Part shown: piece by piece, positions 1 to 64,000 of the stretch
Layout of the letters: the number at the start of each line of letters is the position of its first letter
Numbering within the stretch: position 1 is the stretch's first letter
Assembly: GCA_934462925.1 (NCBI GenBank)
Contig: CAKSIT010000014.1
Location: 9,950-73,949 of the forward strand
Origin: an uncultured Oscillospiraceae bacterium
Lineage (GTDB): Bacteria > Bacillota > Clostridia > Oscillospirales > Ruminococcaceae
Reading direction: 5' to 3'
Length of the DNA: 64,000 nucleotides
The notes under the pieces: generated by a model
Told to the model about the DNA's origin: nothing
Seen by the model: the letters and a program-made list of their open reading frames with translations, nothing else
Databases searched by the model: none
Made by a program: the position numbers and the translations under genes

Positions 1-413
1 CCCGTTTCAAGCGTGATGATTATCATGCTGCCGTCAAGCTCCTCGATTCTTTCGCGCATAGCCATAACGTCGTCTATAATGCGCTTTTCAATTTCCTTTT
101 TAAGCTGCGGGGAGGCCGCCGCGGGGTCGGGACACATCTCCTCCATAATAAGCTGCGTGTAGCTTTGCAGGCTGTCGAAGATAACGAATTTGTGGTCGGT
201 TATCTTATCCGCGGGAGCGCCCGAAACGCTCGTTACAATGTCCCATTCCACAAAATTCTTTTTGTTGTCGAACTCGATTCTGTGGAGGGTGTCCTCGTCA
301 ACGCTGCTGCCTGCCCTGAGATACAGAACATAGTCGCACGCTGCGAAATACGTTGCAGCCCAGCGGCTTTTTCCGCTGGAAGCGCCGCCCGTAATAAGGA
401 TATTTCTGGACAT
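1..413 (-). CDS. cobU: CobU-like adenosylcobinamide kinase/guanylyltransferase, N-terminal part (cut by window edge)
   Basis: Only the first 137 codons are inside the window. CobU enzymes phosphorylate adenosylcobinamide and transfer GMP to it late in cobalamin assembly. The protein opens with a P-loop, ILITGGASSGKS (residues 5-16), in the place and spelling typical of CobU. A VDEDTLHRIEF stretch near residue 38 and a hydrophobic FVIFDSL strand near residue 76 match the rest of the CobU N-terminal fold. The ATG at 413 has an AAGGAAGG ribosome binding site just upstream and a promoter at 477-505. The C-terminal half is not visible, so another CobU-fold NTPase cannot be excluded. No other B12 gene lies within the window. 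Confidence 0.65.
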   Translation of the reverse strand, partial: MSRNILITGGASSGKSRWAATYFAACDYVLYLRAGSSVDEDTLHRIEFDNKKNFVEWDIVTSVSGAPADKITDHKFVIFDSLQSYTQLIMEEMCPDPAAASPQLKKEIEKRIIDDVMAMRERIEELDGSMIIITLET

Positions 414-476
414 ATGCGTTCATTCCTTCCTTTCAGATAGTAGCCGCGCCGTCTGCGGCTCAAGCACCATAAATCA

Positions 477-505
477 ATTTTAACACAGTTTGGAATGATT
501 GTAAA
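477..505 (-). promoter_or_regulatory. Sigma-A-type promoter for the CobU-like gene
   Basis: Read on the minus strand: -35 TTTACA (500-505), 17 bp spacer, -10 TAAAAT (477-482). The 5' leader contains a small GCCGC/GCGGC hairpin near 432-448. Inferred from consensus match only. Confidence 0.5.
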
Positions 506-691
506 TAGATTTGTGAAAATTCATCAATCTAACAAAAAATCGCAGCGCGTTTTTGGCAGTTTTTTGGGGAGCGCCGCGTGTCGGCTCATGCGCGCGCGGT
601 TCGGGTACGGCTCATAAACGGCGTGGCTGAACGCGCGGACGGCGTTTGTGAGCAAAATGTGAAAAAATTGTGACAAAAATTGCTTTTCCTA

Positions 692-720
692 TTGAAAAAG
701 CGGAAAATATGTGTTATAAT
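692..720 (+). promoter_or_regulatory. Sigma-A promoter for the DHH phosphoesterase gene
   Basis: -35 TTGAAA (692-697), 17 bp spacer, perfect -10 TATAAT (715-720). Transcription would begin near 727, which leaves enough leader for the start codon at 780 but almost none for an upstream ATG at 738. Confidence 0.75.
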
Positions 721-779
721 ATATTGGACGTGGGTAAATGTCTGACGTTCGACCGATATCGTTAAGGAGCTTTTTTGAG

Positions 780-1802
780 ATGTACCCTAAGCTAAGTGAG
801 CTTGTGACGCTGCTGAAAGGTCACAGAGTCTTTATCCAGACGCATAATTTCCCCGACCCCGACGCCATAGCCAGCGCTTTCGGGCTTCAGGTCCTGCTCG
901 AAAAATTCGGCATAAGGACGACGATATGCCACCACGGCATGGTTGAGCGCACCACCACGATGAACATGGTAACGGAGTTCGGCATTAAAATGACGTCCGA
1001 CCTTGACATTAAGGACATGACGAACGAGGACTACATTATTACTGTAGATTCGCAAAAGGGCAACGCCAACATTCTCGACCTTATCGGCGACGAGGTTGCG
1101 TGTATAGACCACCACCCGACGTTCTGCCCAGCGGACTACAAATATAAGGACATACGCATAGTGGGCAGCTGCGCCACAATAATCGCGGACTACTACCGCC
1201 AGTACAAGATAGATATGCCCGAAAGCGTTGCGACGGCGTTGCTTTACGGGCTTAAAATGGACACGCGCGACTTTACGCGCGGCGTTACGGAGCTTGACGT
1301 GCAGATATTCGGCTACCTGTTCCCGAAGGCGAACAGCGTGCTTATCCGCCGATTCCAGTCGGGCGTTATACAGTACGACGAGCTTGAGGCGTTTGTCGAT
1401 TCCATGCGCGACATTCAGATATTCGGGGGCGTGGCGTTCGCGTTCCTTAATTTCGAGTGCGCGGACGCGTTTGTGGCTACCGTATGCGACTTTATACAGA
1501 ACCTTGACGTGGTGAATTTTGCGGTGGTATATTCCCGCCGCGAAAACGGCTTCAAGTTCTCCGTGCGTTCAGAGCTTGACGAGCTTAACGCCGGCAAGAT
1601 AGCCGAGGAGGCTCTGCACGACGTCGGCAGCGGCGGCGGGCATAAGTCCATGGCGGGCGGCTTTGCCGCAGAGGACAAGCTGCTCGGCATGAGCGTGGAT
1701 TTCAACAAGACGATACAGAACCTTTTCCTTTCCGTTATCCGCAGGATAAAGGGCGACCCTATCGAGGGGGAAGCGCAGGAGGAAAAGCAGGAGGTCAAAT
1801 AA
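780..1802 (+). CDS. DHH/DHHA1 family phosphoesterase (NrnA-like)
   Basis: A 340-residue protein of the DHH superfamily, the family of NrnA oligoribonucleases and pAp phosphatases, which use two metal ions to cleave short nucleotides. Visible motifs are NFPDPDAIASA (first metal motif), DSQKG, the signature DHHP, and a C-terminal DHHA1 substrate loop GGGHKSMAGG. I chose ATG 780 because TAAGGAG sits at 763-769 with good spacing; the in-frame ATG at 738 would add 14 residues but has no ribosome binding site and lies about 11 nt from the inferred transcript start. It is transcribed alone and ends in a terminator. Whether it prefers nanoRNA, pAp or a cyclic dinucleotide product cannot be told from sequence. 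Confidence 0.85.
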   Translation: MYPKLSELVTLLKGHRVFIQTHNFPDPDAIASAFGLQVLLEKFGIRTTICHHGMVERTTTMNMVTEFGIKMTSDLDIKDMTNEDYIITVDSQKGNANILDLIGDEVACIDHHPTFCPADYKYKDIRIVGSCATIIADYYRQYKIDMPESVATALLYGLKMDTRDFTRGVTELDVQIFGYLFPKANSVLIRRFQSGVIQYDELEAFVDSMRDIQIFGGVAFAFLNFECADAFVATVCDFIQNLDVVNFAVVYSRRENGFKFSVRSELDELNAGKIAEEALHDVGSGGGHKSMAGGFAAEDKLLGMSVDFNKTIQNLFLSVIRRIKGDPIEGEAQEEKQEVK

Positions 1803-1805
1803 AGC

Positions 1806-1836
1806 AAATGCTCCCTGTTTTCGGGGGGCATTTTTT
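1806..1836 (+). terminator. Rho-independent terminator after the DHH gene
   Basis: AAATGCTCCC and GGGGGCATTTTTT form a stem with a T-run directly after the stop codon. Confidence 0.8.
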
Positions 1837-1890
1837 GCGCGCGGATTTTCCCGACGCCCGTCGATTTTGCAAAAAAATGTGAATATTATA

Positions 1891-1960
1891 TTGAAATCTG
1901 TAGAGAAATGTGTTATACTTAATTGAATAGGGCTTACAAAGCCCGAGCCGCCGAAAGCGG
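1891..1960 (+). promoter_or_regulatory. carB promoter with two small leader hairpins
   Basis: -35 TTGAAA (1891-1896), 17 bp spacer, -10 TATACT (1914-1919). The roughly 80-nt leader then holds GGGCTT-ACA-AAGCCC (1930-1944) and CCGC-CGAAA-GCGG (1948-1960). No PyrR-type binding sequence is recognisable, so a regulatory role for the hairpins is only a possibility. Confidence 0.6.
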
Positions 1961-2005
1961 TATATAATAAATGTCGTGTCAAAGGCACGGGACGGGAGAA
2001 ACGGA

Positions 2006-5000
2006 ATGCCAAAGAAGCAGGATATCAAAAAAATCCTTATAATCGGTTCAGGTCCTATTATAATAGGGCAGGCGTGCGAGTTCGACTATTCGGGAACTCA
2101 GGCGTGTAAGGCGCTTAAGAAGCTGGGCTACGAGATAGTTCTTGTAAACTCAAACCCCGCAACGATAATGACCGACCCCGACGTTGCGGACATCACCTAC
2201 ATAGAGCCGCTAAACGTTGAAAGGCTCACGCAGATAATCGACAAGGAGCGCCCCGACGCGCTTTTGCCCAACCTCGGCGGGCAGTCGGGTCTTAACCTTT
2301 GCTCCGAGCTTAATCAGGCGGGAGTGCTTGAAAAGTACGGCGTAAAGGTAATCGGCGTGCAGGTGGACGCTATCGAGCGCGGCGAGGACCGCATAGAGTT
2401 CAAGCACACCATGCAGAAGCTTGGCATTGAAATGCCCCGCAGCGAGGTTGCGTATTCCGTTGAGGAGGCGCTTGCAATCGCTGAAAAGCTGCATTACCCC
2501 GTGGTGCTGCGCCCCGCGTACACAATGGGCGGCGCAGGCGGCGGCCTTGTTTATAATGTAGACGAGCTTAAGGTGGTATGCGCGCGCGGCTTGCAGGCGT
2601 CAATCGTTCATCAGGTGCTGGTTGAGGAATCCATCAGCGGCTGGGAGGAGCTTGAGCTTGAGGTTGTACGCGACGCGGACGACAACGTTATCACCGTTTG
2701 CTTTATAGAGAATATCGACCCCATAGGCGTACACACGGGCGACAGCTTCTGCTCCGCGCCCATGCTCACCATAAGCGAGGACGTGCAGAAGAGGCTTCAG
2801 GAGTACTCCTACAGCATTGTAAGAGCCATTGAGGTAATAGGCGGCTGCAACTGCCAGTTCGCGCACGACCCCGTTTCGGGCAGAATCGTCGTAATCGAGA
2901 TTAACCCGCGCACCTCGCGCTCGTCCGCGCTCGCTTCAAAGGCTACGGGCTTCCCGATAGCGCTTGTTTCCGCAATGCTCGCGTGCGGGCTTACGCTCAG
3001 CGAGATACCCTGCGGCAAGTACGGCACGCTCGACAAGTACGTTCCCGACGGCGACTATGTAGTTATCAAGTTCGCAAGGTGGGCGTTTGAGAAGTTCAAG
3101 GGCGCGCAGGACAAGCTCGGCACGCAGATGAAGGCGGTAGGCGAGGTAATGTCCATAGGCAAGACCTATAAAGAGGCGTTCCAGAAGGCTATCCGCTCGC
3201 TTGAAACGGGCAGGTACGGCTTAGGCTTCGCAAAGGACTTTCACGACCTTTCCAAGGACGAGCTGCTCGCAAAGCTGCGCTATCCCACGAGCGAGCGCCA
3301 GTTCGTTATATACGAGGCGCTGCGCAAGGGCGCGACTATCGACGAGATATACGAGCTTACCAAGATAAAGCACTGGTTCTTACAGCAGATGAAGGAGCTT
3401 GTTGACGAGGAAAACGCGCTTATCGCGAACAAGGGCGCAGTTCCCGCGGAGGGCGCGCTCCGTCAGGCAAAGCTCGACGGCTTCAGCGACCGTTACCTTT
3501 CGCAGATACTCGGCGTTACCGAGGAGCAGATACGCGACGCGCGGCTGTCCTACGGCATACGCGAGGCGTGGGAGGGCGTACACGTAAGCGGCACGGAGAA
3601 CGCGGCGTATTACTACTCGTCCTATAACATTCCCGAGGACGAGAGTCCCGTTTCCGACAAACCGAAAATCATGATACTCGGCGGCGGTCCAAACAGAATA
3701 GGGCAGGGTATCGAGTTCGACTATTGCTGCGTTCATGCGGCGCTCGCGCTCAGAAAGCTCGGGTTCGAGTCGATAATCGTAAACTGCAACCCCGAGACCG
3801 TTTCCACCGACTACGACACCTCGGACAAGCTTTATTTCGAGCCGCTCACGCTCGAGGACGTGCTTGCTATCCACGACAAGGAGAAGCCCGTCGGCGTTAT
3901 CGCGCAGTTTGGCGGGCAGACTCCGCTCAACCTCGCAAACGACCTTAAAAAGTACGGCGTGAACATTCTCGGCACGACCCCCGAGACCATAGACCTTGCA
4001 GAGGACAGAGACCGGTTCCGCGCAATGATGGAGAAGCTCGGCATACCCATGCCCGAGAGCGGAATGGCTGTAAACGTGGACGAAGCGCTTGAAATCGCCA
4101 ACAGGATAGGCTACCCCGTAATGGTACGCCCGTCGTACGTTCTTGGCGGCAGGGGAATGGAGATTGTTCACGACGACGACATGATGCGCGTTTACATGGC
4201 GGCAGCCGTTGGCGTTACCCCCGACAGACCCATACTTATCGACCGCTTCCTGCACCACGCTACGGAGTGCGAGGCGGACGCGATTTCCGACGGAAAGCAC
4301 TGCTTCGTGCCTGCCGTTATGGAGCATATCGAGCTTGCGGGCGTTCATTCGGGCGACTCCGCGTGCATTCTCCCCGCAAAGAACCTTACCGAAAAGCAGA
4401 TAGCGACCATAAAGGACTACACAAAGCGCATTGCCGTTGAGATGAACGTTTGCGGCCTTATGAATATGCAGTACGCAATCGAGGACGACACCGTTTACGT
4501 GCTTGAAGCGAACCCGCGCGCGTCGCGCACCGTTCCGCTTGTATCAAAGGTATGCGGCATAAACATGGTGCAGATAGCGACCGAGATAATCACTTCTTCC
4601 ATCACGGGCAAGGCTTCTCCCGTACCCGAGCTTCACGACAGGAAGATACTCCACTACGGCGTTAAGGAAGCTGTTTTCCCGTTCAATATGTTCCAGGAGG
4701 TAGACCCCGTACTCGGCCCTGAGATGCGCTCCACGGGCGAGGTGCTTGGCATTTCCCGCTCGTTCGGCGAGGCGTACTACAAGGCGCAGGAGGCTACGCA
4801 GACAAGGCTTCCCGTCGAGGGTACGGTGCTTCTTAGCGTATGCGACCGCGACAAGCCCGAGCTTCTTGAGATAGCAAAGGCGTTCAGCGACATCGGTTTC
4901 AGCATAATTGCAACGGGCAAGACCTACGAAATGATACAGCAGGCGGGCATACCCGCAAAGCACGTCCTCAAGCTTTACGAGGGCAGACCCAACATTGCCG

Positions 5001-5224
5001 ACCTCATAGCAAACGGCGATATCCAGCTTATAATCAACACCCCCGCGGGCAAGGACAGCGTTACGGACGACAGTTATATCCGCAAGGCAGCGATAAAGCA
5101 CAGGATTCCCTACATCACGACAATGGCAGCCGCAAAGGCAAGCGCAGAGGGCATCAAGGCGATAAAGGAGAACACGCACCTCGGCGTAAGGTCGCTCCAG
5201 TCCCACCACGCCGACATAATCTGA
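2006..5224 (+). CDS. carB: Carbamoyl-phosphate synthase large subunit
   Basis: The large, ATP-using subunit of carbamoyl-phosphate synthase. It makes carbamoyl phosphate from bicarbonate, two ATP and ammonia delivered by CarA, feeding pyrimidine (PyrB, 38.2 kb) and arginine (ArgF, 44.7 kb) synthesis. The 1072-residue length is normal. Two homologous ATP-grasp halves are visible: each starts with an ILIIGSGPIIIGQ / IMILGGGPNRIGQG loop followed by EFDY, and each carries an EINPRTSRSSAL / EANPRASRT metal-binding motif. A C-terminal MGS-like allosteric domain follows (about residue 930 on). ATG 2006 is preferred over an upstream in-frame GTG because of a GGGAG site at 1994-1998. carA is not adjacent, which is unusual because the two subunits are often co-transcribed. 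Confidence 0.97.
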   Translation: MPKKQDIKKILIIGSGPIIIGQACEFDYSGTQACKALKKLGYEIVLVNSNPATIMTDPDVADITYIEPLNVERLTQIIDKERPDALLPNLGGQSGLNLCSELNQAGVLEKYGVKVIGVQVDAIERGEDRIEFKHTMQKLGIEMPRSEVAYSVEEALAIAEKLHYPVVLRPAYTMGGAGGGLVYNVDELKVVCARGLQASIVHQVLVEESISGWEELELEVVRDADDNVITVCFIENIDPIGVHTGDSFCSAPMLTISEDVQKRLQEYSYSIVRAIEVIGGCNCQFAHDPVSGRIVVIEINPRTSRSSALASKATGFPIALVSAMLACGLTLSEIPCGKYGTLDKYVPDGDYVVIKFARWAFEKFKGAQDKLGTQMKAVGEVMSIGKTYKEAFQKAIRSLETGRYGLGFAKDFHDLSKDELLAKLRYPTSERQFVIYEALRKGATIDEIYELTKIKHWFLQQMKELVDEENALIANKGAVPAEGALRQAKLDGFSDRYLSQILGVTEEQIRDARLSYGIREAWEGVHVSGTENAAYYYSSYNIPEDESPVSDKPKIMILGGGPNRIGQGIEFDYCCVHAALALRKLGFESIIVNCNPETVSTDYDTSDKLYFEPLTLEDVLAIHDKEKPVGVIAQFGGQTPLNLANDLKKYGVNILGTTPETIDLAEDRDRFRAMMEKLGIPMPESGMAVNVDEALEIANRIGYPVMVRPSYVLGGRGMEIVHDDDMMRVYMAAAVGVTPDRPILIDRFLHHATECEADAISDGKHCFVPAVMEHIELAGVHSGDSACILPAKNLTEKQIATIKDYTKRIAVEMNVCGLMNMQYAIEDDTVYVLEANPRASRTVPLVSKVCGINMVQIATEIITSSITGKASPVPELHDRKILHYGVKEAVFPFNMFQEVDPVLGPEMRSTGEVLGISRSFGEAYYKAQEATQTRLPVEGTVLLSVCDRDKPELLEIAKAFSDIGFSIIATGKTYEMIQQAGIPAKHVLKLYEGRPNIADLIANGDIQLIINTPAGKDSVTDDSYIRKAAIKHRIPYITTMAAAKASAEGIKAIKENTHLGVRSLQSHHADII

Positions 5225-5228
5225 GCAG

Positions 5229-5266
5229 AGCCGGTAGCCCGGCGGGCAGCCGGTAGCCCGGCGGGC
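5229..5266 (+). repeat. Perfect 19-bp tandem duplication
   Basis: AGCCGGTAGCCCGGCGGGC occurs twice head to tail (5229-5247, 5248-5266) immediately after the carB stop codon and abuts the inverted repeat that follows. Confidence 0.9.
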
Positions 5267-5403
5267 AATTCCGGCTGAATGGGCGTGTTGGCGTGCGCTG
5301 TCACACGCAGGCATACGCGCTGGCTAGCGCGGCGGTCGGCTTAGCGCATAACGCCGCCCGCGTGTGACAGCCGCCGCTGTCGCGGCTCATTCAGCCGGAA
5401 TTG
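5266..5403. repeat. Nested inverted-repeat element downstream of carB
   Basis: A perfect 16-bp inverted repeat (CAATTCCGGCTGAATG at 5266-5281; complement at 5388-5403) encloses a second perfect 12-bp inverted repeat (GCTGTCACACGC at 5297-5308; complement at 5360-5371). The whole 138-bp unit can fold into one long interrupted hairpin and carries no plausible gene. It resembles a miniature intergenic repeat (MITE- or REP-like); only one copy is in the window, so mobility cannot be shown. Confidence 0.8.
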
Positions 5404-5430
5404 GCAGCGGGGACTCCCCGCCGACCGACA

Positions 5431-5463
5431 AAATGCCGCAGAACGGAGCGCTCTGCGGCATTT
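5431..5463. terminator. Bidirectional terminator between carB and pduL
   Basis: AAATGCCGCAGA (5431-5442) pairs with TCTGCGGCATTT (5452-5463), flanked by A- and T-runs, so it can stop transcripts from both sides. Confidence 0.8.
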
Positions 5464-5485
5464 TTTATGTAGTTTGCGCGCTTTG

Positions 5486-6064
5486 TTAAAGCGACTTGAT
5501 TATCTCGCCCATGAGGCCGGGGACTGCGCCTATAGCGTTGGATTCGTCGGTGTCGATGTGCATTGCGTCTGCGAACTTGTCGCTTACTCTTACTACAACG
5601 TCGCCGAGGATAGCGGTTCTGCCGTTGGTTACGCACTTAACCCAAACAACGTCCTTGTTCTTTATGCCGAGCTTTTCAGCGGTCTCGGGAATCATGTGGA
5701 TATGGCGCTTTGCAACGATAACGCCCTCCTTGATGGTGACCTCGCCCGCAGGACCGCGCAGCGTGCAGCCGGGAGTGCCTGCAACGTCGCCGCTCTCGCG
5801 GATATCTATGCCAAGACCGATGGAGCGCGCGTCAGTCGCGGAAAGCTCTACCTGGTCTGCGGGACGGCACGGACCGAGAATGCTTACGTTTGCAAGCTCC
5901 TTCTTAGGGCCTACTACCGTTACGCGCTCCTCACAGGCGTACTGCCCGGGCTGGGAGAGGTCCTTCTTCTTTGTAAGCTCGTGACCCTTGCCGAAAAGAA
6001 TCTCGAGCGTTTCCTTTGTAACGTGAACGTGACGCGCCGATGTTTCAATGAGAATTTCTGCCAT
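5486..6064 (-). CDS. pduL: Phosphate propanoyltransferase (PduL-type phosphotransacylase)
   Basis: A PduL-family enzyme interconverts acyl-CoA and acyl phosphate, unrelated in fold to Pta. The 192-residue protein has the paired zinc-binding His motifs expected of the family: RHVHV at residues 11-15 and KRHIHM at 119-124. There is no N-terminal encapsulation peptide extension before the first motif and no microcompartment shell gene nearby, so a cytoplasmic, housekeeping role in acetyl-CoA/acetyl phosphate exchange is the likelier inference. It is transcribed alone from a divergent promoter shared with the zinc regulon region. The start has a GGAGGAAA site directly upstream. Confidence 0.9.
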   Translation of the reverse strand: MAEILIETSARHVHVTKETLEILFGKGHELTKKKDLSQPGQYACEERVTVVGPKKELANVSILGPCRPADQVELSATDARSIGLGIDIRESGDVAGTPGCTLRGPAGEVTIKEGVIVAKRHIHMIPETAEKLGIKNKDVVWVKCVTNGRTAILGDVVVRVSDKFADAMHIDTDESNAIGAVPGLMGEIIKSL

Positions 6065-6126
6065 TTTATTTTCCTCCAGTAAAATATATACCCGCTAATG
6101 CGGAGGGCATAGCCCTGCATAGCATA

Positions 6127-6155
6127 ATTATACAACTTTCCGCAAAAAAAATCAA
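6127..6155 (-). promoter_or_regulatory. Promoter of pduL
   Basis: Minus strand: -35 TTGATT (6150-6155), 17 bp, -10 TATAAT (6127-6132). Confidence 0.65.
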
Positions 6156-6174
6156 TAGGAATGCAAAAAAACTA

Positions 6175-6203
6175 TTGCATTTTCGGTGAAAGTGTGGTAT
6201 GAT
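6175..6203 (+). promoter_or_regulatory. Promoter of the Fur-family regulator/znu operon
   Basis: -35 TTGCAT (6175-6180), 17 bp, -10 TATGAT (6198-6203). The leader 6204-6235 is A-rich with repeated TGAAA units, but no convincing dyad Fur/Zur box was found. Confidence 0.6.
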
Positions 6204-6253
6204 ATGAAATTGAAAGTGAAAATCAAAATCAAATTTAGCGAGGGGGAATCACC

Positions 6254-6691
6254 GTGAGCGGCTATAACACAAAACAGCGCGACGAGATACTGGGATTTTT
6301 CAACAGGCACGCGGGCGGGTGCTTCACCGCTAAGGATATTATAAGAAGCGGCGAGGTTTCCGTGGGCGAGGCTACGGTGTACCGCACGCTGTCGCGGCTT
6401 GCGGGGCAGGGCGTTCTCAGGCGGTTTACGGACGGCGAGGACGGCGCTTCCTATAAGCTGGGCGGGGAGGAGTGCAGCTGCCACTTTCACCTTAAATGCG
6501 AGAGCTGCGGGCGCGTTATACACATGGACTGCGGCTTTATGGCGGACATGAAGCGCCACATAGAAAGCAGCCACGGCTTTATGGTGGACATAGGCAAAAC
6601 GGTGATTTACGGCCTGTGCGCAGACTGCTCCGACGGGAAAACGCATACCGAGTGCGACTGCTGCGCGCACGACGGGGGAGGGGACTTATGA
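6254..6691 (+). CDS. Fur-family transcriptional regulator, probably Zur
   Basis: A 145-residue metal-dependent repressor. The N-terminal winged helix includes GEATVYRTLSRL (recognition region), followed by the metal-binding core with HFHLKCESCGRVIHMDCG and a second Cys pair CADC, the structural zinc site of Fur proteins. The gene starts the znu operon and overlaps znuA by 4 bp (ATGA), so zinc is the most probable co-repressor (a Zur) and autoregulation is likely. The start is GTG 6254, preceded by GAGGGGG. The extra C-terminal HTECDCCAHD tail is Cys/His rich and could add metal ligands. It could alternatively be a Fur or PerR; context argues for Zur. Confidence 0.85.
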   Translation: MSGYNTKQRDEILGFFNRHAGGCFTAKDIIRSGEVSVGEATVYRTLSRLAGQGVLRRFTDGEDGASYKLGGEECSCHFHLKCESCGRVIHMDCGFMADMKRHIESSHGFMVDIGKTVIYGLCADCSDGKTHTECDCCAHDGGGDL

Positions 6692-7653
6692 AAAAGCTTA
6701 TAGCGGCGGCGCTGGTCGGGGCGCTGCTTTTGGTGAGCGGCTGCGCCGTAAAGCCCGCCGACGACGACGGAAAGCCCGTTGTCGTTACGACTATATTCCC
6801 CGCCTACGACATGGCGCGCGCCGTTTTCGGCGAGAGCGCAGACATTGTGCTGCTGCTGAAGCCCGGAATGGAGAGCCACAGCTACGACCCGTCCGCGCGG
6901 GATATCGTGAAGATAAGCCTGTGCGACCTGTTTGTGTACAACGGCGGCGAAAGCGACCAATGGGTGGAGAACATTCTGTCCTCAACGGACGGCGTGGAAA
7001 CGTTCCGCATGACGGCGTGCGTTGACGAGCTTTACGAGGAACACGTTGACGGAATGCAGGAGGACGAGCATTCGCACGACCACGAGGAGCATGACGACCA
7101 CGACGACCACGACCACGAGGAATACGACGAACACGTGTGGACGTCCCCGAAAAACGCGCTTTTGATTTTGCAGGGGCTGTGTGCGAAAGCGGCGGAGCTG
7201 TTCCCCGAGAACGCCGCGGATTACGAGCGCCGCGCGGCGGCGTACGCCGAGCGGATAACCGCGCTTGACGAGAGCTTTGCGCAGCTGCTTGACGGCGAGG
7301 AGCGCCCGTTCATCTTTGGCGACCGCTTTCCGCTGCTCTACTTTTTCAAGGAATACGGACTGTCGTATTACGCGGCGTTCCCGGGGTGCGGCAGCGAGGT
7401 AGAGCCGTCCGCGCAGACGGTGACGTTTTTGCTTGAAAAGCTGCGCGGCGGCGACGTTCTGCCTGCGGTGTTCTGCATTGAGCTTTCAAACAGAAAGCTT
7501 GCGCAGACGCTCGCGGACGAGGCGGGGCTGCCCGTGGTGGAGTTCCACACCTGCCATAACATTACAGCGGAAGATTTTGCCGCGGGCGAAACATGGGTTA
7601 CGCTTATGCAGAGAAACTATGACGCGCTTTGTGCGTTTGAAAAGAAGGAATAG
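6688..7653 (+). CDS. znuA: Zinc ABC transporter substrate-binding lipoprotein
   Basis: A 321-residue cluster A-I solute-binding protein of the ZnuA/AdcA type that captures Zn2+ outside the membrane. The N-terminus is a lipoprotein signal with lipobox LVSGC (lipidated Cys about residue 19). The VVTTIFPAYDMAR opening and a highly His/Asp/Glu-rich loop around residues 125-150 (runs of HDHEEHDDH) are classic for zinc rather than manganese binders. ATG 6688 overlaps the regulator's stop codon and follows a GGGGAGGGG site. It is translationally coupled to the regulator and followed 2 bp later by znuC. Confidence 0.93.
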   Translation: MKKLIAAALVGALLLVSGCAVKPADDDGKPVVVTTIFPAYDMARAVFGESADIVLLLKPGMESHSYDPSARDIVKISLCDLFVYNGGESDQWVENILSSTDGVETFRMTACVDELYEEHVDGMQEDEHSHDHEEHDDHDDHDHEEYDEHVWTSPKNALLILQGLCAKAAELFPENAADYERRAAAYAERITALDESFAQLLDGEERPFIFGDRFPLLYFFKEYGLSYYAAFPGCGSEVEPSAQTVTFLLEKLRGGDVLPAVFCIELSNRKLAQTLADEAGLPVVEFHTCHNITAEDFAAGETWVTLMQRNYDALCAFEKKE

Positions 7654-7655
7654 GC

Positions 7656-8363
7656 ATGGCACTTATAAATGTGGAGGGGCTGACGCTCTCCTATGAAAGC
7701 ATGACGGTAATAAAAGGGCTGTCCTTTACGGTGAACGCGGGCGACTACCTATGCGTTATCGGCGAGAACGGCTCGGGCAAAAGCACGCTTATAAAGTCGC
7801 TGCTTTCGCTTAAAAAGCCCGTGGGCGGTACGATAGAGTTTGGGGACGGGCTTAAGGCGCGCGAGATAGGCTACCTGCCGCAGCAGACGGGCGCGCAGCG
7901 CGACTTCCCCGCAAGCGTGTGGGAGGTTGTGCTGTCGGGCTGTCTTAACTCGCGCGGGATAAAGCCGTTTTACACCGCAAAGGAGCGCCGCACGGCGCTT
8001 GACAACATGGAGCGCCTTGGCATAGCGAACCTGCGCCGCCGCAGCTACCGCGAGCTTTCAGGCGGGCAGCAGCAGCGCGTGCTTCTTGCGAGAGCGCTCT
8101 GCGCCACGCACAAGCTGCTTTTGCTCGACGAACCCGTATCGGGGCTTGACCCGATGGTAACGGCGGAAATGTACGAGCTTATAGAGAGCATAAACAAAAG
8201 CGGCGTTACCGTTATAATGGTAACGCACGACATATCCGCCGCGCTAAGGTACGCAAACACGATTCTGTGCCTGCGCAGCGGCGAGTGCTTTTTCGGCACG
8301 CGCAACGAGTTTTTGCAGAGCGGCGCGTCGGATTTTCTGAAAGGCGGTGTGCGCGGTGAGTGA
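7656..8363 (+). CDS. znuC: Zinc ABC transporter ATP-binding protein
   Basis: A 235-residue ABC ATPase that powers zinc import through ZnuB. Complete motif set: Walker A GENGSGKST (about residues 37-45), Q-loop GYLPQQ, signature LSGGQQQR, Walker B LLLLDEP, and the H-loop THD. The gene sits directly after znuA, and its 3' end overlaps the start of znuB, so the three are one translationally coupled operon. Confidence 0.93.
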   Translation: MALINVEGLTLSYESMTVIKGLSFTVNAGDYLCVIGENGSGKSTLIKSLLSLKKPVGGTIEFGDGLKAREIGYLPQQTGAQRDFPASVWEVVLSGCLNSRGIKPFYTAKERRTALDNMERLGIANLRRRSYRELSGGQQQRVLLARALCATHKLLLLDEPVSGLDPMVTAEMYELIESINKSGVTVIMVTHDISAALRYANTILCLRSGECFFGTRNEFLQSGASDFLKGGVRGE

Positions 8364-9183
8364 GATTTTTTCTGAAATGCTGTCCGCGCCCGTGCTGTTA
8401 AGGGCGCTTGTGGTGGGCGTGCTGGTGTCGCTCTGCGCGGCGCTTCTGGGCGTGAGCCTTGTGCTTAAGCGCTACTCGATGATAGGCGACGGGCTGTCGC
8501 ACGTGGGCTTTGGCGCGCTTGCTGTTGCAACGGTGCTTAACTGGTCGCCTATGGCTGTAGCTGTACCCGTTGTTATTGCGGCGGCGTTCGTGCTGCTGCG
8601 GCTGTCCTCAGACGGGCGTATAAAGGGGGACGCCGCTATAGCGCTCATTTCAACGGGCGCGCTTGCGATAGGCGTAATGGCGGTGTCGGTGTCGCCGGGC
8701 ATGAACATAGACCTTAACAGCTATCTTTTCGGCAGCATAATCTCCGTAAGCAGGGGGGACGTTGCGTTAAGCGTGATACTCGCCGCGGCGGTTATCGTGA
8801 TGTTCGTGCTGTTTTACACAAAGATTTTTGCGATAACCTTTGACGAGAGCTTTGCGCGCGCCACAGGCACAAAGGCTGACCTCTACAACCTTATGATAGC
8901 GCTGCTTACGGCGGTGACAATCGTTGTGGGAATGCGCCTTATGGGCAGTATGCTCATTTCAAGCCTTATCATATTTCCCGCGCTCAGCGCAATGCGCGTG
9001 TTCAAAAGCTTCCGCTCGGTAACGGTCTGCGCGGCGGTGATTTCCGTTGCGGCGTTCCTCACGGGCATGGTTATATCCTACGCGTTCGACACGCCGTGCG
9101 GCGCAAGCATTGTCTGCGTGAATATCGTGATGTTCGCGGCGTTCTTTGCGGCGGGCGCTATTGCCCGCAGGAACAGGGCGTAG
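8356..9183 (+). CDS. znuB: Zinc ABC transporter permease
   Basis: Integral membrane permease of the ABC-3 family, about 275 residues, with roughly eight hydrophobic segments and the conserved early motif KRYSMIGDGLSHVGFG typical of ZnuB/MntB permeases. I prefer the GTG at 8356 (overlapping znuC by 8 bp, AAAGG upstream) to a GTG at 8347, which would put the ribosome binding site too close. Last gene of the zur-znuACB operon. Confidence 0.92.
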   Translation: MSEIFSEMLSAPVLLRALVVGVLVSLCAALLGVSLVLKRYSMIGDGLSHVGFGALAVATVLNWSPMAVAVPVVIAAAFVLLRLSSDGRIKGDAAIALISTGALAIGVMAVSVSPGMNIDLNSYLFGSIISVSRGDVALSVILAAAVIVMFVLFYTKIFAITFDESFARATGTKADLYNLMIALLTAVTIVVGMRLMGSMLISSLIIFPALSAMRVFKSFRSVTVCAAVISVAAFLTGMVISYAFDTPCGASIVCVNIVMFAAFFAAGAIARRNRA

Positions 9184-9206
9184 GGCGTTTAGGGCAAATA
9201 AAAAGC

Positions 9207-9236
9207 GGGGACTGAACAATCAGCCCCCATTTTTTG
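9207..9236 (+). terminator. Terminator of the znu operon
   Basis: GGGG(A)CTGA pairs with TCAGCCCC followed by ATTTTTT. The same sequence, slightly diverged, recurs at 9666-9696 as part of the local duplication. Confidence 0.6.
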
Positions 9237-9641
9237 TTACGCATTTTTATCTGCGCGATTTTTGCGCACCCTTAATACAAGGAACACCGTATTCACAACC
9301 ACCGACAACGCAAGCAGCGGCACTACTGTCAACAGGGCGATAGCGCCGCCAAGCCCCGCAAAAAACATTGCGTCGGAGTTGAGGTCGTCAACGATATAGA
9401 ACGCGAGCGGCACGCCGCACAGAACGTCCGCGATATATACCGCTATGACGTCCGCATATGTTTTGTGCGCCTTTGCGTTGATTATCCTGCCGATAAGCTC
9501 CGCGACAAGCGGCGGCAGAATAAACACGGACGCCAACAGGAACAAATAGACAAGGCCCGTGCCGGAAATTGCAGAGAGCAGTATTGCAAGAAGATACGGG
9601 GTGAGCGTGATAAGCGAGCAGAACGGTATGTATTTTTTCAT
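9237..9641 (-). CDS. Small hydrophobic membrane protein (tandem paralogue 1)
   Basis: A 134-residue protein of unknown function with four hydrophobic stretches (about residues 9-26, 28-50, 66-84 and 96-120) and a basic C-terminus (VRKNRADKNA), as expected of a four-helix inner membrane protein. It is roughly 90% identical to the gene just upstream at 9696-10097. The start has a GAAAGGAG site. No catalytic or binding motif was recognised and no function is assigned. Confidence 0.75.
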   Translation of the reverse strand: MKKYIPFCSLITLTPYLLAILLSAISGTGLVYLFLLASVFILPPLVAELIGRIINAKAHKTYADVIAVYIADVLCGVPLAFYIVDDLNSDAMFFAGLGGAIALLTVVPLLALSVVVNTVFLVLRVRKNRADKNA

Positions 9642-9695
9642 GTCGTACTCCTTTCAATGGGCTGTGGAAACTGAACAATCAGCACCCATTTTTTG

Positions 9696-10097
9696 TTACG
9701 CATTTTTATTTGCGCGATTTTTGCGCACCCTTAATACAAGAAACACCGTGTTTACAACGACCGACGCCGCAAGCAGCGGCACGACCGTCATCAGGGCGAT
9801 AGCGGCGCCAAGCCCCGAAAACATTGCGTCGGAGTTGAGGTCGTCGATGATATAGAACGCGAGCGGCACGCCGCACAGAACGTCCGCGATATATACCGCT
9901 ATGACGTCGGCGTATGTTTTGTGCGCCTTTGCGTTGATTATCCTGCCGATAACCTCCGCGACAAGCGGCGGCAGAATAAACACGGACGCCATCAGGAACA
10001 AAACGACAAGGTCCTCGCCGGAAATTGCAAAGAACAGTATTGCAAGAAGATACAGGGCGAGCGTGATAAGCGAGCTGAACGGTATGTATTTTTTCAT
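9696..10097 (-). CDS. Small hydrophobic membrane protein (tandem paralogue 2)
   Basis: A 133-residue near-copy of the neighbouring gene with the same four hydrophobic segments and the same RVRKNR tail; it lacks one residue (DAMFSG against DAMFFAG). Both copies keep an intact frame and a GAAAGGAG ribosome binding site, and most differences look conservative, which suggests that both are still expressed. Function unknown. Confidence 0.75.
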   Translation of the reverse strand: MKKYIPFSSLITLALYLLAILFFAISGEDLVVLFLMASVFILPPLVAEVIGRIINAKAHKTYADVIAVYIADVLCGVPLAFYIIDDLNSDAMFSGLGAAIALMTVVPLLAASVVVNTVFLVLRVRKNRANKNA

Positions 10098-10254
10098 GGC
10101 GCACTCCTTTCAATGCACGGTATTTGCCTTTGCTTATTATGTCACAAAATTCCTTAAAAGGTCGCAGCTTTTACAAATTTTTTCGGAAAAGGCTTCCTGC
10201 CCGAACCCTGCAAGAAACGCGCGCGGCGGGGTACAATAAGCGCGAGGTGATGTT

Positions 10255-10596
10255 ATGAAGCATTTTTTCGAGGGGTCGCTCTGCGGGTTTCTCAACGGAT
10301 TTTTCGGCTCGGGCGGCGGCGTGCTTGCCGTACCCGTGCTTGAGCGCGAGGGCTGCGCCGTAAAGGAGGCGCACGCTACGTCCGTGGCGCTTATTTTTGT
10401 GCTGAGCCTTGTCACGGCGCTCTTTTACGGCTTTTCGGGCGGGCTTGACTTCGGCGCGGCGTGGAAGTACATTCCGTGGGGCGCGGGCGGAGCGCTCGCG
10501 GGGAGCGTGTTCCTCAAAAAAATACGCGCGCGGTGGCTTCGCAGAGCGTTCGGCGCGCTTATAACCGCCGCAGCGCTGAGGACGCTTTTCTCATGA
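10255..10596 (+). CDS. TauE/SafE family half-transporter, first subunit
   Basis: A 113-residue, very hydrophobic protein matching one half of the TauE/SafE (anion/sulfite exporter) fold: an N-terminal GFLNGFFGSGGGVLAVP glycine-rich motif, then ATSVALIF and a third hydrophobic helix. Typical family members are about 250 residues and contain two such halves; here the halves are separate genes. Its stop codon overlaps the start of the next gene (ATGATGA), so the two are translationally coupled and probably assemble together. Substrate unknown. Confidence 0.8.
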   Translation: MKHFFEGSLCGFLNGFFGSGGGVLAVPVLEREGCAVKEAHATSVALIFVLSLVTALFYGFSGGLDFGAAWKYIPWGAGGALAGSVFLKKIRARWLRRAFGALITAAALRTLFS

Positions 10597-11000
10597 TGAA
10601 CGCGATAGTAGGATTCCTGACGGGCGTACTCGCTTCAATGGGACTGGGCGGCGGGTTTATACTGGTGGTGTGGCTCACCCTTGTGCAGAACGTTCCGCAG
10701 CGTACCGCGCAGGGGATAAACGTGCTGTTTTTCCTGCCGATAGCGTTTATCGCGCTCATAATGCACCTTAAAAGCGGGCTTGTGAACAAGGCGCTCGTAA
10801 AGCGGCTTATTTTCGGCGGGATTGCGGGCGCGGTGCTTGGCACGCTCGGCGCGCAGATTCTGCCAAACGACCTGCTGCGGCGGCTGTATGCGCTGTTTTT
10901 GCTGGCGTTCGGCGTGCGCGAGCTTTTCGCGAAAATCCCCGAAAGCGACGAAGCAAAGCCCCCCGAGGAGCGCGCTGAGAGCGGAAACGGCGGCGCTTGA
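10593..11000 (+). CDS. TauE/SafE family half-transporter, second subunit
   Basis: A 135-residue partner of the preceding gene. It repeats the family half-motif (GFLTGVLASMGLGGGFILV, then TAQGINVLFFLP) and has about four hydrophobic helices and a charged, disordered C-terminal tail (ESDEAKPPEERAES). Read as a pair the two genes reconstitute one full-length transporter, without any sign of a recent frameshift: each has its own start and the break lies between the two repeats. Confidence 0.8.
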   Translation: MMNAIVGFLTGVLASMGLGGGFILVVWLTLVQNVPQRTAQGINVLFFLPIAFIALIMHLKSGLVNKALVKRLIFGGIAGAVLGTLGAQILPNDLLRRLYALFLLAFGVRELFAKIPESDEAKPPEERAESGNGGA

Positions 11001-11025
11001 CAAACTCCCACCCGCGCTGTATAAT
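10997..11025 (+). promoter_or_regulatory. Perfect consensus sigma-A promoter for the DinB-like gene
   Basis: TTGACA (10997-11002), 17 bp, TATAAT (11020-11025). It overlaps the stop codon of the preceding TauE half-gene. Confidence 0.85.
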
Positions 11026-11045
11026 ATGGCAAAGGGGGCGATATC

Positions 11046-11546
11046 ATGCGCGAAGTATGCGAAATGATAGAGCGGCAGGTGCTGCCGAATTTCATCAACC
11101 TTGAAACCGCGATAAGAACCTACGACCGAAACGCGCCCGTATGCGGCGCGCCTGCGTGGCGGTATGTTTACCACACGATACATTCCGCCGACAAGTGGTT
11201 CGTGAACCCCGCGGAATATACCGAGCCGCCGTTCCACGCCGATGGGCTCAACGACCCCGACGCGCCATGCAGCGCCGTTCTCACGGACGCGCAGCTGCTG
11301 GAGTACCTTGCCGCCGTGCGCGAAAAGACGCTGCGCTATCTCGGCGGGCTTACGGACGAGGCGCTTTCAGAGCGCCCGCGCGGCTGCGAATACACGCGGC
11401 TGGAGCTTGTGCTGATGCAGTTCCGTCACATAAGCGTTCACACGGGAATGCTTAACGGGCAGACAATTGAGCGCACGGGGAGATTCCCGCTGTACGTAGG
11501 CCCTACCGACCCGCCGCCCGCGGACGGCAGGCTGTTCGCGGAGTAA
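11046..11546 (+). CDS. DinB/YfiT-like four-helix metal-binding protein
   Basis: A 166-residue protein whose pattern fits the DinB/DUF664 superfamily: a His in the first half (VYHTIHSADKWF) and a later HISVHTGML helix, the usual three-His metal site of these four-helix bundles. Members include thiol transferases and many uncharacterised proteins. It has its own strong promoter and an AAGGGGG site, stands alone, and is convergent with rplL. Biological role not known. Confidence 0.7.
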   Translation: MREVCEMIERQVLPNFINLETAIRTYDRNAPVCGAPAWRYVYHTIHSADKWFVNPAEYTEPPFHADGLNDPDAPCSAVLTDAQLLEYLAAVREKTLRYLGGLTDEALSERPRGCEYTRLELVLMQFRHISVHTGMLNGQTIERTGRFPLYVGPTDPPPADGRLFAE

Positions 11547-11551
11547 ACGCA

Positions 11552-11583
11552 AAACAAAAATGGGCTGCTCGAAAGCAGCCCAT
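11552..11583 (-). terminator. Terminator of rplJL (minus), between rplL and the DinB-like gene
   Basis: ATGGGCTGCT (11560-11569), loop CGAA, AGCAGCCCAT (11574-11583); the A-run to the left gives a T-run on the minus strand. Confidence 0.8.
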
Positions 11584-11607
11584 CTGTCTTTGTCTGTTAA
11601 AGCTAAA

Positions 11608-11985
11608 TTACTTGAGCTCAACCTTAGCGCCGGCTTCTTCAAGCTTAGCCTTGAGTTCCTCAGCCTCTGCCTTAGCAACGCCTTCCTTAATAGCCTTAGG
11701 AGCAGCCTCAACCAGCTCCTTAGCCTCCTTAAGGCCAAGACCGCAGATGTCCTTAACAGCCTTGATAACAGCCATCTTAGCGTCACCGAAGGAAGCGAGA
11801 ACTACGTCGAACTCAGTCTTCTCCTCAGCAGCAGCAGCAGCGCCTGCGCCTGCAGCGGGAGCAGCAGCAACAGCAGCAGCGGATACGCCAAATTCCTCCT
11901 CAAGAGCCTTAACGAGTTCGTTCAGTTCGAGAACGGACAGACCCTTAACTTCTTCAATCATAGCGAGAATCTTCTCAGAAGCCAT
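11608..11985 (-). CDS. rplL: 50S ribosomal protein L7/L12
   Basis: The 125-residue stalk protein that recruits translation factors to the ribosome. N-terminal dimerisation helices, an Ala/Gly-rich hinge ([17 protein letters not shown]), and the C-terminal factor-binding domain with [11 protein letters not shown] and [11 protein letters not shown] are all present. The start is the ATG at 11985 after GGAGG; a further in-frame ATG 15 nt upstream lies before that site. It is the second gene of an rplJ-rplL unit and ends at a terminator, with no rpoB downstream. Confidence 0.97.
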
Positions 11986-12065
11986 TTTGTTTTCCTCCAT
12001 AAATATGTTTAATTTGTTCCTGCATTAAGCAGATGTGTCATGCGGCTATGCCGCTAAAGCGCCGT

Positions 12066-12581
12066 TCAGGCAGTAGCTTCGCCTTCGGACTGCTTCTTCT
12101 CGATTTCGCTGATGGCGATAGCCAAGCGCTGAATCGGGGACTGAAGCATGAAAACGAGCTGAGAGAGCAGGGTCTCCTTGGAAGGCAGCTTAGCGTAAGC
12201 CTCAACTTCCTCCTTGGTGATAGCCTTGCCGTCAAGGAAGCCGAGCTTGATGGCAAACTTGCCGTCAGAGCTTTCAGCCTTCTTGTGAAGCAGCTTCGGT
12301 GCGATGATGATGTCCTCTGCGGAAAGTGCTATAGCAGTAGCGCCGGACAGAGCGGGCTCAAGACCCTCAATGCCTGCTATCTCTGCTGCGCGTCTTAACA
12401 GGGTGTTCTTGACTACAAAGTAGTCAACGCCGTTTTCACGAAGCTCCTTACGGAGTTTTGTATCGTCCTCAACGGAGATACCCTCGTAATCAACGATAAC
12501 GCCTGCTGCCGCGTTCTTCAGCTTTTCTGCGAGGTCAGCAACGAACTGCTGCTTCTGCGCGAGTATGCTTTCACTGGGCAT
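12066..12581 (-). CDS. rplJ: 50S ribosomal protein L10
   Basis: A 171-residue L10, the base of the L7/L12 stalk. It has the family's KNTLLRRA motif and a C-terminal helical region for L7/L12 docking. The chosen start, ATG 12581, follows AAGGAG; a longer frame would run into the leader. L10 represses its own mRNA in Bacillota by binding the leader, which is present at 12629-12745. The rplK-rplA genes usually found upstream are absent. Confidence 0.97.
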   Translation of the reverse strand: MPSESILAQKQQFVADLAEKLKNAAAGVIVDYEGISVEDDTKLRKELRENGVDYFVVKNTLLRRAAEIAGIEGLEPALSGATAIALSAEDIIIAPKLLHKKAESSDGKFAIKLGFLDGKAITKEEVEAYAKLPSKETLLSQLVFMLQSPIQRLAIAISEIEKKQSEGEATA

Positions 12582-12628
12582 TTGATTCACTCCTTGTTCA
12601 GAATTAGCTGTCACAAAGAAGGGAAAAT

Positions 12629-12745
12629 AAAAAAATCCTTTTCGTACAAAGACAGAAAAGGACCGTAAAATCTTATCGATTCCATTCCTCGGCAGGCGCG
12701 ATAACGCATTAACGCCTTTCGGCGACCCGCTGTCTTTGGAGCAGC
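12629..12745 (-). promoter_or_regulatory. Ribosomal protein L10 leader with terminator
   Basis: The minus-strand RNA between the promoter and rplJ shows the L10-leader layout: an early AAAGACAGCGGGT segment, an internal CCTGCCGAGGA segment, and a terminal stem TCCTTTTC/GAAAAGGA followed by seven Ts (12629-12662). L10 (with L7/L12) binds this RNA to attenuate its own operon. Confidence 0.85.
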
Positions 12746-12751
12746 ATATGT

Positions 12752-12780
12752 ATTATATCATATCCATTCATATTTGTCAA
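12752..12780 (-). promoter_or_regulatory. Perfect consensus promoter of rplJL
   Basis: Minus strand TTGACA (12775-12780), 17 bp, TATAAT (12752-12757); transcription would start at the first base of the L10 leader. Confidence 0.85.
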
Positions 12781-12902
12781 GTGGTTTTACAAAAAAAATA
12801 TTCCGCGCGCTAAAAATCCGTGCTGAATTGTGTAAACATACAGCCTGCAAAGTCAGTTGCAGGGAGAATTTAGCAATATTCAACAAAACTACCCGCGCGA
12901 CC

Positions 12903-12931
12903 TTGAAAAACGCGCGCTTTAGTATTATAAT
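12903..12931 (+). promoter_or_regulatory. Promoter of the SGNH hydrolase gene
   Basis: TTGAAA (12903-12908), 17 bp, TATAAT (12926-12931). Confidence 0.75.
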
Positions 12932-12967
12932 AGTGTAGAAAAAATGCAAAACGTCGGGGGAGAAGAC

Positions 12968-14095
12968 ATGGAAAACAAGCACTGGGCAAGCGTTTGGGGC
13001 AACGCTATTTCGATAGCGGAGAACCGTCCCGAAAGCTACAACAAGAATCTTACGATACGCTATCCTATATACACGCAGTTCGGGGGGAGCGCGCTGCGGC
13101 TCACCTACGACAACTTCTGCGGGACTGAGCCTGTAACGCTCGACAAGACGACCGTTTTTGTGAACGGGCGGTTTATCCCCGTAACGTTCGGCGGGCAGCG
13201 CGCGGCGACTATACCTGCGGGCAAAAAGGCGGTATCCGACGAGCTTTCGTGCGACATCGAGCCGCAGAGCCTTATCACGGTAAGCTTTTATTTCAGCGAC
13301 TTTACGCAGCTGCGCTCGGCGGTATACACAAGCGGCCCGCTTACCGAGGGCATTTACGCCATAGGCGACATGACCGAGTGCGAGCTTATCCCAAAGGAAA
13401 TAGAGCGCGGCACGAACATTATCTACTTCTTAAGCAACATTTCGCTTTATACCGCGGCGGAGAACCGCACGGTGATATGCTACGGCGACTCGATAACCGC
13501 GCAGGACTGGCCCGAATACCTCACCCTGCGCTGCAACCGCGAGGAGAAGCTGCGCACTGCGATAATCCGCCGCGCCGCAAGCGGAACGCGAATGCTGCGC
13601 GAGTACAGCTGCATAACCTACGAGAGCTACGGTTTATGCGGCGCGAAGCGCTTTGAGCATGAGATTCCGACCGACGGTGCGGACGCGGTTATAATTCAGC
13701 ACGGAATAAACGACATAATCCACCCCGTAGGCACGGAGGTGAACCCGTTCCGCCCGATGAGCGATATGCCCACGGCGGGCGACCTTATCGAATGTATGCG
13801 CTTTTATATAGAGAAAGCGCGCGAGTTCGGGCTGCGCGTTTACGTTGGAACGCTGCTGCCGATAAAGGGCTGGCGCACGTACGCGCCGTTCCGCGAGGAG
13901 GTGCGCGGCGCGTTCAACGAGTGGATACGCGGCACGGAGCTTATAGACGGCTGCATAGATTTCGACGCCGCCGTGCGCGACCCCGCAGACCCGCTGCGCT
14001 TTCTGCCCGAATACGACAGCGGCGACCACCTGCACCCCAGCAAGGCGGGCTACAAGCGCATGGCGGACATAGTTCCCGAGGAGCTGCTGAAATAA
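12968..14095 (+). CDS. SGNH/GDSL-family hydrolase with N-terminal beta domain
   Basis: A 375-residue esterase-like protein. The C-terminal half carries the SGNH blocks: CYGDSIT (nucleophile Ser), GIND (oxyanion Asn) and DHLHPS (catalytic Asp/His). The N-terminal ~150 residues look like a beta-sandwich as in carbohydrate-esterase-type relatives. No signal peptide is visible, so it is probably cytoplasmic and may deacylate oligosaccharides imported by the cell; the substrate is inferred only from family habits. ATG 12968 is used because GGGGGAG lies immediately upstream. Monocistronic. Confidence 0.85.
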   Translation: MENKHWASVWGNAISIAENRPESYNKNLTIRYPIYTQFGGSALRLTYDNFCGTEPVTLDKTTVFVNGRFIPVTFGGQRAATIPAGKKAVSDELSCDIEPQSLITVSFYFSDFTQLRSAVYTSGPLTEGIYAIGDMTECELIPKEIERGTNIIYFLSNISLYTAAENRTVICYGDSITAQDWPEYLTLRCNREEKLRTAIIRRAASGTRMLREYSCITYESYGLCGAKRFEHEIPTDGADAVIIQHGINDIIHPVGTEVNPFRPMSDMPTAGDLIECMRFYIEKAREFGLRVYVGTLLPIKGWRTYAPFREEVRGAFNEWIRGTELIDGCIDFDAAVRDPADPLRFLPEYDSGDHLHPSKAGYKRMADIVPEELLK

Positions 14096-14155
14096 AATAA
14101 AGCCTTATTAAGCGGCGCGGGATATGGACTGTTCCATGCCTGCGCCGCTTTGTAT

Positions 14156-16288
14156 TCAGATATGCCGCGAGATGAACGCTATGACCGCGCAAAGCGCAAC
14201 GCCGAACGCCGTTGGCAGCGCCGCCGCGAGCGCTGTCCAGCGCCGGCTGCCGGTTTCTTTTTTAACGGTAAGCAGCGAGGTGGAGCAGGGCCAGTGCAGC
14301 AGCGTGAACAGCACCACGCATATTGCCGTCCACCCGGTCCAGCCGTTTGCGGTAAACAGCCCGAACGCGTCCGAGGCGGTGATTTCCGCGATACTGCCCT
14401 GTTCCATGTACATCATCACGGCAAGGGGTATCACAATTTCGTTTGCGGGAAGCCCGAGAATAAACGCTGCGAGAATAACGCCGTCAAGCCCTATAAACCG
14501 CGCGAACGGGTCGAGGAACTCCGTAGCGTAGCTAAGCAGCGGCGCGCCGCCAACCGTGACGTTCGCGAGAACCCATATAAGCACGCCTGCGGGCGCTGCG
14601 ACAGCGGCGGCTCTGCCAAGAACGGCGAGCGTTCTGTCGAGCAGCGAGCGCACAATGACCTCTCCGAAGCGCGGGCAGCGGTAGGGGGGCAGCTCGAGCG
14701 TGAACGAGGACGGCTCGCCCTTAAGAATGGTGACGGACAGCAGCTTTGACGCCGCGAACGTTAGCGCTATTCCGAGAATAATAACCCCCGTAAGCATTGC
14801 CGCGGACAGCAGGCTGCCCGTAAACCCGCCCGCAGACCCGAGAAAGAACAGCCCCAGCACCGTTACAATCATCGGGAAGCGCCCGTTGCACGGCACAAAC
14901 GCGTTCGTTAGTATAGCTATCAGCCGCTCGCGGCGGCTGTCAATTATGCGGCAGCCGACTATGCCCGCGGCGTTGCAGCCGAAGCCCATGCACATACAAA
15001 GCGCTTGTTTCCCGCACGCGCTGCACCTGCTGAACGGCTTGTCGAGGTTATATGCCACGCGCGGCAGGTAGCCCGAATCCTCAAGCAGCGTAAACAGCGG
15101 GAAGAAGATAGCCATGGGCGGCAGCATTACCGACACCACCCACGCCGTCACGCGGTAAGCGCCGTCGCATATCACGCCCTCAAGCCACGGCGGCGCGCCG
15201 AGCGCGCACAGCAGCTCCGAGAGCCTGTCGCCGAGCCAGAAAAGCCCCACGCTCAGCCATTCGGACGGGTAGTTTGCGCCGACAAGCGTCAGCCAGAACA
15301 CGCACATAAGCAGCAGTATCATCACGGGGTAGCCGAGCATTTTCCCCGTAAGAAGCCTGTCGGCGCGGCGCTCGGCCCTGCGGCGCGTGGGGTCTGCCGT
15401 GACCGCCCCCGCGCACAGCTCCTCGGCGCGCAGCATAAGCCCCGACACTATCATGTCCCTTAGCTTGTCGGCGGTTATGCCTTCCTCCGCGAGAAGCGTG
15501 CGCGCGTTCTCCACCGCATGCGCTACGGCTTCGTCGCGGGCGATGTCCCACCCCAAGTACCTGCAAAGCGATTCCTCAAGCGAGCGGTCGCCCTCTATCA
15601 GCCGCAGCGTAGTCCACCGCGCGTTCAGCCGTCCGCCGAGCGCCTGCGCTACAACGGGCTGCGCGGTGCAAAGGACGCGTTCAAGCTCGGGCGCGCAGTT
15701 TATTTTGCAGGGGGAAGGCTCGGCGTTGTCCGCGCAAAGCTCGTCAAGCGCCGCCGTAAGCACCTTAAGCGAGCGCTTGCTGTGGCCTATAGTCCCTACG
15801 ACAGGCACGCCGAGCCGCTGTGAAAGCAGCTGCGTGTCAACCGTTATACCGTTACGGTGCGCTTCGTCCATGAGATTTACGCACACGAGAGTTCGCGGGC
15901 AAATCTCCATAACCTGCAGCGCAAGGTTAAGGCTGCGCTCAAGGCAGCCCGCGTCGCACACCACTACGGCCGCGTCAGCCCCGCCGAAGCACACGAAATC
16001 ACGCGCGACCTCCTCCTCTGCGGAATGCGCCATAAGCGAGTATGTACCGGGAATATCGACAAGGAGATAGCCCCGCTTTTCGCTTGAAAAGCTGCCGCAG
16101 GCGTTTGTCACGGTTTTGCCGGTCCAGTTGCCCGTGTGCTGGTTAAGCCCCGTAAGGCCGTTGAATATCGTGCTTTTCCCGACGTTTGGATTCCCCGCGA
16201 GCGCCACGACAAGGTCGCTTTCGCGGCGCTTTTTTATAGTCATAGGGGATTCCGCCGCCGCCCCTGTCGCTCTTGAGGTCAGACCCAT
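14156..16288 (-). CDS. feoB: Ferrous iron transporter FeoB
   Basis: A 710-residue Fe2+ importer with an N-terminal G-domain and C-terminal membrane channel. G-motifs: G1 GNPNVGKST (about residues 33-41), G3 DIPGTYSL, G4 NLMD. The membrane part has two Gate-like segments and the Cys-containing motif MCMGFGCNAAG of FeoB. Start at ATG 16288 after AAAGGAG, rather than a further ATG 15 nt upstream that overlaps the site. It follows feoA by 53 nt, an interval that contains a GC-rich hairpin (about 16307-16331). Confidence 0.95.
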   Translation of the reverse strand: MGLTSRATGAAAESPMTIKKRRESDLVVALAGNPNVGKSTIFNGLTGLNQHTGNWTGKTVTNACGSFSSEKRGYLLVDIPGTYSLMAHSAEEEVARDFVCFGGADAAVVVCDAGCLERSLNLALQVMEICPRTLVCVNLMDEAHRNGITVDTQLLSQRLGVPVVGTIGHSKRSLKVLTAALDELCADNAEPSPCKINCAPELERVLCTAQPVVAQALGGRLNARWTTLRLIEGDRSLEESLCRYLGWDIARDEAVAHAVENARTLLAEEGITADKLRDMIVSGLMLRAEELCAGAVTADPTRRRAERRADRLLTGKMLGYPVMILLLMCVFWLTLVGANYPSEWLSVGLFWLGDRLSELLCALGAPPWLEGVICDGAYRVTAWVVSVMLPPMAIFFPLFTLLEDSGYLPRVAYNLDKPFSRCSACGKQALCMCMGFGCNAAGIVGCRIIDSRRERLIAILTNAFVPCNGRFPMIVTVLGLFFLGSAGGFTGSLLSAAMLTGVIILGIALTFAASKLLSVTILKGEPSSFTLELPPYRCPRFGEVIVRSLLDRTLAVLGRAAAVAAPAGVLIWVLANVTVGGAPLLSYATEFLDPFARFIGLDGVILAAFILGLPANEIVIPLAVMMYMEQGSIAEITASDAFGLFTANGWTGWTAICVVLFTLLHWPCSTSLLTVKKETGSRRWTALAAALPTAFGVALCAVIAFISRHI

Positions 16289-16341
16289 GATTGCTCCTTT
16301 CAACGTGCGGCGGCAGGCATTCTACCCGCCGCCATGTGTAG

Positions 16342-16578
16342 CTAGATTCTTTGCGCTGTTATATTTGCGGCGTCCCTGCGGCGAATAGCCACTACCGCGC
16401 CGCGTATGAGATAGGCGCGTGGGTCGCCGTGAGGGCTTTCACCCACGCACTCGACCGCCGTGCCGCTCACAAGGCCTAAGTCAAGCAGCCGCCTGCGCAT
16501 TGCGCCGTGCGTTGTAAGCTGCTTTACAACGGCCCGTTCACCCGGCTTTATATCGTTAAGGTTGAATGCTCTTATCAT
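16342..16578 (-). CDS. feoA: Ferrous iron transport protein A
   Basis: A 78-residue SH3-like FeoA, a small cytosolic partner of FeoB. Characteristic features are the early LNDIKPGERAVV strand, GAMRRRLLDLGLVSGT and the closing GAVVAIRRRDAANI. First gene of a feoA-feoB unit read leftward. A consensus promoter was not found upstream; a -10-like TATACT is near 16640. Confidence 0.9.
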   Translation of the reverse strand: MIRAFNLNDIKPGERAVVKQLTTHGAMRRRLLDLGLVSGTAVECVGESPHGDPRAYLIRGAVVAIRRRDAANITAQRI

Positions 16579-16703
16579 ATCGTCACCCTTTTCTGCAAGG
16601 TGGAGCGCCGCCCCACCCGTTTTTGCTCTGCCTTTTTCAGTATATGCGAAACTTCCGTTCTTGTGAGAATTTTGCCGCAGAGTGATTTTTTTTCAAAAAG
16701 CAC

Positions 16704-16732
16704 TTGACAATTACCGCTTTTTCTGCTATAAT
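16704..16732 (+). promoter_or_regulatory. Perfect consensus promoter of tRNA-Lys
   Basis: TTGACA (16704-16709), 17 bp, TATAAT (16727-16732), 25 nt before the tRNA. Confidence 0.85.
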
Positions 16733-16756
16733 ACTAATGTTGTATTTTTACAGCAT

Positions 16757-16832
16757 GAATCATTAGCTCAGGCGGTAGAGCACCTGACTTTTAATCAGGG
16801 TGTCCCGGGTTCGATTCCCGGATGGTTCACCA
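16757..16832 (+). tRNA. tRNA-Lys (anticodon TTT)
   Basis: 76 nt including an encoded CCA. The acceptor stem GAATCAT pairs with ATGGTTC, the D-loop holds TTAGCTCAGGCGGTAGAGC, the anticodon stem CCTGA/TCAGG encloses loop CTTTTAA with anticodon TTT at 16790-16792, and the T-arm is CCCGGGTTCGATTCCCGG. Transcribed singly with its own terminator. Confidence 0.98.
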
Positions 16833-16838
16833 CGAAAC

Positions 16839-16886
16839 AAAGCGCGCTGTTAAGCCATTTATGGCTAGCAGGGCGCTTTATTTTTT
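16839..16886 (+). terminator. Terminator of tRNA-Lys
   Basis: AAAGCGC...GCCAT/ATGGC...GCGCTTT long stem followed by ATTTTTT. Confidence 0.8.
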
Positions 16887-17011
16887 GAGACACCCTAACA
16901 AAAATAATCGTCATTTTGCAACAAATCCAAATGTGAGTTATGCTGCAAGCGCTGCAAAAAAAGAATGTTATAGTAAAAACAAACAAATACACATAAACCG
17001 AAAAATTGAGT

Positions 17012-17040
17012 CTTGACATAATCTTAAGCGTATGCTAAAA
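17012..17040 (+). promoter_or_regulatory. Promoter of a short transcript
   Basis: TTGACA (17012-17017), 17 bp, TAAAAT (17035-17040). The transcript would run only to the terminator at 17144-17164. Confidence 0.65.
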
Positions 17041-17050
17041 TAGAATTACC

Positions 17051-17137
17051 GTGCTGAACGAGGTTGTTAAGTGGATTGATTTTTACTTCCGCGATGAATA
17101 CCCGTTCCCCGTTGAGGTTGACAAAAAAGCAATGTGA
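17051..17137 (+). CDS. Possible 28-residue micro-ORF or small RNA
   Basis: Between a good promoter and a good terminator lies a GTG-initiated frame of 28 codons with balanced composition (includes VVKWIDFYFRDEYPFPVEVD). The start is within about 4-5 nt of the inferred transcript start and has no ribosome binding site, so it would have to be leaderless. It may equally be a ~118-nt non-coding RNA or the relic of a decayed gene. Confidence 0.3.
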   Translation: MLNEVVKWIDFYFRDEYPFPVEVDKKAM

Positions 17138-17143
17138 TAAATG

Positions 17144-17164
17144 CCCCGCGTAAAGCGGGGTTTT
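17144..17164 (+). terminator. Terminator of the short transcript
   Basis: CCCCGC-GTAAA-GCGGGG followed by TTTT. The remaining spacer to 17326 holds no gene I can support, only short hairpins such as TTTGCGC/GCGCAAA near 17303-17321. Confidence 0.7.
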
Positions 17165-17326
17165 CTGGTGGAAACAAAAGTTTATCACCGTAAGGCGAAT
17201 TACAGAACGCCGAATAAGGATTCCTGCCGTTTGAGGACTCAGGCGTTACTTTTTTGCTGAAATAAACGCCGCTTTGTGTCGTTTGCGCTGTTTTACGGAA
17301 GTTTGCGCTTTTTGGCGCAAAGCCGC

Positions 17327-17355
17327 TTGCAGAGATGGGCGGCGTATTGTATAAT
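17327..17355 (+). promoter_or_regulatory. Promoter of the histidine kinase gene
   Basis: TTGCAG (17327-17332), 17 bp, TATAAT (17350-17355). A second TATAAT at 17390-17395 lacks a convincing -35. Confidence 0.55.
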
Positions 17356-17455
17356 AAACGCAAAGCATACCATAACCATACGATTAGGTTATAATATAAT
17401 GTAGGTGAAATTTTCTGCGCGCATTATCACACTTACTTTACAGGGAGGGCGACAG

Positions 17456-19090
17456 ATGAAGCGGGTTGCTTGTATTTTTGCGCTGGCTGTTGTCGGCGGG
17501 CTGCTGCTGTGGTTTCTCAAAAGCTTTACCGCGGCTGACAGCTCTATAAAATATGTTGCGTGGACTTCCGCTGAGAAGATAGCGCCCGACGGCACGGCTG
17601 AGGACTACTCGCTCGGCGAGGACGCGGACTTCCCGAGCGTGGGCGAGCTGTACCGTTTTACGGGCGAGGTCGCCGAGGGGCATACGGGCGAGCTTCTCCT
17701 TGAGCTTTCGGGAATGGAGGCTACGGTAGAGCTTGACGGCGAAAAGTACCTTGAAGCCGCTTCCGTGTTGCCGCAGGACAGCTGGATAATGCCGAGCGCC
17801 GCTATACCGCTTCCCGAGGACTGGAGCGGCACGCTTACCGTTACCTGCCGCATTCTTGACGAGCAGGGGCTGTCTTTCCCGCCGTTTGCGCGGTTCGCTT
17901 CTGTCGGTCTGGACGAAAGGGCAACGCTCGCCTATGCTAACCATTATTCGCTTATAACGGGCGCTTCGGCGCTCGCGGCGCTGCTTGTAGCGGGGCTTTT
18001 CGTTTTCGGTATTGCGCGCGGCAGGACAGAGCCTAAGCTTATAGCGCTCTTTGCGGCTGCCGTGCTTACGTCCGTCCATTGGATAACCATTGGTATGGGC
18101 AACGACTTTCTGCCCGAAAGCGCCGTGCGGCTGCTGTGCTGGGACGGCCTTGAAATTGCCACGCTGCTTTTAATGGCGGCTTACATTGCAATGAATCGCC
18201 GCAGGTCGTTTTTGAAGCCGTTTTTCCTGCTTGCGGGCGTGAGCGCGGCGGCGCTTGGCGTGTGGTACGTTATTTCCGCGCTTACGGGCGGGAGAATGTC
18301 GGGCTACGTTAATTCGCAGGTGGAGGGGCTGTTCGGCAGCGGGTACTTCAGCGGTATACTTTACTACGCAACGTTTAGCGTTATGCTGATTTGCACCGCC
18401 GCTTCCGCGTATGAAACTATATCCGACTTCGCCGCGCAAAAGGCGGAAAAGCAGGCGCTTATGCTTAAAAACGAGCTTATAATGGAGGGCTATCACGCAA
18501 TCGAGCAAAAGCTCCGCGCGGACGCCGAGGCGCGCCACGAGTTCAGCCATAACGTAACGGCTATTTACTCGCTGTGGCAAAGCGGCGACAGCGAGGCGCT
18601 CGGGCGCATGATAAAGGATTTGCAGCGGCAGAACGCCGCGCTCAGTCAAACGCAGTTCACCAAAAATTTTACGATAAACGTAATTTTGCAGGACGCCGCT
18701 TCGCGCGCGGCAAAGGCCGGGGTGAGCTTCGACGCGCAGGTTCGCGCAGCGGAGCTTGCCATACCTGAGGCGGACCTTTGCAGGCTGCTTATGAATATGC
18801 TTGACAACGCGCTTGAAGCCGCCGCAGGCGCAGAGGGCGAGCGCTTCGTGCGGTTCAGGGCGGCGGAACGAAACGGATTTTTGGCTATCAAGTGCGAGAA
18901 CTCCTTTTCGCACGAGCTTAAGCGCGACGAAAAGGGCGGGCTGGTTTCCACAAAGTCCGGCGGGCAGCACGGGCTTGGCGTTCGGTTGATGTCCGAAACG
19001 GCGGAGCGCTACGGGAGCATACCGGACATTTCCGCCGCCGACGGCGTTTTTACGGTGCAGACTGCGCTTAAGCTCCCCGAAAATAAGTAA
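17456..19090 (+). CDS. Membrane sensor histidine kinase (GHKL type, LytTR partner)
   Basis: A 544-residue kinase. One N-terminal membrane anchor (about residues 5-25) is followed by an extracellular beta-rich domain to about residue 165, then about seven hydrophobic helices to residue 330, an arrangement like 7TMR-DISM sensors. The cytoplasmic part has an H-box RHEFSHNV, an N-box NMLDNALEAA and a G-box GQHGLGVRL, as in AgrC/LytS-class GHKL kinases. ATG 17456 follows GGGAGGG. Its probable partner is the LytTR regulator encoded convergently at 19150-19857; they share only a terminator. The signal it senses is unknown. Confidence 0.88.
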   Translation: MKRVACIFALAVVGGLLLWFLKSFTAADSSIKYVAWTSAEKIAPDGTAEDYSLGEDADFPSVGELYRFTGEVAEGHTGELLLELSGMEATVELDGEKYLEAASVLPQDSWIMPSAAIPLPEDWSGTLTVTCRILDEQGLSFPPFARFASVGLDERATLAYANHYSLITGASALAALLVAGLFVFGIARGRTEPKLIALFAAAVLTSVHWITIGMGNDFLPESAVRLLCWDGLEIATLLLMAAYIAMNRRRSFLKPFFLLAGVSAAALGVWYVISALTGGRMSGYVNSQVEGLFGSGYFSGILYYATFSVMLICTAASAYETISDFAAQKAEKQALMLKNELIMEGYHAIEQKLRADAEARHEFSHNVTAIYSLWQSGDSEALGRMIKDLQRQNAALSQTQFTKNFTINVILQDAASRAAKAGVSFDAQVRAAELAIPEADLCRLLMNMLDNALEAAAGAEGERFVRFRAAERNGFLAIKCENSFSHELKRDEKGGLVSTKSGGQHGLGVRLMSETAERYGSIPDISAADGVFTVQTALKLPENK

Positions 19091-19092
19091 AT

Positions 19093-19136
19093 AAAACAGC
19101 CTGTCGAGCGGGAATCCCGTTTGGCAGGCTGTTTTG
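19093..19136. terminator. Bidirectional terminator between kinase and regulator
   Basis: AAAACAGCCTG (19093-19103) pairs with CAGGCTGTTTT (19125-19135), with GCGGGAATCCCG in the loop. Confidence 0.8.
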
Positions 19137-19149
19137 TTATTCGCTGCGA

Positions 19150-19857
19150 TTAACCGTTGATAAATGTGATAAACGCGCTCTGAAAACTTTTGTAGTAAGT
19201 CCTCCCGACGGGAAGCGAAGCGCCGTTTTTCAGCGAAATTTCCGTGCGGCGTATCTCGCGCACATTGTCGAGGTTTATGAGAAAGCTGTTGTGGCAGCGC
19301 GCGAACGCGCCCGCGGGAAGCTGCTTTTCAAGCTTTGAAAGCGAGGAGTAGTATTCCGCGCTGCCGCCGCTTGTGTGAATGATAACGCGGTGGTTCAGGC
19401 TTTCCATGTAGATAACGTCCGAGAGGATAAGGTTTACGCTTTTGCCGCCAATGCTGAGCGACACCGCCTTTGGCGTGTGGTTGAGCCGCCAGTCGATAAG
19501 CAGCGCGTTTGAAAGCGCGGCGCGGTCAACGGGCTTAAGCAGGAAATGCACGGGCTGCACCTCGTAACCCTCGCGCAGGTATTCGTCGCACGCGGAAACG
19601 AAGATAACGCTCACGCGGTCGTTGTTTTTGCGAAGCTCCCGCGCAAGCTCCATTCCCGTCATGCCTTTCATCTGTATATCGAGTATCAGCAGGTCGAAGC
19701 GGCTGTCCGCCATTTTGGCGCGCAGCCTTTCCGCCGAGTCAAAGGCTTCTATTCGGTTTTCTATGTTAAGCTCCGCAAGCGCGCTCTCGCACATCTCGGA
19801 AAGCTCCCTGCGGGTCTGCTCGTCGTCGTCGCAGACGGCTATGCTGTATATGTGCAA
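19150..19857 (-). CDS. LytTR-family response regulator
   Basis: A 235-residue two-domain regulator. The receiver domain shows the acidic triad VCDDDE (residues 8-13), the phosphoacceptor in LLILDIQMKG, and the Lys in LLKPVD. The C-terminal LytTR DNA-binding domain includes VIYMESLNHRVIIHT and FARCHNSFLINL. It starts at TTG with GGAGG 10 nt upstream; no better start exists nearby. It is convergent with the GHKL kinase, which is its likely cognate sensor although sensor and regulator are more often in one operon. Targets unknown. Confidence 0.9.
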   Translation of the reverse strand: MHIYSIAVCDDDEQTRRELSEMCESALAELNIENRIEAFDSAERLRAKMADSRFDLLILDIQMKGMTGMELARELRKNNDRVSVIFVSACDEYLREGYEVQPVHFLLKPVDRAALSNALLIDWRLNHTPKAVSLSIGGKSVNLILSDVIYMESLNHRVIIHTSGGSAEYYSSLSKLEKQLPAGAFARCHNSFLINLDNVREIRRTEISLKNGASLPVGRTYYKSFQSAFITFING

Positions 19858-19890
19858 AGTGGGTTGACCTCCGTAAAATCAATTACTGTT

Positions 19891-19919
19891 ATTGTATCAC
19901 AATTCCGCTGAAAATGCAA
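19891..19919 (-). promoter_or_regulatory. Promoter of the LytTR regulator
   Basis: Minus strand TTGCAT (19914-19919), 17 bp, TACAAT (19891-19896). Confidence 0.6.
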
Positions 19920-20031
19920 GGGCTTTTGCGCGATTGTTTCGGCGCGTGTGCGCGGACTTTTCTTTTCGCGCGTTTATTTGAGCCATTGCCGAAACATTTT
20001 CAGCAAAAACAGAAAAAAGGCGCAAAACCAT

Positions 20032-20060
20032 TTGACAAAACGCGTGTTCGGTGGTATAAT
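20032..20060 (+). promoter_or_regulatory. Promoter of the radical SAM-ruv operon
   Basis: TTGACA (20032-20037), 17 bp, TATAAT (20055-20060). Confidence 0.85.
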
Positions 20061-20095
20061 AAACTGATTAAGTATTTCCCGAGGAGGACTGTACA

Positions 20096-20713
20096 ATGAC
20101 TATATTTTATAAATTTGAAGGCAAGATGTATATAAATCTCACGAACAAGTGTCCCTGCGCGTGCGTATTCTGCCTGCGCGGCAACGCCGACAGCATAAAG
20201 GACAACGACTCGCTGTGGCTTGAGCATGAACCCGATTTTGACGAGATAACCGCCGCGTTCGAGGCGTTCGACAAGACGGGGATAACGGACGCTGTTTTCT
20301 GCGGATACGGCGAGCCTACCGAGCGCGCGGACATGGTGGTGCGCACCGCCGAGTACATCAAGCAGCAGGGCAATATGAAAATCAGGCTCAACACAAACGG
20401 TCTTGTAAAGCTCATTCATCCCGAGTTTGACATAACGCGCTTCAAGGGTGTTATAGACGCGGTTTCGATAAGCCTTAACGCGCCCGACGCAAAGCGCTAC
20501 AACGAGGTTACGCGCCCCGCTTACGGCGAGCGCGCGTTCGACGCCATGATAGATTTCGCCATTGCGATGAAAAGCCTTTGCGGCTATGTCGGCTTTACGG
20601 TGGTGGACGTCATCTCCGAGCAGGAGATTGAGCGCTGCCGCCGGATTTCCGAGGAGCTGCAGATACCGCTGCGCGTGAGGGCGTACATCACCGACAACGA
20701 AAGCTACACATGA
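20096..20713 (+). CDS. Radical SAM protein, TatD-linked family
   Basis: A 205-residue short radical SAM protein with the [4Fe-4S] motif CACVFC (Cys-x3-Cys-x2-Cys counting CPCACVFC, residues 19-26), the GYGEPTER segment that contacts SAM, and LNTNG. It matches the small family often encoded beside or fused with TatD nucleases, but no tatD is in this window. It overlaps ruvC by 4 bp (ATGA), so it is translationally coupled to the Holliday-junction genes. Its substrate is unknown. Confidence 0.8.
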   Translation: MTIFYKFEGKMYINLTNKCPCACVFCLRGNADSIKDNDSLWLEHEPDFDEITAAFEAFDKTGITDAVFCGYGEPTERADMVVRTAEYIKQQGNMKIRLNTNGLVKLIHPEFDITRFKGVIDAVSISLNAPDAKRYNEVTRPAYGERAFDAMIDFAIAMKSLCGYVGFTVVDVISEQEIERCRRISEELQIPLRVRAYITDNESYT

Positions 20714-21210
20714 GGATACTCGGTATCGACCCGGGCTACGGGATAGTCGGCTGGGGCGTTCTCGACTACGACAACGTGACGTTCCGCCCCGTGAAATACG
20801 GCGCGGTGACTACCGACAGCAAAACGCCGTTCGACAGGCGGCTTGCGGAGATATATGAGGACATGAACAGCATTCTCGATATGTTCCGCCCCGACTGCGT
20901 GAGCATTGAGAAGCTCTATTTCAATACAAACATCACAACGGGCATTGCCGTTGCCGAGGCGCGCGGCGTTATCCGCCTTGCGGTGTCGCTGCGCGGCATT
21001 CCCGTGTACGAGTACACGCCGCTGCAGGTAAAGGTGGCGGTAACGGGCTACGGCAGGGCGGAAAAGCGGCAGATGCAGGAAATGACGCGCACTATACTTC
21101 ACCTGCCTGCAATACCCAAGCCCGACGACACCGCGGACGCGCTTGCAATAGCGATATGCCACGGACACACGGGCGGCTCGCGGCTGTCGCAGATAGCGCA
21201 GGGCAGGTAA
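20710..21210 (+). CDS. ruvC: Holliday junction endodeoxyribonuclease RuvC
   Basis: The 166-residue resolvase that cuts Holliday junctions produced in recombinational repair. Catalytic acidic residues are in ILGIDPGYG (Asp7), SIEKLYF (Glu) and DDTADALAIA (paired Asp). Length is normal. It is in one operon with ruvA, a TPR gene and ruvB. Confidence 0.96.
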   Translation: MRILGIDPGYGIVGWGVLDYDNVTFRPVKYGAVTTDSKTPFDRRLAEIYEDMNSILDMFRPDCVSIEKLYFNTNITTGIAVAEARGVIRLAVSLRGIPVYEYTPLQVKVAVTGYGRAEKRQMQEMTRTILHLPAIPKPDDTADALAIAICHGHTGGSRLSQIAQGR

Positions 21211-21233
21211 CATTATATTAAGGAGATAAGCAC

Positions 21234-21824
21234 ATGATATACAGTGTAAGGGGAGAGCTTGTACATACCGAGATGGGACTTGCGGTGGTGGAGTGCGCGG
21301 GCGTCGGCTATGCGTGCCGCACGACCGCGAACACGCTCGCCAAGATACGCAGCGGCGGCGAGGTGCGGCTTTACACGTATCTTCACATAACCGAAAACGC
21401 CGTTGACCTTTTCGGCTTTGCGGATACGGCGGAGCTTGCCTGCTTTAAGCAGCTCATTTCCGTGTCGGGCGTAGGACCTAAGGCGGCGCTGTCCATTCTG
21501 TCGGACATCACGCCATCGAAGCTTGCGCTGTGCATTTCAACGGGGGACAGCAAGACTCTTACCCGCTCGCCCGGAATAGGCGCGAAGATAGCTTCTAGAA
21601 TCGTGCTTGAGCTTAAGGACAAGGTAGCAAAGGAGCAGCATTTCACCTCTGCGGAGCTTTCAGCGCCCGCTGCTCCCGCGGAAAGCGCGCTCGGCGAGGC
21701 GCTCACGGCGCTTGCGGTGCTGGGCTTTGCGCCCGCGCAGGCACAGGCGGCGCTTGCCGGCGCAGACCCGTCCATGAGCGTTGAGGAGCTGATAAAGCTC
21801 GGGCTTAAGAACCTTGCGAATTAA
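21234..21824 (+). CDS. ruvA: Holliday junction helicase subunit RuvA
   Basis: The 196-residue junction-binding protein that loads RuvB. N-terminal OB fold, then two helix-hairpin-helix motifs (ISVSGVGPKAALSIL and LTRSPGIGAKIASRIV), then a C-terminal domain III (about residues 148-196) that contacts RuvB. AAGGAG lies upstream of ATG 21234. Confidence 0.96.
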   Translation: MIYSVRGELVHTEMGLAVVECAGVGYACRTTANTLAKIRSGGEVRLYTYLHITENAVDLFGFADTAELACFKQLISVSGVGPKAALSILSDITPSKLALCISTGDSKTLTRSPGIGAKIASRIVLELKDKVAKEQHFTSAELSAPAAPAESALGEALTALAVLGFAPAQAQAALAGADPSMSVEELIKLGLKNLAN

Positions 21825-21860
21825 CGCGCGGCATGGCGCGATTCATGGGAGGCGCTGCAA

Positions 21861-22766
21861 ATGAAAGAAAGTAAGGGCAGAATGCTTGTAAGCGTTTTCG
21901 GCTTTATAGGCGGGCTTGCGGTAACGCTCGGAATGCTGTATTCCAACGCCGCCGAGGGCGAGGAGCGCATTAAGCTCTACCTTGCGCTTTTTGTGATAAC
22001 CACCGCGCTTATAACGGTTTTCTCAACGCAGGCGGTGTATCTTATGCAGCCGTATTTCACAAGGAGAGCGGCGGCGCGGCGCGCTCTGGGCAAGCACAGC
22101 ATAGCAAAGATAATGCGCGACAAAACCGCGCGCATGGCGTACAAGGGCATACTCGCGCTTTTCAGCGAAAACACCGCAAAGGCGGAGGAGTACCTGAACG
22201 CCGCGCTAAACCGCGCGGATATGCGCGAGAACCAGCTTTTCTGCGTGCAATGGCTGCTGCACGTTTACGAAGCGCGCGAGGACGATGAAAAGCAGCTGTG
22301 GTGTATGCGCAGGGCGGTGGAGCTTGTCCCCGAGAACCCCGAGGTGCAGGCGCAGCTCGGGCGCGCGTACTTTGTGAGAGGGCAGCTTGACAAGGCGCGC
22401 TACTGCTTTGAGCAGGCGATACGCTACGACCCGAACAACGGCTACTGCTACTACAGCATAGCGAGGATACATATGCTGCGCGAGGAATACGCCGAGGCTG
22501 AGCAGGTGCTGCAAACGCTGCTTAAGATAAACGAGAACCACCCGCTTGTCTATGCGGAGTACTCCGAGCTTCGCGCGATACAGGGCGACAGGCAGGGCGC
22601 GGAGGAATATTACCGGAAGGCGCTTCTTTGCGGCTTTAAGGAGGCAAAGGAGCTTAACGAGCGGATAACGCAGACGCTGTGCTTCGGCGCAGAGCCGTCC
22701 TCTGAAGAGGGCGAAAATACCGAAAAGGACAGCGAGGGAGGTGCGGACAATGCTGGAAATGAATGA
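21861..22766 (+). CDS. Membrane-anchored TPR-repeat protein
   Basis: A 301-residue protein of unknown function between ruvA and ruvB. Two N-terminal hydrophobic helices (about residues 9-27 and 40-62) anchor it; the rest is helical with tetratricopeptide repeats, clearest at [20 protein letters not shown] and the following [19 protein letters not shown]. The C-terminus is acidic and Gly/Glu-rich. It overlaps the start of ruvB by 17 bp, so the two are coupled in expression, but there is no basis to assign it to DNA repair. Confidence 0.85.
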
Positions 22767-23799
22767 CGGCGACCTTGACTTTAATGTAGGTGACAGAATC
22801 GTAGAACCCGCATATAATGAAAGCGACAGCGACGTTGAGCTGACCCTGCGCCCGAAGCTGCTTGAGGAATACATAGGGCAGGAAAAGGTAAAGGAGAACA
22901 TGGCAGTTTACATAGAAGCTGCCAAAAAGCGCGGCGAATGCCTTGACCATGTGCTTCTCTACGGCCCGCCCGGGCTTGGAAAGACCACGCTTTCCTGCAT
23001 AATTGCAAACGAAATGGGCGTTAATATCCGCGTGACCTCCGGCCCTGCGATAGAAAAGGCGGGCGACCTCGCCGCGCTTCTCACGAACCTGCAGCCGAAC
23101 GACGTGCTGTTTATCGACGAGATACACCGTCTGTCGCGGCAGGTGGAGGAGGTGCTTTACCCCGCGATGGAGGACTACGTTCTCGACATTGTTATGGGCA
23201 ACGGTCCTGCGGCGCGCTCTATCCGCATAGACCTGCCGAAATTCACGCTTATAGGCGCTACCACGCGCTCGGGGCAGCTTTCCGCGCCGCTGCGCGACCG
23301 CTTCGGCGTGGTACAAAGGCTCGAGCTTTACAGCCATGCGGAGCTTTGCGATATCGTGCAGCGTTCGGCAATGATACTGGGCATACCGTGCGAGCGCGGG
23401 GGCGCTATGGAGCTTGCCCGCCGTTCAAGGGGAACGCCGCGTATTGCAAACCGCCTGCTAAAGCGCGTAAGGGACTTCGCGGAGGTTCTGGGCGACGGCA
23501 GGATAACGCAGAAAACGGCGGACATGGCTCTTCAGCGGCTCGAAATAGACGAGCTTGGGCTGGATTCGCTCGACAGGCGCTTTCTTGAGATGATGATAAA
23601 GGGCTACAACGGCGGCCCTGTGGGGCTGTCTACGCTCGCTTCCGCGCTCAACGAGGAGGCGGTAACGCTCGAGGACGTGTGCGAGCCGTACCTCATGCAG
23701 CTCGGCTTTGTGGCGAAAACGCCGCGCGGGCGCATTGCGACTTCTCTTGCATACAAGCACCTTGGCATTTTGCAAAACGGGCAGCAGACGTTTGACTGA
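22750..23799 (+). CDS. ruvB: Holliday junction branch-migration helicase RuvB
   Basis: The 349-residue AAA+ motor of RuvAB. Walker [10 protein letters not shown], Walker [10 protein letters not shown], sensor 1 GATTRSG and sensor 2 [11 protein letters not shown] are present, followed by the winged-helix DNA-binding domain. ATG 22750 with GAGGGAGG upstream is preferred over GTG 22741, which lies too close to that site. Confidence 0.96.
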
Positions 23800-23844
23800 A
23801 ACAGACCGCGTAACGCGGAATAATTACTTTGGGGGAACATCGGT

Positions 23845-25206
23845 ATGGGACGGATATTCGGGACTGACGGAGCGCGCGGCGTTGCAATAACGGAGCTTAC
23901 CTGCGAGCGCGCAATGGAGATAGGCAGGGCGGCGGCGTACGTTCTGACAAGGGAGAGCGGCAAGGCGCACCCTAACATAATTGTCGGCATGGACACGAGG
24001 ATTTCCTCAAAGATACTTGAAGCGGCGCTTTCAGCGGGGCTCGCCTCCGTCGGCGCTAACGCCCTGCAGCTTGGCGTTGTGCCTACCCCTGCGGTGGCGT
24101 ACCTTGTTAGGGCGTACAACGCGGACGCGGGCGTGATGATATCCGCCTCGCACAACACCGTGGAGTACAACGGCATTAAGCTGTTCTCCGCGGAGGGCTT
24201 TAAGCTGCCCGACAGCGTGGAGGAGGAGATAGAGTCGCTTATCCTTGACGGAAGCGCGCAGATACCGCTTTGCAGCGGCACGGACGTCGGCAGGATAACA
24301 AGGCTCGCCAACGCCTGCACCGACTACATACAGCACATACGCGAGTGCGCGGGTACGGGCGACTACGCAGGGCTTGACAGGCGCTTTTGCTTTGACTGCG
24401 CCAACGGCAGCTCTGCGGCGACGGCGCGCAGGCTGTTCGCGTACCTTGGCAGCGGCTGCGAGTTCATAGCCGACGAACCCGACGGCACGAACATAAACGA
24501 CAACTGCGGCTCTACCCACATAGGGCAGCTTTGCGAGTACGTCAAAAAGGGCGGCATGGCTGCGGGCTTCGCGTTTGACGGCGACGCGGACAGGTGTCTT
24601 GCGGTGGACGAAAACGGCAATGTAGTAGACGGCGACAGGATAATCGCTATCCTTGCAAAGCGCATGAAGGAAAAGGGCATTCTTAAGGGCAACGCCGCTG
24701 TCGTAACGGTTATGAGCAACCTCGGCTTCCACGACTTTATGCGCGAAAACGGCATGAACACCGTCTGCGCAAAGGTGGGCGACAGGTATGTACTGGAAGA
24801 AATGCAGCGCGGCGGGTATAATATAGGCGGCGAGCAGTCGGGTCACATAATAATGCTCGACCACGCGACGACGGGCGACGGGCAGCTTACGGCTGCAATG
24901 CTCATAAAGGTAATGCAGGAAACGGGCAAGACCCTTTCGCAGCTCTGCGGGGACATTACGGACTACCCGCAGCTGCTTGTAAACGTAAAGATAGGCGCGC
25001 ACGCAAAGGGCAGGTGGGATAAGACCCCCGCCATAACCGAGCGCATAGCGCTAGCGCAGGCGCAGCTCGGCACGCAGGGCAGGGTACTCGTGCGGGAGAG
25101 CGGCACAGAGCCGCTTGTGCGCGTTATGGTAGAGGGCAAGGACATGGCGCTTGTAAAGAGCCTTGCGGATTCCATTGCGGACGAGGTAAGGAACAGCCTT
25201 TCTTAA
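23845..25206 (+). CDS. glmM: Phosphoglucosamine mutase
   Basis: A 453-residue enzyme that converts glucosamine-6-phosphate to glucosamine-1-phosphate for UDP-GlcNAc and peptidoglycan synthesis. Signature elements: FGTDGARG near the N-terminus, the phosphoserine loop ISASHNTVEYNG, the metal loop FDGDADR, the sugar loop GGEQSGH, and the C-terminal phosphate loop RESGTEPLVRVM. The length and domain order are normal. Confidence 0.97.
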   Translation: MGRIFGTDGARGVAITELTCERAMEIGRAAAYVLTRESGKAHPNIIVGMDTRISSKILEAALSAGLASVGANALQLGVVPTPAVAYLVRAYNADAGVMISASHNTVEYNGIKLFSAEGFKLPDSVEEEIESLILDGSAQIPLCSGTDVGRITRLANACTDYIQHIRECAGTGDYAGLDRRFCFDCANGSSAATARRLFAYLGSGCEFIADEPDGTNINDNCGSTHIGQLCEYVKKGGMAAGFAFDGDADRCLAVDENGNVVDGDRIIAILAKRMKEKGILKGNAAVVTVMSNLGFHDFMRENGMNTVCAKVGDRYVLEEMQRGGYNIGGEQSGHIIMLDHATTGDGQLTAAMLIKVMQETGKTLSQLCGDITDYPQLLVNVKIGAHAKGRWDKTPAITERIALAQAQLGTQGRVLVRESGTEPLVRVMVEGKDMALVKSLADSIADEVRNSLS

Positions 25207-25215
25207 GGAGAAAAT

Positions 25216-25575
25216 ATGCTTGTATGTGCAAATAACGGGAGCTTTCCCGCGGACGATACAGAACAGCTCAAAGCGGCGCTCAACGCCGCGTGCGGCGAGA
25301 TATGGCTTGGCGAGGGTACGGACACCTACCCGTGCATAGCCATACTCTGCTGCGAGGACGGCGCTTCGGTAAACTATTTTGAGAGCGAGGGCGGCACGGC
25401 GTATGTTTCCGTGGGCGACAGGGCAAAGCGCGGCGCGCTTGACGTAAACATTGACGGCGAGATGTATCAGATAGAATGCGCGCAGATAATTCCGCAGGAG
25501 AAGATTTTGCAGCTTGCGGAGGAGTTTATGCACGAGATGAAGCTGCCGGCGTGCGTTGAGTGGCAGAAGCTGTAA
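25216..25575 (+). CDS. Small protein resembling the Imm1 immunity fold
   Basis: A 119-residue acidic protein. The pattern of a central strand pair (CIAILCCEDGASVNYFES then AYVSVGD), followed by a late IIPQEKILQLAEEF helix and a terminal PACVEWQ, resembles Imm1-type immunity proteins that neutralise polymorphic-toxin nucleases. No toxin is encoded nearby, so a housekeeping derivative of the fold is possible. The call rests on pattern alone. Confidence 0.45.
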   Translation: MLVCANNGSFPADDTEQLKAALNAACGEIWLGEGTDTYPCIAILCCEDGASVNYFESEGGTAYVSVGDRAKRGALDVNIDGEMYQIECAQIIPQEKILQLAEEFMHEMKLPACVEWQKL

Positions 25576-25591
25576 AGCGCGGGAGGATAAA

Positions 25592-26224
25592 ATGCCGTTC
25601 GATTACAAAAAAGAGTACAGGGAGTTCTATCTCCCGCCGAAAAAGCCGACTATAGTTACCGTACCGCAGATGAATTACCTTGCGGTGCGCGGCAGCGGCG
25701 ACCCGAACGCCGAGGGCGGCGAGTACAAGAAGTCGCTCGAGCTGCTGTACCCGATAGCGTTCACGATAAAAATGAGCAAAAAGGGCAGCCGCGCTATAGA
25801 GGGCTACTTTGATTATGTCGTGCCGCCGCTTGAGGGCTTCTGGTGGCAGGACGGCGTGAGCGGCGTGGATTTTTCGCATAAAGAGGCGTTCAGCTTTATT
25901 TCTGTGATTCGCCTGCCCGATTTTGTAACGCGCAGCGACTTTGAGTGGGCGATAGCCGAGGCTGAGCTAAAGAAAAAGGCGGACTTTTCAAGGGTGGAGT
26001 TCTTTGCATACAGCGAGGGGCTGTGCGTGCAGTGTATGCACACGGGCCGCTACGACGACGAGCCTGCGACGATTGCCGCAATGCACGATTTCGCCGCGCA
26101 GAACGGCTATGCTATAGACATAACGCCAAGCCGTATGCACCACGAAATATATCTTTCAGACCCGCGCAGATGCGCGCCCGAAAACCTTAAAACAGTCGTT
26201 CGTCACCCGATAAAGCCCGTGTGA
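25592..26224 (+). CDS. GyrI-like small-molecule-binding domain protein
   Basis: A 210-residue protein of the GyrI-like (SHV) domain superfamily. The opening KKPTIVTVPQMNYLAVRGSGDPN, followed by a central LEGFWWQDG strand and the C-terminal MHHEIYLSDPRR, is the usual arrangement of stand-alone GyrI-like proteins. Relatives bind or hydrolyse hydrophobic ligands. Start ATG 25592 follows GGGAGGAT. It is in the same direction as its neighbours with short gaps. Confidence 0.75.
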   Translation: MPFDYKKEYREFYLPPKKPTIVTVPQMNYLAVRGSGDPNAEGGEYKKSLELLYPIAFTIKMSKKGSRAIEGYFDYVVPPLEGFWWQDGVSGVDFSHKEAFSFISVIRLPDFVTRSDFEWAIAEAELKKKADFSRVEFFAYSEGLCVQCMHTGRYDDEPATIAAMHDFAAQNGYAIDITPSRMHHEIYLSDPRRCAPENLKTVVRHPIKPV

Positions 26225-26249
26225 GCGGCAAAGAACAGAGGACAGAGAA

Positions 26250-27116
26250 ATGAGATTATCCGACAAGTGGCAGGACTACTGCCTTATCGACACATCAGAC
26301 GGGGAGCGCCTTGAGCGCTGGGGGGACGTTACGCTTATACGCCCCGACCCGCAGATAATATGGAAATGCAGCGGCACAGCGCCCGAGTGGGGCAGCGCGC
26401 ACGCGCGGTATATCCGCTCGTCCTCGGGCGGGGGCGCGTGGGACTACCGCAGGAAGCTCCCCGAAAGCTGGCAGATAAAGTACGGCGAGCTTACGTTCAT
26501 GGTAAAGCCAACGGGCTTCAAGCACACGGGGCTTTTCCCCGAGCAGGCGGTGAACTGGGACTACTGCGCGGAGCTTATACGCGGCGCGGGGCGTCCCGTA
26601 AACGTACTTAACCTGTTTGCGTACACGGGGGGAGCAACCCTTGCGTGCGCGGCTGCGGGCGCTTCGGTGTGCCATTGCGACGCCGTTAAGGGCATGGTGG
26701 ACTGGGCGCGCACCAACGCCAAGCTCTCCGGTCTTTCAGACCGCCCCATACGCTGGATAGTGGACGACGCGGTGAAGTTTATCGGGCGGGAGATACGCCG
26801 CGGCACGCGCTACGACGGCATAATCCTCGACCCGCCGAGCTACGGGCGCGGCACTAACGGCGAGATGTGGAAGCTTGAGGACAGCATTTACGGGCTAATG
26901 ACGTCCGTAACGCAGCTGCTCTCGGACAAGCCGCTATTCGTGCTGCTTAACAGCTACACCACGGGGCTTTCGGCGTCGGTTATGGAGTACCTGCTGCGCA
27001 TGACTGTCGGCGCGCGCTTCGACATCACGGTGGATTCGCAGGAAATAGGGCTGCCCGTAAAGCAGACAGGGCTTGCGCTGCCCTGCGGAAGCACGGCTAT
27101 AGTGCGCTTTAAGTGA
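26250..27116 (+). CDS. Class I SAM-dependent methyltransferase (RlmI-like)
   Basis: A 288-residue methyltransferase of the family that includes 23S rRNA m5C methyltransferases RlmI/RlmK. Motif I NVLNLFAYTGGATLACAAAG binds SAM, the acidic motif II is CHCDAVK, and motif IV reads IILDPPSYGRG. It lacks the N-terminal PUA domain of RlmI, so the RNA target is uncertain. It follows the GyrI-like gene by 25 bp. Confidence 0.85.
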   Translation: MRLSDKWQDYCLIDTSDGERLERWGDVTLIRPDPQIIWKCSGTAPEWGSAHARYIRSSSGGGAWDYRRKLPESWQIKYGELTFMVKPTGFKHTGLFPEQAVNWDYCAELIRGAGRPVNVLNLFAYTGGATLACAAAGASVCHCDAVKGMVDWARTNAKLSGLSDRPIRWIVDDAVKFIGREIRRGTRYDGIILDPPSYGRGTNGEMWKLEDSIYGLMTSVTQLLSDKPLFVLLNSYTTGLSASVMEYLLRMTVGARFDITVDSQEIGLPVKQTGLALPCGSTAIVRFK

Positions 27117-27143
27117 TATGCAATTGTGTGAGGATAAAAGAAC

Positions 27144-28904
27144 TTGAACATAATAGAAGTAGAAAACCTGTCGTTTGATTATATAAGCTACGACGACGAT
27201 GGCAGCGAGAGCGGCAGGACGCGCGTTCTGGACAACGTGTCGCTAAGCGTTCCCGAGGGGCAGTTTGTGGCGGTGCTTGGGCATAACGGCTGCGGAAAAT
27301 CGACCCTTGCAAAGCACCTTAACGCCATACTTACCCCCACGTCGGGCAGGGTGACGGTATGCGGCATGGACACCGCGGACGAGGACAGGCTGTACGACAT
27401 CAGAAGCAACGTCGGCATGGTGTTCCAGAACCCAGACAACCAGCTTGTCGCGACTATCGTCGAGGAGGACGTGGCGTTCGCGCCGGAAAACCTTGGCGTG
27501 CCGCCCGAGGAGATACGAAAGCGAGTTGACGAAGCGCTGCGGCAGGTGGATATGTACGAGTTTCGCGAACACGCGCCGCACCAGCTTTCGGGCGGGCAGA
27601 AGCAGCGCGTGGCAATCGCGGGCGTTATAGCCATGCAGCCGCGCTGTATCGTAATGGACGAGCCTACCGCCATGCTTGACCCGCGCGGCAGGCGCGAAGT
27701 CATGAAGACCGTAAAGCACCTTAACCGCGACAAGGGCATAACCGTTGTGTTCATCACGCATTACATGGACGAAGCCGCGCAGGCGGACCGCGTTGTTGTA
27801 ATGGACGGCGGCGGTATAATCATGGACGACGTGCCTAAAAAGGTTTTTTCGCAGGTGGAGCGCCTGCGCGCCGTAGGGCTTGACGTGCCGCAGGTGACGG
27901 AGCTGTGTTCAATGCTCCGCCGCGACGGCATAGACATTTCGCAGGAGATAATAGGCGAGGAGGAGTGCGCGCAGGCGCTGTGCGCCCTTACCAAGGGAAA
28001 GAGCCTGCCGCCCGAGCCGCAGGGCGCTCCCGCAGAAAAAAAGCCTGACGAGGGTACGCCCGCAGTTGAGGTAAAGGACCTTGTGTACAAATACAGCATA
28101 GGCACGCCGTTTGAAAAGGCGGCGGTGGACGGCGTTTCACTCAGCGTTGCAAAGGGCGAGCTTGTCGGCATAATCGGCCACACGGGCAGCGGCAAGTCAA
28201 CGCTTATACAGCACCTTAACGGGCTTATAAAGCCAACCTCGGGCGAGGTTTTCGCGGACGGCGTAAACATCTGGGACAAGGGCGTAAACATACGCGAGGT
28301 GCGCTTTAAGGTGGGCATGGTGTTCCAGTATTCAGAACACCAGCTGTTTGAGGAGACCGTTGCAAAGGACATAGCCTACGGCCCGCGCAACATGGGGCTG
28401 TCTGAGGACGAAATAAACGAGCGCGTGCGCAGCGCCGCAAGGAGCATGGACATAACGCACCTGCTCGAGCGCTCCCCGTTTGAGCTTTCGGGCGGGCAGC
28501 AGCGCAGGGTAGCGCTCGCGGGGGTGCTTGCAATGAACCCCGCAGTGCTTATTCTCGACGAGCCTGCCGCAGGCCTCGACCCGCGCGGCAGAGAAAAGAT
28601 ACTCGCGCAGATACAGCAGTATCACCGCGAATCGGGTAAGACGGTGCTGCTGGTGTCGCACTCTATGGAGGACATAGTGCGCTTTGCCACAAAGGTGCTT
28701 GTAATGAACAAGGGGCGGGTGTTCTGCTACGACACGCCCGACAGGGTGTTTGCACGCACGCAGGAGCTTGCAGACATAGGGCTTGACGTGCCGCAGATAA
28801 CGCGCATGGCTCACATAATGAAGCGCATGGGTACGGATATCGGCGACGACATATATACAACGGCAAGAGCCGCGCAGAGGCTTGAACGGCTGATAAACGG
28901 GTAG
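27144..28904 (+). CDS. Energy-coupling factor ATPase, fused EcfA1-EcfA2
   Basis: A 586-residue protein that joins the two ATPases of an ECF vitamin/metal importer in one chain. Domain 1 (about 1-285): Walker A GHNGCGKST (46-54), signature LSGGQKQR (148-155), Walker B CIVMDEP. Domain 2 (about 307-586): Walker A GHTGSGKST (345-353), signature LSGGQQRR (448-455), Walker B LILDEP. A short Pro/Lys-rich linker separates them. Separate ecfA1 and ecfA2 genes are the usual state in Bacillota. Start is TTG 27144 after GAGGAT. ecfT follows 18 bp downstream. Confidence 0.9.
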   Translation: MNIIEVENLSFDYISYDDDGSESGRTRVLDNVSLSVPEGQFVAVLGHNGCGKSTLAKHLNAILTPTSGRVTVCGMDTADEDRLYDIRSNVGMVFQNPDNQLVATIVEEDVAFAPENLGVPPEEIRKRVDEALRQVDMYEFREHAPHQLSGGQKQRVAIAGVIAMQPRCIVMDEPTAMLDPRGRREVMKTVKHLNRDKGITVVFITHYMDEAAQADRVVVMDGGGIIMDDVPKKVFSQVERLRAVGLDVPQVTELCSMLRRDGIDISQEIIGEEECAQALCALTKGKSLPPEPQGAPAEKKPDEGTPAVEVKDLVYKYSIGTPFEKAAVDGVSLSVAKGELVGIIGHTGSGKSTLIQHLNGLIKPTSGEVFADGVNIWDKGVNIREVRFKVGMVFQYSEHQLFEETVAKDIAYGPRNMGLSEDEINERVRSAARSMDITHLLERSPFELSGGQQRRVALAGVLAMNPAVLILDEPAAGLDPRGREKILAQIQQYHRESGKTVLLVSHSMEDIVRFATKVLVMNKGRVFCYDTPDRVFARTQELADIGLDVPQITRMAHIMKRMGTDIGDDIYTTARAAQRLERLING

Positions 28905-28922
28905 AACGACAAAGGGACAGAA

Positions 28923-29735
28923 ATGATAAAGGATATAACCATAGGACAGTATTTCCCCGGAAATTCTGTTATTCACAAGCTGGACAGCCGCGTTAAGCTG
29001 CTGCTGGATATCGTGTACCTTGTGGCGCTTTTCACCGCGCAGAGCTACACGGGGCTGCTTGCAGGGCTGCTTTTCATGTTGGTTTGCTATATCCTCGCGG
29101 GGATAAAGCTTATAATGATACTAAAGAGCATAAAGCCCATAGTGCCGCTTATGGTGTTTACGGGCGTGCTTAACGTGCTGTTTATCAAGGGTGAAACGCC
29201 GCTTTTCGAGTGGTGGATAATCTCGGTTTACCCCGAGGGCATTAAAATGGCGGTATTTATGCTGGTGAGGGTAATGGCGCTTATCATAGGTATGTCGCTG
29301 CTTACTTACACCACCTCGCCCATTATGCTGACAGACGCTATAGAGCGGCTGCTGAGTCCGCTTAAAAAACTGCGCTTTCCCGTGCATGAGCTGTCGATGA
29401 TGATGACGATAGCGCTGCGCTTTATCCCGACGCTCGTTGAGGAAACGGACAAGATAATGTCCGCGCAGAAAGCGCGCGGCGCGGAGCTTGACAGCGGGGG
29501 ACTGCTTAAAAAGGCAAAGTCGCTTGTGCCTGTGCTGATACCGCTTTTCGTGTCGGCGTTCAAGCGCGCAAACGAGCTTGCAACGGCTATGGAATGCCGC
29601 TGCTATCACGGCGGCGAGGGCAGAACGCGCCTGCGGCAGCTGCACACAGCGCCGCGCGACTGGGTTGCGTGCGCTGTAATGCTGGGGCTTTTAGGCGCGG
29701 TAATAGCGATAAACTGCCTGCCCATGCTGCCATAG
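28923..29735 (+). CDS. ecfT: Energy-coupling factor transmembrane protein EcfT
   Basis: The 270-residue scaffold that links the ATPases to substrate-binding S components. About six hydrophobic helices, and the cytoplasmic coupling motifs near residues 180-195 (SAQKARGAELDSGG) and 218-225 (ATAMECRCY), as expected for EcfT (Ala-Arg-Gly type signatures). No S component gene is adjacent, so this is probably a shared (group II) ECF module. Confidence 0.92.
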   Translation: MIKDITIGQYFPGNSVIHKLDSRVKLLLDIVYLVALFTAQSYTGLLAGLLFMLVCYILAGIKLIMILKSIKPIVPLMVFTGVLNVLFIKGETPLFEWWIISVYPEGIKMAVFMLVRVMALIIGMSLLTYTTSPIMLTDAIERLLSPLKKLRFPVHELSMMMTIALRFIPTLVEETDKIMSAQKARGAELDSGGLLKKAKSLVPVLIPLFVSAFKRANELATAMECRCYHGGEGRTRLRQLHTAPRDWVACAVMLGLLGAVIAINCLPMLP

Positions 29736-29745
29736 GAGCGCTGAC

Positions 29746-30489
29746 ATGAGGAATCTCAAGGTATTCATAGCGTATAACGGCGCTGCGTACCACGGCTTTC
29801 AGCGGCAGGGGAACGCCGTTACCGTGCAGGAAACGGTAGAGCGCGCGATAGGGAAGCTCCTTAAAACGCCGCCGCCCGTTATTTACGGCTGCTCGCGCAC
29901 GGACGCGGGCGTACACGCGCGGCGCTTCTGCTTTAACGTGCGGGTGGAAAGCCGCATTCCCTGCGAGGGCTTTGTGCGCGGCATGAACACGCTTTTGCCG
30001 CCTGACGTTGCCGTGCTTTCCTGCGAGGACGCGCCCGAGGACTTCCACGCGCGCTACGACACGCAGGGCAAGGAGTACGTTTACGTGATAAACAACAAGC
30101 CGCAGCGCGACGTGTTCATGCAGCAGCTTGCGTACCACTACCCGTACCCGCTTGACATTGAGAAAATGCGCGCGGCGGCGGCGCTTTTAACGGGCGAACA
30201 CGACTTCGCCGCGTTCTGCCGCGCGGAGGGCAGGGCGCGCGTAAGCACGACGGTACGCACGGTGTACGGCATTACCGTAACGGAGCGCGACGGGCTGTGC
30301 GAGATAAGGGTGAGCGGCAGCGGATTCCTCTACAACATGGTGAGGATAATCGCGGGAACGCTCATTTATATAAGCGAGGGGAAGCTCTCGCAGGAGGATA
30401 TCCTGCGGGCGCTTGAAACAGGGGACAGGTCGTTTGCGGGGGTAACGCTCCCGCCCGAGGGACTTTACCTGAGCGAGGTGCGCTATTAA
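29746..30489 (+). CDS. truA: tRNA pseudouridine(38-40) synthase
   Basis: A 247-residue TruA. Catalytic Asp lies in GCSRTDAGVHAR (about residue 50). FHARYDTQGKEYVYVI and GSGFLYNMVRIIAGTL are typical. Downstream of ecfA-ecfT as in many Bacillota. Confidence 0.96.
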   Translation: MRNLKVFIAYNGAAYHGFQRQGNAVTVQETVERAIGKLLKTPPPVIYGCSRTDAGVHARRFCFNVRVESRIPCEGFVRGMNTLLPPDVAVLSCEDAPEDFHARYDTQGKEYVYVINNKPQRDVFMQQLAYHYPYPLDIEKMRAAAALLTGEHDFAAFCRAEGRARVSTTVRTVYGITVTERDGLCEIRVSGSGFLYNMVRIIAGTLIYISEGKLSQEDILRALETGDRSFAGVTLPPEGLYLSEVRY

Positions 30490-30538
30490 GCAGGTAATTG
30501 CCGCTGCGGGCTTGACTTGAAAGGAGTATGGTGCTATA

Positions 30539-31663
30539 ATGGATAATAGTCCGAAAAAAGATACGGGCAGGGGCAGGGACTTTCGGCTCGGCGCGGCGCT
30601 TGTAATACTGCTGGCGCTGGCGCTTATTCTTGTGGCTTTGAACTGGGGCAAGATATTAGCGCCGCTGAAGGACGCCGCGCTTGAAACGGACAGCGGCACG
30701 TTCCCTGTGGAGCTGCCCGGCAGCGCGGGCTACGGGCTGTACGAGCTTGGCGAGAACATCTGCCTGCTTACGGACACCTACATCTACACCTATAACTCCG
30801 AGGGCGCTAATATCGCGGGGATACAGCACGGGCTTCAGAACCCTGCGGCGTCCTCAAACGCAAAGCGCGTTATGGTCTACGACAGGAGCGGCAAGGGAAT
30901 AAAGATGTTTTCGCGCTCGGCGGAGGTATATTCTGCCACGGCTGACGATACGATAGTTTTCGGGCAGATAGGAACGAATGAGCGCTGCGCGTTCGTTACG
31001 ACCTCTGCGCGCTATTCCAACTGCCTGTACGTGCTTAACGGCGAGGGCAGGCAGATATTCCGCTACTATTCGCCCGACAAGAAGATAATGCAGGTGCGCT
31101 TTACCGACGACGAGGCGGGCGTGTTCCTGACGCTTATGGACGAGCGCGACGGCGAGCTTATTTTCAGCGCGGCAAGGCTTGACATAAACGCTGCGACCGA
31201 GAGCTTTCTGTGGGAAACGCCGCTTGCTGCGGGCGTGCCGTATTCGGCGCAGCTCTGCGGCGACGGGCTGTACATAGTCGGCGCTGACGGCCACGCGCTG
31301 CTCGACCCGCTTACGGGCGAGATAAAGGCGTCGGGCGGCTTTACGGGCGGCATTGCGGACATTCCGCCTGCGGATAAGCTGCGGGTGCTGGTGTTCAACG
31401 ATTCCGCATCTAACGCGTTTGCGGCGGTAGCCTACAACGAGCTGCTCGAAGCGCAGTACACGCTGGGCGTTGACAGCGCCTCAACGTATGCGGTGAGCGG
31501 CAGCGCGCTCTACGTACTGTCCGAAAACACGCTGAGAGCGTATAGCGATACGCTTGAGCTTACAAAGGAGTACGAGCTTGACGACGTGTATTCCGACATG
31601 ATGATAGAGGGCGGCAGCGCATACCTGCTGGGCTACAACACCGTGCAGAAGCTGGTGCTGTAA
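30539..31663 (+). CDS. Membrane-anchored beta-propeller-like protein (DUF5711-like)
   Basis: A 374-residue protein with one N-terminal membrane helix (about residues 20-41) and an extracellular part made of short beta repeats. The pattern matches the clostridial DUF5711 family, which commonly lies beside cvpA as here. The AAGGAG site is 12 nt from the ATG, a little long. A TTGACT-17-TATAAT sequence overlaps the start codon (30512-30540) and cannot serve this start. Function unknown. Confidence 0.7.
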   Translation: MDNSPKKDTGRGRDFRLGAALVILLALALILVALNWGKILAPLKDAALETDSGTFPVELPGSAGYGLYELGENICLLTDTYIYTYNSEGANIAGIQHGLQNPAASSNAKRVMVYDRSGKGIKMFSRSAEVYSATADDTIVFGQIGTNERCAFVTTSARYSNCLYVLNGEGRQIFRYYSPDKKIMQVRFTDDEAGVFLTLMDERDGELIFSAARLDINAATESFLWETPLAAGVPYSAQLCGDGLYIVGADGHALLDPLTGEIKASGGFTGGIADIPPADKLRVLVFNDSASNAFAAVAYNELLEAQYTLGVDSASTYAVSGSALYVLSENTLRAYSDTLELTKEYELDDVYSDMMIEGGSAYLLGYNTVQKLVL

Positions 31664-31685
31664 CGGCGTTTCCGAAAGGAGAATT

Positions 31686-32717
31686 ATGGAGAATTATGCC
31701 TTTATATACGATATAGTCGCTGCGGCGTTTATTATAGGAATGCTGTTCGCGGGGCTTAAAAAGGGCTTTGCAAGCGCTGTTGTGAGCGCGGTCGCGGTAG
31801 TGGCGGCGTTTATATGCGCAATGACGTTCAGCGAGCCTGTAACGCGCTCGCTCTATCAGTCGCTTGTCGAGGAAAAGCTCGAGCAGGCGGTAGACAAGCA
31901 GCTTGGCGAGGCTATGTCGGAGATTTCTCTCGGCGGCGTAGAATCGCTCGATTACGACGCGGTGCTTATCTCGGGTACGCCCGCGCGCGAGGTTGCGCTC
32001 GATTACGGCGGCACGGGCAAGGCTATAGTAGACCTGTCCTCGCTTGACCTTAGCGCTACGGGCATAGCGCAGGCGGACCTGTCGCGCTTTGGCATAGCGC
32101 AGGACGCCGACTTTTCGGACGTTAGCGCAAAGACCGCGGAGTTTACGCGCGCGGACATTGAAAAGTACGGGCTTGGCAAAATGGCGTTCGCGCAGTATCT
32201 TGTTGTAAACGCGCAGGGGTCAGACGTTCTCGCGCCGTTTACGCAGTTTACAACGCAGGTGGGCGAGGCGCTGCCCGTCATATTCGGCGGCACGGCTGAG
32301 GACATCTCAAACGGCAGGGCGGACGCTATACGCGCGGTGGTGCTTGTAATGCTAAACACCTCGGCTTCTGCAAGGGACGCCGTGATAGACGGCATAATCG
32401 AGCCGTGCTTTGTGATGATAATGCGAAACGTGGCGTTTGTGGTGATTTTTGCGGCAGTATGCACGGTGCTTGCTATTGTGGCTTCGCTGCTGAAATTCGT
32501 CAACAAGATACCCGTGCTTGGCGGGTTCAACTCCGCGGCGGGCGCTGTACTTGGCGCGCTTGAGGGCGCTGTGGCGGTATTTGTGGCGTGCCTGCTTGTG
32601 AGAATGCTTATCACGCTTACGGGCGGGAACGTTGTGTTCCTGAACGAGGCGACCATAGATGAAACGTATCTGTTCAGGCTGTTTTATCATCTTGATTTCC
32701 TGAACTTTGTGAAATAA
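31686..32717 (+). CDS. CvpA-family membrane protein
   Basis: A 343-residue protein with two N-terminal helices (about residues 11-46) beginning DIVAAAFIIGMLFAGLKKGF, a polar middle of about 190 residues, and further helices near 245-265 and 285-320 with KIPVLGGFNSAAGAVLGALEG, the CvpA signature. In Bacillota such proteins have ill-defined roles in envelope or secretion. The middle insertion makes it longer than E. coli CvpA (about 160 residues). Confidence 0.8.
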   Translation: MENYAFIYDIVAAAFIIGMLFAGLKKGFASAVVSAVAVVAAFICAMTFSEPVTRSLYQSLVEEKLEQAVDKQLGEAMSEISLGGVESLDYDAVLISGTPAREVALDYGGTGKAIVDLSSLDLSATGIAQADLSRFGIAQDADFSDVSAKTAEFTRADIEKYGLGKMAFAQYLVVNAQGSDVLAPFTQFTTQVGEALPVIFGGTAEDISNGRADAIRAVVLVMLNTSASARDAVIDGIIEPCFVMIMRNVAFVVIFAAVCTVLAIVASLLKFVNKIPVLGGFNSAAGAVLGALEGAVAVFVACLLVRMLITLTGGNVVFLNEATIDETYLFRLFYHLDFLNFVK

Positions 32718-32738
32718 ACAAGAAAAGAGGTAGACGAC

Positions 32739-35150
32739 ATGAAAATGATGATGTGTTCGAGATGTAAAAAGCGTCCCGCTGTGATATTCATTTCTACAAT
32801 GAACGGTTCTGAGCGCAAGGACGAGGGCCTGTGCCTGCCCTGCGCAAAGGAGCTTGGCATTCCGCAGGTGAGCGATTATCTCAAGCAGATGGGCATATCC
32901 GAGGACGACTTCAACAACGCATGCGAGAGCGTTCTCGACGAAAACGGCGAGCTTGACCCGAGCGCCCTTGAGGGCATGGAGGGGCTTTTCGGCCTTGGCG
33001 ACCACGGCGCGGACAACGACGATGACGTCGAGGAATCGGGCGACGAGGAGGAAAGCTCCGAAAAGGAGGGCGAGGGGCTGTTTGAGCGCGGCGGCGCAGG
33101 CACAGTGCCGAGCTTTCTGCGCAATCTTTTCGGCAGCATGAGCGGCTCTGACGACAAGCACGAAAAGCAGGGCGAGGAGAGCGCCGACGAGCCGTCCGAG
33201 CGCAAGCCGCGCAAAAAGTCCGAAAAGACCGACAAAAAGCGCCGCTGTCTTGAAACCTACTGCACTAACCTTACCCGCCGCGCCGCGGAGGGCAAGATAG
33301 ACCGCATAGTCGGCAGGGAAAAGGAGATATACCGCGTTTTGCAGATACTTTCCCGCCGCTCAAAGAACAACCCCTGCCTTATAGGCGAACCGGGCGTAGG
33401 CAAAACCGCTATCGCGGAGGGGCTTGCGCTTAAGCTTGCAAGCGGCGACGTGCCGTTCAGGCTTCAGGACAAGGAGCTTTATATGCTCGACCTTACCGCG
33501 CTTATCGCGGGTACGCAGTTCAGGGGGCAGTTTGAGAGCCGCGTGAAGTCCCTGCTGGAGGAGATAAAGAACGCGGGCAACGTTATGCTTTTTGTGGACG
33601 AGGTACACAACCTCGTCGGCACGGGCGGCGACAGCGAGGGTACGATGAACGCCGCGAATATGTTTAAGCCCGCCCTGTCGCGCGGAGAGCTGCAGGTGAT
33701 AGGCGCTACCACGTTCGAGGAGTACAGAAAGCACATTGAAAAGGACAGCGCGCTCGAGCGCCGCTTCCAGCCCGTTACCGTAAACGAGCCGACGATAGAC
33801 GAAACCGTCGAGCTTCTGGGCGGCATAAAGGAGTACTACGAGAATCACCACAAGGTAAAGGTGGACGACGAGGTTACGAGAATGTGCGCGGTTCTTTCCG
33901 AGCGCTACATCAACGACCGCTTCCTGCCCGACAAGGCCATTGACCTGCTTGACGAGGCATGCGCGTGCGCAAGCCTTGAAAACACTAGCATAACCGAGTA
34001 CGAAAAGACCAAAAAGGCGCTTGAAAAGCTTCGCGAGGAGGAGAACGCGCTCTCCGAGGAAACCCCGCCGAACTACGAGCGCATGGCGCAGGTAAAGACC
34101 GAGATAGCAAAGGCGGAAGAGAAGAACGCCGAGCTTAAGGACAAGGCGGAGAACGTTTCCGTTACGCTTGACGACTTGTCAAAGGTAATTGAGATGTGGA
34201 CGGGTATCCCCGCGAACAGGATACAGGAAACCGAGTACAAGCGTATAGGAAAGCTCGAGGAGAACCTTAAGGCAAAGGTAATCGGGCAGGACGAGGCGTG
34301 CGAGCTTGTGGCAAAGGCGATAAAGCGCACGCGCGTTCAGCTCACGTCCCGCCGCAGGCCCGCGTCGTTCATTTTCGTAGGGCCTACCGGCGTTGGCAAA
34401 ACCGAGCTTGTTAAGGTGCTTGCAGCCGAGATGTTCGACACGGTAGAGCCGCTTATAAGGCTTGATATGTCGGAGTATATGGAAAAGCACAGCGTGTCAA
34501 AGATAATCGGTTCGCCCCCGGGCTATGTCGGCTACGACGAGGCGGGGCAGCTCACCGAGCGCGTGCGCAGGAAGCCTTATTCCGTAATACTTTTCGACGA
34601 GATAGAAAAGGCGCACCCCGACGTTATGAACATTCTGCTTCAGATTCTCGACGAGGGCAAGATAAACGACTCGCACGGCAGGTCTGTAAGCTTTGAGAAC
34701 ACCGTTATCTGCATGACGTCCAACGCGGGTTCTAGCACGGGCATGAACGGCATAGGCTTCAGCAAGAGCGAGGGCGACATGACAAAGGAACGCGCGATGA
34801 AGGGTCTGCGGGAGTTCCTGCGCCCAGAGTTTCTTGGAAGAATAGACGAGATAGTGACGTTCTCGCCGCTCAGCGAGGAGGCGTACGCGAAAATCGCGCG
34901 CCTTATGCTCGAGGAGATACGCTCGCCGCTTAAGGAGAAGAGGCTTAAGCTTGACATTGCCGAGAACGTATACCCCGCAGTCGCTAAAAAGGCGTTCGGC
35001 GGCAAGTTCGGCGGCAGAGATATCCGCAGGGTTATCCGCTCGGACATTGAGGACAGCCTTGCAAACCAGCTCATAGAAAACGCCGACAGGAAGCTCACGC
35101 GCGTTACGGTGAACGCTGACGGCGGCGAAATAAAGGTGAGCGTGGAATGA
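32739..35150 (+). CDS. ClpE-type AAA+ unfoldase with N-terminal zinc finger
   Basis: An 803-residue Hsp100 protein with two AAA+ modules that unfolds substrates for ClpP. In place of the usual Clp-N repeats it has a four-Cys zinc finger (Cys6, Cys9, Cys32, Cys35), as in ClpE, then an acidic low-complexity segment (about 70-170). Module 1: Walker A GEPGVGKT, Walker [11 protein letters not shown] middle helical region at about 430-480 separates the modules. Module 2: Walker A GPTGVGKT, Walker [11 protein letters not shown], and a GIGF loop that would dock ClpP. clpP is not in the window. No CtsR-type repeat operator was found upstream. An SDR gene overlaps its stop codon. Confidence 0.92.
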
Positions 35151-35851
35151 CCGTCCTGATAACGGGCGGCACGGGCGCAATCGGCGCGGCAATCGCCGAA
35201 AACTACGCGTCGACGGACGACGTGGTGTTCACCTACAATACGCGCGCGGAGCAGGCGCAGACCCTTTGCGAGCGCCTGCATTGCGCGGCGGTGCAGATGG
35301 ACGCTGCGGACAGGGAAAGCGTTGAACGCGCGGTTGCGCAGGTGCTGCGGGACTACGGGCATATCGACGTGCTTGTGAACAACGCGGGCATATCGCAGAT
35401 AAAGCTTTTCGGCGACATAACGCCGCAGGACTGGGACAGAATGCTTGCGGTGAACCTCACGGGGTGCTTCAACACCTGTCACGCCGTGCTGCGGCATATG
35501 ATAGCGCGAAAAAGCGGCGCTATTGTCAACGTGTCATCTGTGTGGGGAGTGCACGGCGCTTCGTGCGAGGTGCATTATTCCGCCGCAAAGGCGGGCGTTA
35601 TAGGGCTTACAAAGGCGCTTGCAAAGGAAGTGGGCGCATCGGGCGTTACCGTAAACTGCGTAGCGCCGGGCGTTATCGACAGCCCGATGAACAGCGCGCA
35701 CCTCACCGAGGACGACCTGCGCGAGCTGTCCGAGCAGACGCCCGTGGGCAGGCTCGGCAGGGCGGACGAGGTAGCGCAGGCTGTGCGCTTTCTTGCGGAA
35801 AACCGTTTTGTAACAGGGCAGGTGCTGGGCGTTGACGGCGGGTTCTACTAA
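35147..35851 (+). CDS. Short-chain dehydrogenase/reductase (FabG-like)
   Basis: A 234-residue classical SDR: NAD(P)-binding GGTGAIG at residues 7-13, NNAG, catalytic Ser in NVSSVWG, and the YSAAK active-site pair. Closest in pattern to 3-oxoacyl-ACP reductases, but it stands outside any fatty acid cluster and overlaps the clpE-like gene by 4 bp (ATGA). The substrate is uncertain. Confidence 0.85.
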   Translation: MTVLITGGTGAIGAAIAENYASTDDVVFTYNTRAEQAQTLCERLHCAAVQMDAADRESVERAVAQVLRDYGHIDVLVNNAGISQIKLFGDITPQDWDRMLAVNLTGCFNTCHAVLRHMIARKSGAIVNVSSVWGVHGASCEVHYSAAKAGVIGLTKALAKEVGASGVTVNCVAPGVIDSPMNSAHLTEDDLRELSEQTPVGRLGRADEVAQAVRFLAENRFVTGQVLGVDGGFY

Positions 35852-35978
35852 CGCAAAAAATGCTCACAGGGGCATATTTTGTCGAAAAAGGACAGAATAA
35901 TATACCCCATATTGTGTTTTTGTATAAATTGACCGTTTTTCCCCGAAAAACTTTGTCAAAAAAATCTCAAATAAGCGG

Positions 35979-36042
35979 TTGAAATTCGGCGCAAAATATA
36001 GTATAATAGTTTTGATTGATAGACCATACCCCCGTAAGGGGG
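35979..36042 (+). promoter_or_regulatory. Promoter and leader hairpin of oadG-oadB
   Basis: TTGAAA (35979-35984), 17 bp, TATAAT (36002-36007), then a CCCCC-GTAA-GGGGG hairpin (36029-36042) just ahead of the ribosome binding site. Confidence 0.75.
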
Positions 36043-36061
36043 AAGAAAAAGGAGACATCAT

Positions 36062-36559
36062 ATGAACACTGCGTTTTCCCTTCTATCGGCTGCGGCAGCT
36101 TCCGAGGAAGCTCAGGGAGTCATCGACAGAATGAACTCCTACGTTGCCACGGCGGATAAGACGATAGCCCAGCAGCAGATTGCCGACCCGGATTACTGGG
36201 GTTCTGTAGGAATACTTACCCTTACGGGTCTGCTGGTCGTTTTCGTTATCCTTGGATTGCTTATACTTCTTTTCTGGCTCATGGGCGCATTCTTCAGGTC
36301 CATGGATAAGAAGAAGGCGGAGAAGGCACAGGCCGCAAAGGCTGCCGAGCCTGCACCTGCGCCCGCCCCTGTTGAGGAGGCTGCGGAGGACGAGGCAGAG
36401 GACGACGATGAGATAATGGCTGTAATAAGCGCCGCTATCGCCGCGTATTCCGAGCAGGACGGCAAGAATTACACCATAAGAAACGTTCGCCGCAAGGACG
36501 GCAGGGCGCGCTCTGCATGGAGTCTTGCGGGCATAGGCGACAACACGCGCCCGTTCTGA
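36062..36559 (+). CDS. oadG: Na+-pumping decarboxylase gamma subunit (OadG family)
   Basis: A 165-residue OadG-like protein: one strong membrane helix (about residues 50-76), then an Ala/Pro/Glu-rich linker and a C-terminal segment ending in GRARSAWSLAGIGDNTRPF, typical of gamma subunits of oxaloacetate and methylmalonyl-CoA decarboxylases, where the tail binds the alpha subunit. Followed directly by the beta subunit gene. Confidence 0.85.
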   Translation: MNTAFSLLSAAAASEEAQGVIDRMNSYVATADKTIAQQQIADPDYWGSVGILTLTGLLVVFVILGLLILLFWLMGAFFRSMDKKKAEKAQAAKAAEPAPAPAPVEEAAEDEAEDDDEIMAVISAAIAAYSEQDGKNYTIRNVRRKDGRARSAWSLAGIGDNTRPF

Positions 36560-36587
36560 AAAACCGACAGAAAGGATAATACAACGC

Positions 36588-37847
36588 ATGGAAATATTTT
36601 CTGATACCCTTGTCGGACTGGTTGTAAAGTCAGGCTTCGCCGGAATGACGATACAGTCCGTAATAATGATACTGCTGTCCTTTGTACTGTTCTACCTTGC
36701 AATCGTCAAGCAGTACGAGCCGCTGCTGATGCTTCCTATAGCATTCGGTATGCTTCTTACAAACCTGCCCTTTTCGGGACTTTACCACGCAGAGCTGTGG
36801 AATCCCGCGACCAACCCCTATTTCTCGCCAGAATACATTGAGAACATGGGGCAAATAACGGTAAGTTACGTGAAAGAAACGAGCCTTGACTATGGCAGGG
36901 CGCTGCATGAGGGCGGTCTGCTCGATATGCTCTACCTTGGCGTTAAGCTCGGTATCTATCCTCCCGTTATCTTCCTCGGTATCGGCTCTATGACTGACTT
37001 TGGTCCGCTTATCGCGAACCCCAAGAGCTTCCTGCTCGGCGCTGCGGCACAGGGCGGTATCTTCTTCACGTTCCTCGGCGCGTGCCTGCTCAACCTCACG
37101 GGCGTTGCAGATTTCACCCTTAAGGAAGCGGCTTCCATCGCTATCATCGGCGGTGCGGACGGTCCTACGGCAATATTCCTCACGTCTAAGCTTGCTCCCC
37201 AGCTTCTCGGCTCTATCGCGGTTGCGGCGTACTCCTACATGGCGCTTGTGCCTGTAATACAGCCGCCTATAATGAAGCTGCTCACCACCAAGAAGGAGCG
37301 CGAGGTCAAGATGGGTCAGCTCCGTCAGGTATCCAAGGTGGAGAAGGTCGTATTCCCGATTGCGGTTACGGTTATCGTATCGCTTATCGTTCCCGACGCG
37401 GCTTCGCTTGTCGGAATGCTCATGCTCGGCAACCTTATGAAGGAAAGCGGCGTTTGCGACAGACTTGTTAAGACTGCGCAGAACGAGCTGATGAACATCA
37501 TCACGATATTCCTCGGCGTAACTGTCGGCGCGACTGCGGTTGCAGAGAACTTCTTAAGCGTAAAGACGCTCTTTATTATCGCGCTTGGTCTTATCGCATT
37601 CTGCGTTGGTACGGCGTGCGGCGTTCTTCTCGGCAAGCTTATGTACCTGCTTTCGGGCGGCAAGATAAATCCGCTTATCGGCTCTGCGGGCGTTTCCGCT
37701 GTTCCTATGGCGGCGCGTGTTTCGCAGAAGGTAGGTCAGGAAACCAACCCATCCAACTTCCTGCTCATGCACGCTATGGGTCCGAACGTTGCGGGCGTTA
37801 TCGGTTCTGCCGTTGCGGCGGGCGTTCTGCTCTCCGTTCTCGGGTGA
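36588..37847 (+). CDS. oadB: Na+-translocating decarboxylase beta subunit
   Basis: A 419-residue integral membrane protein that decarboxylates carboxybiotin and exports Na+. It has about nine hydrophobic helices and the family's GGADGPTAIFLTSKLAP segment, whose Asp is the key Na+-coupling residue, plus the C-terminal HAMGPNVAGVIGSAVAAG motif. Biotin carrier and carboxyltransferase (alpha) subunits are not adjacent, so the substrate (oxaloacetate, methylmalonyl-CoA or glutaconyl-CoA) cannot be deduced. Confidence 0.93.
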   Translation: MEIFSDTLVGLVVKSGFAGMTIQSVIMILLSFVLFYLAIVKQYEPLLMLPIAFGMLLTNLPFSGLYHAELWNPATNPYFSPEYIENMGQITVSYVKETSLDYGRALHEGGLLDMLYLGVKLGIYPPVIFLGIGSMTDFGPLIANPKSFLLGAAAQGGIFFTFLGACLLNLTGVADFTLKEAASIAIIGGADGPTAIFLTSKLAPQLLGSIAVAAYSYMALVPVIQPPIMKLLTTKKEREVKMGQLRQVSKVEKVVFPIAVTVIVSLIVPDAASLVGMLMLGNLMKESGVCDRLVKTAQNELMNIITIFLGVTVGATAVAENFLSVKTLFIIALGLIAFCVGTACGVLLGKLMYLLSGGKINPLIGSAGVSAVPMAARVSQKVGQETNPSNFLLMHAMGPNVAGVIGSAVAAGVLLSVLG

Positions 37848-38163
37848 TTGAACAGAGGCTTCAGACACAACAAATGGCGGCTCGGCGAAAACCGAGCCGC
37901 TTTGGGCTGTCGATAAAGGCACATCTGCACGCGTAAGCTTGGCTGCGCGGCATCCGTGCCGCGCTTTTGGCTTACGCTTAACAGCGTCCTGCTGTGTCGT
38001 CAAAGCCTTGCCGAAATGACGTTTCCTAGCAGCTGTACCTTTCTCACCAGCCCAGAAAAGTTTTTTGAAAAGCTGTACTTGCTTGTCGAAAAATATTCAC
38101 TAGCGAAAAACGGCAGCCGTAATGCCGCCGTTTTATGTGTTACGTTACGCCGCGTTTTGAACG
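37848..38163. other. Hairpin-rich spacer without genes
   Basis: Holds GCGGCTCGG...CCGAGCCGC (37876-37900), which may terminate oadB, and a larger GCGTAAGC...GCTTACGC stem enclosing GCGCGGC/GCCGCGC (about 37931-37979). No coding frame is convincing. The composition resembles the dispersed hairpin repeats at 51.7 and 63.7 kb but I could not align them. Confidence 0.5.
38107..38134. terminator. Bidirectional terminator between oadB and pyrB
   Basis: AAAACGGC (38107-38114) pairs with GCCGTTTT (38127-38134). Confidence 0.7.
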
Positions 38164-39243
38164 TTAATTCTCGTTAAGGGTGCGCTCGTCGCAGTACTCG
38201 CAGATAAGCATATCGCCGTATTTTTTGAAGCTGTGCGGGAGGTAAAGCTCGGTCTGCGTAATGCACTTGGGGTTCGGGCAGGAAACCTTGCTGTGAACCA
38301 CGCCCTTAAGCAGCGGGCGCTTCGGCGGCTGGCTTTCAAGAGTTGTCAGTATAAGCGCCATGCGCACGAACATACCGTTGTTCGCCTGTCTGAAATACGC
38401 CGCCCTCGGGTCGTCGTCAACCGCGACTTCTATCTCGTTTACGCGGGGCAGGGGGTGCATTACTATCATGTCCTTGCGCGCGAACTGCATTTTATCGGTT
38501 GTAAGGCGATAGATGTTCTTCTGGCGCTCGTACTCGTCCGCGTCGGTGAAGCGCTCGCGCTGAATACGCGTCATGTAGAGCATATCGAGCTGTGGCAGCA
38601 CCTCGTCTATCGTCTTTACCTCGCGGAACTCGCAGCCGCGCGCGGTCAGAATTTCCTTGACATAGGACGGCAGCGCAAGGCTTTCGGTCGAGATGAGGAT
38701 AAACCTGTTGTTCGGGTAGCAAGAAAGCGCTTTAAGAAGCGAATGCACGGTGCGCCCGTACTTAAGGTCGCCGCAAAGCCCCACGGTAAGCCCCTCGAGC
38801 CTGCCAAGCTCGGTTTTCAGCGTAAGCAGGTCGGTAAGCGTTTGGGTCGGGTGGAGGTGTCCGCCGTCGCCCGCGTTTATCACGGGGCAGTCCGCGCAGA
38901 GCGAAGCGGCTTTTGCCGCGCCCTCCTGCGAATGGCGCATAACCAGCACGTCGGAGTAGGTGCTGACTATCTTTACGGTGTCCTTAAGGTTCTCGCCCTT
39001 TGACACAGAGGAGTTGCCGGGGTTGTCAAACCCGATTATGCTTCCGCCAAGACGCAGCATTGCGGCTTGAAAGCTCATCTGCGTGCGTGTGGACGGCTCG
39101 TAGAAAAGGGTCGCCATTATCTTGCCCTTGCACTTGTCCGCGTAGCTTTCGGGGCGGCGCTTTATGTCCTCCGCGAGAGTTATTATGGAGTTCCAGCGTG
39201 ACACGGAGTAGTCGTCCATGTCAATGAGATGGTTGTAATACAT
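38164..39243 (-). CDS. pyrB: Aspartate carbamoyltransferase with a C-terminal PyrI-type zinc domain
   Basis: The 359-residue enzyme condenses carbamoyl phosphate with aspartate, the committed step of pyrimidine synthesis. The catalytic part (residues 1-305) has STRT (51-54), HPTQTLTD and HPLPR (263-267). The last ~50 residues are extra: Cys322-x4-Cys327 and Cys348-x2-Cys351 reproduce the C-x4-C...C-x2-C zinc site of the separate regulatory chain PyrI, but the nucleotide-binding allosteric domain of PyrI is missing. ATG 39243 is chosen for its AAAGG site; a GTG 12 nt upstream is possible. The 5' leader contains a perfect GGTCAGA/TCTGACC hairpin. Confidence 0.93.
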   Translation of the reverse strand: MYYNHLIDMDDYSVSRWNSIITLAEDIKRRPESYADKCKGKIMATLFYEPSTRTQMSFQAAMLRLGGSIIGFDNPGNSSVSKGENLKDTVKIVSTYSDVLVMRHSQEGAAKAASLCADCPVINAGDGGHLHPTQTLTDLLTLKTELGRLEGLTVGLCGDLKYGRTVHSLLKALSCYPNNRFILISTESLALPSYVKEILTARGCEFREVKTIDEVLPQLDMLYMTRIQRERFTDADEYERQKNIYRLTTDKMQFARKDMIVMHPLPRVNEIEVAVDDDPRAAYFRQANNGMFVRMALILTTLESQPPKRPLLKGVVHSKVSCPNPKCITQTELYLPHSFKKYGDMLICEYCDERTLNEN

Positions 39244-39266
39244 ACTTGCTGTCACCTTTCCTTGCG

Positions 39267-39286
39267 GTCAGAATCATCTCTGACCT
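39267..39286 (-). promoter_or_regulatory. Leader hairpin of pyrB
   Basis: GGTCAGA...TCTGACC perfect 7-bp stem with 6-nt loop between promoter and start codon. No T-run follows and no PyrR consensus was recognised. Confidence 0.5.
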
Positions 39287-39295
39287 TCCGAAATT

Positions 39296-39324
39296 ATTAT
39301 AGCAAAAAACTCGTCTGATTTCAA
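39296..39324 (-). promoter_or_regulatory. Promoter of pyrB
   Basis: Minus strand TTGAAA (39319-39324), 17 bp, TATAAT (39296-39301). Confidence 0.75.
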
Positions 39325-39360
39325 CAGCTTTTGCGAATTTTTTTCATATAGGAGAAAAAC

Positions 39361-40440
39361 ATGATAGACCGACACACAGCCTTTGAGAGATTCCGCGCAG
39401 AGCGCAGCGCAGAGCTTGCCGCCGCGGTTGACATAACCCCGTGCGGCATAACGATTACATATTACGACCTGCGCCTGTCACGAAGCGTATCCCGCGCCAT
39501 ATTTCAGGGCGAGGCTGTAAGCGCGCAGAACGTCGCGCAGCTTCTTGGCAGGGCGTTTTCCGCGGCGGGGCGGGAGCTTGGCGTAAACGCCGCCGCAATA
39601 AAGTCGGTGGGATTTGCAGCGCCCGTGCATATTTCCGCGTTCATTGAGGACGCGCTTTCGGCGCAGGAGCTGTTTTTGCGCCCCGAAACGCACCTGTTCG
39701 TTATGCCGTACATAAGCGCGGGAATCAGCGGGCGCTTTACGGCGGCGCTGCTCACCCTGCCCGAGGGCGAGTGCTGCGCGGCGGAGCTTGCCGACTCGCT
39801 GTGCGTGGCTCACGTTGGCGGGGGAGAGGTGCGCTGCGCTTCGTTCGGGCTGTGCGGCGCATTCTCCGCAAGCGGGCTTGAAAGCGGAATGCTCCACGCG
39901 GCGGGCGCTGTGGATTCGGTAACGCGCGAGCATGACGGCACGCTTTGCTACAGCGTGTCGGGCGATACGGACGGCGTGGGGCTTTCGGCGGCGGGGGCGG
40001 CAATGGCGCTCAGGGTAATGCTTGACGAGGGAATAATCGACGCGGACGGCATAATGACGGACCGCGATATGCTCTATATTGGCGAGGACATATTCGTGTC
40101 GCAGCGCGATGTAAGAGCGTTCCAGTCGGACAGGGCGCGCTGCGCGGCGGCGCTCGAGGTGTTTTCGCGGCGCTATGGCGGGCGGTTCTATTTTTCGGGC
40201 GAGCCGTTCACGCGGGAGGGCTTTGCGGCGCTGCTTGCAACGGGCGTTATACCGGAGGAGCTGCGCGGTGCGGGCTTCGCGCAGGGCGCTGTAACGTCGG
40301 GAATAATCCGCTGCTTTGACCCCGCCGAGTACGAACGCGCCGAAAGGCTCGCCGCAGGGGCGCTCGACGTCACCGAGGAGCTTGCGCGCGAGGTTGGGGA
40401 GCTGTATTACGAGCGGTTGGCGTTTCCCGAAAAGGGTTGA
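39361..40440 (+). CDS. ASKHA-fold protein like the RACo C-terminal domain (DUF4445-like)
   Basis: A 359-residue protein that resembles the ATP-binding domain of RACo, the reductive activator of corrinoid proteins. Supporting stretches are SGLESGMLHAAGAVDS, GLSAAGAAMALRVMLDEGII and IFVSQRDVRAFQSDRA, which follow the order in RACo. The N-terminal [2Fe-2S] ferredoxin domain of true activators is absent, and no corrinoid protein is encoded nearby. It may therefore have another ATPase role. Monocistronic, with AGGAG upstream and a terminator downstream. Confidence 0.6.
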   Translation: MIDRHTAFERFRAERSAELAAAVDITPCGITITYYDLRLSRSVSRAIFQGEAVSAQNVAQLLGRAFSAAGRELGVNAAAIKSVGFAAPVHISAFIEDALSAQELFLRPETHLFVMPYISAGISGRFTAALLTLPEGECCAAELADSLCVAHVGGGEVRCASFGLCGAFSASGLESGMLHAAGAVDSVTREHDGTLCYSVSGDTDGVGLSAAGAAMALRVMLDEGIIDADGIMTDRDMLYIGEDIFVSQRDVRAFQSDRARCAAALEVFSRRYGGRFYFSGEPFTREGFAALLATGVIPEELRGAGFAQGAVTSGIIRCFDPAEYERAERLAAGALDVTEELAREVGELYYERLAFPEKG

Positions 40441-40478
40441 CGGCGTTGCATTCCCCAAAAAGGGGTTGATGACATAAG

Positions 40479-40506
40479 GCACGCAGAATATTCCGCGTGC
40501 TTTTTT
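40479..40506 (+). terminator. Terminator after the RACo-like gene
   Basis: GCACGC...GCGTGC stem with GAATATTC extending it, followed by TTTTTT. Confidence 0.8.
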
Positions 40507-40616
40507 GTGTAAAAATTTCTGCGGCAATGTCAGAAATCCGTTTTTTGAGTTGTCTTATTATACAGAAACGGCAAAGAGGCGCGGGGCGCTTCAAAAAAAG
40601 GAAAGGTCGTGATTTC

Positions 40617-41105
40617 TTGATTTATATTACGCCGCAGGCGCTGGAGGAGCTGTTCAGCGCGCACGCAGACATGGTGTTCAGGATAGCGCTGAACATCGTA
40701 AAGAACCGCGAGGAAGCGCAGGACATTGTTATGGACGTGTTCTCCGCGCTGCTTAAGGGCGGCAGCTTTAAAGACGCGGAGCATATAAAGGCGTGGCTTA
40801 TACGCACAGCGGAGAACAAGTCGCTTAACGTGCTTAAATCGTCGCGGATAAGGCGGAGCATTCCCCTTGACGAAATGTTGGCGGGAACGCTTCGCTCGCC
40901 GCTTACGGGCGGAGAGTTTGAGGTGCTGGACATTGTAATGCGCCTGCCCGAAAAGCTGCGAACAACGGTTTATATGTTCTACTTTGAGGATATGCCCGCC
41001 GCGCAGATAGCGCAGACGCTCGGCATAAGTGAAAACACGGTATACAAGCGCCTTGAACGCGGGCGCACGGTGCTGAAAATAAGTCTGGAGGGTGACGCGA
41101 TATGA
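40617..41105 (+). CDS. ECF-type RNA polymerase sigma factor
   Basis: A 162-residue sigma-70 family protein. Region 2 reads FRIALNIVKNREEAQDIVMDVF and region 4 has the helix-turn-helix PAAQIAQTLGISENTVYKRLERGR. The size is right for an ECF factor when initiated at TTG 40617, which has GGAAAGG 10 nt upstream; longer in-frame starts have no site and add unrelated residues. It overlaps the next gene by 4 bp (ATGA). That gene is placed like an anti-sigma factor but is very unusual. The target promoters are unknown. Confidence 0.88.
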   Translation: MIYITPQALEELFSAHADMVFRIALNIVKNREEAQDIVMDVFSALLKGGSFKDAEHIKAWLIRTAENKSLNVLKSSRIRRSIPLDEMLAGTLRSPLTGGEFEVLDIVMRLPEKLRTTVYMFYFEDMPAAQIAQTLGISENTVYKRLERGRTVLKISLEGDAI

Positions 41106-44100
41106 ATAAGGCAGAATTTAAGTCGGCATACGGTAAAATTGCGCTCTCCGACGAGTTCAAGTCGGCGGCGCTTGAAAAGCTCCGCGCAATGGCGCAGGGC
41201 GAGCAGACAGGGCAGGGCGAACAGGAACACGCGGATATCCCCGAGGTACGTCCCAAGGAGATAACCGTTCCCAAAACGCGCCGTGCGCCGTGGAAGATAG
41301 CGGCGGGCGCAGGTGCGGCAGCCGCAGCGGTGGCGCTTGCGGTGTGGGGCGGAACGTATCTCGCGCGCAACGCCGACATTATAGACCCGAACGAGGTGCA
41401 GACCGAGGAAAATCTCCCCGAACCCGAAAGCCCGGAGTATTACCGCGCGATATCGGGCGCTGTGGGAACGCTCTTTTTCACAAGCGACGGTAAGACCACG
41501 GAGTACCCCGAGCATACGGCGGAAGCGACGCATACGCTTTCTGAAGTAAGCTGCATTCTGAACATTACCGCCACGCTTGATTTTGTGACGGGCGAGGGCG
41601 ACCTGATGACGCGCGGCGGCACGCTGTGGACGGAGTATTCCACCGCGAACGGGCGTTTTATCGTGAACAGCGGCGAATGCGGCGAGGGCGAGGTTGAGTA
41701 TATTGCCCTGCCCGACGGCAAGGTGATTGCGCCATATTCCTGCACGCCGTCCGAAATTATAAGCTCGCAGGACTACTTTGTGCAGAACTGCCTGTCGCCC
41801 GCATATACGAGCGTGTCGCTCTGCGAGGAGCGCGTTGACGGCAGGGCGTACTACAGCGCGGCGTGGACGGCTGAGAGCGGCGCGAATAATATAATAACCG
41901 CCGAGGGGCTTACCGAGGACGAAATGGCGGGCGTTATAAGCTATTTCATGTACGGCGCGGCGGCGCTCCCCGAGAGCTTCGGCGAGGGCGGCACGGGCGT
42001 TCACGCGGAGGAAATAAAAACGGGCTACGGCACGCTTACCGTAAACGAGCTTGCAGCCCGCCCCGCAGACCTTGTTTCCTACAGGGGCGAGGTGAAGTAC
42101 GCTAACGAGGAGGACAACGAGAACTATCTTGCGCTTTCGAGCGACGAAAAGCTCGACTTCTATATTGAGAATTACAATATACCGATAACAGGTTCAAATA
42201 GCCTTGAATGCTACGTCCGTGAGAGCGACGACACCGAGATATACAAGATTCAGTTCGAGGGCGCAGGCGCTGACGCGGGCAAGGCTGTCGAGATAAGCGT
42301 GCTTCGCGGGGACTACCGCGAGAGCCGCCGCGGATATTGCGCGGCAACAAGCGAAATGAGCGTTTTCCGCGGGACTGAGGTGCTGTTCTCGGGCAGCGAA
42401 GCGGCTGAAACGTACCTTGCGGAATGGCGCGACAACTGGGGGAATTACATGAACCTCACCGCAAAGGGGCTTACGGCTGAGCAGATGTCGTACCTGCTGG
42501 CGCAGCTTGTGGAAGAAAAGGCTGAAGTTTACCCCGACGCGGCGGAGAGCGTTCAGACGCCCTATGGTACGGTGAACCTCTACGACTTCTCGCCGAGCTA
42601 TAACGCGGGCGTTCCCGTTGTGTACAACCGCGAATACGTGCCGTGGCAGGCTGCGGAGTTCATCGGCAGCGATGTGCTGAACGGGTTTGAAGTGCCGTTT
42701 GAAACGGTCGGCTATTCGCTTGAATATGCGGCTGTATACTACAATTTCGACTTTGACAAGCTGCGAAGTCAGGGGCTTGACGAAGTTTCGGCGATGTACT
42801 ATGACGAGAATCTTGGCGTATTCATCTCTGATAAATGCCCCGCGTTCAGCGGCAAGTCTGGTACGCGCGAGGTTGCGGCGTTCTACAACGAAGATTCGGG
42901 CGACAAGAGCGTTGCGGTTTACGCTATTTCGGGTTCGGCGGACAACAGCATTTACGGCGGGCTGCCGCAGTCGCGTGAGCTTGAAATGGCTGACACGCGC
43001 TTCGACACAGCGAACGATTGCAGCTGCATTTATTTCGGCAGGAACGAGGGCGACTACTACGCGATATTCAAGAATAACACGCTCGGAATAATCTTTGTCG
43101 CGCACTCGCAGAACCTTGACCTTGACGAGTTCGCGGGCGTGGTTAATAAGCTGTACAACGCTGAGCCGTACTACTATTCCGACGAAAACGGCGATATCAG
43201 CTACAGCTATAACACGCAGCGCGCGCAGATAGAATACGGCGTGAAGCTTGACGGGCAGGAGTATTCCCCCCGCAGCGAATACGCGGCGTTTGGCGGCACA
43301 GCCGCAGAAGCAGCCGAGCGCGCAGCGGAGCTTACGGGCTTTGAGGGCGTAACGTACCTTGGCGATGTAAACGAAATGGACGTGCGCGCCGCAAAGGGAA
43401 TGTCGCTTGACGCTAATACAAGCGTGCTGCTGGACGACGGCTCGTTCATAAGCCTGCACTACACGGGCGTTGGCAGGGAGCTTTACATTAACTTTGCAGA
43501 CGACCCGCACCTGTACGATTCGCGGCGCGTTACCGACATGAGCGGCAAAAGCTGGCTTATTGAGGGCGGCGACAGCGGCGCGTGCGTGATACCGTCAAAG
43601 GCTCAGGCGGAGGGGCTTGACTTTACGAGCGGCGCAGAACCAACAAACAATACGTGGCTTGGCGGTAAGGCGGCGGACGGCACGGCGTATTACGAGGCCT
43701 TCCGCAGAACGAGCGGCGACCCGTCGGCGGCGCTGTTCATCACGGTAAGCGCAAAGGGCATGACACCGCGCGAGTTCGCGGACGTAATGACGGTGCTTAT
43801 ACAGGCGTTCCCGCTTGACGACAGCGAGGTTTACACGGTAAGCGAAACGGCGGACACCGCGCACGGCGCGCTTGTGATAAACAGCGGCAGCTACTACGGC
43901 ACGGGCGGCGGCTACATGGCGGACGTTATGGGATACGAACCCGGCGAGTATGACAAGAGCGGCAGGGTCATGATGTACACAGAGGACGACATGAAAGCGT
44001 TCAGCGGCGTTGACGTAAGCGCGCTTGAAGTACCGTTCAACGCGCAGCTCAGGGCGCTTTCCTACTACGCTAACTATGCGGAGTTTCACGACGGCTACAA

Positions 44101-44581
44101 CATACAGCTGTTCCACACGGGGAAGCCGCTTGAGGGCGAGGCGGACGACGAGGCGTTCCGCGAGGCGCAGAAGTATTTCACGGGAAGCGTGTACTGCTAC
44201 GACAAAACGGCGTATTTCGACAATAAAACCGCAACAATGAGAAGCTACACGCTGAATCTCTGCGACGCGGACAATTACGTTGACTGCACGCAGACCGTAA
44301 GCATAAACGTGCTTGAGGGCGACTTCTCCGAGCGGTACTTTGGCTCGTGCTTCGCGGAGCTTGACCCGCAGGCGAGCGAGGGCTTCTGCGCAGATTACCT
44401 TGAAGCAAACCGCGAGGCGTTTGAAACGGGCAGCTTAAGCCGCGTGTACGTCTGCTATGACAAGGAAACGCAGACAATGTATGGCGGCTTCATAAAGAAC
44501 GGGCTGCACTTCACCCTGCAAACAAGCGGTCTTACAACAGAGCAATTCGCCGACATAATGGCGCAGCTTTATACGGCATAA
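41102..44581 (+). CDS. Giant single-pass membrane protein, probable anti-sigma-like partner with extracellular repeats
   Basis: An 1159-residue protein translationally coupled to the ECF sigma gene. Residues 1-62 are cytoplasmic and charged (the place where anti-sigma factors bind sigma), residues 63-88 form one Ala-rich membrane helix, and about 1070 residues follow outside. The outer part is built of repeated units that each finish with a motif of the type G(L/M)T-x-E-x-(F/M)-A-x-(V/I)-(M/I): at about 269, 456, 671, 886 and 1143, spaced 187-257 residues. Each unit also contains Tyr-rich beta strands. No enzyme or known anti-sigma domain was recognised. Anti-sigma role is inferred from position and topology alone. 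Confidence 0.7.
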   Translation: MNKAEFKSAYGKIALSDEFKSAALEKLRAMAQGEQTGQGEQEHADIPEVRPKEITVPKTRRAPWKIAAGAGAAAAAVALAVWGGTYLARNADIIDPNEVQTEENLPEPESPEYYRAISGAVGTLFFTSDGKTTEYPEHTAEATHTLSEVSCILNITATLDFVTGEGDLMTRGGTLWTEYSTANGRFIVNSGECGEGEVEYIALPDGKVIAPYSCTPSEIISSQDYFVQNCLSPAYTSVSLCEERVDGRAYYSAAWTAESGANNIITAEGLTEDEMAGVISYFMYGAAALPESFGEGGTGVHAEEIKTGYGTLTVNELAARPADLVSYRGEVKYANEEDNENYLALSSDEKLDFYIENYNIPITGSNSLECYVRESDDTEIYKIQFEGAGADAGKAVEISVLRGDYRESRRGYCAATSEMSVFRGTEVLFSGSEAAETYLAEWRDNWGNYMNLTAKGLTAEQMSYLLAQLVEEKAEVYPDAAESVQTPYGTVNLYDFSPSYNAGVPVVYNREYVPWQAAEFIGSDVLNGFEVPFETVGYSLEYAAVYYNFDFDKLRSQGLDEVSAMYYDENLGVFISDKCPAFSGKSGTREVAAFYNEDSGDKSVAVYAISGSADNSIYGGLPQSRELEMADTRFDTANDCSCIYFGRNEGDYYAIFKNNTLGIIFVAHSQNLDLDEFAGVVNKLYNAEPYYYSDENGDISYSYNTQRAQIEYGVKLDGQEYSPRSEYAAFGGTAAEAAERAAELTGFEGVTYLGDVNEMDVRAAKGMSLDANTSVLLDDGSFISLHYTGVGRELYINFADDPHLYDSRRVTDMSGKSWLIEGGDSGACVIPSKAQAEGLDFTSGAEPTNNTWLGGKAADGTAYYEAFRRTSGDPSAALFITVSAKGMTPREFADVMTVLIQAFPLDDSEVYTVSETADTAHGALVINSGSYYGTGGGYMADVMGYEPGEYDKSGRVMMYTEDDMKAFSGVDVSALEVPFNAQLRALSYYANYAEFHDGYNIQLFHTGKPLEGEADDEAFREAQKYFTGSVYCYDKTAYFDNKTATMRSYTLNLCDADNYVDCTQTVSINVLEGDFSERYFGSCFAELDPQASEGFCADYLEANREAFETGSLSRVYVCYDKETQTMYGGFIKNGLHFTLQTSGLTTEQFADIMAQLYTA

Positions 44582-44583
44582 AA

Positions 44584-44620
44584 ACAGGCTCTCCCATAAC
44601 GCGGGAGAGCCTTAGTCTGT
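44584..44620 (+). terminator. Terminator of the sigma/anti-sigma unit
   Basis: GGCTCTCCC (44587-44595) pairs with GGGAGAGCC (44603-44611); the following T content is modest. Confidence 0.55.
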
Positions 44621-44629
44621 TGTGATTAT

Positions 44630-44668
44630 TACACAAAATATACCCCGCCGCTATATTGCGGCGGGGTA
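44630..44668 (-). terminator. Terminator of the arginine cluster
   Basis: CCCCGCCGC (44643-44651) pairs with GCGGCGGGG (44658-44666); on the minus strand it is followed by TATATTTTG. Confidence 0.65.
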
Positions 44669-44683
44669 GCGGTTTTTATGCAA

Positions 44684-45598
44684 TTACTTTTCGGGGGACA
44701 TAAGGCGAACCATAACCGCCTTCTGCGCGTGGAGTCTGTTCTCAGCCTCGTCGAAAATCTCGACGGCGTGCTGCTCGAACACCTTTGCGGTGATTTCCTC
44801 CTCGCGGTGAGCGGGCAGGCAATGCAGCACGATAGCGTCGCTCTTTGCAGAAGCCATAACGGCGTCGTTTATCTGGTAGCTTGTGAATACCGCCTTGCGC
44901 TTTTCCGCTTCGCCCTCCTGTCCCATGGAAGCCCACACGTCGGTGTAAACCGCGTCAGCGTCAGCCGCCGCTTCAACAGGGTTCTGCACAATGCTGAACT
45001 TGCCGGGGTACTGCGCGGCAAAGTCAAGCACCTGCTTGTCGGGGTAGTAGCCCTCGGGGCAGGCAAGCGAAACGCTCATGCCGACTTTAAGCGCGCCTAC
45101 GGTGAGGGAGTTCGCCATGTTGTTGCCGTCGCCGATATAGCAGAACTTAAGCCCCTCGAGCTTGTTCTTGTACTCGCGAATGGTCTGCAGGTCTGCAAGC
45201 ACCTGGCAGGGGTGGCAGAAGTCCGTAAGGCCGTTGATTATCGGGATAGTGCCGTACTCGGCGAGGTTCTCGACTTCCTTCTGCTCAAAGGTACGTATCA
45301 TTATACCGTTGAGGTAGCGCGAGAGAACGCGCGCGGTGTCCTGCACAGGCTCGCCGCGGCCTATCTGCAGGTCGCGCGAGGAGAGGAACAGCGCCTGTCC
45401 GCCGAGCTGGTACATACCCGTTTCAAAGGAAACGCGCGTTCTTGTCGAGGACTTCTGGAATATCATGCCGAGGGTCATTCCGCGCAGAATATTGTGGGGA
45501 ATGCCGTGCTTCTGCTCGTATTTGAGCTGGTCGGCAAGGTTGAGAATGTCGATAATCTCCTCGGTGCTGAGGTCGAGAAGCTTAAGCAGATGTTTCAT
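44684..45598 (-). CDS. argF: Ornithine carbamoyltransferase
   Basis: A 304-residue enzyme that makes citrulline from ornithine and carbamoyl phosphate. Family blocks are SSTRTRVSFE (carbamoyl phosphate binding), HPCQVLADLQT, and the catalytic HCLPA near the C-terminus. Last gene of the leftward arginine cluster. Anabolic function is inferred from context, since no arcA/arcC are present. Confidence 0.96.
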   Translation of the reverse strand: MKHLLKLLDLSTEEIIDILNLADQLKYEQKHGIPHNILRGMTLGMIFQKSSTRTRVSFETGMYQLGGQALFLSSRDLQIGRGEPVQDTARVLSRYLNGIMIRTFEQKEVENLAEYGTIPIINGLTDFCHPCQVLADLQTIREYKNKLEGLKFCYIGDGNNMANSLTVGALKVGMSVSLACPEGYYPDKQVLDFAAQYPGKFSIVQNPVEAAADADAVYTDVWASMGQEGEAEKRKAVFTSYQINDAVMASAKSDAIVLHCLPAHREEEITAKVFEQHAVEIFDEAENRLHAQKAVMVRLMSPEK

Positions 45599-45631
45599 AG
45601 CTATTGATTCCTTTCGTTACGTAATTATTCC

Positions 45632-46033
45632 TTAAACCTTTGTGGACTGAACAACAAAGTAAGTATACACAGCGGGAAAGAGGATAATGAGAATATCGCC
45701 GATGTTGAAGTTATGCTTAAAGCTGAAAAAGAGCGATATTACAGCGAGCAGGGTAACGCATATGCCCGAAATGAACGCGGGCTTGCGCGCGCTTTCCTTG
45801 TTCATGACGGTAAGCTGGATACCGAACCACCCCATTGCCGCGAACGCGAGCGCCGTGACAATAAGCGCGAGAATGTTGCCGATAAAGCCCATAAAGCTGC
45901 CGCTTGTGATTGTTGAAAATATAGCGAAGCCTATGAAATAGCCGCGTCCGAAAAGCACCCTGAAATTAAGTATTACCATTATTGCCGCAATAAGCAGGCT
46001 GATAACGGAGATTATCTGCGTGATTTTCTTCAT
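45632..46033 (-). CDS. Four-helix membrane protein within the arginine cluster
   Basis: A 133-residue hydrophobic protein with about four membrane helices (near residues 7-24, 34-52, 57-74 and 90-127) and no recognised family motif. It sits between argD (13 bp away) and argF in the same direction, so it is co-transcribed with arginine synthesis genes. It could be a transporter-like accessory or an unrelated passenger; there is no evidence for either. Start ATG 46033 follows AAAGG. Confidence 0.7.
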   Translation of the reverse strand: MKKITQIISVISLLIAAIMVILNFRVLFGRGYFIGFAIFSTITSGSFMGFIGNILALIVTALAFAAMGWFGIQLTVMNKESARKPAFISGICVTLLAVISLFFSFKHNFNIGDILIILFPAVYTYFVVQSTKV

Positions 46034-46046
46034 GATACCGCCTTTC

Positions 46047-47216
46047 TCAGCCGTTGAGCAGGTCAAGCAATATTGCAAGTCCCTTGTCAATTTCCTCGTA
46101 GGTTATGGTAAGCGGCGGCAGAAGCCTTACGCGCGTTTTGGCTGTAAGCAGCAGCAGCCCCTTGTCGAGAGCCGCCTTTACAATATCGCCCGCTTTTTTC
46201 GTCTTAAGCTCAATGCCTATCATAAGCCCAAGACCGCTTACTTCCGATACCTCGGGGCTTGTAAGCAGCTTTTCGCGGATATAAGCGCCCTTTTTCGCAG
46301 CCTCGTCAAGGAAGCCCTCTGCAAGCACCGTGTCAAGCACAGCAAGTCCGCCCGCGCAGGAAATAGGGTTGCCGCCGAACGTAGAGCCGTGCGTTCCCGC
46401 GGTGAGAACGCGTGCGCATTTCTCGCCCGAAAGGCACACGCCAATAGGCACGCCGCCCGCCAGTCCCTTTGCAAGGGTGGTGAGGTCCGCCTTTTTTCCG
46501 TAGTGGTCGCCCGCAAGCAGCCTGCCCGTCCTGCCGACGCCCGTCTGTACCTCGTCGGCAATGGTAAGCACGTCCTTTTCAGCGCACAGGCGGAATATCT
46601 CGTCAACAAACGCGGGGTCGAGCGCCATTACGCCGCCCTCGCCCTGCACGTACTCAAACATTACCGCGCAGACCGTGTCGTCGAGCTTTGCGCGCAGGTC
46701 GTCGATGTTGTTGGCTTCAACGTTGATAAAGCCCTCTACGAACGGGAAGAAGTAGTTGTGGAAAACGTCCTGACCCGTTGCGGAAAGCGTGCAGAGCGTT
46801 CTGCCGTGGAATGAGTTTACAAGGGTAATTATGTTGTGCCTGCCCTTGCCGTATTTGTCAAAGCTGTACTTGCGCGCTATCTTTATCGCGCACTCGTTGG
46901 CTTCCGCGCCGCTGTTGCCAAAGAACATATCGGTGTAGCCCGCAGCCTCGCAAAGGCGCTTTGCAAAGTCTGCCTGTACCTTTGTGTAGTAGTAGTTTGA
47001 GGTGTGCTGGATTTTGTGCGCCTGCTCGCATACGGCGTTCACCCACGCTTCGTTGCAGTAGCCAAGCGAGTTTGTGCCGATGCCCGAGCCGAAGTCGATG
47101 TACTCCCTGCCGTCCTCGTCGTGCGCGGTGCGGCCGCTGCCGCTTTCAAGCACAAGGTCGTACCTGCCGTAGGACGGCATAACGTATTCGTTGAACTGTT
47201 CTATAGTCTTGCTCAT
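46047..47216 (-). CDS. argD: Acetylornithine aminotransferase
   Basis: A 389-residue class III PLP aminotransferase, fourth step of ornithine synthesis. FGNSGAEANE and NSFHGRTLCTLSATGQ are typical; the PLP-binding DEVQTGVGRTG and the Schiff-base Lys in TLAKGLAGGVPIG are present. argB starts upstream by 12 bp, so the genes are in one operon. Confidence 0.95.
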   Translation of the reverse strand: MSKTIEQFNEYVMPSYGRYDLVLESGSGRTAHDEDGREYIDFGSGIGTNSLGYCNEAWVNAVCEQAHKIQHTSNYYYTKVQADFAKRLCEAAGYTDMFFGNSGAEANECAIKIARKYSFDKYGKGRHNIITLVNSFHGRTLCTLSATGQDVFHNYFFPFVEGFINVEANNIDDLRAKLDDTVCAVMFEYVQGEGGVMALDPAFVDEIFRLCAEKDVLTIADEVQTGVGRTGRLLAGDHYGKKADLTTLAKGLAGGVPIGVCLSGEKCARVLTAGTHGSTFGGNPISCAGGLAVLDTVLAEGFLDEAAKKGAYIREKLLTSPEVSEVSGLGLMIGIELKTKKAGDIVKAALDKGLLLLTAKTRVRLLPPLTITYEEIDKGLAILLDLLNG

Positions 47217-47228
47217 GCCGCGCCTCCT

Positions 47229-48083
47229 TTACGGTACTATCATCGTGCCTGCGCCGACGTTCGTCAGCAGCTCTATAAGTATTGAATGCGGTATCCTGCC
47301 GTCTATTATGCTTGTATGCGGAACGCCGCGCCTTACCGCTTCAACGCAGCACTCAATCTTCGGAATCATGCCGCCCGAGATTATGCCTTGTTTTTTGAGG
47401 TAGGGAACATAGCTTACGCCCACCTCGCGGATAAGCGTGGAATCGTCGTCCTTGTTTTCAAGCAGGCCGCGTATGTCGGTAAGCAGAATGAGGTTCGCGG
47501 CTTTCATCTCCGCTGCGATACGCGCCGCTGCGGTGTCGGCGTTAATGTTGAACACTGTGCCGTCCTTTCCGCGCGCCACTGTTGAGATAACAGGAATATA
47601 GCCGTTGCTGAGCGAATCGAAGATGATTTTGGGGTTCACCTGCGTTATGTCGCCCACAAAGCCAAGGTCGGGGTTGAGCATCTGCGCCTCGATAAGATTG
47701 CCGTCAAGTCCGCATAAGCCCACGGCCTTGCCGCCGCGGCTTTCCAACAGGGAAACAAGGTCCTTGTTGACCTTACCCGCAAGCACCATCTGCACAATGT
47801 CGATAGTTTCCTCGTCGGTATAGCGCAGGCCGTTCACAAACTTGCTTTCCTTGCCCGTTTTCTTAAGCATGGCGTTTATCTCAGGGCCGCCGCCGTGAAC
47901 CAGTACCACCTTGATACCGACAAGCGACAAAAGCACTATGTCCTCCATGACGGCCTGCTTTAGTTCCTCGTTCGTCATGGCGTTGCCGCCGTATTTCACG
48001 ACCACTACCTTGCCGTTGTATTCCTGCAGGTAGGGCAGAGCCTCTATCATAACGTGGGCTCTTACATCGTAATCTATATTCAT
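47229..48083 (-). CDS. argB: Acetylglutamate kinase
   Basis: A 284-residue amino acid kinase that phosphorylates N-acetylglutamate, the committed step of arginine synthesis. VVKYGGNAM (phosphate loop), VLVHGGGPEIN, and NINADTAAARIA are diagnostic. The N-terminal extension (MNIDYDVRAHVMIEALPYL) is the kind found in arginine-feedback-inhibited hexameric NAGK, so allosteric inhibition by arginine is plausible. Confidence 0.96.
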   Translation of the reverse strand: MNIDYDVRAHVMIEALPYLQEYNGKVVVVKYGGNAMTNEELKQAVMEDIVLLSLVGIKVVLVHGGGPEINAMLKKTGKESKFVNGLRYTDEETIDIVQMVLAGKVNKDLVSLLESRGGKAVGLCGLDGNLIEAQMLNPDLGFVGDITQVNPKIIFDSLSNGYIPVISTVARGKDGTVFNINADTAAARIAAEMKAANLILLTDIRGLLENKDDDSTLIREVGVSYVPYLKKQGIISGGMIPKIECCVEAVRRGVPHTSIIDGRIPHSILIELLTNVGAGTMIVP

Positions 48084-48108
48084 CTGCTTCCTCTTTCCTT
48101 TTTGCCCC

Positions 48109-49344
48109 TTAGGTGCGGTACTCCGCGTTTATCTTTACATACTCGAACGTAAGGTCGCAGCCCCATGCGATAGCGCCGCCCTCGCCGTCGTGCAGGTCTA
48201 TAAGTATCTTTATCTCGTCCTCGGAGAGTATCTCCTTTGCGGCGTCCTCGGAGAACTTTATTCCCGCGCCGTCGGTGCATACCGTAAGCTTGCCCTTAAC
48301 GCTTGCAAGCTCTACGGAAACCTTGTTGATGTCGAAATCCGCCTTCGCATAGCCGATAGCGCAGAGAATGCGTCCCCAGTTTGCGTCTGCGGCGAACATT
48401 GCCGCCTTAAGCAGGCTGGACGAAATAACGCTCTTTGCAACGATTTTTGCGGTTTCCTCGGTGGGCGCGCCCTTTACAATGCACTCGAGGAGCTTTGTCG
48501 CACCCTCGCCGTCGCGCGCAGTTTCGCGCGCAAGGTTCATCATAACCGCGTAAAGCGCGTTCTCAAATATCTCGTAGTTCTTGTCCTCGCAGGTTATCTC
48601 GGGGTTCTTTGCAAGACCCGACGACATAAGCACCAGCGTGTCGTTGGTGGAGGTGTCGCCGTCCACACTTACCATGTTATAGGTAACGTCGTTTACTTTC
48701 CTTAGCGCCTTTTCGAGCATAACGCCGCTAATTGCGGTATCGGTGGTGATGAACGCGAGCATTGTCGCCATGTTCGGGTTAATCATGCCGCTGCCCTTGG
48801 AAATGCCGCCGATGTGGCACTTCCTGCCGTCTATCTCGAACTCCACGGCAATTTCCTTTTTGCGCGTGTCGGTCGTCATTATCGCCTCGCACGCCTCAGA
48901 GCTTTTCTTGGGCGACAGCGACTGCACAAGCGTAGGAATGCGCTGCTTGATGGGTTTTATGCTGAGCTTCTGCCCGATAACGCCCGTTGAACCCACGATT
49001 ACGTCCTCGGGGTCGATGTCGAGCGCCTGCGCGGTAAGCTCGCACATTTCCTCGGCTATTTCAATGCCGTTGTCGTTGCAGGTGTTGGCGTTTCCGCTGT
49101 TTACGATAATCGCCTGCGCGTAGCCGTCGGCAAGGTGTTTTTTCGTTACGATAATGGGCGCGCCCTTTACCTTGTTGGTGGTGTAAAGAGCCGCCGCGCG
49201 GCAGCGCTCCGCACAATAAATGAGCGCAAGGTCGCGCTTGGTGGTGTTGCCCGCCTTAATTCCGGCGATAACGCCCGCCGCGGCAAATCCCGCCGCAGCG
49301 CATACGCCGCCCTCTACAAAATCAAATCCTTCAAACTTAACCAT
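48109..49344 (-). CDS. argJ: Bifunctional glutamate N-acetyltransferase/amino-acid acetyltransferase
   Basis: A 411-residue ArgJ, which recycles the acetyl group from acetylornithine to glutamate. It is a self-cleaving enzyme: the cleavage site motif NPNMATMLAFITTD with its nucleophilic Thr is at about residues 190-205. AAAGGAG precedes the ATG. The presence of ArgJ explains the lack of argA and argE. Confidence 0.96.
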   Translation of the reverse strand: MVKFEGFDFVEGGVCAAAGFAAAGVIAGIKAGNTTKRDLALIYCAERCRAAALYTTNKVKGAPIIVTKKHLADGYAQAIIVNSGNANTCNDNGIEIAEEMCELTAQALDIDPEDVIVGSTGVIGQKLSIKPIKQRIPTLVQSLSPKKSSEACEAIMTTDTRKKEIAVEFEIDGRKCHIGGISKGSGMINPNMATMLAFITTDTAISGVMLEKALRKVNDVTYNMVSVDGDTSTNDTLVLMSSGLAKNPEITCEDKNYEIFENALYAVMMNLARETARDGEGATKLLECIVKGAPTEETAKIVAKSVISSSLLKAAMFAADANWGRILCAIGYAKADFDINKVSVELASVKGKLTVCTDGAGIKFSEDAAKEILSEDEIKILIDLHDGEGGAIAWGCDLTFEYVKINAEYRT

Positions 49345-49355
49345 TGCCGACTCCT

Positions 49356-50297
49356 TTATATAAGACCTGTTTTTTCATCAATGCCCATCATAATGTTCAG
49401 GCATTGTACTGCCGCGCCGCTTGCGCCCTTGCCAAGGTTGTCAAGGCGCGAGCAGATAACCATGCGCTCGTCGTTGCCGTTTACAAACAGCTCCATGCGG
49501 TTAGTGCCGCTAAGGTCGTTTGCGCCTATAAAGCCGTCGAGCGGCTCGCCCTCGGGCATTACCGTTACAAAATACGAGTTGTTCGCGGCGTAATACTCCG
49601 CAAGCGCCTTTCTCACGTCGGCGGGGGAGTACTTCTTTGCAAGCAGGCGGGTGTGTATCGGAAGGGTAACCACCATTCCGCTGAAATAGTCGCACACCTG
49701 CGGGTTGAACGCGGGCGCGTAGTCAAGCCCGCATATCTTCTGCATTTCTGGCAGGTGCTTGTGCTGCTGCGAAAGCGCGTACTGGCGGGGGCTGTCGAAC
49801 GACGCGGGTCTGTCCGTGCCCTCGTACACGGCGATAGCCTTTTTGCCCGCGCCGCTGTAGCCCGACACCGCGTGAACGCTCACGGGGTAATCCGCAGGCA
49901 TAATGCCAAGCTTTACAAGCGGGTACACCATAGAGCAAAAGCCGCTCGCATAGCACCCGGGGACTGCAACGCGGTCGCCCGAAGCTATTTTTTCGCGGAA
50001 CTGCGCGCCAAGCTCGGGGAAGCCGTAAGCCCACGCGGGGTTTGTGCGGTGCGCGGTGGAAGCGTCGATAATGCGCGCGCTGCCGCCCTCTGCAAGCGCT
50101 ACCGCTTCGATAGCGGCGGCGTCGGGCAGGCACAGAAACGTGAAGTCTGAGGCGTGGATAAGGCGTCTGCGCTCGTCCGCGTCCTTGCGCTTTTCCTCGG
50201 CAATGCGAAGCAGCTCAATATCGGTGCGGTTTTTGAAGCGCTCGAGTATCTTAAGACCTGTTGTGCCTTCCTGACCGTCGATATATACCTTAACCAT
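49356..50297 (-). CDS. argC: N-acetyl-gamma-glutamyl-phosphate reductase, short (type 2) form
   Basis: A 313-residue reductase with the NADP loop VYIDGQEGTTGLKI, the active-site VPGCYASG (catalytic Cys), and HAVSGYSGAGKKA. It fits the shorter AGPR type 2 family rather than the common ~345-residue type. ATG 50297 is preceded by AGGAG within argH, and argH overlaps by 8 bp, so the genes are coupled. Confidence 0.93.
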   Translation of the reverse strand: MVKVYIDGQEGTTGLKILERFKNRTDIELLRIAEEKRKDADERRRLIHASDFTFLCLPDAAAIEAVALAEGGSARIIDASTAHRTNPAWAYGFPELGAQFREKIASGDRVAVPGCYASGFCSMVYPLVKLGIMPADYPVSVHAVSGYSGAGKKAIAVYEGTDRPASFDSPRQYALSQQHKHLPEMQKICGLDYAPAFNPQVCDYFSGMVVTLPIHTRLLAKKYSPADVRKALAEYYAANNSYFVTVMPEGEPLDGFIGANDLSGTNRMELFVNGNDERMVICSRLDNLGKGASGAAVQCLNIMMGIDEKTGLI

Positions 50298-51681
50298 TGC
50301 AAAGCTCCTCCAGACGTTTTTTAGTGAGCGCCACCTGCTCCTTAACGCACTCGGGCGCAGGTCCGCCAAACGACTTTCTCTCGCGCACGCAGGTGTCAAG
50401 GCTTATTGCCTCGTACACGTCCTCGCCGAAAAGCTCGCTCTGCGCGCGGTAGTCGGCAAGGGGCAGCTCCTCGAGCGTTGTGCCGAGGTCTATGCAGTGC
50501 GCGACAAGTCCGCCCGTAATTTTGTACGCGGTGCGGAACGGCATACCCTTTTTTACAAGGTAGTCCGCGCAGTCCGTAGCGTTTATGAAGCCCTTTGCAG
50601 CCGCGCGGCGCATATTGTCCTTGTAGAGCGTCATTGTTTCAAGCATGGGAATGAACGTTGTAAGGCAAAGCTTCAGGTTGTCCACTGCGTCGAATATCGC
50701 TTCCTTGTCCTCCTGCATATCCTTGTTGTACGCAAGGGGAAGCCCCTTCATCATTGCAAGAAGCGTTACGTTGTCGCCGATAACGCGCGCGGTCTTTCCG
50801 CGGATAAGCTCGGTAACGTCGGGGTTCTTCTTCTGCGGCATAATGCTGGAGCCTGTGGAGAAGCGGTCGGAAAGCTCGATAAACTTGAACTCCCAGCTGC
50901 ACCACATGATTATTTCCTCGGAGAAGCGCGACAGGTGCATCATACAGATAGAAACAGCGCTTGCAAGCTCAATGCAGAAATCGCGGTCGGAAACGCCGTC
51001 GAGCGAGTTTACCATAGGCGCGCTCATGCCGAGAAGCGAAGCGGTGCGCGCGCGGTCTATGTGATATGTAGTGCCTGCGAGCGCGCAGCTGCCGAGCGGG
51101 GACGCGTTCATTCTGCGAAGCGTATCGTCAAAGCGCTCTATATCGCGCAGAAGCATCTGCGCATACGCCATCATGTGGTGACCGAACGTTATCGGCTGGG
51201 CGCGCTGGAGATGTGTGTAGCCCGGCATGATAGTATCCGCGTTCTCGTCTGCGATGCCGCAAAGCACCTTGACAAGAGATACCACAAGCTCGCGCAGTCC
51301 CTTGATTTCGTCGCGCAGGTAGAGCCTTATGTCAAGCGCCACCTGGTCGTTTCTCGAGCGGGAGGTGTGCAGGCGCTTACCCACATCTCCAAGGCGGTTT
51401 GTAAGCTCCGCCTCGATAAACATATGGATATCCTCAGCGGTCATGTCGAACTGCAGCTTGCCGCTTTCTATGTCGGCGAGTATTTCTTTCAGCCCGCCGA
51501 TAAGCTCCAAGCTGTCGCTCATGCTTATTATGCCCTGTTCTCCGAGCATGGTCGCGTGAGCAATGCTGCCCTCGATGTCCTGCCTGTACATTCTTCCGTC
51601 AAACGCTATCGAAGAATTGAACGCGTTCACCCTGCTGTCAACGCCCTGCGAGGAACGTCCAGCCCACATCATCTGTGCCAT
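50290..51681 (-). CDS. argH: Argininosuccinate lyase
   Basis: A 463-residue fumarase/aspartase-superfamily enzyme releasing arginine and fumarate. TSRSRNDQVALD, PGYTHLQRAQP and the signature loop GSSIMPQKKNPD are present. The start is ATG 51681 (AGAGG upstream). A 289-bp gap with a hairpin repeat separates it from argG. Confidence 0.96.
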   Translation of the reverse strand: MAQMMWAGRSSQGVDSRVNAFNSSIAFDGRMYRQDIEGSIAHATMLGEQGIISMSDSLELIGGLKEILADIESGKLQFDMTAEDIHMFIEAELTNRLGDVGKRLHTSRSRNDQVALDIRLYLRDEIKGLRELVVSLVKVLCGIADENADTIMPGYTHLQRAQPITFGHHMMAYAQMLLRDIERFDDTLRRMNASPLGSCALAGTTYHIDRARTASLLGMSAPMVNSLDGVSDRDFCIELASAVSICMMHLSRFSEEIIMWCSWEFKFIELSDRFSTGSSIMPQKKNPDVTELIRGKTARVIGDNVTLLAMMKGLPLAYNKDMQEDKEAIFDAVDNLKLCLTTFIPMLETMTLYKDNMRRAAAKGFINATDCADYLVKKGMPFRTAYKITGGLVAHCIDLGTTLEELPLADYRAQSELFGEDVYEAISLDTCVRERKSFGGPAPECVKEQVALTKKRLEELCNG

Positions 51682-51732
51682 ATCTAACCTCTTTATTACT
51701 GCTTTATTCTGCCAAAACGGCAGTAAAACCAA

Positions 51733-51917
51733 TTTTGCCCGCATACGCGGGCTTTGAAATTACTTTTTTGCCTCGGGCTAAAGGCGACTGCGTCGGCCTG
51801 GCTGAGGCAAAAAACACTTCTATCCGCACAAGTGTGTACGCGACGCTGCGCTTACGCAACCGTGCGCGCAGGGCGGATGTTTCGTCGGAAAACCCCCGTC
51901 TGGGGGTTTTCCGACGG
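51733..51917 (+). repeat. Dispersed hairpin-mosaic repeat, copy A
   Basis: Within the argG-argH gap. In order: GCCCGC/GCGGGC palindrome, GCCTCGGGC...GGCTGAGGC stem, a conserved block containing GTGTGTACGCGACGCTGCGC and TTACGCAACCGTGCGCGCAG, and a GTCGGAAAACCCCC/GGGGGTTTTCCGAC hairpin. The same blocks in the same order occur reversed at 63679-63904. No protein frame is conserved beyond that expected from the DNA similarity. Confidence 0.9.
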
Positions 51918-51970
51918 TTTAAGAGCGGGAAACGCTGCGAGCTTTTCCCGCTCTGAAAAAATCTACCCGA

Positions 51971-53197
<1,227 letters not shown>

Positions 53198-53239
53198 GAT
53201 AGTTCTCCTTTCCTTTATGGAAAAAATATTTACATTCAT

Positions 53240-53267
53240 ATTATACACCCTTTTTCGCAAATGTCAA
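53240..53267 (-). promoter_or_regulatory. Promoter of argG, with nearby ARG-box-like sequence
   Basis: Minus strand TTGACA (53262-53267), 16 bp, TATAAT (53240-53245). ATGAATGTAAATATT overlapping the -10 and an 11-bp palindrome GAATAATATTC at 53402-53412 resemble half or full ArgR operators, but neither is a full consensus match. The rest of 53268-53466 is AT-rich and gene-free. Confidence 0.6.
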
Positions 53268-53466
53268 GCGCTTATATGCGTAAAAACGAATAATATGCAG
53301 ATTTTATTAAATTTTTTTATGATTTTTGTTATTCGCACGGAAAACCTAAATATACAGCTGTCTAAGCTGCAGCGCCGTTTTCTTTCGTAAAGCGAATATT
53401 TTGAATAATATTCTGTGAATTGAATAAATATTTTTATCAAAAATGAAAAATGTCCGCAAAATCCCC

Positions 53467-53533
53467 TTGACAGAATCCGCGTTCACGGGTATAATTTACT
53501 TATGAACGTTCATTGACGAATAAGCCGTGAACG
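53467..53533 (+). promoter_or_regulatory. Promoter and operator of the XRE/ImmA pair
   Basis: TTGACA (53467-53472), 17 bp, TATAAT (53490-53495). A perfect palindrome ATGAACGTTCAT (53502-53513) is flanked by a 9-bp inverted pair CGTTCACGG (53480-53488) and CCGTGAACG (53525-53533), giving four GAAC/GTTC half-sites that cover the core promoter. This is the layout of an autorepressor operator. Confidence 0.8.
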
Positions 53534-53549
53534 AATGGAGGACAATATT

Positions 53550-53957
53550 ATGAAGATGAACGAAAAGCTCGAGATAATGCTCAACCGCAGGCGCATAAAG
53601 AAAACGGACTTTGCGGATTCCGTGGGGATAACCTACCGCGCGTTTGCAAACTATATGAACGGCAGCAGACGTCCGCGCAAGGAGATACTCGCGCGAATGG
53701 CGAACAAGCTTGAAGTACCCGTGGAGTTTCTTGCCAACGACGAAAAGGAGCTTGAGCTTACCATAGAGGAGCGCTTTATCAAAAGAATGTGGGCTGCGGG
53801 CAGGGACGGCACGGACGCTGCAAAGTTCCTTGCGCAGAGCAGGGGGCTTTTCGCGGGCAACAGCCTGTCCGACGAGGACAAGTCCTGCCTTATGGAGTGC
53901 CTGACTGAAATATACATGGATTCTCTTTCCGAAAGCGAACAGACGGTGAAGAAATAA
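53550..53957 (+). CDS. XRE-family helix-turn-helix repressor
   Basis: A 135-residue DNA-binding protein. The HTH (about residues 12-62) contains KTDFADSVGITYRAFANYMNG and a PRKEILARMANKLEVPVEFL tail. It forms a two-gene unit with the ImmA-like peptidase (TAATG junction). By analogy with ImmR/ImmA it should repress from the GAAC/GTTC operator and be cleaved by the peptidase. Start ATG 53550 follows GGAGG. Confidence 0.88.
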   Translation: MKMNEKLEIMLNRRRIKKTDFADSVGITYRAFANYMNGSRRPRKEILARMANKLEVPVEFLANDEKELELTIEERFIKRMWAAGRDGTDAAKFLAQSRGLFAGNSLSDEDKSCLMECLTEIYMDSLSESEQTVKK

Positions 53958-54451
53958 TGCGCAGAATCATCGAAGCCGCCGCGCGGACCGAAAAGCTCTA
54001 CGGCGGCAGGGATATTTTTGAAACCTCCGAAAACAGCGGCGCTAAGGTGTGGTTCAGGCGGCTTGGCGGGCTTAAGGGTTTTTACATCTGCGAGCATGGC
54101 GTGCGCTATATCGTGATAAACGAGGATTTAGACCCCATGATGAAGCGCGTGGTATGCGCGCACGAGCTGGGACACGATATGCTGCACAGGGAGCTTTCCG
54201 CGGGCGGTATACGCGAGAACACGATGTTCCTTGACGGCAACAGGACCGAGCGCGAGGCGAACCTTTTCGCCGCGCAGATGCTTGTTTCCGACAGGGCGGT
54301 GCTTGACGAGGCGGAATACTGCCGCTCGCTTGAAATGCTCGCGTTCGAGCTTGGCGTTCCGCCCGAAATAGCGGAATACAAGCTTGAGGTGATGAACTAC
54401 CTTGGACACAGCTTCCGCCTGAACGAGGTGCGGAGCGATTTTCTGAAATAA
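53957..54451 (+). CDS. ImmA/IrrE-family metallopeptidase
   Basis: A 164-residue zinc peptidase: VVCAHELGHDMLH holds the HExxH site and the downstream EREANLFAAQML supplies the third ligand Glu. Members cleave partner XRE repressors to induce mobile elements or stress genes. Here no element follows; two M42 peptidase genes do. The pair may be a stand-alone stress switch or a toxin-antitoxin-like module. Confidence 0.88.
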   Translation: MRRIIEAAARTEKLYGGRDIFETSENSGAKVWFRRLGGLKGFYICEHGVRYIVINEDLDPMMKRVVCAHELGHDMLHRELSAGGIRENTMFLDGNRTEREANLFAAQMLVSDRAVLDEAEYCRSLEMLAFELGVPPEIAEYKLEVMNYLGHSFRLNEVRSDFLK

Positions 54452-54470
54452 CAACGAAAAGAGGACAGCT

Positions 54471-55487
54471 ATGCTTGAAGAACTAAGAATGCTGACGGAA
54501 GCGGGCGGCGTTTCGGGGGACGAGTGCGAAGCCGCAGCCGCTGCCGCAAAGCTTCTTGAACAATACGCGCAGGACGTGCGCACAGACTCGTTCGGCAACG
54601 TTACGGGCTTTATACCCGCGCGCGCGGAGGGCGCGAAAACGCTCATGCTCGACGCGCACATAGACCGCGTGGGCTTTATCGTCACCTATATCGACGACGA
54701 CGGCTTTATAAAAGTTGGCGCGTGCGGCTCGCCCGATATGCGCGCGGCGCTTGCACAGTCGGTCACGGTACACGGGCGGCGCGATGTGCGCGGCGTTATT
54801 TCGGTTCTGCCGCCGCACGTTTCGGCAGACCGCAGCCACGCGCCCGAGGTGGGCGAGATTTGCGTTGACGTTGGAATGACTCGCGGCGAGGCGGCAGCGG
54901 TGATAGCGCAGGGCGACAGGGTTACGATAAATTCCGCGTGGCGCGAATGCTGCGGCAGGGTGAGCGCGCCCGCGCTTGACGACCGCAGCGGCGTATACGT
55001 TATATTGCAGGCGCTGCGAAAGCTCGGCTTTGAAAGACCCGCGTACAACATAGCAGTGTGCTTTTCCGCGCAGGAGGAAACGGGCGAGCGCGGCGCGAAG
55101 CAGGCGGCGTTCCGCATTGCGCCCGACGAGGCTATAGCGGTGGACGTGTCCTTCGGGGATACGCCCGACAGCTTGCCCGAGGACGTGGCGAAGCTTGGCA
55201 GCGGCGTTATGATAGGGTTTTCGCCCGCGCTTGACAAGGGTATGTCGCGGCGGCTGAAAAGGCTTGCAGAGAAGTGCGGCATTGCGCACACAAGCGAGGT
55301 AATGCCGCAGACTACAGGCACAAACGCCGACGCTATCTCGGTGAGCGGCGCGGGCGTTAAGTGCTGCACGCTGTCGTTCCCGATAAGATATATGCACACC
55401 CCTGCAGAGCTTGCAGACCCGCGCGACATGGACGCCGCAGCGGAGCTTATTTACCGCTGTATAAAGGGAGGCGCTGACGATGAGTGA
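54471..55487 (+). CDS. M42-family metallopeptidase, paralogue 1
   Basis: A 338-residue dinuclear metal aminopeptidase (glutamyl aminopeptidase/FrvX-type). Ligand motifs are DAHIDRVGF, ALDDRSG (bridging Asp), the catalytic QEETGERGA and VDVSFGD. Its stop codon overlaps the start of a second M42 gene by 8 bp. They share the fold but are only moderately similar, so they may form distinct or mixed tetrahedral complexes. Confidence 0.88.
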   Translation: MLEELRMLTEAGGVSGDECEAAAAAAKLLEQYAQDVRTDSFGNVTGFIPARAEGAKTLMLDAHIDRVGFIVTYIDDDGFIKVGACGSPDMRAALAQSVTVHGRRDVRGVISVLPPHVSADRSHAPEVGEICVDVGMTRGEAAAVIAQGDRVTINSAWRECCGRVSAPALDDRSGVYVILQALRKLGFERPAYNIAVCFSAQEETGERGAKQAAFRIAPDEAIAVDVSFGDTPDSLPEDVAKLGSGVMIGFSPALDKGMSRRLKRLAEKCGIAHTSEVMPQTTGTNADAISVSGAGVKCCTLSFPIRYMHTPAELADPRDMDAAAELIYRCIKGGADDE

Positions 55488-56556
55488 GGGAATGGGCTTA
55501 AGCGAGAATGTAAAGAATATGCTTGACAGCATGGGTTCTCCGACTGCCGAAAGGCTGCGCAGGCTGTGCGAAATAAACGGCACAAGTGGCGACGAATCCC
55601 GCGTGCGCGAGTATATCCTTGCAAACATAACGCCCGACGAGGCGCACGTTGACGCGCTGGGAAACCTGATATGCTTCAAAAAGGGCAGGAATCGCCCGTC
55701 GAAAAAGATAATGTTCGCCGCGCATATGGACGAGGTGGGCTTTATCGTAACGGACGTCACCGCGGAGGGTTTTGTGCGCTTTGACGCGGTGGGCGGCGTT
55801 GACCCGCGCGTGGTTTACGGCAGGGGGCTTGTGCTTGAAAGCGGCGCGCGCGGCGTTGTCGGTGCGAAAGCGCTGCACCAGCAGACGGCTGACGAGCGCA
55901 AAAAAGCGCCCGATTTTGGCGGAATGTACCTTGATATAGGCGCTTCGTCCCGCGAGGAGGCGGAGAAGCTCGCTCCGAGGGGAAGCTGCGCGTATTTCGA
56001 TACGGATTTCTTTGAGTTCGGCGCGGGCTTTGTAAAGGGCAAGGCGATAGACGACCGCGCGGGCTGCCTTATAATGATGGACATGATAAACTTCGAGCAG
56101 GAGTACGACGCATGGTATGTCTTTACAACGCAGGAGGAGATAGGCACGCGCGGCGCAAAGGCGGCGGCGTTCACCGTTGCGCCCGACATTGCGTTTGTGC
56201 TTGAAACGACCACCGCCTGCGACATTGCGGGAGTCAGCGGCGACAAGCGCGTGTGCAGGCTCGGTGAGGGGTGCGTGGTGTCGTTTATGGACAGGGGTAC
56301 GGTTTACGACAGGGGACTGTACGCGCTGGCGTTTGAGCAGGCGCGCAAGCTCGGCATCGCCGTGCAGACCAAAACGCTTGTCGCGGGCGGCAACGACAGC
56401 GGCGCTATCCACGTGAGCCGCGGCGGCGTGCGCACCTGCGCGCTTTCCGTACCAACGCGCTGCCTGCATTCCCCCGCGTGCGTGGCAAAGCTTTCGGATA
56501 TCGCGGCTGTGGACAGAATGGCGCGCGCCATGCTTTCTGCGGCGGGAACGCTGTGA
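55480..56556 (+). CDS. M42-family metallopeptidase, paralogue 2
   Basis: A 358-residue M42 peptidase with AAHMDEVGF, AIDDRAG, TQEEIGTRGA and the late His-containing segment RCLHSPACV. Coupled to the preceding gene (8-bp overlap) and to the following GNAT gene (GTGA overlap), giving a three-gene unit for intracellular peptide processing. Confidence 0.9.
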   Translation: MSEGMGLSENVKNMLDSMGSPTAERLRRLCEINGTSGDESRVREYILANITPDEAHVDALGNLICFKKGRNRPSKKIMFAAHMDEVGFIVTDVTAEGFVRFDAVGGVDPRVVYGRGLVLESGARGVVGAKALHQQTADERKKAPDFGGMYLDIGASSREEAEKLAPRGSCAYFDTDFFEFGAGFVKGKAIDDRAGCLIMMDMINFEQEYDAWYVFTTQEEIGTRGAKAAAFTVAPDIAFVLETTTACDIAGVSGDKRVCRLGEGCVVSFMDRGTVYDRGLYALAFEQARKLGIAVQTKTLVAGGNDSGAIHVSRGGVRTCALSVPTRCLHSPACVAKLSDIAAVDRMARAMLSAAGTL

Positions 56557-57257
56557 TAAAGCGCATTTTGTGCGAGCGCGAGCTTGGCGCGCTGCCGCTT
56601 ACGGGCGTTGAGCCGCAGAAGATTCGCGCGCTTTGCAGGGCATACGGCTTTGAGTACGACTTTTGCCGCGTGTACGCGCAGGGAGAGCGCGCGTTCCTGT
56701 CGCTGCTTGACGGGAGCGCGGTGCTGTGGGCGGCGCAGGGCGCGGACTTCGGCGAGCTTGCGGACTTTCTGCGCATGAATGGCTTTTTGGAGCTTTTCTG
56801 CGGCGGCGAGGCTGCGCGCGAGCTTTCCGCGAGGCTGGGGCTTGCGCCGCGGCAGGCGCTGCTCATGCGCTTTGACGGGCGCGCGAAGGAGTTCCCCGTG
56901 GATTATTCCCCGCAGCTTTCGGACGTTTACGCGATAGTCGGGCAGGCGTTCGGCATGGAGTTCGAGCCGTGGTATCTCGACCTGTCGCACCGCATTCGGC
57001 ACGGAGTTTCAACGGCGGCGCTCGCGGGGCGCTCGGCGCTTGTGATACAGCACCGCGCTAACGGCGAGGCGCTGCTCTCGCAGGTGGCGACTGACCCGCG
57101 CTATACTGGGCAGGGCAGCGCTTCAAAGCTTATTCTTGGCGTGTGCGCGGCGCTTTCGCCTGACAGGGTTTTTGTGCTTTGCGAAAGGCGGCTCGAGGGC
57201 TTCTACGCCCGCCTTGGCTTTACTGTGCAGGACGTTAAATACATACTTAATAGATAG
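56553..57257 (+). CDS. GNAT-family N-acetyltransferase
   Basis: A 234-residue protein whose C-terminal half has the GNAT core: SQVATDPRYTGQGSASKLI (acetyl-CoA loop, motif A) and a final ERRLEGFYARLGF (motif B). GTG 56553 overlaps the M42 stop codon and gives a sensible length; a much longer frame would lie inside the peptidase gene. Substrate unknown. Confidence 0.8.
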   Translation: MIKRILCERELGALPLTGVEPQKIRALCRAYGFEYDFCRVYAQGERAFLSLLDGSAVLWAAQGADFGELADFLRMNGFLELFCGGEAARELSARLGLAPRQALLMRFDGRAKEFPVDYSPQLSDVYAIVGQAFGMEFEPWYLDLSHRIRHGVSTAALAGRSALVIQHRANGEALLSQVATDPRYTGQGSASKLILGVCAALSPDRVFVLCERRLEGFYARLGFTVQDVKYILNR

Positions 57258-57267
57258 GACAAAGGAA

Positions 57268-58632
57268 ATGGAACAGACAGAAAAACACGCGGCAGGGGAT
57301 TTCACGCAGGGCGCGATATTCCCGAAGCTGCTGCGCTTTATGACCCCGATACTGGGCGCGCTTGTGCTGCAGGCAATGTACGGCGCGGTGGACGTGCTTG
57401 TGGTCGGGCGCTTTGGCTCTGACGAGGCTATCTCGGCGGTGTCCACGGGCAGCAACATAATAAATATGGTAGTGTTTACTGTGGCGGGGCTTGCAATGGC
57501 GGTAACTATTCTTATGGGGCGGTGCTTGGGCGAAAAGCGCCCCGAGCGCCTTGGCGGCGTACTCGGCGGTGCGGTAGTGCTTTTCGGCATTATCTCTGCG
57601 GCGCTTACCGTGGTGCTGCTTGTGTTCGCAAAGCCGCTTGCGGTGCTTATGCAAGCGCCCGCGCAGGCGCTTGAGCTTACGGTGCAGTATGTGAGAATAT
57701 GCGGCGGTGGAATAGTGTTCATAATATTCTACAACCTTATAAGCAGCATATTCAGGGGGCTTGGCAACTCAAAGCTGCCGCTTCTTTTCGTGCTTATTGC
57801 TTGCGTTGTGAATATCGTGGGCGACCTGCTGTTCGTTGCGGTATTCAAAATGGACGTTGCGGGCGCGGCGTTTGCAACGGTGCTAGCGCAGGCGGTGAGC
57901 GTGGGACTTTCGGTGCTAATCATACGCAGGCAGAAGCTGCCGTTCAGCTTTTCGCTTTCGGATATACGCTTTAACAGGGAGATACCGCTGATACTGAAAA
58001 CGGGCGCGCCCATTGCCGTGCAGGAGATACTCACGCAGCTGTCGTTTTTGGCGCTATGCGCGTTCATAAACAAGCTCGGGCTTGAGCAGTCCTCGGGCTA
58101 CGGCGTTGCAAACAAGCTTGTGTCGTTCATTATGCTTGTGCCGTCGTCGCTCATGCAGTCCATGTCGTCGTTTGTTTCGCAGAACTACGGCGCGGGCAAG
58201 GAGCGCCGCGCGCGGCGTTCAATGCTGTGCGGCATGGCTATAGGCGCTTCGGTGGGTGTGGTTATCGCGGCGTTCGCGTTCTTCAAGGGCGACCTTATGT
58301 CAATGGCGTTCACCAAAGACCCTGCGTACATCGAGCAGTCCGCCGCGTACCTTAAGGGCTTTGCGGCAGAGGCTGTCGTAACGAGCTTTCTTTTCAGCTT
58401 TATCGGCTACTTCAACGGTCACGGGCAGACGCTTTTCGTGATGATACAGGGGCTGTCGCAGACGTTTCTCGTGCGTCTTCCCATGTCGTATATCATGAGC
58501 GTACAGCCCGACGCTTCGCTTACGATGATAGGCCTTGCAGCGCCGAGCGCGACGGTTTTCGGCATTCTGTTGAACCTTGCGTATTACCTTATTTATACAA
58601 AAAAGCACCCCGCAGAGCGCCTTGAAGCGTGA
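57268..58632 (+). CDS. MATE-family efflux transporter
   Basis: A 454-residue multidrug and toxin extrusion protein with about twelve hydrophobic helices. The opening FPKLLRFMTPILGALVLQAMYGAVDVLVVGRF and FVSQNYGAG are typical of the NorM/DinF branch. ATG 57268 is 10 bp after the GNAT gene. The exported substrate is unknown. Confidence 0.9.
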   Translation: MEQTEKHAAGDFTQGAIFPKLLRFMTPILGALVLQAMYGAVDVLVVGRFGSDEAISAVSTGSNIINMVVFTVAGLAMAVTILMGRCLGEKRPERLGGVLGGAVVLFGIISAALTVVLLVFAKPLAVLMQAPAQALELTVQYVRICGGGIVFIIFYNLISSIFRGLGNSKLPLLFVLIACVVNIVGDLLFVAVFKMDVAGAAFATVLAQAVSVGLSVLIIRRQKLPFSFSLSDIRFNREIPLILKTGAPIAVQEILTQLSFLALCAFINKLGLEQSSGYGVANKLVSFIMLVPSSLMQSMSSFVSQNYGAGKERRARRSMLCGMAIGASVGVVIAAFAFFKGDLMSMAFTKDPAYIEQSAAYLKGFAAEAVVTSFLFSFIGYFNGHGQTLFVMIQGLSQTFLVRLPMSYIMSVQPDASLTMIGLAAPSATVFGILLNLAYYLIYTKKHPAERLEA

Positions 58633-58704
58633 TTGCAGGTGAAAAAGTAAATATATATCCTCAACAGCACAGAAAAGATTTTGTGTAAATTCTATAAAAA
58701 CGCC

Positions 58705-58733
58705 TTGACACCGCAGGGCGTTTTTGCTATAAT
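58705..58733 (+). promoter_or_regulatory. Promoter of the FtsK/SpoIIIE-like gene
   Basis: TTGACA (58705-58710), 17 bp, TATAAT (58728-58733). A leader of about 70 nt follows. Confidence 0.85.
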
Positions 58734-58807
58734 TAAGGTGGTATCATATGGCGGGTGAATCGTCCGCCGAAGAACGCAGCCAAGCGCTGAAATTAAGGAG
58801 AAAGAAC

Positions 58808-61800
58808 ATGGCAGACAATCTTGCAAATACCGTACTGGCGAAGTTCACCGCCCTCAACGACGAGTATAACGCGATAATCACCGAGTCTGAAACGGACCTT
58901 AAGGAGTACAACGACTACTGCAATCAGAGCGATAACGACCTGTCCGAAAAGCTATCGGAGATACGCGCGAAGATATCCCGCGTAAACGAGTTTATGGAGT
59001 ACGCGCGCGCTCACGCTACCGACCTTGAAGAAGCGGAGATGGCGTTTGAAACGGAAATGGACGCGCTTGAAACGCTGCGCTCGCAGATAGACCCGAAGTC
59101 TGAAAACGACTACCACGCGGAAACGCTTTACACAAAGGCTTCCGCGCAGAAGCTGATTTACGAAGCGGACATGGAGCGCACCACAAAGAAGATAAACGGC
59201 AGCAAGGTGCAGGCAAAGCGTATGCTTGACCACCAGCACAGCGAGCTTGACGCGCGCAGGACAAAGCACGCGAAGGAGTTCAGAGAGTACATAGCATCCG
59301 ACGAGTTTAAGGGCTACATAAAGTCGCTTTCGTCAGACGCGGCGGCGTTCAACAGCTCGGGCACGTCAAAGCTTGCCGTGGATACTCAGATATCGCTCGG
59401 ACAGCGCAGGGTAAAGCTGCCCGTTCCCATGGAGTTCGACGAGGAGCTGTCGCTTTCGACAGGCGGCGTGTTCAACTCTGCGGCAAAGACGATAGGCGTG
59501 CCGTTTTCGATTGACGTGAACGGCGGCTGCGCGCTTTACGTTGAGTACGACAAGCGCAACGAGAGCTATATGCTCGGCGGCATTCAGCGCTTTTTGCTTA
59601 ATATCCTCAAATATTACGGCGAGGGTCTTGACGGCATTTTCTTTGCAGACCCCGTGCATTACAGCGCAGACGGCTTAGGGCATATCGCGGCGCTTTCCAA
59701 GGGCATAAACTCGATTATCGACAATATCCCCGAAAACGCCGAGGCGCTCAAAGCGCGCTTTGAGGAGCTTAAGGGCGCGCTCGTCCCCGCGGAGGGCGTA
59801 AGCGGCGTTAAGCGCGTGTTCATGTTCCACGGCTACCCCGAGGGCTACGACGAGCAGACCCGCGCGGAAATAAAGCAGCTTGCGGAGGACGCGCAGAAGT
59901 ACGGCGCGGTAGTAGTTGTAACGCACCCGTCAAGCTCGAACGGCGCGGAGCAGTCCGTTGACGACGTTGAGAGCGAGAGCGCTTTCAGAAGCTGCGCCGA
60001 CATAATCAAAACACGCAACGGCGGCTTTTATGTTGAGAAAACGCGCGACAGCCTTTTCTGGTATTCAGCGCCGTCCGACCTTCCCGGCGATATCCGCCAG
60101 ACGTTTATTGAGGTGCGCCGCCGCAACGCCGCACAGAATATGGCGCGCGCGGCTCAGACAGCGCAGGCAGCGCCTGTTGCACCCGCTGCGCCTGTAGCAC
60201 CTGCTGTACCTGTTACACCTGCAGCTCCTGCTGCGCCTGCTGCACCTGTTATGCCCGCTGCACCTGTCGCACAGGTCGCACAGGTCGCACAGGTCGCACA
60301 GGTCGCACCTGTCGCACCTGCCGAGGTACAATCCACGCCTGCCGCACAGCCTGTGACCCTGCCCGCTTCGCAGCCAAAGCCTGTCGTGGTGCAGCCTGAC
60401 GAGGTTCAGCCCGCGCCCGCAGAAGCAATCGCCGAAAAGGCGGATACCGAAAGCCCCGCTGACAGCGCGCTCCCCGCGTACAGCAAGGGTAACAGGGCGC
60501 TTTGCGGCATTCCCTGCGGAACTGACCCCGAGGGCGCAGAGGTTGCGTTCGGCCTTGAAAACGTTGCGTTTGTGTGCGCTACTGCGCGCGCAGGGCGCGA
60601 ATCGTTCCTGCGAAATATCATAGGCGGCATTGTATCGCAGTATCACCCCGACGACGTGGAACTCTGGCTTGCGGATTTCAGCGGCTGCATGGGTAAGCTT
60701 GAAGCATTCTCCGCGCCGCACGTAAGATACGCCGTAAGCGGCTGCGTAAGAAGCGGCGCAAGCGGAAAAATGCTCGTGCGCGCGCTTATCGACAGACTTA
60801 CCGAGGTTCTTGAAAAGCGCCTTGCGCTCTACCGTGCGGACGCTTCCGCAGCGGAATATTCGCCCACGCTTGCAGCCGTTATAGACGGCTTTACAGAGGC
60901 GTGCGCGGGGCTTCCCGAGGAGTACGCGGCAAAGCTTGCGCGCCTGTTCTCGCAGGGGACGGCGGTAGGAATGCGCTTTGTGCTTGCGGACGACGCGTAC
61001 ACGGTGAACGGCACAGTTCCCGCGTACTTTGCGGGCGGCGCTGTACGTCAGGGCGTTGCCATGAGCAGCGCAGACTCCAGCATTTCCGCGCTTTTTGACG
61101 GAATCATGCTTACCCCCTCCGACAAGTCCTCCGTTGCGAATATACCGCTTCACCATGCGTTCATTCGCACGGATAAGGAGATAAACGGCTCGTATCTGCG
61201 CCTTGCCAAGATTCCCGAGCTTTACCCCGCGGAAAAGCTTGCTGAGCTTTGCGCGCAGATAAGCGGCGAAATGCAGCAGAGCGCGCAGTTTGAGCCGAAC
61301 GACGTTCACGCGTACCTTTCAAAGCGCCCCGTTTTCGCAGGCGGCGCAGCGCGCAGCTTTGACGAGGCGCGCCTTGCCCTCGCAGAACACAGCGGCGGCG
61401 CGAAGCGGCTCTATGTTGGCACGCCCTGTTCGATGCTTGCCGGCGAATACCCAATAGTGCTTGCGGACAGGTTTGGCGGTAACGTGCTTGCACGCTGCGC
61501 TGACGCGGACGGCGTGATGTCCGCAGCGGCGGGCGCGGCGTTCTCGTGGGCGGCGCAGGGCGGCGAGGTCGTGCTTGCGGCTTCGTGCGACAACGAGCAG
61601 CTTGCAGCGCTTGCAGGGTGCGACGCGCTTTCGCAGGCTGAGGCCGTATCGGAGCTTTCCGAGCTTTGCGGGCAGATAAAGCAGATAAAGAGCGCAATAA
61701 TGTCGGGCGTTCCTGCTGACAGGCTGACGATAATTTTCGGCGCGGACCTTATGCTTGACGAGATGTCAACGCTCACCGCTGAGGGCTTTGCGGGAAGATA

Positions 61801-62032
61801 CGACGCGCGCGCCGACCTTGAGTTCATACTCTCGCAAGGACCGCGCCTCGGCTATCACTTTATGCTGATTTCCGAGCGTGACATTGCGCAGGGCGCGGCT
61901 GCGGCAAGCCTTAAGAATGTGCTTGTGCAGGACGGCGAGATTTTCACGCTGACGAACGGGCAGCGCACGGCGGCGCTTGTTCCTTACGAGTTTGGCTTTG
62001 ACGCTGCGCAGGCGCAGGATTACCTTTATTAA
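58808..62032 (+). CDS. FtsK/SpoIIIE (EssC)-like protein with degenerate ATPase motifs
   Basis: A 1074-residue protein. Residues 1-190 are coiled coil. At about 225-435 lies an FtsK-like domain without a P-loop (VPFSIDVNGGCALYVEYD, then GIFFADPVHY). Residues 449-530 are an Ala/Pro/Val linker with four VAQ repeats. At about 560-800 a second FtsK-like domain keeps the fold (FLRNIIGGIVSQYHPDDVELWLADFSG, then LAAVIDGFTEA), but ARAGRES stands where GxxGSGKS is expected and the Walker B acid pair is altered. At about 865-1060 a third, more diverged module follows. No membrane helix is visible. It looks like a non-hydrolysing relative of the EssC/FtsK motors. Start ATG 58808 has TAAGGAG. Confidence 0.75.
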   Translation: MADNLANTVLAKFTALNDEYNAIITESETDLKEYNDYCNQSDNDLSEKLSEIRAKISRVNEFMEYARAHATDLEEAEMAFETEMDALETLRSQIDPKSENDYHAETLYTKASAQKLIYEADMERTTKKINGSKVQAKRMLDHQHSELDARRTKHAKEFREYIASDEFKGYIKSLSSDAAAFNSSGTSKLAVDTQISLGQRRVKLPVPMEFDEELSLSTGGVFNSAAKTIGVPFSIDVNGGCALYVEYDKRNESYMLGGIQRFLLNILKYYGEGLDGIFFADPVHYSADGLGHIAALSKGINSIIDNIPENAEALKARFEELKGALVPAEGVSGVKRVFMFHGYPEGYDEQTRAEIKQLAEDAQKYGAVVVVTHPSSSNGAEQSVDDVESESAFRSCADIIKTRNGGFYVEKTRDSLFWYSAPSDLPGDIRQTFIEVRRRNAAQNMARAAQTAQAAPVAPAAPVAPAVPVTPAAPAAPAAPVMPAAPVAQVAQVAQVAQVAPVAPAEVQSTPAAQPVTLPASQPKPVVVQPDEVQPAPAEAIAEKADTESPADSALPAYSKGNRALCGIPCGTDPEGAEVAFGLENVAFVCATARAGRESFLRNIIGGIVSQYHPDDVELWLADFSGCMGKLEAFSAPHVRYAVSGCVRSGASGKMLVRALIDRLTEVLEKRLALYRADASAAEYSPTLAAVIDGFTEACAGLPEEYAAKLARLFSQGTAVGMRFVLADDAYTVNGTVPAYFAGGAVRQGVAMSSADSSISALFDGIMLTPSDKSSVANIPLHHAFIRTDKEINGSYLRLAKIPELYPAEKLAELCAQISGEMQQSAQFEPNDVHAYLSKRPVFAGGAARSFDEARLALAEHSGGAKRLYVGTPCSMLAGEYPIVLADRFGGNVLARCADADGVMSAAAGAAFSWAAQGGEVVLAASCDNEQLAALAGCDALSQAEAVSELSELCGQIKQIKSAIMSGVPADRLTIIFGADLMLDEMSTLTAEGFAGRYDARADLEFILSQGPRLGYHFMLISERDIAQGAAAASLKNVLVQDGEIFTLTNGQRTAALVPYEFGFDAAQAQDYLY
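60266..60301 (+). repeat. Four tandem 9-bp units in the linker of the FtsK-like gene
   Basis: GTCGCACAG x4 (encoding VAQ x4), followed by near-copies GTCGCACCT. In-frame and likely variable in number between strains. Confidence 0.85.
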
Positions 62033-62041
62033 ACAAATCGT

Positions 62042-62071
62042 CCCCCTGCTGAATTTAGCAGGGGGCGTTTT
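62042..62071 (+). terminator. Terminator of the FtsK-like gene
   Basis: CCCCCTGCT-GAATTT-AGCAGGGGG followed by CGTTTT. Confidence 0.8.
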
Positions 62072-62164
62072 CGCTCTGAAAAAGGAAAAACTGCAAACAG
62101 ATGTCTGTTTACTGCGCCCTTTTTTCGGTTTATCGTGCGTGCGGGGCTTTTTTTCGGAATACGG

Positions 62165-62193
62165 TTGAAATTTCCGCGCAGATGTTGTATAAT
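62165..62193 (+). promoter_or_regulatory. Promoter of tyrA
   Basis: TTGAAA (62165-62170), 17 bp, TATAAT (62188-62193). Confidence 0.75.
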
Positions 62194-62241
62194 AAATGCA
62201 GCGGCTGTGCCGTTAAGAGCATTGAAAGGACAATACAGACA

Positions 62242-63096
62242 ATGAATATAGCAGTAGTAGGCCTCGGACTTATCGGCGGGTCGATTTGCAAGGCGCTTAA
62301 AGCGAACACGTTCCACCACATAATGGGTATCGACACCAACGCCGACACCGTAAGAAAGGCGCTTGAGCAGGGCGCTATCGACGAGGAAATAACCGTTGAC
62401 CGCCTTGGCGAGGCGGGTCTTACGATAGTGGCGCTTTACCCGCTCCAGATAGTAAAGTTCGTGCAGGAAAACGCGGACAAGTTCAGAAAAGGCTCGATAG
62501 TCATAGATATCTGCGGCATAAAGGGCTATGTAGTACACAACTGTACCCCCGTACTTGAGGAGCGCGGCGTTATCTTTATAGGCACGCACCCCATGGCGGG
62601 TACGGAGCATTCGGGCTTCGACTACTCAACGGCTGACCTTTTCAAAAAGGCAAGCTTTATCGTGACTCCCACGGAGAACACTCCGCAGATAGCGATAGAC
62701 CTTGTTTCAACGCTTGCGAGCAGTATGTGCTTCGGGCAGGTGGTTGTTGCAACGCCCGAGCAGCACGACAGCAACATTGCCTACACCTCGCAGCTTGCGC
62801 ACGTTGTGTCAAACGCGTACGTAAAAAGCCCGTCGCTTTTCAGGGCGGACGGCTTCTCTGCGGGCAGCTTTCTTGACCTCACGCGCGTTGCGTACCTCAA
62901 CGAGGAGATGTGGTCGAGCCTTTTCATGTGCAATAAAAAGGCGCTTCTGTTCGAGATAAACACAATAATATCGTCGCTCGAGCAGTATCGCGACGCAATG
63001 GTGAACGACGACATAGACACGCTTCGCGAGCTGCTTAAGGTAGGCAGGGAGCGCAAGGAGCAGAGCATGGATTTTTACGGGCAGGAGCGGAAATAA
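62242..63096 (+). CDS. tyrA: Prephenate dehydrogenase
   Basis: A 284-residue NAD(P)-dependent oxidoreductase for tyrosine synthesis. N-terminal Rossmann loop VVGLGLIGGS, the ICGIKGYV block, HPMAGTEHSGF (prephenate-binding and catalytic His) and the C-terminal helical domain with AYTSQLAHVVSNA are characteristic. It lacks the ACT domain of longer TyrA proteins, so tyrosine feedback through that domain is not expected. ATG 62242 is preferred to an upstream frame that would precede the promoter. No other aromatic gene is adjacent. Confidence 0.93.
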   Translation: MNIAVVGLGLIGGSICKALKANTFHHIMGIDTNADTVRKALEQGAIDEEITVDRLGEAGLTIVALYPLQIVKFVQENADKFRKGSIVIDICGIKGYVVHNCTPVLEERGVIFIGTHPMAGTEHSGFDYSTADLFKKASFIVTPTENTPQIAIDLVSTLASSMCFGQVVVATPEQHDSNIAYTSQLAHVVSNAYVKSPSLFRADGFSAGSFLDLTRVAYLNEEMWSSLFMCNKKALLFEINTIISSLEQYRDAMVNDDIDTLRELLKVGRERKEQSMDFYGQERK

Positions 63097-63097
63097 T

Positions 63098-63655
63098 ATG
63101 TCGGACAAACCGAAGCCCTCTATAAGCTACGTTGTTTCGCTGTGCGGGATAATGTGCGGGCTTGCGCTGAGCATGATGTTCTTTCTGAGCATGATTCCCT
63201 CGTTCGAGTATATAAGCCCCGCGGTGGCGGGCGTGCTTATATGGGTGATAAGGGAGCGGCTGGGCGTAAAGTACGGGGTGGTAAGCTACATTGCCGTGGG
63301 ACTTATGTGCCTGCTGTTCACGCCGAATTACGAGGCGGCGATGATGTTCATATTTTTGCTCGGCTACTACCCGATAGCGCGCGGGATTTTCATGAAGCTG
63401 AAATACGCGTGGGCGCGGTGGGCGGCTAAGCTTGCGCTTTACTGCGCGGCGTGTACGGCGTGTTATTTCCTGCTGATAAACCTTTTCGGCATGAAGCAGC
63501 TGCTGGAGGACATCGGCGAGTTCGGAAAATACGGCTCGCTTGTCCTGCTTGGACTGGGCGCTGTGGCGTTTGTTCTGTACGACATATTTCTCGGGATATA
63601 TTTCCCGTTTTATGAGAAATACCTTAAGCCTAAAATACACAAGCGCATGAAATAA
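63098..63655 (+). CDS. Multi-helix membrane protein of unknown function
   Basis: A 185-residue protein with five to six hydrophobic segments (about 10-30, 37-49, 58-72, 80-95, 108-130 and 145-167) and a basic C-terminus. Size and topology resemble an ECF-transporter S component, but no substrate-binding signature was recognised. It begins one base after tyrA stops, so it is co-transcribed. No function assigned. Confidence 0.7.
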   Translation: MSDKPKPSISYVVSLCGIMCGLALSMMFFLSMIPSFEYISPAVAGVLIWVIRERLGVKYGVVSYIAVGLMCLLFTPNYEAAMMFIFLLGYYPIARGIFMKLKYAWARWAAKLALYCAACTACYFLLINLFGMKQLLEDIGEFGKYGSLVLLGLGAVAFVLYDIFLGIYFPFYEKYLKPKIHKRMK

Positions 63656-63678
63656 GCGCTATGACAAGGAGAACCGGA

Positions 63679-63904
63679 CCGTCGGGAACCCCCCATACGG
63701 GGGGTTCCCGACGGGACATCCAACGACATTGCGAAGCGCCGCTTCGCAAGTCAGCACAATTCGCACAAAGTGCAAATTGTGCCGCTGCGCGCACGGTTGC
63801 GTAAGCGCAGCGTCGCGTACACACTTGCGCGGATAGAAGATTTTTTTGCCTCGGGAAGCCCGAGGCAAAAAAGTGATTTCAAAGCCCGCATACGCGGGCA
63901 AGAT
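63679..63904 (-). repeat. Dispersed hairpin-mosaic repeat, copy B (inverted relative to copy A)
   Basis: Read on the minus strand it gives the same series as 51733-51917: GCCCGC/GCGGGC palindrome, GCCTCGGGC/GCCCGAGGC stem, the conserved GTGTGTACGCGACGCTGCGC block, and a terminal GTCGGGAACCCCCC hairpin. Copy B has an extra pair of hairpins in the middle (63735-63785) that copy A lacks. Confidence 0.9.
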
Positions 63905-63947
63905 TGACTTTTTCAACAGATTGGGAGACCAGCTATGAAAAGTCAAT
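63903..63947. repeat. Inverted repeat adjoining copy B
   Basis: ATTGACTTTT (63903-63912) and its exact complement AAAAGTCAAT (63938-63947). Nothing codes in the remaining sequence to the window end. Confidence 0.6.
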
Positions 63948-64000
63948 AGACAAAAGCGCCAAAAATTAAGCGACAAGTTTGGCAGGATTGAAAGGTGTAT

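Follow-up and report, generated by a model that had tools for sequence, protein, structure and literature searches.

What is a protein with the layout of a multi-domain FtsK/SpoIIIE motor and seemingly without a single Walker motif likely to do, and where might it have come from? The question is raised by a gene near the end of a 64,000-nucleotide stretch of an uncultured Oscillospiraceae genome (the whole stretch is called the window here).

The gene and its signals

The reading frame is open from an ATG at 58748 to 62032 on the plus strand. Judged from the sequence, 58808 is most likely a better start than the ATG at 58748, because the methionine there is >90% conserved in the family described below and the ribosome binding site AAGGAG, read at 58795..58800 (plus strand), lies 7 bases upstream; AGGAG stands ahead of the start in 20 of 21 family loci. 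From this start, the putative pseudo-ATPase gene (58808..62032, plus strand) encodes 1074 residues plus a stop.

The original prediction of a near-perfect promoter was borne out by a sigma-70 type TTGACA-17-TATAAT sequence (58705..58733, plus strand), which matches the consensus at 12 of 12 positions with a 17-base spacer. The promoter is kept in the family, with 12/12 matches in 25 of 29 members, 11 in three and 9 in one (L010); L018 and L025 were left out of this count because their matches do not begin at residue 1. As a control, the same score was taken for 426 other genes from these loci and the window: 13 reached 12/12 and 16 reached 11, with starts taken as the first start codon of a mechanical ORF and some of them misplaced, whereas the family starts were set by homology. 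The -35 box is enclosed by an inverted repeat, AAAAACGCC..GGCGTTTTT (58696..58725, no strand assigned), which was seen by eye, is absent from the terminator scan and is possibly the terminator of the upstream MATE gene. An Rfam scan of 58400-58900 gave no match.

The further claim that the gene is transcribed alone fared less well. It fits a terminator-like hairpin predicted after the gene (62042..62065, plus strand), but the scan found 7 such hairpins against 6.1 in shuffled sequence, a number not above chance. Codon use of the gene is middling, ranking 20th among the 42 window genes, and so we do not claim high protein abundance.

Fold and motif loss across the family

Among 5.8 billion proteins searched, 74 relatives of the window protein were found. 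A second search, with a 34-row alignment as query, returned 74 family members and ten other proteins, recovering 73 of the first 74 (P0039 was missing) and adding P0075; both searches scored about 8,000 candidates, those with the most words in common with the query, and the words came from the first 500 residues. The edge of the family is sharp in the second search, with members at 800 bits or more and FtsK/EssC-type proteins at 54 bits or less. It comprises about 75 proteins and has no name: most records are nameless, and the named ones read 'hypothetical protein' of Oscillospiraceae or Ruminococcaceae. Single-sequence scans of genome contigs and viral contigs gave no relative of the window protein, and no paper on the family was among the matches listed from open-licence PMC papers. 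A 75-row profile reaches the solved EccC (4nh0, E 9.6e-18), EssC and FtsK through the second domain, and 22 of the 34 members in alignment A3 match PF01580 at E <= 0.01.

The protein was modelled with a mean pLDDT of 82.7 and a pTM of 0.52, at which the arrangement of the domains is not fixed. Structure comparison of the model, limited to folds present in the comparison lists, assigned a RecA/FtsK motor fold to all three domains, and domains 2 and 3 follow an EssC/EccC-like order and matched the fold of tandem EccC ATPase domains; the multi-domain, EssC-like order originally proposed was thus upheld. On the plus strand, the gene encodes in turn a helical hairpin (residues 1-190, 58808..59377), domain 1 (D1; residues 191-452, 59378..60163), a Pro/Ala-rich linker (residues 453-555, 60164..60472), domain 2 (D2; residues 556-832, 60473..61303) and domain 3 (D3; residues 833-1065, 61304..62002). 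The hairpin, with model helices at residues 2-67, 84-93, 102-162 and 165-182, agrees with the helical N-terminus of about 190 residues that had been proposed, and the long linker is disordered, with pLDDT <50 over most of residues 451-551. The folds of D1 and D3 are FtsK/EccC-like and lack a P-loop: in D1 a helix follows the strand at 241-247, and the D3 strand lies at 893-896. D1 has in the P-loop position a conserved loop of its own, comprising D248, R250, N251, Y254, G257, G258, R261, N265, K268 and Y269. Across the protein, 51 of the 58 invariant family columns fall in residues 1-438, a bias that may come in part from search words taken out of the first 500 residues.

D2 is the counterpart of the domain that carries the P-loop in Walker-intact relatives. 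Its degenerate P-loop is CATARAGRES (residues 590-599; 60575..60604, plus strand), with Arg597 at the Walker lysine place, and ATARAGRES stands at the expected P-loop place, with a strand at 586-590 and a helix at 597-611 in the model. The ARAGRES reading was correct, and the degeneracy is family-wide: alignment A2, with 73 rows after removal of the partial P0073 and P0074 and without P0075, shows no canonical P-loop at the corresponding place of D1, D2 or D3. The Walker lysine column holds Arg in 69 of the 73 and Lys in four, the preceding Gly is kept in 18 and is Glu or Asp in 54, and the Ser/Thr column has Thr in 12 and Ser in one. The four Lys rows (P0047 and P0049-P0051) read GKNGEDKT, so their P-loop ends in Lys-Thr. 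Matches to [AG]xxxxGK[ST] in nine members, at residues ~180, ~702 or ~962, fall off the P-loop places, and no intact P-loop turned up elsewhere in the family. Of the two outcomes named beforehand as refuting the idea, folds unlike RecA/FtsK and an intact P-loop at another site, neither was thus seen. W620, D623 and R671 are invariant in all 73. For the degenerate Walker B (LAAVIDGF, residues 688-695; 60869..60892, plus strand), the claim of altered acids holds for the Glu, which is replaced by Gly, but not for the Asp, which is still present in the window protein (VIDGF); in the family, that column reads Asn in 47, Asp in 15, Ser in six and Glu in five of 73.

Walker-intact relatives and gene neighbourhoods

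Genome searches yielded six Walker-intact relatives: L057 (in genome G145), L058 (G128), L092 (G255), L093 (G216), L100 (G875) and L101 (G604). The other matches of these searches were read in part, those read being mostly FtsK- or EssC-like. Each of the six has one canonical P-loop, in the domain matching D2, and none in D1 or D3; the 15 rows of alignment A4, which include L057, likewise have one each, in the D2-matching domain. Because these relatives keep their P-loop in the middle domain, D1 and D3 did not lose one in this lineage; by sequence comparison, both domains were very likely without P-loops before, and what the family itself lost is the P-loop of D2. The idea that every Walker motif had been lost is thus right in that none is left in the three domains, but only the change in D2 belongs to this lineage.

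The nearest of the six, L100, is collinear with the family over residues 9-1136 (936 columns, hhalign 100%, E 2e-54). Part by part, in a set of 262 proteins, it matched the hairpin with 24.5 bits (iE 2.4e-7), D1 with 29.7 (5e-9), D2 with 164.2 (4.9e-50) and D3 with 65.2 (7.7e-20). It reads GASRSGKST where the window protein has ATARAGRES and VILDEFS where the latter has VIDGFT, and HPD(N/D)VELWLADF is common to both. L092 matches D1, D2 and D3, not the hairpin, and the other four match chiefly D2. Profile comparison of hairpin and D1 with the more distant A4 ATPases gave nothing; the gap is bridged by L092 (D1) and L100 (hairpin and D1). In a midpoint-rooted tree of D2, the family forms one clade (100/99) on a long basal branch of 1.3 changes per column, joined to L100 (88/91), and both fall on the coiled-coil ATPase side, apart from EssC-D1 and FtsK (100/100). 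This final tree was built without L093 and later EssC domains; in an earlier one, the long branch of L093 falls with FtsK/EssC (89/81).

Four of the relatives (L092, L093, L100 and L101) are followed by genes for two helical proteins of 87-116 residues, which are lacking at L057 and L058. WXG100 is the best Pfam family for three of these eight small proteins (E 0.005, 0.0003 and 0.0004, all under the cut-off), and the other five gave no match to it. Next comes a papain-fold toxin domain (Gln_amidase) at L092 (E 3e-8) and L100 (E 2e-8); L101 has a weak Peptidase_C39_2 match (E 0.0007). Pfam identified vWA, PP2C and kinase genes at L092 and L101, and by eye we saw FHA-, AAA-, PP2C- and kinase-like genes at L057 and a kinase-like gene at L093. 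No PADLOC model matched the window protein at E <= 0.01; the FtsK-like mad8 and SspH models did match D2 of L092 and L057, which we do not read as pointing to defence.

The pseudo-ATPase gene itself sits in different company. In the window it follows genes for M42 peptidases, an acetyltransferase and a MATE protein and precedes one for prephenate dehydrogenase, and at 30 family loci, many cut by contig ends, it lies among housekeeping genes, with murC-like and pepV-like genes at 23, VanY at 19, and an Hpt-like gene and an HD response regulator at 11. By eye, the conserved neighbours are argS, yfhO-like, NUDIX, spoVG, murC and pepV; by Pfam, they are VanY, HD response regulator, HAD hydrolase, DivIVA, class I tRNA synthetase, RNB, SecG and transketolase, with no Pfam match for the Hpt-like one. 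In a Pfam scan at strict thresholds, WXG100 was absent from the eight window neighbours and ten conserved neighbours, of which eight and nine, respectively, had another Pfam match. We considered the conserved neighbours as partners and rejected them as housekeeping genes. The locus data indicate a position kept within a lineage, with no visible functional operon, and the suggestion that the protein is a subunit of an unrecognised system is not supported so far, the neighbours being housekeeping genes, and not the same ones in the window as at the 30 loci.

Possible roles and comparison with known systems

The family gene was found in 32 of the 43 genomes of one genus. Of 396 genomes sampled from the family, 7 carry it, an eighth match being the Walker-intact relative of G145; of 394 sampled from the order, 2 do, and L100 and L101 are two further matches. 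In 12 of 12 genomes there is a single copy. Several of the genus genome records carry gut-sample names. Among the matches in the 43 genus genomes there was no Walker-intact coiled-coil ATPase; those outside the family cover D2 only, in frames that are FtsK-sized or cut by contig ends, and include one EssC-sized frame of 1538 residues (G498).

The reading that we favor, with some reserve, is that the protein is a presumably soluble, catalytically dead descendant of a type VII secretion system (T7SS)-like ATPase and probably serves as a nucleotide-independent scaffold. A pseudo-ATPase scaffold, as originally put forward, still appears the likeliest role given the family-wide degenerate D2, the RecA folds and the lack of a P-loop in all three domains, and we infer that the protein would not turn over ATP. 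The proposed DNA binding is spoken against by its acidic make-up (pI 4.8; 95 K+R vs 142 D+E). The ancestor would have been a T7SS-like ATPase with the hairpin, a D1 and D3 without P-loops and an active D2 that later died, and the gene would have departed its secretion operon, to sit in the chromosome under a promoter of its own at one copy per genome. The highly conserved hairpin and D1 may bind a fixed partner, and D2 and D3 may be retained as a RecA-like platform for docking and oligomerisation, as proposed for degenerate EccC/EssC domains, with the flexible linker connecting the two halves. By analogy with those domains, the family protein might act by binding alone. More tentatively, this could be a secretion motor domesticated as a nucleotide-free structural protein: once its last active site was gone, a T7SS-like coiled-coil ATPase may have left its toxin-delivery operon, settled at a fixed place under a consensus promoter and joined the near-core components of one Oscillospiraceae genus, where it would form a static ring or platform for a client.

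Counted in favor of the scaffold reading were the collinearity with L100, the D2 tree, the Arg at the Walker lysine place, the invariant W620, D623 and R671, the concentration of invariant columns in residues 1-438, the low omega values given below, the conserved promoter and the single copy per genome. The homology, folds, motif loss, selection, promoter conservation and distribution are computed results, from which the scaffold role, oligomerisation and a partner are inferred. Several observations were counted against the scaffold reading: no neighbour is specific to the pseudo-ATPase gene, four members retain Lys-Thr at the end of the P-loop, its codon use ranks 20th of 42, the N-terminal bias of conservation may partly stem from the search words, the pTM is 0.52, the join to L100 has support of 88/91, L093 fell with FtsK/EssC in the earlier tree, and the omega pairs are without the window gene.

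RecA-like domains commonly pack into rings, and the protein could instead be a subunit of an active machine, either as an inactive member of a ring shared with the cell's FtsK/SpoIIIE or as a cargo adaptor to it. The strongest PF01580 match in each of 12 carrier genomes is an FtsK/SpoIIIE-sized frame (821-983 residues), and one carrier, G005, was seen to have an EssC-like gene pair besides; weaker PF01580 matches in the 12 were read in part. However, FtsK is near-universal whereas the pseudo-ATPase occurs in 2 of 394 sampled order genomes, so there is no specific link, and we consider such a partnership unlikely.

We also doubt that the protein still binds substrates as a component of a T7SS-like kind, with WXG100-like clients encoded at other sites of the genome. 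Four of the six Walker-intact relatives precede pairs of 87-116-residue helical proteins, EccC/EssC ATPase domains bind WXG100 signal sequences according to passages of PMC11217815, and carrier G003 has two WXG100-like genes of 103 residues (E 0.001 each) beside protein kinase and PP2C genes. That genome, which is possibly incomplete, gave no EssC-like match, and its only strong PF01580 match is FtsK-like. Yet a search of the other 42 genus genomes with the G003 WXG100 protein gave no relative, and although 30 of the 43 genomes have PF06013 (WXG100) matches, in five genomes above the cut-off, those on frames <140 residues are found in 2 of 32 carriers (G003 and G005) and 1 of 11 non-carriers (G498), a count that very divergent clients could escape. 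In G005, an EssC-like gene pair with P-loops lies near the small frame. The other PF06013 matches are in frames of at least 356 residues; those in G001, G008 and G010 (628-675 residues) look chemotaxis-receptor-like by eye and were rejected as clients. Together, the PF06013 results argue against a general tie of the pseudo-ATPase to WXG100 clients.

It is quite improbable that nucleotide is still bound, or slowly turned over, through an altered site formed by Arg597 with Asp623. Arg597 is found in 69 of 73 members and Asp623 in all, and the Lys-Thr of GKNGEDKT makes residual nucleotide binding possible in the four members that have it. But 54 of 73 members have Glu or Asp instead of the Gly ahead of the lysine place, 58 lack the Walker B Asp, and the passages of PMC11154593 on the EccC5 DUF domain describe a similar stretch, GEREQVL, as helical, with an Arg paired to an Asp and no binding of ATP.

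In relatives, purifying selection acts on the gene. The 21 loci and the window give 231 pairs, of which we used the 26 with dS < 1.5, the window gene being in none; omega (Nei-Gojobori) was 0.09-0.28 in 25 of these and 0.41 in one (L001-L021), and it was <1 in all four protein parts in all 26 pairs, with the hairpin the slowest part in 25. A decaying relic on its way out, with which the long D2 branch at the family base might fit, was rejected as highly improbable on these omega data, and in addition the promoter is conserved and no listed family match contains an internal stop.

How does a dead T7SS-like ATPase, our preferred reading, compare with known systems? Unlike FtsK/SpoIIIE, the window protein lacks a P-loop, is not matched by the FtsK gamma or 4TM models, and scores 15 bits against PF01580 (cut-off 24). 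It also differs from EccC/EssC: it has no FHA or membrane Pfam match, the model showing long N-terminal helices, and it misses the NCBIfam cut-offs by far (TIGR03928, 18.4 of 778.4 bits; TIGR03925, 18.9 of 346.55 bits). EccC keeps an active D1, as set out in parts of PMC11154593, whereas the window protein has no P-loop domain left and its scanned neighbours include no T7SS genes.

The gene sets of its Walker-intact relatives resemble T7SS variants, described in sections of PMC11217815, whose components include kinase, PPM phosphatase and vWA proteins. A footnote in PMC3482391 on a mobile, YueA-like T7SS ATPase describes three FtsK/HerA-like domains of which only the middle one is active; the window family and the six relatives also have three such domains, the six share the single middle-domain P-loop, and four of them (L092, L093, L100 and L101) adjoin pairs of WXG100-sized genes. 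In the window family, by contrast, the middle domain is degenerate and no adjoining WXG gene was seen, and the footnote names other phyla and mentions no N-terminal hairpin.

At the lost active site there is a likeness to the EccC5 DUF domain (PDB 8rin), which, in the passages of PMC11154593 that treat it, has Gly-Glu-Arg-Glu where the P-loop would be. Many family members carry a similar G-[DE]-R-E there, although in the DUF domain the motif is one residue shorter and belongs to one domain of an otherwise active protein. Degenerate EccC/EssC domains bind ATP poorly or not at all, and regulation, inter-protomer contact and signal binding are among the roles proposed for them in parts of PMC11154593 and PMC11217815. 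Such domains are common in T7SS ATPases, but there they stand alongside an active one. An all-dead three-domain family with Walker-intact sisters, an unstudied protein retained in 32 of 43 genomes of one genus, offers a direct comparison for the roles of RecA domains and the hairpin apart from ATP hydrolysis.

Promoter region and neighboring features

Upstream of the pseudo-ATPase gene (window 58696-58733), an inverted repeat with a T-run encloses the -35 box; it may be the terminator of the upstream MATE gene, which would thus overlap the pseudo-ATPase promoter. Upstream of the family genes in L001-L030, the consensus promoter is kept, with a promoter-to-start distance that varies from 66 to 178 bases, such that the 5' leaders differ in length. 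Elsewhere in the window, a promoter-like TTGAAA-17-TATAAT (11/12; 62165-62193) lies upstream of prephenate dehydrogenase, and the minus-strand genes at 46047-53260, named by eye as argD, argB, argJ, argC, argH and argG, likely form an arginine biosynthesis cluster.

Degenerate P-loop and WXG100-like genes in carriers

A subgroup of family proteins (P0047, P0049, P0050 and P0051) reads GKNGEDKT at the degenerate P-loop of domain 2, retaining the terminal Lys-Thr. Carrier genome G003 has a WXG100-like pair with protein kinase and PP2C genes (L102, 2577-7830); no EssC-like ATPase was found in this possibly incomplete genome. Carrier G005 encodes an EssC-like pair of 1060 and 578 aa (L091, contig C5, 28000-46000), with P-loops in both proteins and WXG100-like ORFs adjoining them.

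Walker-intact relatives

Pairs of WXG100-sized helical proteins adjoin the Walker-intact, coiled-coil FtsK-type ATPases at three loci, L100 (8172-13980), L092 (5211-15031) and L101 (3776-13373). Papain-fold or C39-like cargo genes also lie near these ATPases, and two of the three loci have kinase, PP2C and vWA genes. This gene layout, found in Clostridia, is T7SS-like.
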